From the NCBI RefSeq assembly GCF_032854445.1, contig NC_088295.1, forward strand, positions 71,390,028 through 71,454,027: a stretch of DNA of 64,000 nucleotides. The letters are read 5' to 3'. Position 1 is the first letter of the stretch; each line of letters opens with the position of its first letter. Below, in pieces: positions 1 to 64,000 of this stretch. The position numbers and the translations under genes are program-made. Under the pieces are notes generated by a model. The model ran no database searches. It worked only from the letters and a program-made list of their open reading frames with translations, and was not told the origin of the DNA. Source of the stretch: Liolophura sinensis (lineage: Eukaryota; Mollusca; Polyplacophora; Chitonida; Chitonidae).

Positions 1-145
1 CACTCTCAAGCACAAAATCCCAGTTAACTGTTCTGAAATAATTTGAAACATACAATAGGTTCTTGCTTAGAACATGCAGCACAGTGATAACCAGAAGACG
101 TGTTGAAAAATAATATGGGAAATTGTGTGAAAATTCCGCACTGAC

Positions 146-3100
146 CTGCCTCCCCTGCCTATTCTCCGTCGTATAAAGCCCACACACCGCTGAGGAGCTG
201 ACAGGGAAGCCAGTGAGTAACGATATTTTTTATCCCCCAACCCACCATCTTCTGAGCCATACCATGGCCAGTTGCCAGGCCGACCCAACAGAGGCTGAAA
301 CAGTTGACAAAGACCATCAGTAAAACATTCCACTTTTTCAAGCATGCGGAAACATGTCAATGAGTGATTACATAACCATGGGGCCGCTTGTATAAAGCCT
401 TATGAACATGACAAGCATGCAAACTACCATGGCAACCAGCAATGTAGGCATTATGACCCCATGGCGATTACGTGCTTGTAATGTCAAGTGGGCCCTGGAT
501 CTTGGTGATGGCAAACGCCAGGATATAATACTGACTTTGTTGAAGTAGAGAAAACCTTGTAGAAAATGTACAGCTGGTCCCAAAACTTATGACCACTCAA
601 TCATTCATCCTATGCAAGGCTTAAATATTTTTGTTTTTGTTTTCATTTGTGATTTATACCTAGATGTCTGTTTTAAGGGTTGTGGAAATTGGACAGCCCT
701 AGGTTAAACCACCCTCCTTTGGCAACTTACTGACAGAAATTCCATGTGTGATGTACAAACATGCATGTCATGTTAATAGAAGTCTTTGACAAATATAAAA
801 TTACGCAAATTGCCAAACAAGCAGCACTGACAACTTATGTTTAGATAATTTTAAACTACTGACAGTTTGACAATGGATGTATTTTTCACAAAAGATAGTA
901 TCCTTTTCTCATGTTGATCATCTCCTAAGCATATTAAATTATCAGAGGTAGTTTCTAACATCAAAGGTAAGAGATACTCACTGCATGATAGTTACAGAGC
1001 TTTTTCCTCCTGAAGGCAAACATTCCATCTGGATCATTTTCGTCTTCATGATCAGATGTAGACATACCCTATATAAAGGAGATAATCACCAATAAGTTTT
1101 TCAACATTATTTTATACAATATCACAAAGCAGGACCTAGAAGGCCCATGATTATGGAAACATTTGTGATAAAACTGATATCAGTAGCACAAGCTTCTTCA
1201 TTTAGCCACCTATTTACTGAGCTGTGCAGAAGACATTTTTTTCAGTTTAGATTTAAAATTAGTTTCCAGTTATTTTGATAGAAAAATCCAAACTCACTGG
1301 GGAAAGTCCCTCCTCATCAGAGCTGAAGACGTCAGGATGAATGACATCAATCTCACCGTATGGAGACACTTGAGGCAGCTGCTGTTGCTGCTGATTAGGC
1401 TTACTTTTTCGTTTCTTGTATTCTCTTTTCTTTTTAACAGGTGCTGCCTCCTGGAATACACAGAAGTGTATAGTAATCTTTATACGAATATTTCACTGGA
1501 TTCCCAATTGAATAACAAGGCGTAGACATAATTACAAAAAACCTCAATATTACAAAAAAATGTATTTAGCACGATTTTATACCCCAAATCATGAAAAAAT
1601 CACATATACCAATTCACCAATAAGTGTGATAAGTAAAAGTTACAGGTCAGGACTACTTGCTTAACAGGACTTTTGATTTTTGTGTGTGCCTTCGAAATGG
1701 TATATTGCAAGAGTTATGCCCCTTGAATGAAGCCAATCACATACTCGTCGTCCCCAGTCTCCCAGTGGTATTGTAGGAACAATGGTACGCTTCATGGAGT
1801 GTCTTAGCTCTTCAGCTTCAGCCAAGTGAGTGCCATTGAAATCCTCCATCTGATATCTGTAACACAAGAGAAGAACAAACTACTGTGCTACATGGTCACA
1901 ACAGATGCATGCAGAAAAAAGCAGCTGAATCAGTGTGCAATGTCATCTTTTGCTTTTTGCCTTAATCTAATATCAACTATTTACCTTGTTTCTAAAACTT
2001 CTATTGTCAGCTGCAGCATCTCCTTTTTTGTCTTCTCTCTCCTTTTGATCATCTCTATTAAAGTTCTGTTGAAGGTAAAGAAAAAAAAGAGAACATTTTT
2101 AGACATTATTAACCAACAATCAAATGGTTAAATACCATAAAATTATGAAGCTAAAACAGTACACTTCATTCACGTATCGTCTTACAGGAACAGATATCTT
2201 GCGAGTTCACCACTCCTGTGAACACATTCGTCTCTCACAAAACAGTAAAACTTACAAAGCTCGGCTAATGTCTCTTCTAAGTTTCAGCATTTTTTCATAT
2301 GAGACTTCATCATTCTTTCGGTTCTGAAAAGAACAAATCAGATATTTGTAAATAAAATATGATTACCACAAAGAATGGGTACAGTTAAGAATTTGGGAAT
2401 TCTCTTGTGGAACACCATGGCATCAATGGATTTAAAATTGCAATACAAAATTTTCCTGTTAATATTTTCACAAAACACCAGAATATTAGATGTGATATTA
2501 GAGAGTGATTACCTTTCGGGTTTGCATTTTCTCTGTTCTTCTTCTGAAGGCTACATATGGATTATTGGTGGTTGAGCCATCCCTCTTCTCCGTCTTCACT
2601 GACAAGATCAAGGGATGTTGCTAGAAAACAGGAATATATGTAATAATGCATATATCATGTAGTAAGTACAGCAGGTACTGCCATTGTATAGCTAATGAAA
2701 AAGTTAACAAGTCATGCATAATTGAAACTATTCCCTACAGTATATATCACAAAAATAAAAAGCAAAATAAAGCACTTACCATTTTTAATCTTTTGTTTAA
2801 CCAATAATCGTAGACAGCTATTATCAAGTCATCATCTTCTTTTAATAATGCCTTCGCTTCCTGGAGTGTAACAACCTGATAATGACAACAAAAGTTTCTT
2901 AATCAATGAGTGATTATAACACAGATGGCAAAAATATAGATACACACCTTAAAGTTTGCTTCGCATTTCATGCCTAAAAAACTTATCACGCGTTCAGTCA
3001 TAGCTGCTGTCATGTGACTAGCGAGGTATTTCAGAGCAGGCTTATTGCATTCTAACTGATTTAACTTACCATACATATGTTGGAGGTATTTAACTTTCCT

Positions 3101-6100
3101 TCCCTTTTACTTATCAATAATTTCAAACAAATAACAGATTTAGCTCTGTCAGTATATAGAAGTTACCTACATCCATTGAGCACACTCACTGCAAGCTATG
3201 TTTTTCAGGATTGCTATCAACACCAAAATTACATGAATAATGGAAGAGATTGATAATAGTCATAGGATTTTTTTTCCCCTAATATTACAGCACAATAAAA
3301 TACAGTCCAAAGCTTATAACCATTACTGAGTATCCCAGCATATAGATGAAATGTTCAAATGTATAAGCAACATAATCGTGCATCTTCTAAATGAATCATT
3401 CACACTTGTTTTGACTTATTTGATGGCTATTACCCTAAATGACCTCAACTTCCACCCATGAAAATTCAATTTTGAGGCAAATAAATGTCACAAAATATTT
3501 TTCTGCGGTGCTGAAACTTACAATTTTACGGTGGAATATCATCCCATCTTCCAAACAAACCTCAAAACACCTTTCTAAATCAGCAGAACTCTCAGAATCC
3601 CGAAAAAGGACAAGTTAGTCATGGACGAAATTTATGGTCATTTAGGGTATGTCACACTCAAGAATATTTCACCACCATTATGGTGGGAGCAAAACGGGAG
3701 ACCGGAAATCAACGACCATCGGCAGGGTGCTGACAGCCCTTCCAACATGTTTTGAGAACCATTAACACTGATTCTGGGGTGTTCATTCTCCATATAGAGA
3801 TGATCAATATTCATGCTTCCTTACTTGTTGACCACTTCCCTTTCCAGCCTGTCCATCATTTCTTCAAACTTCAGTGATGAAAGCTCCATCTTCTTGCTTT
3901 GTTCTGTCAACCAAACTTCATCGTCGCTGGTCCATGTCATAATCAGGTATTTCCTGGTCCATACTGAAAGCTGATTTTCAGATACACACTTATAAATGCC
4001 TAATATGGTTCCAAGCGAGTCACCAAGGTCTACACATGAATCTTGTATTTCAATAAGGCAATGTTGTGACATGTGAATAGCTTTGAAAAACTTGTCTCCA
4101 AAAGCAAAGATATGACTGTTTTACCAATCATGTGTAAATAAATGAAATGGAACCTTCAAGTAGCAACTGTAATACTTACTTGTACGGGTGACATTTCACA
4201 CAGTTCACACCTTTATGACATTGATCAAGCATACATGTATGGCTGCAGGACCCTGACAAATCTCTAAGTGAATTTTATTAATTATAAGCACACATGTATG
4301 GACTTACCTTGCATATGAACATACTGCTTTGGAATCTTGAAGTCATCTTTGTACAGGTTGCCATATCTGTCAATATGATCAATCTCTGGAATGGGGATGA
4401 CCAAAGCCTCTGATGTGCCATACACTTGCTGCGCTGATAATGCCCTTTGAAGATGATGTTCCTGGATAACAAAAACACCAATAATTATCTGAGTGATGTT
4501 GTACCATTATGACTTGGACCACAATAAATATGACAGTGATTACTGTTCCCTAGGTTTTGTTTCGTTTGAATGGGTTTCACACGACAAGCAGCAAGCCTTA
4601 TAACCCAACTGAACCACCAAAATACATAGCAAATACCAATATGTCACGCGGAGGATTCATATTTCCTAAAACTTAAATATTTTCATGCTTCTTCCCTTAA
4701 CAGCTTCTTTCATCATGTTTAGGACATAATTTTCATGCTATTATAGCGCATTCCAAATCACCTGTAACAAAGTTTAGATCATGGTGTCTGAAAAATAAAT
4801 TTATAAATTTGATGTAAATACACTTATATATCCTGCCATAAAGAAAAAGAAATTATATAACACAATTTGGTCAAATATATCAACGTGTGGGCCATTTCTT
4901 TGCTTTGTGTTAGCCAAAATAGCCAGCAAATTTATTCAAGACTAGGCTACTCAAATGCACATTCTGAGAAGGTCCATTCTGTAAACGCAAGAAAATTATT
5001 TTCAGCTTTCACTTAGGTTGATAAATCACTAGCCCAGTTATGCAGGACAGGAGTGTGGCATGTCAAGACAAACTGCTTGCATAAATGAATACTACACCAT
5101 CATCCAAATTCCTACCATCCTCCAAAATTTTCAGCTCTTGTTTTTTTTTACTTAAACTGAGCTTTTGTCACAGATAACCTAGATATACATTCAGTTTAAC
5201 ATTCTGCTTTCAGTTCACAAGCCTTTGCCCCAAGGCTCCAGCTGTTTTCAGTGGATTGAATAAGTATGAATTCACTGAATGATGCAGCCACTGGAGAAAA
5301 CATTGTGCCTGCACACTGCACGATAAAATAACAGTTACTACAGCCAAATATGTATTCAGTATTTGGATCATGAAAGCATCATTTATTCGTTAGCTTTATT
5401 GCATATTCAATTTTTCAAACCTTTACAGTTCACAGTGTGAACAGTCAAGATTGAAAACCTAGTGGAGATTATGTCTGAATCTGGCCTACAAATAGCATTA
5501 TAGCCTGGGTGAACAATAACCTGACCCCCTAGATTATGCATCACACCATCCATTTTTTCACCTTCTTAACCTGCAATCAGGCAATCAACTAATCACTCGA
5601 TTTGATCACCTAGAGCTTACACAGTTGTCTTCTAATATAAAGAAAAGCCTTATAATGAAAGTGACTTCACTATGTAGCTTACTTCTTTATATTCTGCCTT
5701 TTACTTATTTTGCGTTTTACGACCAGATGGTTTAAGCATGTATATGTATTGATCTTTAATGTTTATGACTTATATGATCTCTATCTGTTTTTAAGATTGT
5801 AAATTCATTTTTAGACTCTCATTGAAAAGTCTGCACAAGTGGTAAAATATGATTTTCTAATTTTTAAATTACATTGTTTACAGCAATCTAATATCTGTAG
5901 CAGGCCTCAGTTTGTTCAGCAATCAGATTTTACAACTTTCCCCTCACAATACTTCACAAAGTGGACTGTGTGAAAAACTATAGCAAAACAGATCTTTCAG
6001 AAATAACAATCTTTGTCGCAGGACAGATTTCCACCACTCTTTTATCTAGTGCTGCTTCACTGAGACGACTTACCGAAGGCAAGTAAGCTGCCCCGCCCGA

Positions 6101-8370
6101 GCCATTATACTGAAACGGGTCAACCAATCGTTGCACTATCCCCTTCAAGCTGAGCGCCAAGCGAGAAAGTTATAACTTCCTTTTTTAAAGTCTTAGGTGT
6201 GACTCAGCCCAGGACTGATCCTGGATCTACCGGTCCCGAAGCGGACGCTCTACCAACTGTGCTATCCGGGACGGTGAAAAGCCACAGGAACAGGGTTATT
6301 TATTTTCATAACATAACATTTTCATGAAAGTCTCGTAAATTAAGTCTGGTACATTTTATGGAAATGCAATTTTCTGACAAAGCGATGTTCTGAAATAATT
6401 TGCTGTTTTCTTACGAATAAAAGGCGCCGCTATGAATCCACTTTAATATCTGCTTGGGAAACTGATCAAAGCAACAAAATTTCAAGTATGTGCAACTTTT
6501 CATCGCCAAATATTCAACCAGACACTTGTCCGTGATGCAGATAAATTTTGTCGGACAAGAAAATCTTTTTTGCTGGACATGCAGAACAAGTCAATTGCAA
6601 CTATGCACCCTGGGTATGGACACCTAAGTGCAGGATGTCCTGAAAATGCCATTTCTTTCAAAACTAGGCCTAGATAGCGATATTTTTCCTTTATTGACCA
6701 GTGTTTACTTACATCATACTTATAGTATACACCACGATTGCTTTGCTAAAAACATGCCAATCAACAATATCCACAGGGCCATCCTAAAATCATTCAACTG
6801 AAACTATTTTTTAGACATCTGAGGAGTGATAGATGGGCTGATCTATTTAAACGCATGTGGCTGGGGTCTAAATGTTAAAAGACCTCAAAATAAATACCCT
6901 GCTATCCCTCTTCCTTCCGCCTGATGGGGAAAATGGCTGGAGGTGATCAATTTCTTCGCTATCTGGTTCCACTCCTACACTGAATTTATGGTGGTTTGGG
7001 CAATATCCCAGGTGCCAGCCATGAAGACTCCAACCCCTTTCCTTATACTGGCCTATCGTCACTGGAGTACTGACGCTAACAATGTTAATTTTGTACTCGA
7101 TGGAGGTCCTGGATGATTGTTTTTGTTATCAAACAAGTTTTGTGCAAATAAGACAACAAGCTAAAGACCTGCTTTATGCACCCACCGCACCGCCACCATA
7201 CTTCTCTACTCGCTTGAATGGGACAGAGTGGTGGCTCTAGCGAACCAACACAGCTAAAATATGTGATTTTACGGTAGCTCCTACCGGCATTGTTTGGCTA
7301 AGCGAAATCTTCATTTAGTCTAGCAAGCACCGTAAAATCTCGCCTTTTAGCTGAGTTAATTTGCAAGAGCTCTCACCCTGTCTCATCAACATCTGTGTGA
7401 ACTTGTAGGTCCCCTGCAACACAAACTCCGTTTGTTGTTGGATTAGCTTCTACATGTTGCAAACTCAAAACAAAAATACCCAGTAGAAAGTGTTTCTTTA
7501 AAGTGTTGCTGTCTTTTTGACATTGAAAGCAAAAGGTCAAAAATCTATAAAGGTCAGTGTCTGCACCTGTGTGCTGTTTTGACCACATCTGCGATGGTGG
7601 TGTGAGTACAGTAGTGAGTGTAGTAATGCATAGCCTGAAATGCGATGTGAGACTACCATTTTCCAACCTTCACATACACGAGTACATCAATAACAAGACC
7701 TGAACATCTTTGTGGAGAACACCACTGAATGTCTGCGGCATTTATATTAAAATGTGTCTTCGTTGAAAACAAGATAGGCCTATGTATACAACCGAATGAC
7801 ATCCAAACACAAACATTAATAAACAATGCCTGGACAACCACATTTTCTGCTCACTTGAAAAAATATCATATGGTCACGCATAAAGACAATAAGCAGTACC
7901 GGTATAACGCTGAAAGGTATTAGTTGGAGACCATGGCGTTGTTGTTGCACAATTCACACAACAGACTGTATGTGAAAATGAACTTCCTCCTTTATTCGAA
8001 AAATTCTGCGCACTTGTGCCCTGAATTAGAATAAGTATCTTTTGAATGGTTACACCAACTGTCATGAAATTACCCAATATCATGGAGTTTTACGCATACC
8101 CAAAACATGTGTACAGCATGGTGTTGTTGTTGCAATCACCTACTACATAGGCGGCGCCAAAATAGCATGATGGCGGCCAATCAAAAGAATGGATTGACCC
8201 AATAAATTTAGACTCACCGTTTCTTCCTCTTTTTCCATTCCCGTCGGCATTTGAGGAACCGATCGGTTAATGGTGGCAAAATCAGGCAAATCTGGAATTT
8301 CATCGGCCCTAAAAACTGGCATCGGCCTCGAGGCGTCCAGCGCCCGAGCCCGAAAAGATACCTTGCTCAT
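146..8370 (-). CDS. EPC1: Enhancer of polycomb homolog (EPC1/EPC2 family), 11 exons, 3' end outside window
   Basis: Exons in coding order are 8218-8370, 4308-4461, 3825-3970, 2780-2875, 2513-2620, 2256-2323, 1985-2065, 1745-1856, 1298-1450, 982-1068 and 146-294. The protein starts MSKVSFRARALDASRP and carries family hallmarks: VPQMPTGMEKEEE, EHHLQRALSAQQVYG, FEEMMDRLE, LQEAKALLKEDDDLI, NPYVAFRRRTEKMQTRK, NDPDGMFAFRRK and GNWPW...RRRIGRGGR. These span the EPcA region and the conserved block after it, about 435 residues. In vertebrates and flies the family scaffolds the NuA4/TIP60 histone acetyltransferase in the nucleus. Most exon phases agree, but exon 3 needs one base removed near 3929-3930 to stay open, and the exon 3/4 junction is out of phase by one. 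The start at 8370 matches the family; an in-frame Met at 8409 lies upstream. Family identification is firm; EPC1 versus EPC2 cannot be decided. Confidence 0.93.
3653..3749 (-). repeat. SINE tail fragment in EPC intron 3
   Basis: Read on the minus strand, this is a diverged 3' piece of the dispersed tRNA-headed SINE: a 'ccaccataatggtgg' core followed by 'gaaatattcttgagtgtgac'. It has no head and lies between EPC exons 3 and 4. Confidence 0.5.
5980..6272 (-). mobile_element. tRNA-headed SINE, MetaSINE/BivaMD-like
   Basis: On the minus strand the element begins with a tRNA-like head ('ggatagcacagttggtagag', an A box) and a B-box-like 'ggatcagtcc' about 45 bases on. A body follows with 'ttggcgctcagcttgaaggg' and 'gttgacccgtttcagtataa'. 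I recognise this body from bivalve SINEs with the conserved Meta domain; that assignment is from memory. The head could not work as a tRNA because the anticodon and T arms do not fold normally. The 3' boundary is approximate. Confidence 0.7.
7251..7353. repeat. Short inverted-repeat hairpin in EPC intron 1
   Basis: Arms 7251-7275 and 7329-7353 are imperfect reverse complements: 'cagctaaaat...attttacggt' against 'accgtaaaat...ttttagctg'. They are separated by 53 bases. It could be a tiny MITE or simply a hairpin. No target-site duplication was identified. Confidence 0.5.
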
Positions 8371-8559
8371 AGTGGATGACCCCGAAAATATGCTAATGAG
8401 ATCGTCCAAAACCTACGTCCTCCAAACTGCTAAAATAAGTCCATCAGATCCAACTTTGACACTCTTGTATGATAGACTGGTTTCTATACATACAAGGGAA
8501 AAAACACTGTGGTGTACATACTGGTGCACCATGGCTGTGTTTAGCTGAAAAATTTCTCA

Positions 8560-8600
8560 TTTTTACAGACATCTTTTGGTTCCATCATGGCGGCCAGCGA
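8560..8600. promoter_or_regulatory. Candidate EPC promoter segment with YY1-type motif
   Basis: The sequence CCATCATGGCGGC at 8582-8594 fits the YY1 consensus (ATGGCGGC core) and lies about 210 bases upstream of the EPC start codon, on the opposite strand. A second 'gatggcggccaat' (YY1-like plus CCAAT) lies near 8168-8182. Such motifs are common at housekeeping and bidirectional promoters. The first could equally be read as a plus-strand start codon (see next entry). No TATA box stands out. Confidence 0.45.
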
Positions 8601-8718
8601 GCCCCCGTTCACATATCCCAGGGAGCCTTGCACGAAAACCTGCGCGCGCAGATCAATTCATTCAGCAAGGAAGGAATGTGGTATGGAGTTGGGGGTGGTG
8701 TGGATGCGTAAAAACTAG
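8587..8718 (+). CDS. Candidate short ORF or first exon, 43 codons, unknown
   Basis: A plus-strand ATG in good context (atcATGG) opens a 43-codon frame starting MAASEPPFTYP and rich in Cys and Arg, followed by TAG. It sits just upstream of EPC on the other strand. It might be a first exon of a divergent transcript (a donor-like 'gtatgg' lies inside it), a 5' leader or uORF for RBBP9, or chance. I do not recognise the peptide, and I found no acceptor that joins it in frame to RBBP9. Confidence 0.25.
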   Translation: MAASEPPFTYPREPCTKTCARRSIHSARKECGMELGVVWMRKN

Positions 8719-10010
8719 ATTGTCAAAGAAATCAGGGGATTGCGATAACCTTTTATCGACTAAAATTTATCGTCGTCGGCTACAATATATATTGCACTGT
8801 AAACTCAAACAGATTCAGACATTAAATGTTGGCTTCTAACATGTGACCTGTCTCTCCATATAATGCTTCTCGGCCGGCGCACATGACATTATGACAGTAA
8901 AATGACTAAGTACCGGTAAGACGTGCGTCAGATGTGGGGTAGTACTTTTATCGCTGTATTTCACAGCTGCCATGTGTGTACGGTATCTAGATTTCAACGA
9001 AGTTTAATACAGTTAAGGAAGCATTTGCTAGACAATATTCACCTGCAATGAGTACACATATCCTAAACCCACGCAGCACATTCTCCAGCTAAGCTAAGTA
9101 CATCTTCATTTTATCAGAATTCAAGAGCTGGATTAAGTCGTTGAGTCTACTGCGAAAGTATATGGTCTGTCACAATTTCAAAATCATGTGGACGTTTTTT
9201 TTCTGCTCTCTATTAGCTTCCTTCATGCAGCCAGCTTGCAAATAATTGCCAGATGTTTGATCTGTATATGATCTGATTATTTTTTGAAAAATTTTGTTTT
9301 TATTTAGTAAGGAATCATCTTTCATGGCACCCTCACCTGCTTTCATATTTAGCCCCCACCCACCACCTCACAGACAGACATTTTGCTAATTGTTAACAGA
9401 TTTGCTCCTGAGTACATGTGGGAGTACAGGTTTCTTGATATTCCATGTATGCATTACTACAAAATTGAACAGGTAGAGTGGGGGTCAGCATATGTTTTTA
9501 AAACCTAGCGCGTCATCTATTTGTCTCTATAGTATGTATAAGTCATATGTTGTGTTCCTCTATAAACATATGAAAAACAGTTTTTCACATGTTTATTGAT
9601 TCTCATATTTTGACACTTAATTCCAGGTTTCCTGTCACATTGTTCATTGTTGCAGGAAATGTTTTCTGGAAAACATTCCCTGCTCTTTCAAAACATCACA
9701 TGGTGTTTTATTCTGGCCATCACTAATGAGGATATATTGTAAAAGGCACGATAGGCTAAGTGCTGTTACTTGTGTGTGACAATGTTTGAGTTACCTCCCT
9801 TACCTGTATTACAAAAAAAAAAAAAACTTTAGCAGTGACATGAGTGAAACAGTTTAGGGCTAAAATCCTGCCAGTGTTCAAGTGTGGGTGGAAAACCTGT
9901 AATTACCTGTAGTTGTGTGTATTTCATATGTGAAATTTCCCATGATTTTCTTATTTTGATTTCTATTATTGATCAGCAGGTGTTCTGCACTAGTCAGCAG
10001 GTGGATCAAG
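8719..10010. other. Intergenic / RBBP9 upstream region
   Basis: No conserved coding signal. It may contain the first non-coding exon and intron of RBBP9: plausible acceptor dinucleotides (…gatcag) occur around 9978-9999, just before the start codon. An A-run lies near 9813-9825. Confidence 0.6.
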
Positions 10011-10565
10011 ATGCAGGTGGTGGTTGTACCTGGAAACGGTGGAGGTGACATTTTCCAAGGAAACTGGTATGGATGGATCTTTCGCAAACTTGGCCAGTTG
10101 GGTGTAAACTGTGTCATGAAGAACATGCCAGATCCAGTTATTGCTCGGGAATCTGTGTGGATTCCATTCATGCGAGATGAGTTGAAATGTGGCGAGGATA
10201 CCATCATCATTGGGCATAGTTCCGGTGCAGAGGCAGCAATGAGATACGCAGAGCAATACACTGTGCATGGAATAATTCTAGTCTCAGCATGTGTCACTGA
10301 TCTCGGCATTGAGACGGAGAGACAGAGTGGCTATTATAGCAGAGGCTGGGACTGGACTGCCATCAAAAACAATGTGAAGGTCATTGTCCAATTTGGGTCA
10401 ACAGATGACCCTTTCATTCCATGGTCAGAGCAGGAGGAAGTGGCTAAAGGCCTACAATCAGATTTTTACAAATTTACTGACCGTGGACATTTTATGAATA
10501 GCCAGTTTCCAGAACTGCTTGAAGTTGTCAAATCTTTAATCCATGCCGACTTACTAGATGAATAA
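10011..10565 (+). CDS. RBBP9: RBBP9-like serine hydrolase (alpha/beta fold)
   Basis: One uninterrupted 184-residue frame, close to the vertebrate RBBP9 length of 186. It begins MQVVVVPGNGGGD and includes WYGW, KNMPDP, ARES, TIIIGHSSGA, QFGSTDDPF.PW and FTDRGHF. By alignment to the family, the catalytic triad is Ser70 (GHSSG), Asp133 and His160; all are present. RBBP9 is a small soluble serine hydrolase, first described as a retinoblastoma-binding protein; its physiological substrate is not settled. The start was chosen because the family begins two to six residues before VPGNGGG; an upstream in-frame Met at 9969 would add 14 unrelated residues and spans likely splice acceptors. The stop codon overlaps an AATAAA. 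The lack of introns across the coding region may indicate a retrocopy or ancestral intron loss. Confidence 0.94.
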   Translation: MQVVVVPGNGGGDIFQGNWYGWIFRKLGQLGVNCVMKNMPDPVIARESVWIPFMRDELKCGEDTIIIGHSSGAEAAMRYAEQYTVHGIILVSACVTDLGIETERQSGYYSRGWDWTAIKNNVKVIVQFGSTDDPFIPWSEQEEVAKGLQSDFYKFTDRGHFMNSQFPELLEVVKSLIHADLLDE

Positions 10566-10566
10566 A
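10561..10566 (+). terminator. Polyadenylation hexamer overlapping the RBBP9 stop codon
   Basis: AATAAA contains the TAA stop (10563-10565). If used, the 3' UTR would be only some 15-30 bases. A second AATAAA at 10751-10756 is the more ordinary candidate. Confidence 0.4.
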
Positions 10567-10621
10567 ATATTTTGTATAAAATACACATGTATTGTTGCAT
10601 GTATGGTTTTTCCCAACCTAT

Positions 10622-10728
10622 AATTATCTTCTGCCATTTAGTTTCCTCCATCCAAAAACCTTATTGATCAGTGAGTGAAATATTCTTGGCCTAGTATAGC
10701 GTTAAACATCCAATAGATAAATCATGTC
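10622..10728 (+). repeat. Diverged SINE tail
   Basis: A relic of the dispersed SINE 3' end: 'tttcctccatccaaaaacc' followed by 'gtgaaatattcttgg', 'gcgttaaacatccaat' and 'agataaat'. Confidence 0.45.
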
Positions 10729-10989
10729 CAAATAAATAGAAAAACAATGCAATAAACAATGTAATAGGCTGCAGTGTACACAGCACTGGCAACTTGCTAG
10801 CCATACATTTTAAAGTCACAAAGTGCAGGTTCTTCACAGTTACACATAACATGGCTGAAGTACTGTCCAGACATATTAAATTAGTCACCACATAAATAAA
10901 ATTTGCTGATTGTTTGCCAGCTTTGATTGTTGTAATGTGGTAATATCTCATGGTTGTGAAAAGTGACTCAGAGTACTGTAGGCCTGCTG

Positions 10990-13025
10990 ATGAGAATGTT
11001 TCAGGACTAGAAGCCGAAACTGCTAGAGATCAACATGCAGCTGACATTGCTCCATGCCTGGAAACTGAACTTGGTGAAGGCCTGCAGCTGACACTGCTCC
11101 AAGTCTAAGTTAGATTGCTTATAAACGCCTGCGGCTAAGAATGCCCCAGGTCTGGAAACTGAGATTGCTTGAGGCCTGCAGCTGAGAATGCTCGAGGTCT
11201 TCAAACACAGGTTGCCGGAGGCCTCCAGCGGAGAATGCTTCAGGCCTGGAAACTGAGATTGCTTGAGGCCCGCAGCTGAGAATGCTCGAGGTCTTCAAAC
11301 AAAGGTTGCTGGAGGCCTCCAGCTGAGAATGCCCCAGGTCTGGAAACTGAGATTGCTTGAGGCCTGCAGCTGAGAATGCTCGAGGTCTTCAAACAAAGGT
11401 TGCCGGAGGCCTCCAGCGGAGAATGCTCCAGGTCTGGAAACTGAGATTGCTTGAGGCCTGCAGCTGAGAATGCTCGAGGTCTTCAAACACAGGTTGCCGG
11501 AGGCCTCCAGCAGAGAATGCTTCAGGCCTGGAAACTGAGATTGCTTGAGGCCCGCAGCTGAGAATGCTCGAGGTCTTCAAACAAAGGTTGCCGGAGGCCT
11601 CCAGCTGAGAATGCCCCAGGTCTGGAAACTGAGATTGCTTGAGGCCTGCAGCTGAGAATGCTCGAGGTCTTCAAACAAAGGTTGCCGGAGGCCTCCAGCG
11701 GAGAATGCTCCAGGTCTGGAAACTGAGATTGCTGGGAGGCCTCCAGCTGAGATTGCTCCAGGCCTGGAAACTGAGATTGCTTGAGGCCTGTAGCTGAGAA
11801 TGCTCGAGGTCTTCAAACAAAGGTTGCCACAGGCCTCCAGCGGAGAATACTCCAGGCCTGGAAACTGAGATTGCTTGAGGCCTCCAGCTGACATTGCTCC
11901 AGGTCTGGAAACTGAGATTGCTTGAGGCCTGCAGCTGAGAATGCTCGAGGTCTTCAAACAAAGGTTGCTGGAGGCCTCCAGCGGAGAATGCTCCAGGCCT
12001 GGAAACTGAGATTGCTTGAGGCCTGTAGCTGAGAATGCTCGAGGTCTTCAAACAAAGGTTGCTGGAGGCCTCCAGCGGAGAGTGCTCCAGGCCTGGAAAC
12101 TCAGATTGCTTGAGGCCTGCAGCTGAGAATGCTTGAGGTCTTCAAACAAAGGTTGTCGGAGGCCTCCAGCAGAGAGTGCTCCAGGCCTGGAAACTCAGAT
12201 TGCTTGAGGCCTGCAGCTGAGAATGCTCGAGGTCTTCAAACAAAGGTTGCTGGAGGCCTCCAGCGGAGAGTGCTCCAGGCCTGGAAACTGAGATTGCTTG
12301 AGGCCTGCAGCTGAGAATGCTCGAGGTCTTCAAACAAAGGTTGCCGCAGGCCTCCAGCAGAGAATGCTCCAGGCCTGGAAACTGAGATTGCTTGAGGCCT
12401 CCAGCTGACATTGCTCCAGGTCTGGAAACTGAGATTGCTTGAGGCCTGCAGCTGAGAATGCTCGAGGTCTTCAAACAAAGGTTACTGGGAGGCCTCCAGC
12501 GGAGAATGCTCCAGGTCTGGAAACAGATTGCTGGGAGGCCTCCAGCGGAGAATACTCCAGGTCTGGAAACTGAGAGTGCTGGGAAGCCTCCAGCGCAGAA
12601 TGCTCCAGGTCTGGAAACTCAGATTGCTGGGAGGCCCCCAGCGGAGAATGCTCCAGGTCTGGAAACTCAGATTGCTGGGAGGCCTCCAGCGGAGAATGCT
12701 GCAGGTCTGGAAACTCAAATTGCTGGGAGGCCTCCAGCGGAGAATGCTGCAGGTCTGGAAACTGAGATTGCTGGGAGGCCTCCAGCGGAGAATGCTGCAG
12801 GTCTGGAAACTGAGATTGCTGGGAGGCCTCCAGCGGAGTATGCTCCAGGTGTGGAAACTCAGATTGCTGGGAGGCCTCCAGTGGAGAATGCACCAGGCCT
12901 GGAAACTGAGATTGCTTGAGGCCTGCAGCTAAGAATGCTCGAGGTCTTCAAACAAAGGTTGCTGGAGGCCTCCAGCGGAGAATGCTCCAGGTCTGGAAAC
13001 TCAGATTGCTGGGAGGCCTCCACCT
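10990..13025 (+). repeat. Minisatellite, 47-bp unit organised as a 94-bp higher-order repeat
   Basis: About 2 kb of tandem repeats. Subunit A ('ggcctgcagctgagaatgct', then 'cgaggtcttcaaac') and subunit B ('ggcctccagcggagaatgct', then 'ccaggcctggaaac') are both 47 bases and clearly homologous. Between roughly 11150 and 12500 they mostly alternate A-B with a 94-base period. From about 12500 to 12910 almost only B-type units follow one another. Many units contain the perfect palindrome ggaggcctcc. Long open frames occur on both strands only because the unit lacks stops; 47 is not a multiple of three, so no frame is conserved from unit to unit. Confidence 0.95.
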
Positions 13026-14347
13026 GAGACAACTAAGACTTTGCAGCTGAGTGGTAACAAGCGTATGGTTGAACAATTATTTAAATAAATTGCATCAGTT
13101 GTGAAAGCAAAGCAAATAATAAACTATGCTAAAGTTTTATCTCTACCACAAACACTTTTAAAATGTGTGTACTATGTCTTGACACCTAATCTTGCATGCA
13201 GGCTTGTTTATACTGATCAGCAGATTAATTGATGGATGAAATTTGGTGAAATACTGCAAACACTCTGTTTCAGCCCTGTTTCAGTTTATGTAAAGTTAGG
13301 TCGATCATATTGTAGATACCCTACATGTATATGTTTTGCAGACTAGCTTGTTCAGGTCACAAATTAGAGCTCTCTCACTCCTGGCAAATTCTGAAATGCA
13401 CTGCTCTGGCTTGCTGCAACTATATTACCCCTTGACTAATGAGATTGTATGGTCAACTCCAACTTTTGCCGCCTCTGCTGCAGCTTGATGTCAGGAAGAT
13501 TGTCAGTTAGGCCTACCCAGCAATTATATAAGATCGGTGGCAACCTGGTTTCCTTGATCAACTCTTAAACTTATCACATGAAAGAAAAATTGTTGAGTAT
13601 GATTTTTAAATAACCAAATAAGTACATTAACCAAATTGCTGATAATTTTAACAGTAAATTGAGACAACCTCTTGAAAGCTATGATATGCATATCTTTTTA
13701 TATAAAGCAGCACTATAGCTGTCTCAGGCAGGTGTAGAAGTAGCTCTGTTGGGCTGTGATACTACATATATGTAATTTCAGCCGTACAGAGGTAGCGTAG
13801 AAGAGGTGCAGGTATTCAGGTCTAAATAACTGTCCCCCTACCTCCCCGCAAAATGCCCACAAACTAATGTATCCCGTCCACAGATTCTTTTGCATTATAA
13901 CTGTCACTCATGGTGAACAAGATTAGGTGTCAAGACATAGTACACACATTTTAAAACTTGCTTTGCGAGAACATATACTTTGCAAAACTTATTTGGCGGC
14001 AACCGACCACCACAGATTTCTTGTTTGCTTCTTGCTTTTTCTTGCCGATCATTGGCTGTTGCAGTTTGTGACGTAGGAAAATAAGATGTCTGCGCCCAGT
14101 GTAACACGTTTTGGATGACAGTCAACTGGAAGAATCAAACCATTTTAAATTTTTTTTGGTCATTTTAATTTAATTCACACCTGTGATATGGTAGAATTTA
14201 GGTCTTGGAAGGCTTGCTGGCCTCGTGAGGGCCAAGTTATAACTTGTAATTGCTTCTAGTCGTCGGTGTTGATAGGGCTGTTGTTGTGGCGTGTAGTACG
14301 TGTATGCCCAACTTGTTACCACTACAAAGTATCAGCACCAGAAAGTC
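13026..14347. other. Spacer upstream of DHX29, with a 39-bp inverted repeat
   Basis: No conserved coding sequence. A perfect 39-bp inverted repeat (13156-13194 and 13918-13956) brackets about 0.7 kb. The DHX29 promoter and 5' UTR should lie in the last few hundred bases; no TATA box or other clear motif is visible. Confidence 0.6.
13156..13956. repeat. 39-bp perfect inverted repeat bracketing 0.72 kb
   Basis: The left arm 13156-13194 starts 'ttttaaaatgtgtgtactat' and the right arm 13918-13956 is its exact reverse complement. It could be the terminal repeats of a non-autonomous DNA transposon or two opposed copies of a dispersed repeat. I saw no flanking target duplication and no transposase. 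Confidence 0.7.
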
Positions 14348-17300
14348 ATGGGGAAACCCAAGAAACAGAAAGCATCAGCGGTTGCTAGTCAAAGTGCGAA
14401 ACAGGACAATGTTGATGAAAAAGGTATACACTGAATGCCTTGAGTTTCAAGAAGATTATATTCTCTGATCACGTTTAGAACTGGAGCTGATTGATAGTAT
14501 AGGATTTTAAAAGTGCCTGATTTTTTTGAAAATTGGAGAACATCTCATGTATCCTAATATGTGTTATTCAAATTCTAAAATGTTTACATAACCCTCATGT
14601 ACCTTCATTTGTATGTGAGATGTTGGACATCCTGGCACTTCACTCGCACAAGGTAGCATCAAGCAGACAATGAGGTGAAAGATAACATGGGAGAGTATAG
14701 CGATATGGCTGATAATAACCAGAGATGGTAGTTTGTAAGGCAAAAAAACAATGTGCACAGCATATATAAATTGTGAAGGTTAACACGACCTGGTTTCGGA
14801 CTTATTGAGCCATGAACTAGAGTTTTAATTTTTTTTTGACAATGTTTTCAACACCGTGTGTGAGCGAGTAAGTGTGTGGTGCAAGTAAAACTGCAAATGC
14901 CCGGATGTCTGCAATCTTGAATATGATGCCAACTAACGCCATAGTTGACACATTCCTTATGCCTATGACTATGTGTTTTAAAGTCTGACTTGAAACAAGA
15001 GTCATGATAATGGGGATAAAAACCCAATAGCAAAGGCACCAATCCCAGTCAGCTTTTTCTTTCAACATGGCAAAGCTGATGTTTTGAAACAGTCGGACAT
15101 TCAGCTAAAGTATACTAACTATGCTGTTATGCCTGTTCAAAAAAATAGTTTGGAAAAATTAAACTGTATATACAGGATTGAGCTTTCTGTAGGTTTGTAT
15201 ATCTGTATATGTATATTGGTTATGAGCTTCTGAGCTTTTCACTGTTATACGTGCTGCCTGTCAGGTTAACAGGTGTGTTATGTTTGGGTGACAGAAGTAA
15301 ATAACAGTTGTTTGTCAGGTACCTAACAAACCCACCTGATTTGAGGCTGTAGCCGAAACATGCAAACTCATTGCTTAAGGCCTCAGCCAGAGTTTTAACA
15401 GTCAAATCCAACATGCTGATATATAATATATCGGTATATAATAAATCAAACCATCTTGCTACTGCTCATTTTCTTGCTATTTGTAACATGTTGTGGACAT
15501 TTAACCTGTTTCATGCATTCAGGCATAACAATTGTCGGTTTATTTAGGAAAGAAAAACTACTCATTTGCTGCGACCACAGGGGAAGAAATTGACATTGAT
15601 GGATTACAGAAGGTAATGACACAACTGGCCGATATTGGGTATTAAGTTTGTGCCTTTCAAATTTAAAATGATGAGAAAATAGTCTGTATATGTATAACAG
15701 ATTATAATCCATTGTTGTCAAAAGTCTTCTGGAAGACACTATATGTAGATGTGAAATGGTGCTAAAAATTCAATGAAGTGAAAAGTTCAGTGATCTGTGA
15801 TTCACTCTGTAAAATGTTTTTAGCTCTTAAAATCAAACATCATAACACTTTGCCTATGTGAATGTTAAAAAAATGTTTCAGCCCCCCATTTTGAATTATG
15901 AGTCAATTATTCATTATTGTTGCTTATTTATTTGTTTATTTCTTTGTATGCCAAAAAAGGTTATCCTCCCACCAGCAATTGAGAAAGATGTATTAGATTT
16001 AATACAGGAGAGTCATAAAAACCGTCCACCAGGGGAAGTGTCCAAGAGATTAACATCAAAGAAACTCACAGTAAGCTGAATTATTGTCATTATTGTATCA
16101 GTGTTCATACCTATTATTTCTACACACATTAACCAACTCTGTTCATTTTTTTGACTGCGGGAAATTCTCGCAATTGAATGGGCTAATTGTGCTACATAAC
16201 CTGGGCGAGTATGAAGTTAATGGGCACACAGGATCCTCAAAATTATACAGCAAGTCAGATCATTATTTTAACCCCATTGTTGTCCAAATATGTTACAAAT
16301 GCCACTTAAGGACCCTATTAAATCTAGTATCAGAACTAACTCTTAAGACGCTTGAAAAACTAGGTTCAGGGTTTTTATATGTTACACTATTATTATGCAG
16401 TATAATAAGCCATTTAAATCTGACATTCTCATGTAGAGATGTGTTCTGCAGTATCTTTGAAATTGCTTATATGTATGCTGCTTTTATAAGCTTATTAAAT
16501 TAAGATCACTTTACATTTTTTGATGTATAAATAGCTATAAATGTTGAACATTTATTTCAAGTTACCTGGAAAGTGTGAGACTGCACTCTGCATCACATTT
16601 CTGCTTTTTTTGTTATTGGACAACAAAATAGGCATAAGCCGTATACCCCTGTTGAACAATAAACTGCGTTGTACATGGGATTTCTGTTTTTTGGTGTTAT
16701 TGGACAACAAAATGGGCATAAACTGTATATTCCTGTTGAACAGTGAACTGCGCTGTACATGGCATTTCTGTTTCTGGTGTTATTGGACAACAAAATGGGC
16801 ATAAACCATATACCCCTGTTGAACAATGAACTGCGCTGTACATGGCATTTCTGTTTCTGGTGTTATTGGACAACAAAATGGGCATAAACCATATACCCCT
16901 GTTGAACAATGAACTGCGGTGTGGTGAGAAACTTTATTGACTACTTCACTGTTTTTGATAATGCCAATATTTGTTTCATGTTTTCATACTGTCAACATTC
17001 AACTATTTTGCGTTCCTCCATTTCAGGATGTGTATGAAAGTTTATCACAGACTGGTTTCAAGCATGATCAGATTGAGAAGGCCATGAATCACATAATACC
17101 TCTAGGGGGAGACTTGGTGGATGCCCTGGACTGGCTGTGTTTGGTTTACTCCCAATGGTGAGAGCTGGTCTACACAGAATACATTTGTCATTAGAGATGG
17201 TGTAGCCTGGGTGGGTCAGTGTGTATTTCACATCAGGCTAGAAGCTTTAGTACATGTATGATGTCACCAAACCGCTTGTTAAGCTTGCACAAACTGAGAA

Positions 17301-20300
17301 TTGCTGTTGGTTTGGTTTTTCATTTCAGCAGCAACTATGCAAATAATCAATTTTATAAATCACCTTGTGCGTTGATGTTTCTGTCTGGAGGTTAGTTTTT
17401 CAAATTTTTGGCATCCTGTTGTTTCAGATTGTCAGTAAGTTGTTGGTAACTTACCTTATGTCTATGGTTTACCCCAGGCAATTCCCAGGCAATTCAGTCC
17501 TTTATCCATAAAACTGACCCCCATCGTATAAGTATCAAACTTAGATAACTACCAATCAATTAATCTTCTGTAGCAATGTTTCCTCTTCCTCTCAGCAGAT
17601 TCATTGATCTGAGATCTGCTACATGCATGATGCTTTGTTAATACATATACTATGGTATTTTTGACAGACAAACTGCCTGAAGGTTTTTCTGAAACTCTTC
17701 AGCAGGAGGAGGTGAAAAAGAGACCAAAGTTTGATGTGGAAAGATTCAGCACAGCACCAGTTCAGCAAATTCCTGTGCATCAGGAAGTCCAACCTTATGA
17801 AAAGCCAGCTGTAACTGATACCAAAGTGAGTTGCACTACATATAAATGTAACAGAAATTATTGTAGCTGAAAGTTGTCTCCCACCACCATAATGCTGATC
17901 ACAAATTCCTGAGTACGATGAAAAACACCAACCAGAAAAATAAATAAATTGTTGTGGCCATCCTATCCTGTACAAAACCAAAGGACATTGTATATAATGA
18001 GGAGGCGGCATATTTTTTAATCCCGCGAGGTGGCACGAATGTGAAGCAGGATGTCAAAAATGGATTGTAACGTAACGTCTACGCCATTACAATAGATCAG
18101 ATTATTTTTTGTAACATCGTACTGTCTTTAATGTGACGTCATCATGATGAGCTGGGAAAGGACATCTGAGGTCAATAAAATTACATCAAGGCCCTGCTAC
18201 CAGCTGAGCTGGACTTGGACTCACAATGACCGCATTGGTGAGAGGCTCCTAGGTGATTATGCTGCGCTGATGCGTTAACCAACTGAACCACAGAAGCCCA
18301 CTCGTGATTAGAGATGGAAAAACTTCCTGTGACGTCAGAGTTCCTAAACTCTGAGAGGATTTTCCATAAAGCCCACCAATTCAGATGTTTGAATGCCTTT
18401 ATCTCTCTTCACAAAGAAAGTGGCATAGTACGCATAGTTTTAAGTGTTCTGCTTTGTGATGCCCACTTTGATTTTTAGAGGTCTTTTCCTTGAACAAAGT
18501 GTATTTTCTCCTGTGGAACAGGCGTCGTCTGGAGCCATGAAGGACTGGATATTACAGTATGCTGGTCACACTTCAGAGGAGGAAGAAGAGGGTCCAGAGG
18601 AAGAGACTTCTGGCAAGACGCTTGATCCAGTAAGGAAAAAATCAAGTTCTGTTTTTTTTTTTTTTTTTTTTTTTTTTGCGTTGAAATATTGTATTGAAAC
18701 AGCATGAACATTTGCCTGAGCTCTTTTTGAAGTTGGAATTGTTATTTTCAGATTGTGCATCAATTACATTTACAAAATACTATGGCATGTGATGTTTTAG
18801 AATGAGAAGTATTTGGAACTGACAGCCAGACTTCTGGACGCACGATCACAAGCTGGTCAGGCTAAACAGGAAGGCAACAAGAAGGGTCAGAAGGAGGCAT
18901 CTTCTCTTATCAGGAAGCTTACTTTGGGTTAGTATGTACTCATCAAGTGCGCCCCAGTAAACATGTGTTGGTGGGGAACCATCCTGTTAGAGAATCTTAT
19001 ATTTTGGAGTGTACTTTCCAGGTAATAACACATCTTGCTCAGTGGGTTGGATTCCCCCATGTTACATGGTAAACTGCAAATTGTAATTGTCATTCCCATA
19101 CTGTTGTTACACGGTTGTTCTTATTATGCCCACAAAAGAGGAGGGGTATATAGCACTTCATTTCTTCATTTGTCAATGGTTTGGATTTTCTGTGATTTAC
19201 CCACATTTATGTCTCGTATGCCCAGACTCTAAAAATAAAAGAATTGATTTGAATTGATGATCTTCTTGTCAGAAACTTATTCATAACTCATAACAAGTGT
19301 TTCATGTCTTTAAAACTATATAGAATGTTTTCCTTTTTTGGTGCAATGTTTTATTCATGTTTTAATATTTCAACTTAGGACTTGTTAGAAGATAAAACTT
19401 TACATTTGTCAATATTCATCTTATTATTTTTTGTGTTCTTTGTTCAGAAATGGATGTACTTGAGTGTCATGCTAACTTCAACCCTGCCATTAAGATCAAG
19501 GATATTGATAAAGAGAAAGATAAACCACCACATGTTAACCCTGTGGGTGGGGCAGATGCTGGGGCAGGTCCAGGGGCAGACGATGACGACTCACCCATGG
19601 ATATGTCTGCGCTATTTGCTGAATCAGAGGATAAGCCAAAACCAGGTAACTGATATCAGTGTTGTTTTTTTTCACTGATCAGGATAAATAATCCACATGC
19701 ATGAAACACAGTAGCTGACAGAAATATTTTTGAAACTTTCAACAGTGTTCACAGGCAACCTTTAATAAAAATTGAGTACTTGTTAGGATCCAGAAAATGA
19801 GCTTTGTAGTTTGAAAGTTTAGGGCCATTTTTGATGTTTTGTTTTTTCTGACTCTTACCAATCTTGTGCTGGCTCAGGCATTTTATGTGTTAGCTCTCAT
19901 TGAACATATGGCCCTTTAAAATGACAGCGCTATTCGAGATCTAACTGTGTACATTGATGCTCAAAGTCAGGGGGTTCATCAGTTTTTATCTCTGTACAAT
20001 CCGGTTTACTCCATCCATAAACGTGGCCGTTGTCAGTGACATAAGGAAAACCTCTTGAGCTTGAAACTAATCAAATAAATAAATATATATAAGTTTTGCA
20101 CAAGCATATTAACGGTATAGGATGTATAGGATATATTTCACTGTTGAGGGTATTTTGGTCATGTCCTATTTCAGTCCTTTCAGTCTTGAACCCATGCCTT
20201 CTGTTGCCTCTAACCATTCTGCCAAGGCAGGGCAGGATAACAGAGAAATTAGTAGGCATTAAATGCTAATCAAAACAAAAAAATGTGGAGGTATAATTTA

Positions 20301-23300
20301 GAAAAATGTCTTCACCCAGTGAAGAATCCAGCAGTGAAGAAGGAAGCGTTGGACATTCGAAACTTTGAGTATACACGTCAGCAGTGGACAGGTAAATCTC
20401 CAAAACAATTCCTGATAGACTGGGTGAGAAAACACCTGCCCCAAAGTAAACCACCATCCTACAAGAAAACCCAGGTGCGAGGGAACCTCCATAAGTGCCA
20501 GTAAGTGCAATGTCTCCTACACACATGCAGTCTCATATAGTCATATGTGCTGAGAATGTTTTTTGCTCGCCTGGTTGGTAATGATTATGGCATGTAAAAA
20601 TGATGTACATCAAACCATAAAAAATCTAGTGCCTTTATAAACTAAGTAGTCAGGTTATCGCACAGTGAAAATATTTCTATAAAACTTTCCTCCCTGTCCG
20701 AGTCAGTTTTGATTGATGGTTTGTACCTGGTTGACTTTGAGAACAAAGTAAATAAGAACAGATTTACCTTTATTACTCATTTCTTAAGAAAACAAGTTGG
20801 AACTGCATGTAAGCTCATGCTGGCTTCCTGTCTATTTGTACGTGGAAAGGTCTGCAGCAACCTGCAGATAGTCGTGGGTTTCCCCCGCACTCTGCGCGGC
20901 TTCCTCCTGCCATAATGCTGGCCGCTGTAGTATAAGTGAAGTATTCTTGATTACAGCATAAAACACCATTCAAATAAACAAAATAAGTAAACAGAACAGC
21001 ATTTGTCATATCAGTTTAATAGGAGGTTTATCAGGTACTTAGCCAAAGTTAGGTGGTTTACAATGGACTTCGCCGTTTCCTCCACCCATAAACTGACCCC
21101 TGTCATGTAAGGAGAAAATTCTTTCGTATAAAGTTAAACATCAATCGAATTAATACATAATACATTACCAAAGTATTGGTAAAGAAGCCTGTGCAAACAT
21201 GATACAGTATGTTTCCCTGTACTGTATACTGATGTGTGCAATTGAATGTCTGCTTGGTATACATGCTGTGTAAATATGACTTCTCCCATTTCTCAGGGTA
21301 ACAGTACAGAGAAAGAAGACAGGAGATCTGATTGTCACGCCTGAGATCTTGTGTGAGAACAGTAAAGATGCTGAACACCTTGGCTGTACATTGGCTCTCT
21401 ACCACCTGTGTAAAGGCCAGGTATGAATTTGTTTCATTTGAAACAACAGGCTCTTTACACAACAAATCATTAGCTTTTCAACCTAACTAGATTTGAAGTT
21501 GTAATGTGACCTTATTATGTGTATGTTCCTGGCTTTAATGTCTTTCAGATCTGATGTTTGGGCTCTTCATGTCACCTTGAACTAAAGTTGTGTATTGGCC
21601 TCAGTTCGGCTGTGGCATCAAGCCGAGAGGCTTTCCCCAGGTTACTCTGGCACTGCAATATGTTAAAAATTTTATATCAACATGTTGATGACAAATGATG
21701 ATGTATTAATGTAACATTGTTTTGAAAATTTCCTTTGCAGTCTGTGTATCAACTTCTTCCTCCACCATATCGTGATGTCTGGCTGGAGTGGGAAGGAGCA
21801 GAAAAGAAGGAGAAAGAAGCCAAGAAATCTGAGAAAAACAAGGTTGGTCACAAGTAAATATAATGTTAACAGATTAATTGGAAATGACAACACGTGTTAG
21901 TACATGCATCAAAATGACCATGTTTAAAAAATGACTTGTTTTTTAGTGAATTGTCTGAGATTCAGAGTAATGTCATACCATCAGACCGTATATTAATGTC
22001 CTGGTGTTTCAAGCCGAGAGATCAGTTCCTCAGCAAGCTGCTGAAGAAACTCCAAATGGAAGATGTGAAAGAAATCAACAAAGTGCAAGATTTCAAAGAG
22101 GACACTGAGGAATCGTGGGAAAGTCTAGCAGATGATGATTCAGTAAGTATTTGGTTTTTTTGATTCATTATTTAAATGAAAATAGGTCAAACTCTTACGT
22201 ACTTTTTTTGTTTGTTTTATCGATGTGATACTCATGTCAGTATTTTAAGCTAAAAAAGAAGCTGGAATTCCACAACATTGAGTTTTGGGGTCTCTCATAA
22301 ACCTTTTATGATATTCCTATTGAGTTAAGACAAAATATTTTTTTTAGAACAGCTTGAATTTCTCATGTAGGATGTTAACATCAAGCAGACAAAGGTAACC
22401 CATGGCCATGAAAGGAGAAGACATTTGGATGGGGAGCAGATGAAGCAGACGTTCCAGAAGAGGCAAAAGTCTCCACAGTACCAGAGGCTAGCAGAGACAC
22501 GCCAGACTCTCCCTGTATCTAAGCAAAGAGACGTTGTCTTACAGAAGATCAGGTGTGAGAACATCCTGGTGATTGCTGGAGAGACAGGAAGTGGAAAGAG
22601 TACCCAGATTCCACAGTTTATTTTACAGGTAACCATGGTAGCAGCAGTTCTTGTCTCTTAGATGTGATGAAGTGGTCTTGTGATTCCATTTATTTTAAAC
22701 AAGCCAACAGTCACACTGTACTTATTTTGTTTTGTGGTATTATGCAGTTCAGTAAGATGAGAATGTATATTCTAGATGTTTGTTATTCAACTATTTTCAT
22801 CCCTATTTACACAATGTGAGTGATATTAAATTGGGTCTGTCCATCTATATATCAGTGTGTCTGTCATGCTTTTTTCTGGACAATAACTCCTCCAAATATT
22901 GTCTGATTTTGATGAAATTTGTGTGCAGGTTGACTTTAGTGGAATCTCTTGTGTGAAAACCAGTCCAGTTCATGCATACGTTTTCCATATTTAATTCCAT
23001 GATTCTCATAAGTGGTTGGTTTTCATGCGATAAATGCTTAAATATGTTGATGGTTCCTGTACTAAATTTTTGTGTGTAAATTATTTTGTGGCTCATCAGA
23101 TCATGTTCAAAAACCATTTCGATCTACTGACATATTATGAGTATTTAATGCAGGATATAAGTTTACTTAATTTACATGTTGATTTATGTACCTACATGTA
23201 ATTGTGTTTTAGGATTTCCTGGAAGTGGGTCAAGGTCACAAATGTAACATCATCTGTACTCAACCTCGGCGAATCTCTGCCATCAGCTTGGCCAATCGTG

Positions 23301-26300
23301 TGTCAGAAGAACTTGGGGAGGCGGGCCCTGGCAGTCCAAACTCTTTCTGTGGATATCAGATAAGGTTTGAGTCAAAGAAGTGCCAGACAACGCGGTTGAC
23401 CTATTGCACAACTGGAGTGTTGCTACGGCAACTCCAGCTGGATCCTCTACTGTCAGAGGTCACTCATGTTATTGTGGATGAGGTAAAGAAACATTTAAAA
23501 CTCATTATGACTTCTTATACTGTCTTCAGTTTTCAATTTATTTTCTTTGAAAATTTAATTTTTTTTTCCATATCATGATTCGTCTTACAAATGTTACAGA
23601 CTTGTTTAATCATTTTTAGGTACATATCTTTTTTTATTTCCAGGAACACATTTAGACATATCCAGCTTAGTTGGTAATAATTCTGCAAACGAACCAGCCT
23701 GAACTTTACTGTCTGTCTGTGTGTTTTCAAATCAGCGTGACAACAGAACACCTTTTTTAAAATAGAATGTCCATAGTTATGCCCCTTTCCCATGTTTGAA
23801 GAGGCTGGGAGTAAGGTCATGTTCAGGTGGAATTTAAAAATCTTTTACAGGTTCACGAGAGAACCATGCAGGCTGACTTTCTCATGATTGTTCTAAAAAC
23901 AATCCTGACTAAGAGGAAAGATTTCAAGGTGGTGCTGATGAGTGCGACATTGGACAGTGCAAAGTTCTCCTCTTATTTCTACCACTGTCCAGTTATTAAC
24001 ATACCAGGGAAGACATTCCCTGTAAAGGTAGGTGTTTCCCCTTTGATTTTGGATGTGGCGACAAAAAATTTGTTTTTTTTGTATCCTCTGATGCTTTTCA
24101 CTTGACAGTAGTAAAGAAAAAATTTGTAAACAGTTTTTTTCTGCGGTACCCATATATGTTTTATTGGCCTTGTGCGCTTGTTAAATGTTGCACTTGGTTT
24201 GCAAAGATGCGCAATTTAAATTAGATGTTACGAACATTTTTTCACTTTTTGTCAGCTGCTGAATGTGTATAATGTAGAACCAGCAAGTGCCTGAAGAAAT
24301 GTGTAGAAACAGCAAGTGTCTGAAGAAATGTGTAGAAACAGCAAGTGCCTGAAGAAATGATGGTAAACTGGTGGTGCATTTTGTACATGTAGGTGCTCCA
24401 TGTAGAGGATGTTGTAGAAGCTGTAGGATATGTCATAGAAGAAGATTCTCCTTACTCTCTCCGTATGGACTCCATTCTTCAGGTGAGAGGTTTTTATGAT
24501 TTGTGTGTGTATTCTCTTTCAAGACTGTGGGAGGGGTACAGTATTTATGGTTCCATACCATTTTGCATATGTAGATTTTACAACGCCATTGAAGTGTTCT
24601 TGCACTTGACTGACCTCCTGTTTTGTTGTAGGAAGAGGAAGCCAGTGTGTCTGTAACAGAAAAGGGAGGAGGACAACAGAAAGTGGACTTAGTCTGGACG
24701 AAAGAGGATTTCTTTTCTATAGATAAGGTTTGCAAATTACTTCAGTTAGATTACAAAATTTTGAATGAATTGACAGTCTTGCAAGTTTGATAGCGTATAC
24801 TTTTCTTTTCTCTGTTTGTGGACCCTTGGTGACAATAAGTGGATGAGGACACTGATGTGACCTCAGTCTAATTTTCTTTGGAGACCACTAGTTTTTCATA
24901 GTGTGCACATTTTGTTTCCCCCACCCATAAAAGTGACTGCCATTGTATAAGTGGAGAAATTCTTGAGTAAAGCATTGAACAATCAGATAAATAAATACGT
25001 CATACCTGTCTGACCTGGGGCCAGTTTCATGAAGCTTAATTAGCTTAGTAAGCCCTTATTAACTACCATGATAGTGTATGCTGTAGAGTTCACTTAACAC
25101 TAAGTATGCTTCATGAAACTGATTCCTGTATATTCACTGCCCTACACAACCCTGGAGCAGTTGATTCAGCTGATGCTTCTCACATTATGCTGTGTTCTTG
25201 TGATTACATCTGATTTCCTTGAGGTTCTGATACCAGGCGTCACACAAAGTAGCCCATACATGACCTGTAAATCAAATGATTTGACAAGTACAGTTTATTT
25301 ATGTGGAGTTTGTTTATGTTGATGAAATGAAGAGCTGGATATACCTTTAGTAATCAAGATCTTTTCCACCAATCTGGTCTGAAAGTAAAACGTGAAACTA
25401 GGAAATAACAGGCTGTGGTATAGACATCATGGTTACATATCATCATTTGAATGACCGTCAGATAGTTACATGGAGATTTGTCTGAAATCAGGTTAGTGTG
25501 TGTGTTTCTGCTACCAGAGTGGCCTTAACCCAGATAGATACAGCCTGAGGACACGGAACACCCTCACGCGGATGAATCCTGACCGTATTAACATGGATCT
25601 GATTGTGGTAAGATCATGGGTTCACTTTTGTACATTCACGCCGAATATGGCTTTTCAATACATGCTTTTGATTTACCAATGAATTAATGCGGACACTTTA
25701 TTTAAAATTAGCTTTGTTGTTTAATGTTGTATTTGTCATACAGGAGTTCAGATTAATAATTCATAATAAGCACATTTTGAGTTACCATGTTTAATATTTA
25801 CATACAGTGAATAGTTTCACCACCAAGCCCATGTAAGGAGTATTATTTATCAAAATAAAATGAGGCAAAATGTTGTGATTTTTTTATTCTCCAGGACTTG
25901 TTAAAGTTCCTTAGCTCTGACAGAAGTCCATATAAGTCTGTAGATGGTGCAGTGTTGGTGTTTCTACCCGGTCTGGCTGATATACAGGAGTTGTATGAGC
26001 TTCTACAGGCAGATAGACACTTCTCCAACACCAACAAGTACGTGGCATTCTGACCTTCAGTCTTCATATACTTTAGAAACTTGCCTGGTAAACTTGCTCT
26101 TTTGTTGGCCAAGACTTTTAGATTCCAAAAAAGAACTTTTATCCAATTGACCAAAGTATCCAATTGTTTAAGACTTAATACCAGATTTAACTTTAAGCCA
26201 AGTCTACAGTTTTGTACTTAGCCCAGATATAATTGCATAACAGTATATTAAATATGAGCTAAAATTGCTGCTGTTGTACTTTGATTTTGGAGAACTGCGT

Positions 26301-29300
26301 CATCTGCTGAGTTTGGTTAAAAGTTTAAGTGTAAAATATTGTACTTATAATGGTATGTTTTTTGTAATTGATTTCAAGGACACTTGGGGTAGTTTTGGGT
26401 GGGTAGTATATACCTGTAGTGAATCTTGTACTGTCCTGATAATAATAGTGATGAGGTAAGAACACATTCTTAACCTCACCATTATCAGAACTGTTAATGC
26501 TGAATTTCAGTGACTTACCTTTCAAAGTATACCTTGTTTTTACTTCCAGGTATAAAATTTTGGCATTGCATTCTGTGCTGTCCTCACAAGATCAAAGTGC
26601 TGCCTTTTCAGTGCTGCCACCTGGTGTTCGTAAGGTTGTTATAGCTACAAATATTGCTGAGACAGGCATTACAATTCCTGATGTAGTGTTTGTTGTGGAT
26701 GCTGGCAAAGCCAAAGAAAACAGGTGACAAATGATTATTCTTATACATGTTTATTTTATTGGCTTATCAATCTTTGGTAAATGAATTCTTTGTGAATATG
26801 GCACACCTGTATGTTCCCATTCCTGCTTGTTTACAACTCCTCAAGGACACCTCAGTATTAAAAGACCACATTTTAACATTTTACAATAATGTTGATTTGT
26901 CCTGACAGAAAAACTGATTGAGATAACATATCTTGAAATATGTTATTTTACAATATGAATTAAAATATGTTAATCATCATCTAACATTACAAACCTGACC
27001 AAATCTTTTAAATAAGTGAAATATTCATTGAAAAATTTCAGTCAAATATTATTTTAATTATTTTCTAGGCATCATGAATCTAGCAGACTGAGTGCCCTTG
27101 AAGAAGTATTCATCAGCAAAGCCAATGCGAAACAGCGTGAAGGTCGTGCAGGGCGTGTCCGTGAAGGTTACTGTTTCAGGCTCTACTCTAAACGACTGTA
27201 AGTCCATGCAGGAATTGGTGACAAACCTCAAACCATATATGTGTCAAATATTTCCTTGCGTTTGAACAAAACATCATATTTTTGATTATTTGTTTACTGT
27301 AAACTACAGACTGCGATATGGGTCACTGAGTTTGGTTCATATATGTACATATATGTTATCACCTGCATGAGATTCTCCCATCGTAGACACGAGCACCTGT
27401 TCACATGGTACATGCATGTCCACAACCGTACATGTGTATTTATCAAAGATGTTCAATCTTACGTTCTTTGAAAACCACATGTCTGCCACAAACACGATAT
27501 GCATATCTGTGCAGTATGTCAGAAAGTTCTCAGTAGGCTCTGCCAGGAACTCTGATTCCTTCCTAAAACTGACTGCTATCATGTAAGTGAAAAATTCTTA
27601 AGCGTGTCATTATGTAACAATCAAGTAAATAAAATATAAATATTTTCAGGTTTGAATCTTTTCGAGAATTTTCTATACCTGAGTTGCTACGAGTTCCTCT
27701 GGAAGAATTGTGTCTCCATATTATGGTAAGAATTACAAATATATACATGTATCTTACCTATCAGCTGAGCCATGCATTTTTCAAGGAAAAATGATTAAAA
27801 GTTAACTATTTTGTTGTTTTGAAGTATATTGAAAGTGCGGGCATGTCCTTTGTCAAAAGGATGTTAAAAGAAAATGTTCTTGATTGTTTTCAGAAATGTG
27901 ATTTGGGTGATCCTCAGAAATTCCTGTCACAAGCACTTGATCCTCCTCAGCCTATGTCAGTTTCCAAGGCAATGACCTTACTGCAGGAGGTTGGAGCCTG
28001 TATGATTGGTGACCACACTTTGACACCTCTAGGTCACCATCTTGCAGCACTTCCAGTTCATGTCAGGATTGGCAAAATGATGATATTTGGTGCCCTTTTG
28101 GGTTGCTTAGAACCTGTGGTAAGATGATTTTTTGATCAAATTCATAAGGGTGCCTCAGTGACTGAGGCGGTTAGCGCACCATCACAGTGCACTGACCCAG
28201 GAGCCTCTCACCAATGCCGTAGCTGTGAGTTCAAGTCCAGTTCCTGCTAGCCTCCTCTCCAGCCTTACTTAGAAAGGTCTGGCAGCAACTTGCAGATGGT
28301 CGTGGGTTTTCCTCCCACCATAATGCTGTCCGCCGTTGTATCAGTGAAATACTCTTGGGTACGGCATAAAACACAAATGCATGCAAATAAAAAAAATCAG
28401 ATTCATAAAAAATTGCTCTGGTTATTTCTTACACACATTTCAGTAGGGCCAGGATGGATGTGTTTGATTATAAATAGGAACAAATATAGTTTAATGCAGA
28501 AATCAAAGAACAGAACCCACTTTCAGAAAATTTTTTATGACAATATATTCTGTGCAGCATCTTGTACGAAAAAAGTTAAGAGAAATATGCATGTCTCATA
28601 AACTTGAATTCCACATAAATTAAAAGAAAGATCAATATCATATTTGCCCTGTGGATGTACAGATACTGTACATGTATATGCACCAGTAGGTGCAAATGAT
28701 GAATTGCCAGTTGTCTCCCTTCTCTAGGCTGTAATTGCTGCTGCCATGACGGGGAAGTCTCCATTTGTTGTGCCATTAAACAAACGAGATGAAGCTGACC
28801 TAGCCAAACGAGCCTTTGCCGTGTCCTGCAGTGATCACCTGACCCTTTATAACGCTTACCTCAGGTAGGAGCTAGCTACATGTAGTCAGTCCTGTAGTGA
28901 TCACCTGACCCTGTATAATGCTTACCTCAGGTAGGAGCTAGCTATGTGTAGTCAGTCCTGCAGTGATCACCTGACCCTGTATAACGCTTACCTCAGGTAG
29001 GAGCTAGCTACGTGTAGTCAGTCATGCAGTGATCACCTGACCCTGTATAATGCTTACCTCAGGTATGAGCTAGCTACGTGAAGTCAGTCCTGCAGTGATC
29101 ACCTGACCCTGTATAACGCTTACCTCGGATAGGAGCTAACTACGTGTAGTCAGTCCTGCAGTGATCACCTGACCCAGTATAACGCTTGCCTCAGGTAGGA
29201 GCTAGTTACGTGTAGTCAGTCCTGCAGTGCTCACCTGACCCTTTATAACGCTTACCTCAGGTAGGAGCTAGCTACGTGTAGTCAGTCCTGCAGTGATCAC

Positions 29301-32300
29301 CTGACCCAGTATAACGCTTACCTCAGGTAGGAGCTGGGTACAGGTGGAAAGTCCTGCAGTGATCACCTGACCCTGTATAACGCTTACCTCAGGTAGGAGC
29401 TAGCTACATGTAGTCAGTCCTGCAGTGATCACCTGACCCTGTATAACGCTTACCTCAGGTAGGAGCTAGCTACATGTAGTCAGTCCTGCAGTGATCACCT
29501 GACACTTTATAACGCTTACCTCGGGTAGGAGCTAGCTACATGTAGTCGGCCCTGCAGTGATCACCTGACCCAGTATAACGCCTACCTCAGGTAGGAGCTA
29601 GCTACATGTAGTCAGTCCTGTAGTGATTGCAGGACCCTTTATAAGCTTACCTCAGGTAGGAGCTAGCTACATGTAGTCAGTCCTGCAGTGACCACCTGAC
29701 CCAGTATAACGCTTACCTCAGGTAGGAGCTAGCTATGTGTAGTCAGTCATGTATTGATCACCTGACCCTTTATAATACTTACCTCAGGTAGGAGCTAGTT
29801 ACGTGTAGTCAGTCCTGCAGTGATCCTCTGACCCTTTATAAGGCTTACCTCAGGTATGAGCTAGCTACGTGTAGTCAGTCCTGCAGTGATCACCTGACCC
29901 TTTTTAATGCTTACCTCAGGTAGGAGCTAGCTACGTGTAGTCAGTCCTGCAGTGATCACCTGACCCTTTTTAATGCTTGCCTCAGGAAGGAGCTAGCTAC
30001 GTGTAGTCAGTCCTGCAGTGATCACGTGATCCTTTATAACGCTTACCTCAAGTAGGAGGTAGCTACATGTAGTCAGTCCTGCAGTGATCACCTGACCCAG
30101 TATAACGCTTACCTCAAGTAGGAGCTAGCTGCGTGTAGTCAGTCCTGCAGTGATTACGGGACCCTTTATAACGCTTACCTCAGGTAGGAGCTAGCTACAT
30201 GTAGTCAGTCCTGCAGTGATCACCTGACCCTTTTTAATGCTTACCTCAGGTAGGAGCTAGCTGCGTGTAGTCAGTCCTGCAGTGATCACCTGATCCTTTA
30301 TAACGCTTACCTCAGGTAGGAGCTAGCTACGTGTAGTCAGTCCTGCAGTGATCACCTGACCTGTTATAAGGCTTACCTCAGGTAGGAGCTAGCTGTGTGT
30401 AGTCAGTCCTGCAGTGATCACGTGATCCTTTATAACGCTTACCTCAGGTAGGAGCCAGCTACATGTAGCCAGTCCTGCAGTGATCACCTGACCCAGTATA
30501 ACGCTTACCTCAGGTAGGAGCTAGCTACATGTAGCCAGTCCTGCAGTGATCACCTGACCCAGTATAACGCTTACCTCAGGTAGGAGCTAGCTACATGTAG
30601 CCAGTCCTGCAGTGATCACGGGAACCTGTATAACGCTTACCTCAGGTAGGAGCTAGCTACATGTAGTCAGTCCTGCAGTGATCACCTGACCCTGTATAAC
30701 GCTTACCTCAGGTAGGAGCTAGCTAAGTGTAGAGTTTTTTTAGGAAGAGCATTAATTGGAGGATGAAGTGCACATGCGCACTCATATTGTATCAGTGGAA
30801 GTGCTTGTTAATGAAATATGATGAAGATAGTATTTTTTTTTTTTTGATGACAGTTAAATGACAAAATTTTCCAACTTGAACGGAATACATGTATTCGTAA
30901 TAACATTGTGCCGTATTGTCATAGTCTTAGTGCCTTAAGCGGATTATGGCATATTGTCATGGTCTTAGTGCCTTAAGCGGATTGTGGCACATTGTCATAG
31001 CCTTAGTGCCTTAAACAAATTGTGGCACATTGTCATAGCCGTAGTGCCTTAAATGAATTGTGGCACATTGTCATAGTCTTAGTGCCTTAAACGAATTGTG
31101 GCATATTGTCATAGTCTTAGTGCCTTAAGTGGCTAAAATGTTAGATTGTGTACATGTCATACCTCCAATGCTTGTTGCTTCCCCTGACTATTGTGTTAAA
31201 CGTCATTCATGTATGTGTCTGTCATTTGTACAGGTGGAGGAAGTCAGCAGAAGGTGGGAGACAAGCTGAGCTGGACTTTTGTAACAAGTCCTTCCTGAAG
31301 AGGAACTCACTATTAGAAATTGAGGTACTGTTCTATGTCAGTGATAAGAATGATCCTTTCTAGCATGACATGACATCATGTTCATTGTACATGTAGGTAG
31401 CAAATGATTTGTTTACCAGGCTGTTCAATGGACAGCAAGATTGTTTTAAGATATTTGGTATCTATGGGGTACTCAGAACTGAATGAAATGGGTTATTTAT
31501 GGTTACTACTTGTTGGAGGAGGGTGGCCATGTTTAACATTGTTGTGAGACTTGCTTCAGAGGTATAGCTCTTGTTAGAGTAGCTTGAAGAGTTCAAACCT
31601 CCGCCATGTTTTTGAACTGTTCTTTACGCACGTATACATGTATGTGTAGCAATATGTGAAGCTCATCATAAGGTGAACTGCCAGGAACCTGCGATTGGGT
31701 GTGGGTTTCCACCAGACTCTGCCCGATTTCCTTCCACTGTAATGCTGGTTGCCCTCATATAAATGAAATATTCTAAATAAATAAATAAATCATAATGGGT
31801 AAGCATAACATTCAGTTTTGCAAAACAGGGCATGATTCTCATTGTTTTTTTATTCCAGAATGTGAAGAAAGATTTAATAAAACTGGTGCGGTCAATTGGG
31901 TTTGATTCACCTGATAAGATGAAGTTAGGGAACAGCCTCCCTCGTGAGTTGGTTGCCATGGTGAAGGCTGTTCTAACAGCTGGCCTGTACCCAAACATTG
32001 CCATGGTCAAGTACGAGGCACCTGTGGATGCCGCAGCCAATCCTGAGCAGCGGGCTTGTGTGATGGAGACGCCCCATGGGGCAGCTCAGGCCCATCCATC
32101 CTCCATCAACAGATTCCTGAAGGCTAACGGACTTGTAGTGTATCATGAAAAGGTGAATTAGTAAACCATAATCCTGACATGGTACCAACGAAACGTTTAT
32201 GAATATGGTGAAAACGTTGATCAAATTTTAAGTGAGTAAATGTATTGCTATCAACTATCCCAGGAGAATAGGGTTGTACCGTGGCATGGATCAAAAGTTG

Positions 32301-33738
32301 ACCATTGGCCATTGATGTTGAGTAAGGCTAGAAATCTGTTTTGCAAGTAAATGTAGTGATGTTTTTGTAGCTCATGCTCACCGTTATCTCTCTTTTGCCA
32401 GTGGTGTTTCTAACAAACTTACCTTATAAATCTCTGTTTTGAAAGTATACAGGTACATGTATATGCTATATGTCTGTGTTTATTCAATTTTTGTGTGAAG
32501 TCCAGTTAGTTGTCAGTCTCCCTATGTTATATATGCCAGGCAGACATGGGAGAACATCACTTAATTTATGCATAAATATTTGTCCATGCAGGTGAAGCAC
32601 ACTCGTGTGTATATCCGTGATTCCTCGCTTATCTCCCCTCATCCTGTTCTCCTGTTTGGAGGTGATATTGAAGTCCGCCACAGACAGCAGGTTGTCAGTG
32701 TGGATAAGTGGCTGAGGTTTCAGGTAAGGTTCAAGACTACTGGAAAAGTTATGTGTTTGTCAGTCCGTAATATATTTTAATAGAATTATTGTTAACACTA
32801 AAGCCACAGATAGACTCCAGAAGTGTCAACAGGCCTACAGATATAATATAACCATCAAAGCTACGGAAAAGTTTGTTTCCAAAAGTGTACTGCAGAATTC
32901 ACTTTGGAGTGCTCACAGGGCTCCAGAATTACCAATGGCTCTTCTAGACTCCTGTCTCATTCATGTTTACATAGCCACATACGAGTTCGTAACAGGTTTT
33001 ATGTCTTTTTTTGGACCTATAATTATAGACCTATGCCAGGACAGGTGTGATTTACAGAGAACTCCGGCTGCTGGTCAACCGTCTCTTACAGGAGAAGCTG
33101 GAACAACCTAATAAAGACCTGAAAGGTGAGTTTAGTCATCATTCTGTAGACAAAGCTACTAAGCCCTTTTACATTCTTATCGTTTTCCTCAAAGTGGCAG
33201 AGTGAATTTCCATAGTCTATGAATCTGTTGGTTTTGCCATTCTTAGTGTGCAGGCTACCAAACTACAGTCAGTATGTTTATTTTTTTGCCGCCATGATTT
33301 CTTCGGTTTTCAAATAGTGGATTGTGTTATACCATGTTAAATTTTTGCATGAGTATTCTTCATTGCCAGCTGCACAGCTTAAACAAGTCTTTGTTTTAGT
33401 CATACTAAAGCTGTGAATGTGTATGCCTGATTAAACTTCGTTGCGAGGTATGCTGGTTTAGTAAGCCAGGATGTCTCAGCCATGGATGTCTATGTTTAAT
33501 ATGTTGTGATAAAATTCATTGCAAGCTGCAGAGCTTTAGTAAATACTTCATAAGCCATGTATATGGACGTTTACCTTACAATGTGATATAATTTCATCAT
33601 ACTTACACATACTCTGTCACCCTGTTTACTGTACAAAGTTGTCTCCCTTCGTTGGTCTCAGTCCTGATACTCCCTTGACTTCCAGATAATCGACTCCTGT
33701 CTGTGATAATTCAGCTGCTCAAGATTGATGCCAGGTGA
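14348..33738 (+). CDS. DHX29: ATP-dependent RNA helicase DHX29, complete, 29 exons
   Basis: Exons: 14348-14423, 15548-15612, 15960-16070, 17027-17157, 17668-17825, 18522-18629, 18801-18927, 19448-19645, 20320-20500, 21297-21420, 21741-21842, 22014-22142, 22371-22628, 23213-23482, 23851-24027, 24393-24482, 24632-24727, 25518-25607, 25895-26037, 26550-26723, 27069-27197, 27650-27725, 27894-28118, 28728-28864, 31234-31324, 31859-32152, 32592-32723, 33029-33125, 33686-33738. The 4042 bases give about 1346 residues once one surplus base in exon 4 is discounted (human about 1369). Visible parts: UBA-like GGDLVDALDWLC; dsRBD-like SPKQFLIDWVRK; Walker A GETGSGKST near residue 573; DEVH near 678; SAT near 710; PPGVRKVVIATNIAETGITIPD; QREGRAGR near 958; winged-helix/ratchet segment LTPLGHHLAALPV; OB-fold region LLFGGDIEV. 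DHX29 binds 40S/eIF3 in the cytoplasm and helps scanning through structured 5' UTRs. All other exon phases agree. Confidence 0.95.
14424..17026 (+). other. DHX29 introns 1-3, non-coding content
   Basis: Introns 1 (1.1 kb), 2 (0.35 kb) and 3 (0.96 kb). Only intron 3 has clear structure, the 84-bp repeat at 16603-16920. The open frames inside the introns lack conserved sequence. Confidence 0.6.
16603..16920 (+). repeat. 84-bp tandem repeat, about 4 copies (DHX29 intron 3)
   Basis: Copies of 'tgttattggacaacaaaatg' start at 16611, 16695, 16779 and 16861, giving a period of 82-84 bases. The last two copies are almost identical. Open frames on the minus strand arise from the repeat. Confidence 0.9.
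17027..17157 (+). other. DHX29: DHX29 exon 4 with an apparent one-base insertion
   Basis: The exon opens DVYESLSQTGFKHDQIEKAM and continues to GGDLVDALDWLC. As written it then hits a stop at the donor. The donor 'aatg|gtgaga' and the next acceptor at 17667 join to PNDKLPEGF, matching the family, only if one base is removed between about 17139 and 17150 (a 'ggtttactccc' run). This single base accounts for the whole-gene length of 4042 instead of 4041. Confidence 0.8.
17465..17560 (+). repeat. Diverged SINE tail (DHX29 intron 4)
   Basis: 'cataaaactgacccccatcg' followed by 'tataagt' and 'aactaccaatcaat' matches the second, older-looking SINE tail type found at several other places in this gene. 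Confidence 0.4.
17880..17948 (+). repeat. SINE tail fragment (DHX29 intron 5)
   Basis: Contains 'ccaccaccataatgctgatc', 'ttcctgagtacgatg', 'aacaccaacc' and an 'aaataaataaa' end: a 5'-truncated copy of the dispersed SINE. Confidence 0.6.
18175..18302 (-). mobile_element. SINE head (tRNA-like) in opposite orientation (DHX29 intron 5)
   Basis: On the minus strand: 'tggttcagttggttaacgca' (A-box-like), then 'aggagcctctcaccaatgcg', then 'gagtccaagtcc' (B-box-like) and 'agctcagctgg'. It is collinear with the head of the fuller copy at 28147-28398. The tail is missing. Confidence 0.65.
18652..18677 (+). repeat. Poly(T) run of about 26 bases
   Basis: A mononucleotide T tract just after the DHX29 exon 6 donor, followed by 'gcgttgaaa'. 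Confidence 0.9.
19988..20090 (+). repeat. Diverged SINE tail (DHX29 intron 8)
   Basis: 'ttactccatccataaacgtg', 'cctcttgagcttgaaac' and 'atcaaataaataaata' match the SINE 3' end in order with many substitutions. Confidence 0.45.
20808..20990 (+). mobile_element. SINE, 5'-truncated (DHX29 intron 9)
   Basis: Runs from 'taagctcatgctggcttcct' through 'ggtctgcagcaacctgcaga', 'gtgggtttcccccgcactct', 'ataatgctggccgctgtagt' and 'aagtgaagtattcttgatta' to 'caaataaacaaaataa'. It lacks the tRNA-like head. Confidence 0.75.
21055..21160 (+). repeat. Diverged SINE tail (DHX29 intron 9)
   Basis: 'tttcctccacccataaactg', 'acccctgtcatgtaagg', 'gagaaaattctttcg' and 'aacatcaatcgaattaat' follow the order of the SINE tail. 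Confidence 0.5.
24274..24360 (+). repeat. 29-bp tandem repeat, 3 copies (DHX29 intron 15)
   Basis: 'cagcaagtgcctgaagaaat' recurs at 24281, 24310 and 24339, period 29. It lies just before exon 16. Confidence 0.9.
24915..24998 (+). repeat. Diverged SINE tail (DHX29 intron 17)
   Basis: 'cccccacccataaaagtgac', 'gccattgtataagtgg', 'agaaattcttgagtaaagc' and 'aacaatcagataaataaata' form a near-complete SINE tail of the older type. Confidence 0.6.
25017..25125. mobile_element. Palindromic MITE-like element (DHX29 intron 17)
   Basis: Perfect 14-bp inverted ends, 'cagtttcatgaagc' at 25022-25035 and 'gcttcatgaaactg' at 25108-25121, with partly complementary sequence extending inward (gcttagtaag / cttaacactaag). 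The 'ggccagtttcatgaagc' end resembles small palindromic elements common in marine invertebrates; that link is from memory. Confidence 0.65.
27540..27632 (+). repeat. Diverged SINE tail (DHX29 intron 21)
   Basis: 'ctctgccaggaactctgatt', 'cctaaaactgactgctatc', 'atgtaagtgaaaaattctta' and 'aacaatcaagtaaataaaa' are in SINE-tail order. It ends only about 20 bases before exon 22, so part of the acceptor region derives from it. Confidence 0.55.
28147..28398 (+). mobile_element. tRNA-headed SINE, near full length (DHX29 intron 23)
   Basis: The best copy of the dispersed family here, about 250 bases. Its head 'gtgcctcagtgactgaggcg' then 'gttagcgca' is A-box-like; 'gtgagttcaagtccag' contains a B-box-like GTTCAAGTCC. 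The body has 'ggtctggcagcaacttgcag' and 'gtgggttttcctcccaccat', and the tail 'agtgaaatactcttgggtac' then 'aaacacaaatgcatgcaaat'. Pol III-transcribed SINEs of this layout are moved by LINE machinery. Confidence 0.8.
28824..30732 (+). repeat. 66-bp minisatellite built from the end of DHX29 exon 24 and its 5' splice site, about 29 copies
   Basis: The first copy (28824-28889) covers the last 41 coding bases of exon 24 (28824-28864), the donor at 28865 (CTCAG|GTAGGA) and the first 25 intron bases. Further copies start at 28890, 28956 and so on with a 66-base period to about 30732. Most repeats keep 'cttacctcaggtaggagcta', an exon end with an intact donor, and 'tcctgcag', a possible acceptor. Copies vary by scattered substitutions. 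66 is a multiple of three, but nearly every copy has an in-frame TAG right after the donor. Confidence 0.95.
30912..31135 (+). repeat. 38-bp tandem repeat, about 6 copies (DHX29 intron 24)
   Basis: 'attgtcatagtcttagtgcc' recurs at 30915, 30953, 30991 and onward with a 38-base period. It ends about 100 bases before exon 25 and is unrelated to the 66-bp array beside it. Confidence 0.9.
31671..31792 (+). repeat. SINE tail fragment (DHX29 intron 25)
   Basis: 'gtgggtttccaccagactct', 'ttccttccactgtaatgctg', 'ataaatgaaatattctaaat' and 'aaataaataaat' mark a 5'-truncated, diverged copy of the dispersed SINE, about 65 bases before exon 26. Confidence 0.65.
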
Positions 33739-33940
33739 TGATAGCTGTTCACATATACATGATCATCACAGCTGGAATTCATGTGAAGGGGAGCATAAAT
33801 AGACAACACCATTGATGAAGAATGAACCATATATATTATTATGAATCAGAAATTTCATATCAGAGATTATGACTGTTCATAAATGCAACAGCTTTATTTA
33901 ATGCAACATTGTACAGACATAAATATGTTAAAAACAATGA

Positions 33941-33946
33941 AATAAA
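33941..33946 (+). terminator. Candidate DHX29 polyadenylation signal
   Basis: AATAAA lies 203 bases after the DHX29 stop codon and is the nearest clear hexamer. The cleavage site is not otherwise evident. Confidence 0.5.
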
Positions 33947-35580
33947 TCTATATCTGTATTTATTCGTTTGCTGGACTTGTTTATGTAAAGTATGTTGTAC
34001 ATGAGGACATATTAAACAAGTGGAATATTACAAAAGAGTGAATATAGTGATACATGTGGTAGATTTGGTCAAATGTGAGTACCAATACATGAAAACATTT
34101 GCGAGATGTAAATGCACACAGTAATACATATACCTGGATCACAGAGCTTGCCTCTAGGGATCAAATGTCTCATTTCACGTATGAGTACCAATGTTTATTG
34201 AAGTTAAAATTTTATTGGAGGTAAACAAAGCTATTGAAACAAATATTCAAATATATACATGAATAAGGATAATCGCAGTAACAAGAACGCCTTGCTTATG
34301 TCTTGAATTAAACACATTTTGTGTCATTATGATGAGGTGACTCTAATTACTTGTGAACATTTTTGTTGTCATTAAATTTATTAATATGTGGCAGTATTCT
34401 TATAATATTCTAAATTGTAGGCCAAACACCATTACATGTTGGAGAATAAGCCAGATAGCAGTTTCAAGTTGGTCACAGTTGAGCATGAGCAGAAAACATC
34501 ATAAATACAAGTACATGGTCCTTTATGTACCTCTATTAACATCACAAACTTCAGTGTAGAGCTCAGGTGTAGTTTTCTTCTCAGTGTTTTTGACTTTTGA
34601 GTTTTCCACGTGAAACAGTCCTAGAGCCCATGTAGGGGTATATGTCCAGGTATAAAGCCCACGTAGGGCTCTAGGGCTGAAATGTATGACTGCCTACGGT
34701 TACAATGCTTTTATCACAGCCACGAGGGATTGTTTGTCTACCAGCCATGGAATTCAGGTCATGCGCAGTCTAAAAAGTTGTCTGGCTTATTTGTTTGAAC
34801 CTCGAGGTTAGTAAATGGCCATCAATCTCTGACATGATTGAAGACAAAGTAAAACATATATTGGTCTCTTTTATATCATATGATGTCTTGCTTCATGTGG
34901 TGTCATCATTATACGAAATTGGTCAGAAGTTTGATTGGCTAACATCCACTTTACCTGTTTAGATGCTCTCATACACCATATTGCAAGTTCACATAATGAA
35001 ACCAAAACACATATCAGAATTAATTCACATACAATTTTTAGAATTTCTTGATGTTGTCCGTCAATGTATGGCCAGATGGTTCAGTAGACATCTGGTAACA
35101 TATGACAGAATATGACACCATTTCTGTATCTTGTCTTCTTCTATCTGGTAACAATCGGTGCTGTTGTGAGTGTGTAGAATTTCTACACACTCAACTTCAG
35201 TTTAATTTATTATGTAGCTGTCTACCTTCCACACTTTTATCTCATTTTCACATCACTGAATCTTCGAATGGTCACCTTGTTCTTATCTGCTTCCTTAACG
35301 ATGAATGGAGCCTTACACACCAAAGCTATTTGGCTTTCAGTAAAGCAGTTATGACGCCATGGCATCATAGAAGGACAGAATGTACTAGTATATACATGTA
35401 ACGAATGTGTGAGGCATTCATGTGACCTATTTGCCACAGCACATGTATTGCTTACGATTGTACAAATATATGTTCCTGATTGACAGCAGGGACAGGTCTT
35501 GTGTGACCTCTACTGACACCTGTTGTTCTTATGCCAGTGGCTCAACTTGCCAATCTTTGCAAAGAAAGGCTTTCTGCCCT
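33947..35580. other. Intergenic spacer after DHX29
   Basis: AT-rich, with no recognisable coding or structural RNA gene. A small 'tagagccc...gggctcta' hairpin occurs near 34622-34673. Confidence 0.55.
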
Positions 35581-35581
35581 C

Positions 35582-35960
35582 TCATTCCATCTCTCCTACT
35601 CAGTCTGTCTCCCCTACTCAGTCTGTCTCCCCTACTCGGTCTGTCTCCCCTACTCGGTCTGTCTCCCCTTCTCCCCTACTCAGTCTGTCTCTCCTACTCA
35701 ATCTGTCTCCCCTACTCGGTCTGTCTCCCCTACTCAGTCTGTCTCCCTTACTCAGTCTGTCTCTCCTACTCCGTCTGTCTCCCCTACTCGGTCTGTCTCC
35801 CCTACTCAGTCTGTCTACCCTACTCGGTCTGTCTCCCCACCTAGGTCTGTCTCCCCTACTCAGTCTGTCTCCCCTACTCAATCTGTCTCCCCTCCTAGGT
35901 CCATCTGCCGTCTTCAGTCTATCTGCCATCCTGAGTTTATCTGACCTTCTCAGTCTATTT
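35582..35960 (+). repeat. 20-bp tandem repeat 'tctgtctcccctactcagtc'
   Basis: About 18 imperfect copies of a pyrimidine-rich 20-mer. All three plus frames and a minus frame are open for over 130 codons only because of the repeat composition. Confidence 0.95.
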
Positions 35961-36005
35961 GCTCTTCTCACAGTATCTGTCCTCCACAATCTATCTAGAG
36001 GCCTC

Positions 36006-36192
36006 CTTGCCAGCGCAATGCAATGACCAAGGAGCCTCACACCAATGCGGTCGCTGTGAGTTCAAGTTCAGCTCATGCTGGCTTCCCCTCAGGAAGGTCT
36101 ACAATATACCTGCAGAGTGTAGTGGGTTTCCCACAGGCTCTGCCAGGTTTCCTCGCACGACAGTGTAAAACACCAATCAAATAAATAAATGC
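36006..36192 (+). mobile_element. SINE inserted within the 20-bp satellite region
   Basis: 'aggagcctcacaccaatgcg', 'gtgagttcaagttcagctca', 'tgctggcttcccctcaggaa' and 'gtgggtttcccacaggctct' are followed by 'aacaccaatcaaataaataa'. The 'taagtgaaatattcttgag' block is deleted and the head is partial. Confidence 0.7.
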
Positions 36193-36580
36193 ACTGATCT
36201 CTCTGCCCTCCAAAGGCAACCTGCCCTTCTCAATTTATCTCCTCTAAATCTGTCTACCCTCCTTAAACTCTCTACTCTTCTTACAGCATCTCTCCTCACA
36301 GTTTCTGCCCTCCTTGATCTATCTCCTGTTCTCAAACTACCTCTCCTCCTCAAACTATCTGCCCTCCTCGGACTATCTGCTCTCCTCACACTGTCTGCCC
36401 TCCTAAAACTGTGCAGGCTGTAATCAAATAAGTGAAATATTCTTGAGCAGACTAAACCAATAAAAAAAATAAGAAAATAAATAAATAAATATTCTCCTCT
36501 CTTGTTCTCCTTGCTATCTGTGATCAATCTATTTGCTCTCCTCACCCTATTTTCTTTCCCAAGCCTCATCTGCTCTCCCC
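36193..36580 (+). repeat. Degenerate 20-bp satellite with a SINE tail piece
   Basis: Diverged pyrimidine-rich units ('tctgccctcctcaaactatc' type) continue here and are interrupted at about 36415-36490 by a short SINE tail ('aagtgaaatattcttgag', then an 'aaataaataaata' end). Confidence 0.75.
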
Positions 36581-38930
36581 ACCAGTAACTGTTCTCCCCA
36601 CCACTGTCTGCTCTGCTCGCAACTATGTGTTCTGCCCACCATTATCTGTTCTCTTTCCCACTAACTGTTCTCCCCACCACTATCTGTTCTCCTCACCACC
36701 ATCCGCTCTCCTCACCACTCTGTAACTGTTGTTACTACTGTCTATTCTCCTCACCACTATTTGTTCTTCTATTCACTGTTTGCTCTCTACACCACTTTTT
36801 CCTTTCAGTACCACTATCTATTCTACCCATCACTATCTGTTCTCCTCCCCACCACCATCTGTTCTTTCCCCCTCTGCCACCATCTATTCTCCCCACCACT
36901 GTCTGTTTTCCTCAACCCTGTCTGTTTTGCTCACCACTGTCTGTTTTCTTCATCGCAGTCTGTCCTCTACACCACTGTCTCTTCTCCCCTCCAAGTCTTT
37001 CCCACCACTATCTGTTCTCCCCATCTCTATATGTTCTCCCCACCACTATCTGTTTTTCTCACCACCCCTCCATCTGCTCTCCTCAGCTCTATCTGCTTTC
37101 CCTACCACTATCTGTTCTCTCCTCACCACCAGCTTTGCTCTCCATTACTATCCTTTCTCTCCACCACTATCTGCTTTATCTCTTCTCTGCTCTCCACACT
37201 ATTTACTCTCATCACCACTTTCCATGCCACTATCTGCTTTCCATGCCACTATCTGCTTTCCCCACCACTGTCTGCTTTCCACGCTACTATCTGCTCTCCA
37301 CACCACTGTCTGCTCTCCACACCCCTATCTGCTTTCCTCACCACTATCTGCTCTCCACACCACTATCTGCTTACCCCATCACTGTCTGCTCTCCACACCA
37401 CTATCTGCTTACCCCATCACTGTCTGCTCTCCACACCACTATCTGCTTACCCCACCACTATCTGCTTACCCCACCACTATCTGTTCTCCTCCCCACCACC
37501 ATCTGTTCTTTCCCCCTCTGCCACCATCTATTCTCCCCACCACTGTCTGTTTTCCTCAACCCTGTCTGTTTTGCTCACCACTGTCTGTTTTCTTCATCGC
37601 AGTCTGTCCTCTACACCACTGTCTCTTCTCCCCTCCAAGTCTTTCCCACCACTATCTGTTCTCCCCATCTCTATATGTTCTCCCCACCACTATCTGTTTT
37701 TCTCACCACCCCTCCATCTGCTCTCCTCAGCTCTATCTGCTTTCCCTACCACTATCTGTTCTCTCCTCACCACCAGCTTTGCTCTCCATTACTATCCTTT
37801 CTCTCCACCACTATCTGCTTTATCTCTTCTCTGCTCTCCACACTATTTACTCTCATCACCACTTTCCATGCCACTATCTGCTTTCCATGCCACTATCTGC
37901 TTTCCCCACCACTGTCTGCTTTCCACGCTACTATCTGCTCTCCACACCACTGTCTGCTCTCCACACCCCTATCTGCTTTCCTCACCACTATCTGCTCTCC
38001 ACACCACTATCTGCTTACCCCATCACTGTCTGCTCTCCACACCACTATCTGCTTACCCCATCACTGTCTGCTCTCCACACCACTATCTGCTTACCCCACC
38101 ACTATCTGCTTACCCCACCACTATCTGCTCTCCACCATTACCTGTTTTCCTCACCAATATCTGCTCTCCAGACCTCTATTTACTTCCCCCACCATTATCT
38201 GCTTTCACCGCCACTATATGCTCTCCTCACCACTGCCTGTTCTCTCTGTTACTGTCCTCTCCACCACTTTCTGCTGTATCCACTACTATATGTTCTCCAC
38301 ATTACTACTTGCTCTCACCACCACTCTGTTCTCTCTACCACTACCTGTTCTCTCTACCACTACCTGTTTTCCCCACCACTGTCTGCTCTCCACACCACTA
38401 TCTGCTTTTCCTACCACGATCTGCTTTCTCCACCACTGTCTGCTCTCCACACCACTATCTGTTTACCCCACTACTATCTGCTTACCCCACCATTATCTGC
38501 TTACCCCACCATTATCAGCTCTCCAAACCACTATCTGCTTACCCCACCACTGTCTGCTCGCCACACCACTATCTACTACTACTATCTGCTTACCCCACTA
38601 CTATCTGCTCTCCACCACTACCTGTTCTTCTCACCACTATCTGCTCTCCAAACCACTATCTACTCTCCACACCACTATCTGCTTACCACACCATTATCTG
38701 CTTTCTCGCCACTATATGCTCTCCTCACCACTGTCTATTCTCTCCGTTACTGTTCTCTCCACCACTTTCTGCTGTATCCACTACTATCTGTTCTCCACAC
38801 CACTACTTGCTCTCATCACCACTCTGTTTTCTCTACCACTACCTGTTCTCCCCACCACTATCTGCTCTCCACACCACTATCTGCTTTCCCCACCACTGCC
38901 TGCTCTGTCCATTACTCTCCACATTATGAA
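36581..38930 (+). repeat. 20-bp satellite 'tctgctctccacaccactat', 2.35 kb, with a 644-bp tandem duplication
   Basis: Imperfect 20-base units rich in C and T, mostly 'ccaccactatctgttctcc' and 'cttaccccaccactatctg'. The block 36837-37480 is repeated, with no difference I could see, at 37481-38124. A looser second duplication relates about 38128-38360 to 38607-38860. Frames of more than 700 codons on the plus strand are by-products of the repeat; the same peptide text recurs in different frames because 644 is not a multiple of three. Confidence 0.95.
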
Positions 38931-40924
38931 TTTAGTATAGTCCATTTCTGAACCAATACAAATCCTTGTCTTAGCCAATTTGTAACGTTTGCCCAGGCAT
39001 GCTAATGTGTGTATCTGCTCTATTCTATGTAAAAAGTATTGCACTACAATATCATAAGCATGTGGCTGGTTAGAGTTGGCCTGCCATAACGGCTCCACCC
39101 ATTATCCACATGATATTGGAGGGATCATGCTGGTAGAAATCATGGGATTCCATAAAATGAACGATTTCATACATAATTATTAGACACTTTGTTTGCACCG
39201 TAAACGGATATGTAAATAAAAAATAGATCAGTCATCTACAGTTGACGTAAGACGTGAAAACATTCTTGATACAGATGATAAATTTTCCGTTACAGAGGTC
39301 AATTATTAAGGGCCATATCAGTGAGGGAGAATTGAGTTTTGAATACTATATATGTATGTGGTCTAATTCATTTGAAAACTCAAAACATACAAGTGATTGC
39401 CCTTTGACTACATTCCACCTTGACAGAAACTCTGTTATATACTTACATGGTGTTATAAAAATGTAGACTTAATGTTAAAACACACAAAAATCTTCAGTTG
39501 TGAGTTTGTCAAGGATTTGAAGATATGATGCACAATACATTTGTTTATGCAGCGATATTCCTTAGAAACGATTTGATCTGTAAAATACCGGTAAAATGTG
39601 TAATCTATCTTTCATAGAAGCAAATAAATGTGGAATAAATGAGATCATGGAGTCTGGTAAAAGTCATAAATATTCGTCATATGTACATGTTTGTGATGTG
39701 AACTGTGTGGACAGGACATCCCCTTCCATCCTCCATCCCAATTCTTCTCCAACACCCCCCCCCCCCACCACCCCCACTTACCCCCTTACCCATCTATTAC
39801 CAAGTAGCTCCCAGTGCCCAGATACACTGATATAACATCACTCAAATACAAATTAGATATTATGTACATTTATAAAACACATGTCAGGGTTGATGATGAA
39901 CCATTGAGCAAAATCTATGTGGATCGGGTGTTTGATCCTATATGAGCATTATTGGAGGCTTGATCAGAAAGGAAAATGTATAAAAACTGCTCGGCACATC
40001 TGTGCTAGCATCCTTGTTTACACTTCATTAATTGATGTTAACACACTCAGAAAAAATGGGACTGGGCAGTAATGCATTCTATCCTACATTCTCTGTACCT
40101 TCATAGCTTCCAACAGCAGCTGCGCCATTCCGTTATACGTAGAGACTTTAGGTATCTTATTCCATGTTATGATATACGATCGTTTATCCGATCATCATGT
40201 TTTGTTATTATAAAGTGAGATGGAAATGACATGTTCGCGTGTACCCTCTCAATACGTCTACATCTGCGCCAATCTGTTACATTTCACCGCCCTATGAATT
40301 CTGATGGTCGTCATCCTGGTGTTCTATCGTGCCTTGGCCGTTGTTTTCAAGATAAGCGGTATCTAAAGCGGATAAACGTTTCCCAAGGAATGTCCATTTC
40401 TGATGACTACTAAACATTCACTGTTTGGTCAAATACTATATTATACTATATGCATATTGCATCCACTTCAAAAATAACGAGCAATATGCATTCGCTACTC
40501 ATGAACATTCCACCTTGGGAATATGACCTCACCAAAGAAAGGAATGGACTACCTTTTCTGGAAAATTTGCCCATTTCTACACAGCTATATTCGACGAAGC
40601 CGCACGACCCATGCTGTATCATAAGAACTAACCTTCACAGTCACAAAGATTTCATTTACACATAAACATTCAGACCTTTCTGTACACAACTTCCTGTCAG
40701 TTGTGTTTTTTTGTATAACATTTTATGTGTTGTACGTTGAAAAGCTGTAGTCGATATTTTCCTTCCTTCCTTACAACAAACCATTCTGATTGCACATTCG
40801 AGGAAGTTAAATGGTTGCATGGCGTGGGCCAAAAGGTGACAGAAAAGAAAGCTTAGATTTTCTTGAAATGACTAACGGTAACGGTACTGAGTCGCTGGTG
40901 AAACTGCTGCCAAACAAGTGAAAC

Positions 40925-41385
40925 TTTCTTATCTTGATCCATGGTGGTTTAGATCTTCTGCTTGCCGTATCAGTCTTCTGGGACAAAGAAGCCGGGACCC
41001 ATGTTGTGAACCGTTGTGCTAAGCACCCGGCGGAAACTGTATCCTAACAACTCTCAGTTTTTGTTTTTTACGTCACAGATAAGACAAGTTAGATCTTGTG
41101 AATTTCCACAGTAGACTTGGGAGGACTGGAGCCAGCGCCGGCGTGAGGATAGTGAACCATTGCGCTTTATCGATGATAGAAACTCCAGTGTAACAATTTT
41201 CCGTTTTTGTTCTTCCTGTGACAAATAATATTGGCTATATCTTGTGGTTTTCCATAGTAGTCTTGGGAGGAATGAAGCCACTGCCGGCGTGAGGGTAGTG
41301 AACCATTGTACTATGTCGCTGAGAGAAGCTGCTGCGTAGCAACTCTCCAGTCTTGTCGTTTTTCACACCTTGGCTGAAGAAATAG
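40925..41385 (-). repeat. 146-bp tandem repeat, 3 diverged copies
   Basis: 'gtgaaccrttgtgct'-type landmarks sit at 41006, 41152 and 41298, exactly 146 bases apart. The two right copies share 'gccggcgtgagg.tagtgaac' and 'cttgggagga'; the left copy is more decayed. On the minus strand the copies encode similar short peptides (MVHYPHAGSGFIPPK against MVHYPHAGAGSSPPK), but with stops and shifted frames, so a gene is not supported. Confidence 0.75.
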
Positions 41386-43499
41386 AAAAACAAGAGACTA
41401 TGGTGAGACAGTAAAAAAAAAAAAATGGTGGTGAGCAGCAAAAGTCTAAGTTACTTTTGATACAGTTACTTTTGGGTGTCACATTGCACAAAGCGTACAC
41501 TTTCCTTATAATTATCATCACGGCACCTTATATATGGGTCGCTGCCATGGGATTTTCTTAGTACTTACTTGACAGGGTAAAACAAGTACGTTACTTGAAA
41601 TGTGTCCTTGGTCCCCTGTATAAAGCCATATTGACAAGGATTCATTGAAGGTTGACGAAAATATTTGTGAAAACAAAAGATCTCTAGTCCACAAGGACCA
41701 CTGTCTGCATGAAAACAAACCGTGAACCGAAGTGCTCCTGCATTGGTGTATTCCCATGAAACGCACCCACTCACCGTTTTCCACTCACTTGACGTCTTCG
41801 AAGTACATGTGCATTTATGTGGTGTTGACGTAGTCAAGGTTACCTAACAAAGGGCCAGACAGAATATAAAGCAAACAACGCCATTAGAAATCCCTAGACT
41901 GGTGACGAATAAATATCTGAGCGGGAAAACATACGAGAAGATCGAGCTATACCATGGATGCTAATGGTCTATGTCAGTTGTCTGTTCCACAAAGCTTAAA
42001 TTGTGCAGGCCTTCAAATCACTGTTACTGGAAGCGGTGTTAGTTTTCTGTAACACGCTATCTGGCTCTCACATCTACGTATTTGCATTCCCCCAGCACAC
42101 ATCTTTACATACTTTGGTTATTTTGATGGATGCAGACCGTTTTCAACTCCTTGGCGGATTTACACATGGAATAAAGTTGAACAGACTGATTACGTCTGAA
42201 GTATACATGACATGCATACAACCCACAGCCTTATTCCTCAGTTAACGTGAATGCGTGGAAAATGTTCATTCATAATGCAACGCTGCAGTTGCATACAAAC
42301 AGCATCGCAAAACTTGGCAGCATGGGATTTGTATACCGATATCAGCGGTAGCTCTATAACCGTTCTCTTTGGCAGAGTAAAACCTCATATAATGTTGGTA
42401 AGTAGTGATTACTGTATACGTCTTATCCTCGACCAGAGCATAGCAAAAGGGAAATAATGACAGGGCTTAGACGAAAACACCACCGTTACCTCTACATGAA
42501 GCTCATGTGACTGGCAAGTTTCCAAGTGTTTCATAGACTTTTACCGACATATGTCGTATACTAAACGTGGATTTGTCAGAGCTGTTATGTAGATCCAGTA
42601 TTCAGTTACCGCTAATAGAAAGACCTATAAAACAGCTCTCTGGCGCCCTCATGTCGACATGACATCGCTCTCGTTCTTACATCAGTCGGTTGCTGTAAGT
42701 CGGAGATATGTCAGGTATACTTGATCAGGGCGGTGATTTTTTTTACAGATGGAATGAACGAAAATAAACAAAACCAAACATGTAACATAAACAGGTAATT
42801 TAGGGCGTAATTATCGTGAAAAACCCCAATTTATATTGAAATTTCTTAACGTTCTTAACGCCTTATCTCTACAATATAAATTACGTCCACGAAGTCTATC
42901 GTTTTAAAGAGCCGCTTTGATACGTTTTTGCGCAGGCAGAAGAAAGTTTCCACTATGACGATCGAACGCGATGGGAACTTTCAAGCTTAATGTAAAGCAT
43001 TAATGAACCGTTTACGTTTGAATGTGAACTTTGTTTCGTTCTATGCCAAACACTTCGGAACAGAATTAATGCCGAACAAAAATAGGTTTAGCAATGCTTG
43101 ATGATGGCACCAACAATTTTCACACCTGCCATTCCCTGTGGTTCCAAGGTAGAAAGCCCAAATAAATGAAACCTATGCGAAGAAGTATACAAGAGATACC
43201 GAATACATAAATAAATGATTACAAACTCTGTAATTACATAAAACACATGCAAATGTTTGTTGACAGGGGAGAAAGACAACACGCATACAAGACGATAACG
43301 TCAACAGTTGGCTCTGGTACTCGTCTGTATCTAACCATTTGTTACGATCATGCACAAACTATACATGCAATGCAACAGCCACTCGGTGCCGTTCTCCATG
43401 CATATTCCGTTATTCGTATATCCTATCGTTCAGCAGTATCACAATATGTACAATACTAATATTGTCCAGTGAAAAGGTGCAACATAAAGACTAATCTTA

Positions 43500-43870
43500 T
43501 ACCAGTCTCCCCTCTTGTTCCTCATACTTGATTTGCCTTCCCTCTTGTTCCTTATACTTTATTTGTATTCCCTCTTGTTCCTTATATTTTATTTGCCTCC
43601 CCTCTTGTTCCTTATACTTTATTTGCCTCCCCTCTTTATCCGTATGCTTTATTTGCCCCCCCCCCCCCTCTTTATCTTTATAGTTTATTTGCCTCCCCTC
43701 TTTATCCTTATAGTTTACTTACATTCCCTCTTGTTCCTTACATTTTATTTACCTTCCCTGTAGTCCCTTATTTGTCTTCCCTCTTGTCCCTTATTGTTTA
43801 TTTGCCTTCCCTCCTATTCCTTATACTTTATTTGCCTTCCCTCTTGCTTCTTCATTTTTTTTTGTCTCGC
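43500..43870 (+). repeat. About 30-bp tandem repeat 'ccttatactttatttgcctc'
   Basis: Around 12 imperfect units of 'cctcttgttccttatacttt' followed by 'atttgcctcc', with a C-run near 43657. The open frame over it is low-complexity and not a gene. Confidence 0.9.
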
Positions 43871-46107
43871 CTTTCTCTGGTTCCTTATACTATGCTCACC
43901 TTAATTTACTCATGTTCCATATATCTCACTGACATCCACTCTTGTTTTCTTGCACTTTACTACCAGCACTTAAAAACCTGAACGATTTTCTTGAAACCTA
44001 CACCTTACAGACTCAGCCTTAAAGATCTCGGACTTCAGCCTCTTGACTGAACCTCTTCCGTTTCATCGGAACCAAAGCCCGTACACAAATCATGCTGCAC
44101 AGATGGAATAAAGCTATACCGGTACCTCAGATGGACTGCGGCTGCTTCCTTTCGTATGGTGATGGCATTCAGATGCTTATTTAGTTAGAGCTTCTTGATT
44201 TTCCAGGGCTTTATGTGAACATCTAGCTTTCCCCTTTGTTAACCCAGGACAATAAGGGTTCTGACAATTGACAGATTAATGACGTCGGTTACCACGAACA
44301 GATTTAAAACTTTTTTTGTTTGCGAAGATAATGTCAGTTTAGAATGCCACTGGCATTAGACATCCAGACAAAAAAGAAAACCAACGCTCCTGATGGTGTT
44401 TCAGGAAAGTTTCTGTGGACAATATGAGCGTCTCCCTTGGCCACCTACTCCTTGGGGTTTGAGACGGGAGGAACATTCCTCTTACGTCACAGGCGTCCAG
44501 AAAGAGGAGGATTGTCATAAGTCTCGTACTGCTCAGTCCACTTACATATGTGTATTGTCAGGTTTAACTTGCAAATGGTACCATGCCTCTTTCTCGTCTG
44601 CTGTCGCTTATCACAAACACACTCTTTTATAATGAGAAAGAAGACAGTATTGAACAGTCATCCACATAAATCGATTGGTTTCTTATCCATTACACAGTTA
44701 TGTCTCAGAGCTGCAACGTTATTCAACACCTAACAGTTCATTAACGTAAACAAAAGCAAAGTAAACAAAACGAAAGTATAAATCAATAAAGTGTACATAC
44801 ATTTTGTTTTTATTCGAGATCAAAATTAATAAAACAATGTAGCCTTCAAACATCACATAGTAAAATGTCAAAGATTCTAACATATATGTGACTTCAACCA
44901 AACTCTAGATAGAGATGCTCAGTGAAAATAGGCAAATCAACTTATTAACTTGCACACACATACAACCATCACTTATTATGCAGCTAATAAGTGCAGACAA
45001 TTCTGTCAACATAATGTGACGCTTTGGTACCTATGTACTAGTAGCTTCACATGAACAGTTGGCTTTGTTCAAGATACATGTAGCCGTTGGCCTAATAACA
45101 TTCATTATTAAGCACTGTTTTGATGAAATGTCATCAGGCCATACTGCAGTTATTCTAACCGTGGAGTGATCCTAACGGTTTCCTTTCGGAATCCTCGGAG
45201 GGTGGCGTGGGGTGGGGGATGTACATGTAGACTAAAGCATGAGGAACGAATAGAGCTTCCAGTGCACAACAATGAAGATTATCTGGTCACTCGTACCTAC
45301 TTCATTATACTGGTCTGCAAATTATATTGTTCATGACATATTTTACATCTATCAGCCTTCAAACTAGGAAGCAATCTTGTAGACTCATGTTGGAAGTTGA
45401 TTCTTCTCACCAACAGTTATATGGAATTAACCAACATTGGCCTGCAAATGTACGCACGTTATCGTGTGCAGTGCTACTGAGATAACAGACATCTTTCCTG
45501 AGGAGTATATAGGCTCTAGAATCCTAGAGTTCTAAACACTCCAATCTTAGACATACATGGGCAGTATGTTTAATTTCGCTTTAGTCACATATTTTAAAGG
45601 CTACCATGCAGGCGCGACTTTCAAAAGACTTCCAAAATAAATTTTCTCAATTTTCACCAAGAAATTACATTTTGAATAAATCTTTGGGGAAAAAATATGA
45701 AAACTTGATTCAGGGTGTTTTGTGAAAATAACCTATGACAAGCCTACTGTAGATATAGGAAAGTCACATAAATATGCTGAGGTTGCACCATGCACAGTCC
45801 AATCTCTGTCACAACTGTCAGCGCTCAATAATCCTACCTTCACGGTGACTCTGCACATTTGTAAAACCTTTTAGGTCTATCGACCTTACAGTTATATGTA
45901 CATAAAATATATCTGTTTATACACATACTTGTTATGTAATATTTATTCTTGGTTATAACAACAGGGAAGACAATGGGTACTGGAATGCCAGGCAGTGATA
46001 ACAATAATACAGGTTTAAGTATGTACACTGTACATATTCACAATCTACACAGTAAATGAGCTAAAAGTTCATCCTGCATTTTTAGAGCCAAATAAATGTC
46101 TTAAAAT

Positions 46108-46236
46108 ACCTACCTCACGTTGTACCAGTAGGATATCATCTTATCTTCCAACCTACCTCACGTTGTACCAGTAGGATATCATCTTATCTTCCAACCTACC
46201 TCACGTTCTACCAGTAGGATATCATCTTATCTTCCA
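46108..46236 (+). repeat. 43-bp perfect-type triplication
   Basis: Three copies of a unit starting 'acctacctcacgttgtacca' at 46108, 46151 and 46194. They are nearly identical (one g/c difference in the third), so the duplication is recent. Confidence 0.9.
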
Positions 46237-48555
46237 AACTAACCTTGAAATTGCTTGCTAAGGTAAATAGAGCTCACAAAATCCAGGAGAATGAGCAACT
46301 TAGTCATGAATGAAAGTTTAGGTCATTCACAGTATAGGTATATGATGGAAAGTGCTTAGGGCTACTGTTTTGTGAAACCACTTTTCAATCAATGACGCGA
46401 TGAACAGACAACATGGCAATAATTGCACCACCTTTTATTCCTGGAAAATCTTGCTGGATTAAACTGCCAGTGAAGATCTATATCCATTGCACAACCCACA
46501 AAACTGGCACACAATATCGCGTAGTCATTCTATTTTATTCAGGGATATTGCACCATAAATAATAAGCATTAAAGTATGAACAATTCACTGTTCCAAGGGT
46601 GGTTATTTGGAATTTCTTTTTTGATAAAAAAAATCAAATGTTTAAATGTATTTTGATCTAGATATATAAGCGAAATATGTCCAATCTGGGAAAAACTCTT
46701 CCCAGGCCAAAGCTTATAATTAAGCTAATGAGAAACAAAGGGTCATACGAGTGAAGACTCTTTACACGGTTACTACCAGTAGAAAGAAAGTCTAAATAGT
46801 CAGTCTATTGGCACAACTAATGTACAAAATTTATCACAGCGCTAGTATCATCTTCTCTATACAGAAACATTTATAATTTCTGCAAATTCTCATCGAGATG
46901 GGAGTGGGTGGATGCTAAATCCACAAAGTGGAATTTGATACTTCCCATCAAACTAGATATACATGTAGCTGTAGATAAAGGATGTTCTTTTTAACTGTTT
47001 TATCTTTCATCTACCAATCAAAGTCACAATAAATAAATGTTTCTGTGGGATATATGCAGAAATCCCACACTTCTTTCTGACAGCAGCTACCAATTAATTC
47101 TTAATTCAAACTTCTGTAGCATCATAATGTCCACCCTAAGAAATCATACATATAGATGTTTGAAACCTTAAACTGCAACTGAATGTGATGTGGGTTTGTT
47201 TCTGGCAGATAACAAAATTCATTGCGTCCTAGAATTAAACACACAGTCTTTAGCCGTACAGAGACACATGTACAGAGGGACGGACAAACAGCCAACAAAT
47301 TGGCTACTGATTGTTGACATTCATTGGTGGGTGAATTTCAGTTTGTGGTCCACATTTACACTGGTGCATTAAAAATAATATAATTCATTGATTTTATGGT
47401 GGGAATTTGGGAATGATGAACCATATTGTTCTTGTTATTAGTATGTAGTAAGTTTGTTTGAATGGTGAACAAACATGTACGTATGTGATTTTGTTCTCTC
47501 AAGGAAATATTTTTGAAGACCTCCTACTGAAAAGAATTATCTCAAGATAAGCATGAAAGCTTCAATATCTCCAAGATAACATACAAATGGTATGGGTACA
47601 TAAATGCATATATATATTTACACAAGGTCACAAGTTTCAAATTGTCTTAATTGAAAATTCCTTATTGGATAAGGTTTCGGTACAGTACAAATCACTGGAC
47701 CATATCAAGATATACAAATTATCTAATAACTTCTCCTGCAAAATGGAGTGATGCACTGAATGGCTATTTCTCTTTGTATGTGATGACATTGTCTAAAATG
47801 GCCAAGGCTGAAAGTCAAATGCTTTTGACCGACATCATCACCCTCTTTTGGTAACCTAAATTATAGGCAACCACAAATTTTGCAATGATCCATATCTTGC
47901 AAATGACATTAAGATATTTAGTTCACATATGATATATAAAATATATCCCAAGTGACAGAATAATTTTCTCCACACACATGTACATATGTGTAAAACTGTA
48001 CCATCACAACAATGTGCCAAAAGAATCAAGAAAACAAGGTAAACACAATATGGCTGTTTTTTTATCTGATGCATTCTCTGTTTTGGTATGCAATATTTGT
48101 TTAAAAATATATAATTATGTATTAGATGGTGTTAAATGTGGATAATAACTCTACAGTAATCACCTCGTCAACTAACCTGACAGTAGAAGGAGGTTAGGCA
48201 AATTGTCAATATGTAAAGGAATCATGACTGAGAACTAGCCATCAGTTTTCATGAGAAGTCATGGTAAACCCTTAACAGTCAATGTACTTTATAGTGACAT
48301 GAAAATGCTGAGACATTAAGTGCCTTAAAATTTGAAAAAAAATTTTGATTTTAAAAAACATCAATAAAGAAACAATAACAATCTAATGAGTAAAATGGAA
48401 GGTTTCAAGAAATGGGTCTTAACCAGTAACTAGTTCTATGGTGATTAACCATGAGAAACCCTGTGACTATGAGATGGAGATTAAATGGTTGAATGACCAA
48501 TGTCTACCTCTGTTGGACTGTGACAGAGGTAGTTTTTTTTTTATGCACACCCAGG

Positions 48556-51500
48556 TCAGACGGTTGTGATGATTTCAGCCAAATGCTCCCTGGAGTCCGT
48601 CAATGGCAACTTCGTCATTGAGCCATCGGGTGAATCCGGCAAATCCGAGTCTGAGTCCAGGGAATCCTGCTCAATCACGACACACGGATTATTAAGATCA
48701 ATGTTGACCATGGCCGTGCTCTTTCCCTCCTCTGTATTCCCTCCCCCATCTTGACCAGTCCCTGGCAGAGGCCTAACACATGTAGTCGCTAACGAGTGAC
48801 CATTCTCAGACCGGCCACCATTCTGTTTGGGCGCAGAGCCAGGTCCTGAGTATACCGCTGATTTAGACAATATAGCGGGTTTGGGGACTGGTTTAGATTT
48901 AAGAGCAGTATCAGACACAGGGCCCACTGGCTTATTAGCCCGTATTGTCTCTGGGGCTGGTGCTAAGTCGGTGGAGATTCTTTGATATGTGCTCCCTTTC
49001 ACTGGGGGAGAGTTCACTTTGCCAACGCTCCCATTGCTTGGCGAACTCTTTCCCATCACACAAGTGCTATTTGCCGGCAGAGCTCCACTGACAGTATTCC
49101 CTTTCATTGGCTTAGCCACATTTTCCAATGTCCTGTTTGTTGGGAAAGTGACTTTCTCTGAAGTCTTTCCACTTGGCAACATCTCTTTCTTCAGTAAACT
49201 TTTCATTGGCAATGTTTCAAAGTTCATCTTATTACCTGTAGGTGACTTATTTTTGTCCACTTCTATAAAGTGAACCTTATCCTCACTTTTACCTGAAGGA
49301 GAGACTGCACTGTTTTTGCCTGCTGGTTTAATGGTTTTCTGACCAGTTTTGTCTGGAGGTGAACTGTCTACAGAATTCTTTCCTGTCCTTAGTTGCTTAC
49401 CTAAACCAGAACCTGGTGGTCTGAACACATGGCTAGCTGGTTTGTCACTATCAGATTCAGCATGTATATCAGCTTTTATCACCTGAATTTTTTCACCAGG
49501 GTCAGGCTGAGTGTCCTTGACATTAACTGCCATCAAAGAAGTTCTTTCGTTAGCTTCTTCAGCAGCAGTAGCATCATGACCTGGATCACCTGTTCTTGTC
49601 ACACTGTCACATGACTGTGGATCGGAGTCCGCCTTATTGAGCAATGGAATCACCTCCCCTGTACGGCTGTTCCCAGTATCTATGCTCGTGTAGGTGGGGT
49701 TCTGTTCCACAGGTTCTACAGCTTCCTCACACACAGATGTCTCCCTAGAGCAGGTGCGTGAGTCAATCACACCTAAACTGTTACCCTTCTCCCCCAGGCT
49801 CTTGTCATTTACCTCTAAGCTCTTGTGCCCCTGGGATTTTCCCATCTTCGCAGACTTAGAAGGACCTGATGTGGACACCACTGAAGGTTCATTGTTTGCT
49901 TTTTGTTTTCGTTCTCGGTGCCTGATAGACAAAAGAAACAGAAATAAAAACAGACATGCAAATTGCAACAAAAATTGGCGTGCAGAAACCAAAATGAATA
50001 CAAAACGAAAACTTATGAACGTACCATACTCACAGCTTACAATGTACCAGTACACTTAAAAATCAATTAAAGGAAAACTTAAGTCAATAAAGCCAAGCAA
50101 AAATATAAACATGCTCAGAGACTAACTTCACTGGAAAACAATGAATAAACCTGCAGACATGTCACAAATTCACATAAATACAGAACTGGGCATGTAAATG
50201 GAACTTTCAAACCAAGTAAGTTATGTAATGGTAGCCTATTATCTTAGGGTATTGCAGGTACTAGTATCAGATAAGCCAGAATACCAGGTACATATACTTG
50301 TTTTTTTTTCATTAAAAACCCAATTATACATTTACAGGGCATGCCTGTTTTTATCTTTCTCATGATGATATAGAAGGCCTCTTCAAAGTTGACATGTAAG
50401 CAGCCAGACAAAGCATACTGGAGTATCACAGTGCTCTAAGATTAGCTCCTGGGTTATATTACGTTCAGTGAGGGTAAGGTTACGAGTGCTAACACTGAAC
50501 TCTGGGAACGTGGTGATAACTTGTTGAGAAATACCACTCTATCCAGGTCACACCACTGCCTACTAAAGACTACTGTAAAGTAGCCAATGGGATGCTGTAA
50601 GAAGTTATCATAAGCGTCCATCAATACTTTTTTTGAGTGGCAACATGCTGTTGATTGAGTCACAGAATACTTTCTATGATAATGTGAGGTTTGATGCACC
50701 AGTGAATGTAAACTTATTTCCAATAAGTATTAATATCTTGAACCTGTCACTGGTTATTTAAACAGGTTGAGAAATTGGGGTAATAGCTGTTGTTGTTTTC
50801 TTATGCTGATTTAACGGCATGACTTTTTCTCCATCACTTCCAAATTCATTAAATTTCAATAGTATAACTAATTTAGGTCAGCCTACAAGAAATTTTACAT
50901 TGCACAAAACTATGTTTCAATAATCTCCTGGAAAATGCTGTATATAAAATATGCCTGTCCCAAGGATGAAGACATGTCAAATGACTTTTAATTTACATCT
51001 TTCTCTTCACATGACTTAAAATTACATTTTTCTCTTCATGTGACTTTCAATTACATCTTTCTCTTCGCATCTTGTTTGATCACATCCAACAGCTCACTGT
51101 CAAACATGATAAACCAGGCAATATTAGGCAGAATTTGAATTGTTTCAGTTTACATGTGTTTACAGGTATGAGAAAAACAACTACATTTAGCAGCGCTGTA
51201 CATCTTTATGAATTAAACCCACGTGTATATTAAACAAAATTATTTTCAGAAGCTATTTTCAAACAACATCCTTTTTCTGTTTTTCATGTGAATGAAGTAA
51301 GGGTTGGGGAGGAGTGTGTTTGTTGTGGAGACAGTTCTATCTGGGTTATCTGGTGACGGTAAGCAAGGTGCTGGACGGAGGAAATCACACCATGCTCAAC
51401 CTTAACTCACCTTCAAACCCCGTAATTCCGGCATAAACTCACTCTCACTATAGCCTTTATTACACTTAATGACAAGATGCTGAAAGACAGAGAGCAATTG

Positions 51501-54500
51501 ATATTCACATCTCTTTTCAGCACATATAGTTCTGATACACACTGTGCGCTTGAAACTGAAAAATGTTCATTTCTGTTGATAGGCAGGTGGGAATGAATGT
51601 ATGTATGCTGGGGGGTTACATTATTCTTGACAATTTTTTCAGTTGTATTACGACATTTATCACGTGGAGTAGACCACAATACCAATTCTGACATGAGATG
51701 AGAGATAATAAATCATCCAACAGTTTCTGTTCTATTCAAAAAAACAGTTTTGATAAAACCCAAATACTGGTTTACATGTATAATGTACATCTTATCATTT
51801 GAGTTCACACAGTACGTTTGCTACAGTTTGTATCTGAAGGGTATCTTCAAGTAATTTTTTCAGCACAAATGCTTTTAATCTAGAAATAAGAATCTGTACC
51901 AGTAATCTACTGTTTCTTTTTGCTTTTGCTAGGCATGATGTGTACATTATATGTCTGAAGTAATGTTCAGCCAATCCAGCTATTTTGAGTACAAGTAACA
52001 ATATGAGCGTAAAAGGTTTTTGTTGCTATTATCAGGTGCCAATTACGGTACATGAGCGTTATGTAACTCCAGAATCGAGTAAACATGAAAACCCTTCAAG
52101 TCCGTGTCATATCCCTGAGGCCTTCTCTCCACCATCAATCACTTTACACCAGGCTTCAACACAAGCTGTCTACATTTATGTTCCAAGAACATGATAGTAC
52201 TGACTCAAGCTGACATTGGATGGGCTGACAGTAGAGGAAGTCCCAGGTGGTCTGCGTGAGCTAATATAGACAAAGTCCTTAACTCTAGGGACAAATAACA
52301 CCTGTAGTCAGCCTTAACTTAATTAGAAATAAATTCACCTTCTGTAAACGGTCTGGCCAGTATATCAGGTTGTACACCTCTAGCTACCCCCCACACACTT
52401 ACGGTGTATGTAGAGCAATTGACATGGCCGGATGAGGCCATTTATTTATCAACCCTGTTTAGATCCTGAACGTGAGTAAGCACTGTGATTTGATTACCTC
52501 AATTATCATGCAGAACTGATCACCCATCTGACCAGGCAGATTTGACAGCTCTTTTATCACACACATTCAATCACCTAGCTACCTTTATAACATAGAGATT
52601 TGATTGCTTTTGTATGATGCAGATTTTATCACCTATCAGAGCAGGCAAATTTGACCACCTTTTTTAACATGTATATTTGGTCACCTATTATTAAAACTTG
52701 AGCAGACAATTTTATTGATGTATGTGAGCAGATGGCCATGACCTCAAATTCAAGCAGGTATATTTCAGCACCAATGAAAAAATTTGTCTGCGTGCGTGAA
52801 TTTGATCAACTAGGCAAAGCTGGTCACCCACTTGAGCCAGCAGTTTGATCACCTACCTGATCAGACAATTTGACCACCGACTCAAGAAGTTAGATGTGAT
52901 CACCTTCCCGAGTAGGCGGTTTTGATCACCTTCCCGAAAAAGTCAGATTTTGCACCTACATGTAGCTGAATAATCAGTTTAATCACCTACCTACACAGGT
53001 TGTTCGATCAACTACCTGAACAGACAGGTTTGATCATCTACCTAAGCAGGCAGTTTGACCACCTACCTGAGCCAGTAGTTTGAACACCTACCTGAGTAGA
53101 CAGATTTGATAATCTACCTGAGCAGATAGTTTGATCAGCTGCCTAAGCAGGCAGTTTGGTCAGCTACCTAAGCAAACAGTTTGATCAGCTATCTGAGCAA
53201 GCTGTTTCATCACCCACCTGGGCAGACAGTTTGATCACCTACCTGAGTCGGAAGATTGGTCATCTACCTGAGCCAGTAGTCTGATCGCCTACCTGACTCA
53301 TTAGTCTAACCATCTACCTGAGCCAGTAGTCTGATCACCTACCTGACTCATCAGTCTAACCATCTACCTGAGCCAGTAGTCTGATCACCTACCTGACTCA
53401 TTAGTCTAACCATCTACCTGAGCCCATAGTTTGATCACCTACCTAAGTAGGCAGTTTGAACAGGAGCCTGATCCATTATTTCACCCACATACCTGAGCCT
53501 GTAGTTTGATCACCTACCTATAAAGGTGACAGTTTCATCACCTACTAGAGCAGCGATTTAATAACCTACCTGAATAGGCAGATTTGATCACCTACCTGAG
53601 CTAACTGACCTGATCTACCCACCTTGGCTGGCTGGCTGGCTGGCTGGCAAATTTGACAACTTTCCTGATCCAATATGGAGACAACATGTTGATCACAGTA
53701 GTTTAAATGTGTCATTTAACAATGTCACACAGAATGAACTCAACTAAACAGTTGTAGGACTTACCAGATGGTGTACAGGGCAACGATGACAAACACGATG
53801 AATAAGGTCCCAGCTGCCAGCACTGCGTACATCCAGAAGTTTGTGGGTCCATCCACTGTCACAAAGCAGATCACAGAGTCTCTCAATGAACAATTATATC
53901 AAACAATATCCTTACCCCCAAGTCTCTCATTTGCTAACTGAAAGATCAAGTTTAAATTTCATACTACATAAGATGATCCATGTCAACACGCATGTATGCA
54001 AATTAATTAATATCTAATACAAAATTAATGTTATAATTTCAGTTTTGCATATTAAATTATTAGACATAAGCTTTGCACAGAATCCATGTTCCCCCATGAA
54101 ATTTTGATATCTCCAGCTCTTCTGATGTAACTATACAGCTTCCAGTCCACCTAGATGTACACGGGCATACATTAGCCATGTTCACAGCGGGCAGAGATCA
54201 TCAATAATCAGGATGTACATTCACTAAACTTTGTAAATCAATGAATCAAATGAACCACACAAACCATATCACCATATGGTAGTATCATGGAAGAAAGAAG
54301 TTACAATGTATGTATAAATGGATTTTATCTAGTTTTGCACAGGAGATAGCCCTGCTAAGTGTCAATTTATACAGCCCTGGGACATGTTAAACACATTAGC
54401 AGCTAGTGCCAAAGATATTGTCTTAGTTATTTATACACATAAGCATCATTACACATAATGATAATGGAGTCAAATTATCACCATGTAAATAATTGAAAGC

Positions 54501-57500
54501 TCGTGCCTCATATTTTTATTATCATTAACACTAAAGTTCTCAGATTCTGCTAAGTTAACCTCACTGTGATGCAGCGCACCAAGGTTATTAAAGCCCAACT
54601 GCAATGGCTTTTAACAGCTCCACATAACATACAACTGATAAAACAATGTAAAAAAATTTCATCTCACACAAAGAATAATAAAATTCTGTTATCTAAATTA
54701 TTAAGACTAAATATGTATATGTGATCTACATGTACACATAAAAATAGCATTAGGAAGTCAAAAAATGAGTTCTTGTTTACAATGCACAATCCCAGAGTAC
54801 TGAAACATGCAAGGACAGACAACTGAACGTAATTCTCTTTTCCCCACGTTGTGCAAGGTTTTTATTCATGCATATTATGAAGGCATTATTCTGAGTAGAC
54901 TGATAAAATTACACTTTGTGAAGCCCTGAAATTGGCCCAGCCAACTAATGTAGTTTTGGTTCCAAAATCAACTTGAACGTGTGCATAACTTGTACTGAAA
55001 GTTGCGCTTTCATATGCCAAAAGGTTGAGGAATTAAGGTAGTTACAGACATACAGGATTCATTTAGAAGACGGTTACCAGCTACCTGCTAATTTAGACCC
55101 ATGCTCCTATCTTACTTCATTTAATTCTCTGGCAGGTAGCTTCTTACTTTTACAAGGTAGCTTTCTGCTCTAAAAGATAACTGAAAGTCCAGTATAAAAC
55201 AGTTTTTATATGGCAATCAGATGGGTTTATTTCGCTAAAGCGTACATCCCCAGATGTGCTATAAGCTGGTATGATTAACTTCGATTATTGCCGCATGCGG
55301 CTACTGAGTGGGGGGAGTTGGTCTACAAGGGCTGAAGATTGATAAACTTATCTGCAATGTCATATATGTCTAATATGTGGAAAACTCAAACAAACTGAAT
55401 AAATTTCAGTGTCATTTATTTAATTTTTTTGTAAATGAGCAACATTTTACACAATGTGACCGAATATATATGAATAATACAATAATGTTTAACAGATGAT
55501 ACTGCATACACATTTATGTAGCAAGAAAATGTGATGCGGAATCAGCATATCGCATTACATCAATCAGCTGCTGCTCAAATTTCACTTTAAGGTTTGTCAA
55601 TCTGGCATCCAGTCTTCTTTAAAACTTTGGCTACTTCCGTCTCATCTGATCTTAGTATTGATATCTCTTCTGTACAAAAAGATGGCATGGGGGTAAGTTC
55701 ATCTGGGGGTTGTTTGCGTATAGTTTTGCCTTAACGTGCTGAACAGCAGCATCGGTATGGCTGGGAGGATGGTTGTGGGCATTGGTCACATGAACATATG
55801 TGTCATTCTCAGTAGTCATGCCAGACGTACACCCAGCTTTTGTGCATCGCCACCATTATTTAGGTAAATGTGGACGATTTACACTATACAAGTTGGCATG
55901 GGAAAGCTTTCGCCCACATCATGCAGTTGGAATAAAGGATACCTCTGTCATTGCTGATGCCAAGTTGAAACTGTTATGAACGTAACTGTTGGAAGACCTA
56001 TTTATATAATCCGGTCAAGTGTCAGAACAGGAACCATGTTCACTCAATTTCCTGGCAGAACTTCTTTCACTACTGACAGAACTTAGTTCACCACCTACCT
56101 CAGCAGGGTTAAGCCGGTTATCCCGTTGTTTTTGCTAAGCTGTTACTAATACACGGATTAACGGAAGGTATTAAACCGTAGGCGTTGGCAGAATACACCA
56201 TGTATAAGTATACGGTAATTCACCGCAGGGCTCCAACACATATCCTATATGCAACACGTGCTAAACCAAGAGATTGACATCATACAATTCAACAAAATAT
56301 ATTACCATAGTAACTAGTCCTGAAAACTACAGGCATTCTGAAACACACAGGCCTACTGAGTGTCTGACATAATGTTCTCGCGTGAAACATGAGAGGGGTG
56401 ACATTAAATTAGTCAGGGTACATAACTCCCAGCAGTTTAATTTCATACTGTGGCCTTTTATCAAAATTTGTTCATATGCTTCTGCTCTCAACACGAACAT
56501 GACTAAAATATCAACATTTATTGAAAACCAAGAACAAAAGAAATTCAGTATGGCTAGAAGGGCTAATGAGAGGTGACATGCACATTTTATGTCTTGTATC
56601 CAAAATACACTGACTTTAAGTAAGCCCTCACATTAATATCTACAAACATCAAAATGGACAAAATACATTTCCTTTTCCTCAAGTGACATTAATGAACACT
56701 AGCACCTTGATACCATACTCCACTTCCAGCTTCAGTGGTGCCTGAATGCAGTATGTATATGTAGATTAAAGTCAAAACACATGCTGAAGCCACGGATAGA
56801 GTAATGGCCCAGTATCACATATCTTTCAATTCATGCAACCACATCTGGATCAACCGTAATTTATTCATGTATTTATTTATTTGATTGGTGCTTTACGCTG
56901 TACTCAAGAATATTTCACTTATACGACGGCAACCAGCATTATGGTGGTTGGAAAGCCCGGGGGAAACCCACCACCATCCCCAGGTTGCTGTCAGACCTTC
57001 CCACCTATGACCACACAAGAAGCCAGCATGAGCTGGCCTTGAACTCACAGCGACCACATTGGTCGTAATTTATTTAAGGTGACTAGATACTAGAACACCA
57101 TATCCAACAAACTTACGTAAAAACTAGAAACCCTTTTACCATTCATGCATTCTCTAAATGCGGGGTACAAATCTTCAATGTTTATTGTAATATACTGCTC
57201 AGAATGATGCGTAAATGGCTCTTGGCCTCTAGTGACTGGAGATGGTATGCTACAGTCACTTTATGGCTGACGTCTTTTCTTATAGCAGATTTAAGGATCA
57301 TGCTGTTGGACTGACAGAAAAAGATTCACAGCTCCCAAATGTCTACTATAACAGAATGATCCACAAATCCCAGGAAATTCTGGGTCCAGTGAATGGAGAC
57401 TTCTTTAAGCTCTCTAAGCTCTCTCTCTTGCTTTCCTCTGCAAAAGCATATGCTGCATATTAACCGCATTCTACGAACTATAGGGTAAGATCAGGACAAG

Positions 57501-58905
57501 GCTTATTCCTGGACTAAAATCAATTTTTCCTGCCACCTGACATAACAGGACATGAATGCCAGCTCTTCTCGAATGAACAATTACCAATATTCTTTACTTG
57601 TAAGCATAAGGGCAAGTGTTGCGGAAAAACCCTCATGTCATTGTTATCATGGTTAGACTGATGCATCTGTCCATCTGGTCGGGTGACATCATCATAGAAA
57701 TACTTTTGCTCTATTTCTGGTTAACTTATCTATACCTTAATATTCCTGCTTAACAAATGTTCAAATTAATGGAGGAGAAAACAAAAAGTAATGGTCATCA
57801 GAATCACTATGGTAAAATGTATCACATGTGTACACTGTGTGTGTTTTTGTGTGTGTGTGTGTGTGTGTGTTTTTGCAGTTTATGTTTGGATTGTAAAGTG
57901 GGAATTGGGGTACAATTAAGGGTTGTACAAGATTCTGTTGAAACATTGTAACCACTACTCAATGACCAATGTGTGTCTCACAAGACAATCTGGCACAAAA
58001 AGATAACACCACATTGGGATCTGAACCTCACTGTCAATTCCTTCACAGTATTCTGTTTAATACAGACTGAAGCCAGATCAGAATATCATTCTCAGAAAGA
58101 TACATTAATCCCTCCTTGGTTATTTACAGCACTGCTTCTGACACTTGTAGACTACAGATCAAGATTTGCGTGATAATAAACTTCAGACATCAATCTTACA
58201 ATTTATAAATGGCTTGATCACATCAGGCTACCACAGTGGGACCTGTGCCGTGGCTCCCTGCTATACAATACCGCACAAAAGGAGAAGTTGCCCATCCTAA
58301 TTGTATCACAGGCTTTTCACTTGAACATCCAAGGTTGCTGACAATAATGGCTTTCAAGATGTAAATAAGGTTTCTATATTTTGAATAATGTCCCTCATTG
58401 TGTATACGATGACTCATATTAACTTAATAAAAGATCATGTGATAAAATGAGAATATCAAGAATGACAAAAGAAATTAACCTCAGCTGCAACTGCCTTTGT
58501 CTGGAAGACTGAAATCAATAATTACAACTGGAAAAAAACTAATGATGACACAACTGTGGTACAAACTGCATTTAGTAAGTTTTTGTACAACAGACACTAC
58601 TGTAGAGCCGGGGTAATTTCCAAATGTAGCAATCTCAAGAGAAGTGTTTTAAAGCGGAGCTAAAATGGTTGTGGAGATATTAAACTTACATGGATAGTAG
58701 AGGGCTGGTGCTGCTGACGGGTTGGTCCCATTCACCCCAGCCATGACGCACTCCAGCAGGGTAGGGATGGGCTTGTTATCATAGATGGCTGAGTACGGTC
58801 GGTGACAGCCACACAGGTTGGTGTCCACACAGAACGAGTGGTTAGCAGAGCACAGGGGTAGACAGCTCAGAATCTCTGAGGGGCGCAGATCCTCATCGCA
58901 ACCAC
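48556..58905 (-). CDS. THSD7A: THSD7-like transmembrane protein, last three exons (C-terminal part)
   Basis: Exons in coding order: 58690-58905, 53765-53855, 48556-49921 (stop TGA at 48556-48558); upstream exons lie beyond the window. Phases agree at both junctions. Exon one encodes the terminal Cys-rich module (GCDEDLRPSEILSC, LCGCHRPYSAIYD, LLECVM), which lines up with the end of vertebrate THSD7A/B (QCIPAC...VCGCEKGY...LDYCM). Exon two encodes LDGPTNFWMYAVLAAG and a transmembrane helix ending VALYTIW; the basic HRERKQK then stops transfer. Exon three encodes a Ser/Lys/Pro-rich cytoplasmic tail of about 455 residues with NPTY (49690-49701), an acidic SLDSDSDLPDSPDG stretch and a C-terminal TTV. 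Vertebrate THSD7A is a thrombospondin-type-1 repeat surface protein with a tail of only tens of residues, so the long tail is unusual. 7A versus 7B cannot be separated. Confidence 0.75.
50980..51072 (+). repeat. About 33-bp tandem repeat, 3 copies
   Basis: 'atgacttttaatttacatct' + 'ttctcttcac' recurs three times with substitutions ('ttaaaattacatttttctct', 'tttcaattacatctttctct'). Confidence 0.8.
52430..53620 (+). repeat. Degenerate 25-26-bp minisatellite 'cacctacctgagcaggcagtttgat'
   Basis: About 40 units across 1.2 kb. They are most regular between 52980 and 53480 ('ctacctga' spaced 25-26 bases) and decay towards both ends. A local higher-order block (gactcattagtctaaccatc / gagccagtagtctgatc) repeats three times near 53270-53420. 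Confidence 0.9.
53625..53649 (+). repeat. (GGCT)n microsatellite
   Basis: Six repeats of 'ggct' next to the end of the 25-bp minisatellite. Confidence 0.9.
55652..55969 (-). pseudogene. Decayed FLYWCH-type zinc-finger fragment
   Basis: On the minus strand one frame reads FNLASAMTEVSFIPTA, stop, CGRKLSHANLYSVNRPHLPK, stop, WWRCTKAGC, then MTTENDTYVHV and NAHNHPPSHTDAAV, ending at a TAA at 55652-55654. The WRC...C...HNHPP spacing is the FLYWCH finger signature (metal ligands Cys, Cys, His, His). Two in-frame stops (TGA and TAA) interrupt it. FLYWCH fingers occur in cellular proteins and, often in molluscs, joined to MULE transposases; no transposase domain is visible here, so origin as a transposon remnant is an inference. 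Confidence 0.75.
56868..57066 (-). mobile_element. SINE, minus strand
   Basis: Read on the minus strand: 'gtgagttcaaggccagctca', 'tgctggcttcttgtgtggtc', 'gaaggtctgacagcaacctg', 'gtgggtttcccccgggcttt', 'cataatgctggttgccgtcg', 'taagtgaaatattcttgagt' and a 'caaataaataaata' end. One of the better copies; the head is incomplete. Confidence 0.8.
57843..57873 (+). repeat. (GT)n microsatellite
   Basis: A 'gtgtgtgtgtgtgtgtgtgt' run flanked by 'tttttg' on both sides. Confidence 0.9.
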
Positions 58906-59331
58906 CTGATAATATCAATAACAGAAAAAACGAACACTTTACAGTGTACAATCAAATCAGCAGCCAGGGAATTGAAACAAATCAAATCTTGGGTCCATTT
59001 TATCCACTTATCAGGAAATGATAAAATCTGTGAATGAACTGTTAATATATACCATTCTGCATCAATTTGGAACACAAATAAATCCACTAGCAATGGCATA
59101 AAATATAATACATGGCAATTTGCTATTCTTTTTTTTTACTTTATCAATAAAAAATTCCATCGACTGAGAAGAATCAATTTATTTGATCAGGAATTCACAA
59201 TTCATGCATGATTGTCTATATGACAAAGTAAAAATTAAATCTCTTAGATTACTGACTTTTTTGATCGGGGTTTAACAACAGACTTTGTAACATCTCAAGA
59301 CATAAAGTTAATGGTTGGAGGAAATCATGCA

Positions 59332-59407
59332 GAGCCTGGCAGAAAGCACTGCCTTTCACCAAGTAACTGTCAAAGAGTCTGGCAGAAAGCACTGCCTTTC
59401 ACCAAGC
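59332..59407 (+). repeat. Two-copy direct repeat, unit about 43-45 bp
   Basis: 'ctggcagaaagcactgcctt' plus 'tcaccaag' occurs twice, starting near 59335 and 59379, with one substitution just upstream (gagcctgg / gagtctgg). Confidence 0.85.
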
Positions 59408-59514
59408 ACGTGCCAAATTTCCTGATTAAAAGCTTTTCAACACCCACCAGTGAATCAATGAAAAAAAAAGTTTCATTGCACCTGGCTTATTGGTTTTGAA
59501 GACATAGTGGCTGA

Positions 59515-59632
59515 TTTGTTTATTTGATTGGTGTTTGGTGCCATGCTCAAGAATATTTCACTTATACAACAGCAGTCAGCCCGGGGAAACTCACACCCAT
59601 CCCCACATTGCTAGAAGACCTTCCCACCTACC
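59515..59632 (-). mobile_element. SINE tail, minus strand
   Basis: On the minus strand: 'ggtgggaaggtcttctagca', 'gtgagtttccccgggctgac', 'taagtgaaatattcttgagc' and 'aacaccaatcaaataaac'. It is 5'-truncated and has an internal deletion. Confidence 0.7.
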
Positions 59633-61268
59633 ATATAATAGCTGAGAACAAGCTGAATATACACTATTGGTATAAAACATATGAAACCTCAGTAGTATGG
59701 GAGATGCAATGACTTCAAGCAGAATATGAGCTGACCAGAGACAGCAGGTCAAAGGCTATATAGTCATGTTATTAAATAACCTCATATAAATTAAGTTTCA
59801 CTGAATACAAATTTTTACCTCTGGATATATTAGCAACTACAGTTAACTTGTATGGGTCATATATGAACTCTGGCCTAAGAAGCTACATGTATATGTAGGT
59901 CAAAACTAATTTAACCACTCTAAAATATGTTCTAGGGGGATCCATCAGTGAATCCATGTATGCATCTATTCGGAAGATGTAACTCTACAAAGGTACATAT
60001 GAATACAACCATGAGAAAGCAAGTAAAATGTTGGTAAAACAGCTTTTGTGAAAACTGAAAAATAAAACCAATAAAAAAAAATAGTAGCTTTACGCTATGC
60101 TAATCAGAGAGAGCTTTGTTGGATATTTATCAGGATTTTTGGGGTCTGACTAGCTGATCAGATCAAGCCATATGCACCAGCCTATGATGGTTTGTGGTTT
60201 CCTGTGATAGAACTTCCATTAGCAGAACTGGTAGTACCATTATTCCTTCATGAACAGATGGATAGCATTAAATATTCAGTACCGGTACTTCATACTTTCC
60301 ATGAACAAATGGGTGTCTGGGGCCCAAAGAGATAAGCCATATTTACACAAGACTATTAACCATTACAGAAAGACCATTTGTTGATTTTCACCCCTAAAAT
60401 GGAATGACAAAATTGGGCACCTGGAGACTTCGTTCATACAAAAAGAAAAAAAAAAGGAAAAAAAAAAAAGAATAAGTGTAAAACTCATCCAAATTGCAGC
60501 ATACAACAGCAGAGAGAACTGCATTCTACACCTGTGAGAGCATGGCATAAAAGCACACAGACAATGCAAACTCCTGAAAATAAATTACACCCCTATGATT
60601 TGGATTAGACCTTATAGGTGGAATTCAAAAGCATGGCAGTGTGGTATTTTTTAGCTGATGATATTGGACAGGTAACATTTTAGAGCTCAATTAAAGATGG
60701 CAATCTCTATCACACCACAGAGAAGCATCTCCACGAAATGTGTGATGTATTAGCTCTGGGCCCTTAAAATTCCTTCCTTCCACAACATGTACATACAAAT
60801 AAATTTCATTATATATCAGAACTGCTCTGATCTACATGTATTTCCCAAAGCTACACGTATTTACACCATATCATAATTAAGGTGAAGTACTGTACAAATG
60901 CCACTAGAGTAAAAATTCATTATGACACATGTTTCATGTATAAATGAAATTATATCATATCTCACCCAGGAAATCTCTCTGCCACTGGTCAAATGCTATA
61001 AACTTTTTCTGAATCATCTATTTAAAAAGATTTTTTTCACATGGCCATGCAATCTTTACTATGGGCAATCCATGCTACCTGAAGTAACATGGTTCTGTAA
61101 GCTGGGCAGTCTATTGTTATTTCCTGTCTTTGTGATCATGATTTGTGGACAAATTGGTAACTCCAGAAAGCATTATGGTCAATCTGGCTTCAGCCCGCGT
61201 TGTAGGAAAAGGTACCTTATTTCTTTGAAATTACTACCATATTACGCTATAAATACACATTATTGTAC

Positions 61269-61355
61269 ATCAAATAGAACTCGGTTTCCACCCACCATAA
61301 TGCTGGCCGCCGTCGTATAAGTGAAATATTCTTGAGTACGGCGTAAAACACCAAT

Positions 61356-61391
<36 letters not shown>

Positions 61392-61400
61392 AATAGAACT
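61269..61400 (+). mobile_element. Young 5'-truncated SINE with 13-bp target-site duplication and A32 tail
   Basis: The SINE body 61282-61356 ('cataatgctggccgccgtcg', 'taagtgaaatattcttgagt', 'acggcgtaaaacaccaatc') is followed by 32 A (61357-61388). It is bounded by the identical 13-mer 'atcaaatagaact' at 61269-61281 and 61388-61400. The structure is that of target-primed reverse transcription. The intact tail and duplication indicate recent insertion. Confidence 0.93.
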
Positions 61401-62129
61401 ATTGGTACACGAAGATAGTTTTCATTGAGCAACATTTGTTTTGACTATCTTAACCATAATGAACTGTTAAACAGATGATCGTGTGGTCAACAAGGGTTAA
61501 GAAAAACCTTGATTAATTTAAATCCCCATAAGAGTACCCAGAAAATGATGGCATCTCAAGAATCCACCTCAACATATTAACCTTTGTAGGTTACATGTTT
61601 AAACTATACCCAGGCTTATCAATGAGTCTGTCTGAATTGAAACAGAACTTTAAAATGGGCACAGTAGCTAGAACAGTTTAAACATATGTATGCCTCATCA
61701 ACCAAGCAATAACTTATGTCTATGTTGATGAGCAAATAAAGTCTGACATGTCACAAATGTATATGTATGTGTCCTTGAACACAACACAATCTTACACAAT
61801 AAACTACAACCATACACCATCTTATATACATTCTACACAAACATCTAGTCAGCACAAACGGTATAAACACTTACATGTACCCGCCGCTCGCAAAGCTATT
61901 CTTCTTCCACTTAATAATGCTGAGCTAAACACGACATGTAATGCTCATCAACTTGGCAATGTGAAACATGACTGCCTCTCTCTCAGCTGACTTACAAAAA
62001 GACAGGATTTGGACATAGTGATAAGCAGTACAAAAACCAATTCCATGTATGTATAACACTGAACCTGATTATCTGCATAATAAAACAATAAACCACTTGC
62101 CATGATGCCAATACATGAAAACAATACCC

Positions 62130-62722
62130 CTTATCTCCTGTACCAGGAAAACTGCCACTCTGAGGTCAGTTCTGTCAACCATACTGATCTGAGCATATCC
62201 ATATACTTCAACCAGAGACTGACCTTATAAAAAATTGTACTAACAGGGAGCTGTCTTCCAGCCTAAAAAATGGTACCTAACCAGCTCCACTCATCAAGTT
62301 CATCTAACCAGTGTACCTCTGCTCTACAATCCCGTAGCTAGAATAAACCCACACATCTGATATCATGGAATTCATCCAACCTCTCTACTTAGAAACCACT
62401 CGTGTTCATCCATGGTGCAGAGTGCAGTCATATGTGATCTCACTGGATAGATTTCATCCATACCTGATTTCTCTGGGTATCCATTCTATCAGACCTCACT
62501 GAACAAAAGTGCAGACATATTTGACCTCACTGTATATTCATCCATACATAACCTCACTGTGCAGAATGCAGCCTTATGTGAGCTCACTGGATAGATTTTA
62601 TCCATAACAGATCTCAGTAGGTAGAGTTCATATCTGACCTCACTGAACATTCAACCATAACTGATTTCTCTGGGTATTCATCCCATCAAACCTCAATGAA
62701 CAGAGTGCGGATACATTTGACC
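62130..62722 (-). repeat. Decayed edge of the 57-bp satellite
   Basis: Recognisable but scrambled pieces of the neighbouring unit ('acctcactgaacaaaagtgc', 'agacatatttgacctcactg', 'attcatccatacataacctc') with variable spacing, fading leftwards. Confidence 0.75.
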
Positions 62723-64000
62723 TCACTGCATGTCATACATACCTAACCTCATTGAACAGAGTGCAGACATATCTAACCACACTGCAATTTCATTCATGCC
62801 ATCAAACCTCAATGAGCGAAGTGCAGACATATCTAACCGCACTGCATACTCACCCATACCTAACCTCACTGAGCGAAGTGCAGATATATCTAACCACACT
62901 GCAATTTCATTCATGCCTAACCTCACTGAGCAAAGTGCAGACATATCTAACCACAATGCATGTTCATTCATGCCTAACCTCACTGAGCAAAGTGCAGACA
63001 TATTTAACCGCACTGCATACTCACCCATACCTAACCTCATTGAGCAAAGTGCAGACATATTTAACCGCACTGCATACTCACCCATACCTAACCTCATTGA
63101 GCAGAGTGCAGACATATCTAACCGCACTGCATGTTCATTCATGCCTAACCTCACTGAGCGAAGTGCAGACATATTTAACCGCACTGCATACTCACCCATA
63201 CCTAACCTCATTGAGCAGAGTGCAGACATATCTAACCGCACTGCATGTTCATTCATGCCTAACCTCACTGAGCAAAGTGCAGACATATTTAACCGCACTG
63301 CATACTCACCCATACCTAACCTCATTGAGCAAAGTGCAGACATATTTAACCGCACTGCATACTCACCCATACCTAACCTCATTGAGCAGAGTGCAGACAT
63401 ATCTAACCGCACTGCATGTTCATTCATGCCTAACCTCACTGAGCGAAGTGCAGACATATTTAACCGCACTGCATACTCACCCATACCTAACCTCATTGAG
63501 CAGAGTGCAGACATATCTAACCGCACTGCATGTTCATTCATGCCTAACCTCACTGAGCGAAGTGCAGACATATTTAACCGCACTGCATACTCACCCATAC
63601 CTAACCTCATTGAGCAGAGTGCAGACATATCTAACCGCACTGCATGTTCATTCATGCCTAACCTCACTGAGCGAAGTGCAGACATATTTAACCGCACTGC
63701 ATACTCACCCATACCTAACCTCATTGAGCAGAGTGCAGACATATCTAACCGCACTGCATGTTCATTCATGCCTAACCTCACTGAGCAAAGTGCAGACATA
63801 TTTAACCGCACTGCATACTCACCCATACCTAACCTCATTGAGCAAAGTGCAGACATATTTAACCGCACTGCATACTCACCCATACCTAACCTCATTGAGC
63901 AGAGTGCAGACATATCTAACCGCACTGCATGTTCATTCATGCCTAACCTCACTGAGCGAAGTGCAGACATATTTAACCGCACTGCATACTCACCCATACC
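62723..64000 (-). repeat. 57-bp satellite, at least 22 copies, running off the right edge
   Basis: Two unit types of exactly 57 bases alternate irregularly. On the minus strand they read MGEYAVRLNMSALRSVRLG (type A) and MNEHAVRLDMSALCSMRLG (type B). Because 57 is a multiple of three and the unit has no stop in this frame, a 424-codon frame stays open through the window edge. The decayed left flank and the lack of any splice or start logic favour a non-coding satellite in a THSD7-like intron or upstream of it. Coding use cannot be fully excluded because the array is cut by the window. Confidence 0.9.

Follow-up and report, generated by a model that had tools for sequence, protein, structure and literature searches.

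The window, the whole stretch of 64,000 nucleotides that was analysed, carries a chiton gene for DHX29. The gene was recognized by the Pfam domain UBA_DHX29 within frame 16928-17161 (E 1.1e-18). Joined to the sequence from 31234 onwards, the exon at 28728-28864 gives a query of 76 residues, all of which align with human DHX29 (PDB chain 22tu_DH, E 1.4e-22). At the junction, YNAYLR/WRKS aligns with human YNAYLGWKKA, with one one-residue gap just downstream. Human homology running across 28864/31234 supports a splice junction at these positions and the exon boundary at 28864 on which a sequence-only reading of the locus had depended. The region comprises the following features.

28728-28864, plus strand: DHX29 coding exon of 137 nt, ending AYL-AG (phase 2), placed by human DHX29 homology over the junction, with AG before 28728 and GT at 28865
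28823-30732, plus strand: minisatellite in which a 66-bp unit, composed of 42 nt of exon end and 24 nt of intron start, occurs 29 times
28823-28888, plus strand: copy 1, carrying the true exon end and donor (28865), without private variants relative to the array
28865-31233, plus strand: intron of 2369 nt, which takes in the intron-derived end of copy 1, all of copies 2-29 and a further array of 38-bp units that is unrelated to the first
28866-28868, plus strand: in-frame TAG in the sequence, reached at once when the copy-1 donor is passed over
28889-30732, plus strand: copies 2-29, pseudo-exon ends with decoy donors, the exact CAGGTAGGA being present in 21 of 28
30915-31128, plus strand: minisatellite of 38 bp in 5.6 copies in the same DHX29 intron, without the donor word
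31234-31340, plus strand: start of the following DHX29 exon (WRKSAEGGRQAELDFCNKSFLKRNSLLEIE), with an approximate end, placed by human DHX29 homology

TRF places the intron minisatellite at 28823-30732 with a period of 66, 29.0 copies, 90% matches and a score of 3055, well above chance. The seed of the array is the 3' end of the DHX29 exon 28728-28864. In register, 27 of the 29 units are full 66-mers, copy 13 has 65 nt and copy 29 is three bases short at the array end. The word CAGGTAGGA with the exact donor CAG/GTAGGA is intact in 22 of 29 copies, and the donor GT is present in 27. CTGCAG is found in 25 copies (AG at this place in 28), and a TAG follows the donor in 26. The repeat detection, the in-register copies and the homology across the junction bear out the initial proposal that an exon end and its donor were amplified into the intron in about 29 copies of 66 bp. 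A DNA search of the assembly, of a kind that can miss weak matches, found the array at a single place. Mis-assembly is common for tandem arrays, yet an artefact in the repeat is barely credible here. The copies are mutually distinct (mean pairwise differences 5.84), and arrays built in this way also occur at other exon ends. HiFi reads, with a mean length of 8,347 bp in the accessible text of the Liolophura japonica assembly paper, would also exceed the 1.9-kb array.

Divergence from the consensus in copies 2-29 is about equal in exon-derived (69/1176, 5.9%) and intron-derived positions (42/672, 6.3%, the count of 42 including three bases past the array end in copy 29). The donor 9-mer differs at 8 of 252 positions (3.2%) in the same copies, which is low but not extreme. 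It ranks 16th lowest, with ties, among 66 circular 9-bp windows and is thus not unusually conserved. Unique variants in the exon part of all copies except 1 and 13 (27 copies) include 9 synonymous and 15 other changes, with ~31% synonymous expected from random change. Neither the conservation of the donor window nor the synonymous share of variants gave a sign of selection on the array copies. Adjacent copies are not more alike than shuffled ones, so simple stepwise slippage describes the history of the array poorly. Copy 1 sits close to the middle of the family of copies, and copy 29 has one private variant.

Donor-bearing arrays are found at further coding exon ends on the same chromosome, at 3 of 20 loci examined among the matches listed. 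Because only the first listed matches of each search were considered, the 20 arrays are not a random sample. The AGGTAGG matches listed grouped into 17 arrays, of which 15 were fetched; two were left aside, C1:25896828 as a near duplicate of the mannosidase array and C1:28065095 with its short unit. Upstream of the first donor, 29 open frames were available. Ten of them, each from a different locus, were submitted to Pfam, one by 124 of its 288 residues. The remaining 10 loci were assessed by eye. No exon was recognized by either approach at 17 of the 20 loci, where exons may still exist. The three positive loci are alpha-L-fucosidase, lysosomal alpha-mannosidase and a third gene with two more such arrays. 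In the fucosidase and mannosidase genes, an intron opens with a donor-bearing array and protein homology extends across the junction (E 7.9e-30 and E 4.6e-20, respectively). The third gene appears to carry three such arrays and obtained no name from Pfam or PDB. A lone PDB listing as lumazine protein (E 0.029, without a separate stretch under the limit) was dismissed. Within the window, the array at 46108-46241 was rejected as a transporter exon end, its first copy containing a stop. Donor-like words also occur in the minus-strand arrays 52975-53601 and 62689-64000, alongside which no exon was found.

Minisatellites are abundant in this genome. Twenty arbitrarily placed 10-kb pieces contained 50 arrays covering 10.4% of bases, which extrapolates to ~152,000 arrays genome-wide. 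If 150,000-250,000 introns are assumed, roughly 1,300-2,100 arrays would come to lie across a donor by random placement. The same architecture recurs at other exon ends of the chiton genome, in numbers that random minisatellite placement could allow. Triplets of CAGGTRAG number 3351 versus 672 for the reversed word, and 1089 and 773 for another permutation and its reverse, in counts where matches overlap and long arrays dominate. The single word CAGGTRAG occurs 59,903 times and its reverse 23,644 times, an excess of only 2.5-fold. Acceptor-like triplets number 370 versus 120. The excess of splice words in arrays indicates that more than random placement may be at work. AGGTAGG, seemingly common to three arrays of the window, was discarded as a general array seed, since it shows no excess over its reverse (1802 versus 2263). 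Splice sites might even be preferential seeds of minisatellites in this chiton, with thousands of genes carrying competing-donor arrays. Individuals would then differ in array copy number, and failed splicing with NMD would give slight differences in expression, but we regard this broader scenario as unlikely.

At DHX29 itself, the stop at 28866-28868 agrees with the earlier prediction that any later donor would take in an in-frame TAG. With this stop already in copy 1, choosing any later donor would be unproductive. If later donors were used at some rate and the TAG-28866 transcripts were destroyed by NMD, the length of the array could set the level of DHX29. The identity of 21 of the 28 later donors with the real donor would suit such a role, as would the stop forming the first codon behind the fucosidase donor (G TAA) and the TGA forming the sixth codon behind the mannosidase donor. 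However, a phase-2 donor GTAG or GTAA brings a stop automatically, the DHX29 donor shows no excess conservation, and recurrence in unrelated genes is what a mutational by-product predicts. Tuning by decoy donors is hence an unlikely explanation.

The CTGCAG motifs, together with the donors, might alternatively allow inclusion of single copies as exons. The sequence-only reading had envisaged a 38-nt microexon shifting the frame. The distance from CTGCAG to the donor is instead 33 nt in every copy but copy 13, where it is 32, and a 33-nt cassette would keep the frame. Read in phase, none of the 28 cassettes of 33 nt contains a stop, and each gives SDHLTLYNAYL or a near relative of it, so that included copies would add 11-residue repeats to DHX29. 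CTGCAG in 25 of 29 copies, or AG in 28, could serve as acceptors. At ~6% divergence, however, stop-free reading says little, and the tract upstream of CTGCAG is short and interrupted by other AGs. The distance from a donor to the next CTGCAG is only 33 nt. A length of 33 nt is too short for an intron, and inclusion of a cassette would thus require the skipping of copies. The repeat would furthermore sit between the helicase HA2 and OB-fold regions, both located around it. We consider the inclusion of cassettes very improbable.

RNA structure was considered as a means to hide the later donors. TACCTCAGGTA is nearly self-complementary, and copies might pair with each other and leave copy 1 free. 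Predictions give a duplex of two units at -19.8 kcal/mol, and in copies 2-29 the median probability of the donor 9-mer being open lies ~80 to 120 times below that of the median array 9-mer. Copy 1 is nevertheless predicted to be as closed as the others, ranking 23rd, 13th and 13th most open of 29 for three window sizes. Structure as the chooser of copy 1 is therefore unsupported, and the proposal as a whole is most improbable.

Arrays of this kind are known from lancelets as mirages, so the chiton array would be a known kind in a new phylum. A lancelet source, considered in view of the mirage literature, was rejected by the mitochondrial gene order, with cox3-nad3-nad2-cox1-cox2-atp6 on one strand and nad5-nad4-nad4L-cob-nad6-nad1 on the other, cox1 being recognized by Pfam and the other genes by eye from translations. 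This arrangement is the ancestral one of molluscs. In the accessible text of two reports, mirages are tandem repeats across an exon-intron boundary with units of 10 to 160 bp and repeating AG/GT signals, and are described as a lancelet phenomenon (PMC3087553, PMC3902484). Marks of the kind also include retention of the signal in many but not all copies and length instability between haplotypes or somatically. The genes concerned are Adh3, the globins BflGb6 and BflGb9, PGBD5 and troponin C, with mirages reported as having no effect on splicing. The DHX29 unit likewise appears to span a real exon-intron boundary, and most of its copies keep the signal (GT in 27/29, the exact donor in 22/29), whereas the chiton is a mollusc and not a cephalochordate. 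BflGb6 has 6 and 3 repeat copies in two haplotypes (PMC3087553) versus 29 at DHX29. Its boundary copies are reported as excluded from homogenisation, and it repeats the acceptor side, whereas the verified chiton cases are donor-side only. In human segmental-duplication genes, internal tandem repeats at exon-intron boundaries are described as being kept or spliced out and creating new introns (PMC2812944). Boundary repeats supply extra splice sites in both systems, but the extra chiton copies sit inside an intron already in place. Intron gain by tandem duplication, as in the Rogers model mentioned in the mirage literature and the potato RdRp case (PMC4974935), similarly has splice signals carried by the duplication. 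DHX29, in contrast, gives no sign of a second intron in the comparison with its human homologue, where homology is continuous at the junction and joined once, with the array inside that one intron.

The array is probably a mirage minisatellite, a by-product of a minisatellite-rich genome, with the 5'-most donor used and the later copies spliced out. A tandem duplication may have started 42 nt before the DHX29 exon end and reached ~24 nt beyond it, to be expanded to 29 copies by slippage, conversion or unequal exchange. The extra copies are wholly intronic and would therefore evolve as ordinary neutral minisatellite DNA. Later donors probably look good because copies are young or homogenised, rather than because selection keeps them. 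DHX29 protein would be made by joining the first donor (28865) to the acceptor before 31234, which the homology and the stop codon behind the donor suggest to be the usual product. Between the two roles first offered for the array, tuning DHX29 levels or being simply tolerated, the second fits best. The donors lack extra conservation and predicted structure does not set copy 1 apart, leaving regulation by decoy donors and NMD unsupported. Most likely the DHX29 array does no harm and is tolerated, since splicing takes the first of its many donors.

Mirages at several mollusc genes suggest that they occur wherever genomes are minisatellite-rich. They represent natural experiments on the spliceosome's choice of a single donor from a large set of identical ones. 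At DHX29, the first of 29 donors must be chosen, and the remaining cues are almost only exon length, transcription order and context. Mirages may also supply material from which new introns and cassette exons arise, given that the DHX29 cassettes would keep the reading frame.

The DHX29 gene of this chiton carries a minisatellite that runs across an exon-intron boundary:

28823-30732, forward strand, 66-bp tandem repeat with 29.0 copies and 90% matches, from a tandem repeat search of the window

The host gene is recognized by a Pfam UBA_DHX29 match inside the frame at 16928-17161 (E 1.1e-18). Copy 1 is made up of the last 42 nt of a coding exon and the first 24 nt of the following intron. Set in register, the 29 copies comprise 27 complete 66-mers, a 65-nt copy 13, and a copy 29 shortened by the end of the array. 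The exon boundary named by the sequence-only reading is supported by homology because the alignment to human DHX29 (PDB 22tu_DH) crosses the junction. With the exon at 28728-28864 joined directly to the bases from 31234 onward, the match extends over 76/76 query residues (E 1.4e-22), uninterrupted at the junction and with a lone one-residue gap a few residues beyond. The array of an exon end plus its donor is a real structure, which that reading had spotted correctly with one numerical error.

Most copies retain the elements of interest. The donor CAGGTAGGA is exact in 22/29 copies and its GT is kept in 27/29, while CTGCAG is kept in 25/29 and the TAG right after the donor is present in 26/29. 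Reading through the first donor gives AGG TAG, and use of any later donor would therefore meet an immediate stop, as had been proposed. The error concerns a suggested 38-nt frame-shifting microexon, which was a miscount. The distance from CTGCAG to the donor is 33 nt in 28/29 copies and 32 nt in copy 13. Read in this intron's phase, the 33-nt cassette would insert SDHLTLYNAYL or a slightly varied form and is stop-free in 28/28 cases.

Functional retention of the copies was assessed within the array. Across copies 2-29, 69/1176 exon-derived, 42/672 intron-derived and 8/252 donor sites are off consensus, with three of the 42 lying past the array end in copy 29. When the 66 circular 9-bp windows are ranked from the lowest divergence upward, the donor window comes 16th, with ties. 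Unique variants of the exon-derived part were tallied over 27 copies, all except 1 and 13, and 9/24 are synonymous versus a random expectation of about 31%. Because of this site divergence, donor rank and synonymous share, these within-array tests give no sign that copies are retained as either exons or donors. Adjacent copies resemble each other no more than copies in shuffled order do (mean 5.75 versus 5.84 differences; an equal or lower mean came from 37.7% of 5000 shuffles), and copy 1 has zero private variants. At 28855-28870 and in later copies, the donor is contained in the near-palindrome TACCTCAGGTA, which gives the consensus unit a donor-like GAG|GTAAGC on its opposite strand too. 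Structure predictions make the donor much less open than a typical 9-mer in the array, and they do not single out the copy 1 donor as more open than the others: with three window sizes it ranks 23rd, 13th and 13th among the 29.

Similar structures recur at other genes. The sequence 5' of 20 donor-bearing arrays was inspected on one contig of the assembly (C1), the arrays being 5 loci from two donor-word searches and 15/17 from a third, among the matches listed. A coding exon end was found at 3/20 arrays, and no exon was recognized at the other 17, with Pfam covering 10 of the 20 loci and the eye alone the other 10. The repeats at the three genes are:

C1:5299194-5299579, alpha-L-fucosidase array; Pfam E 4.2e-9, homology across the junction E 7.9e-30
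C1:25881784-25882030, lysosomal alpha-mannosidase array, 31 bp x 8.0; 9 AG|GTA words, junction homology E 4.6e-20
C1:1061709-1062386, array in a third gene (C1:1060151-1064551), 58 bp x 11.7; flanked by open exons, 12 donor words
about C1:1063220-1063740, putative further exon-end array in the third gene, 62 bp; extent by eye
C1:1060813-1060922, putative further exon-end repeat in the third gene, 57 bp x 1.9

At the fucosidase locus, the real donor lies ~70 nt before the array, inside a first unit set off by a non-repeat stretch, and the stretch searched holds 16 AG|GTA words, the real donor counted. The interrupting stretch ends in CACTCACTCACTCA and may be a mobile-element tail. The third gene has no database match and is a candidate based on the open exons either side; three of its exon ends seem to have been copied into 57-, 58- and 62-bp tandem repeats within about 3 kb. 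An array much like that of fucosidase lies 25 kb off (C1:5323467-5324867), beside another long in-frame repeat and with no recognized exon. It may reflect duplication of the gene, or else be a mirage (the name given to lancelet repeats spanning an exon-intron boundary) that has become detached. Among the donor-word matches listed there is also, about 15 kb from the mannosidase array, a near copy of it (C1:25896828-25897020), perhaps a tandem gene duplicate.

Minisatellites (period >=10, copies >=2.5) are abundant in this genome, and some would span a donor by chance. In 20 arbitrarily placed 10-kb pieces (200 kb), 17/20 held at least one, and the 50 arrays covered 10.4% of bases. In the chiton genome paper, the repeat table assigns a combined 0.08% to simple repeats, microsatellites and RNA (PMC11068029). 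Extrapolation yields about 152,000 arrays genome-wide, of which about 1,300-2,100 would lie across a donor by chance if, as we assume, there are 150,000-250,000 introns. The donor word [ACG]AGGT[AG][AG]G occurs in the consensus unit of 0/50 sampled arrays versus 3/13 window arrays, an excess without meaning because the window was picked for its finding. Triplets of CAGGTRAG occur 3351 times in the genome; the reversed word gives 672 triplets, a different permutation 1089 and the reverse of that permutation 773. As single words, CAGGTRAG and its reverse occur 59,903 and 23,644 times. Acceptor-like triplets TTTTNCAGG number 370 versus 120 for the reversed word, and AGGTAGG triplets show no genome-wide excess (1802 versus 2263). 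Triplet matches overlap, so long arrays dominate these counts and no p-value is given. The word counts would allow a splice-site preference of arrays but do not prove it.

Further repeats were observed alongside. Two minus-strand window arrays (52975-53601 and 46108-46241) have units with donor-like AG|GTAGGT words, and no exon could be shown beside either. A long pyrimidine-rich array at 36529-38906 (TRF period 38, 63.3 copies) has open frames >700 aa in all three forward frames, which are probably spurious. Elsewhere in the assembly, cox1 occurs seven times on the 108,685-base contig C99, at intervals of about 15.5 kb; this series of mitochondrial genomes is probably an assembly artefact. 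The mitochondrial gene order on C99, in which genes besides cox1 were assigned by eye, agrees with that of a mollusc rather than a lancelet.

Mirages are described from lancelet globin genes, with Adh3 cited as an earlier case and splicing seemingly undisturbed (PMC3087553); PGBD5 and troponin C have been added (PMC3902484). Among the literature matches listed, titles and the openings of abstracts yielded no mollusc case of a boundary-spanning minisatellite, most subscription papers falling outside the search. The text seen of a Conus intron paper concerns microsatellites only (PMC3862624). Earthworm metallothionein has minisatellites within an intron and unexplained exon duplications; the passages seen do not state that these repeats span a splice site (PMC12783039). 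The DHX29 array is alike lancelet mirages in kind, but its host is a mollusc. We suggest that the array arose by tandem duplication across the exon-intron boundary and was amplified by unequal exchange or conversion, with the first donor presumably the one used. What the analysis itself establishes is the anatomy of the array, the cross-junction homology, an absence of unusual conservation in these tests and the recurrence at other genes. The DHX29 array is a member of the known mirage kind in a new phylum, and it is most likely tolerated rather than regulatory.
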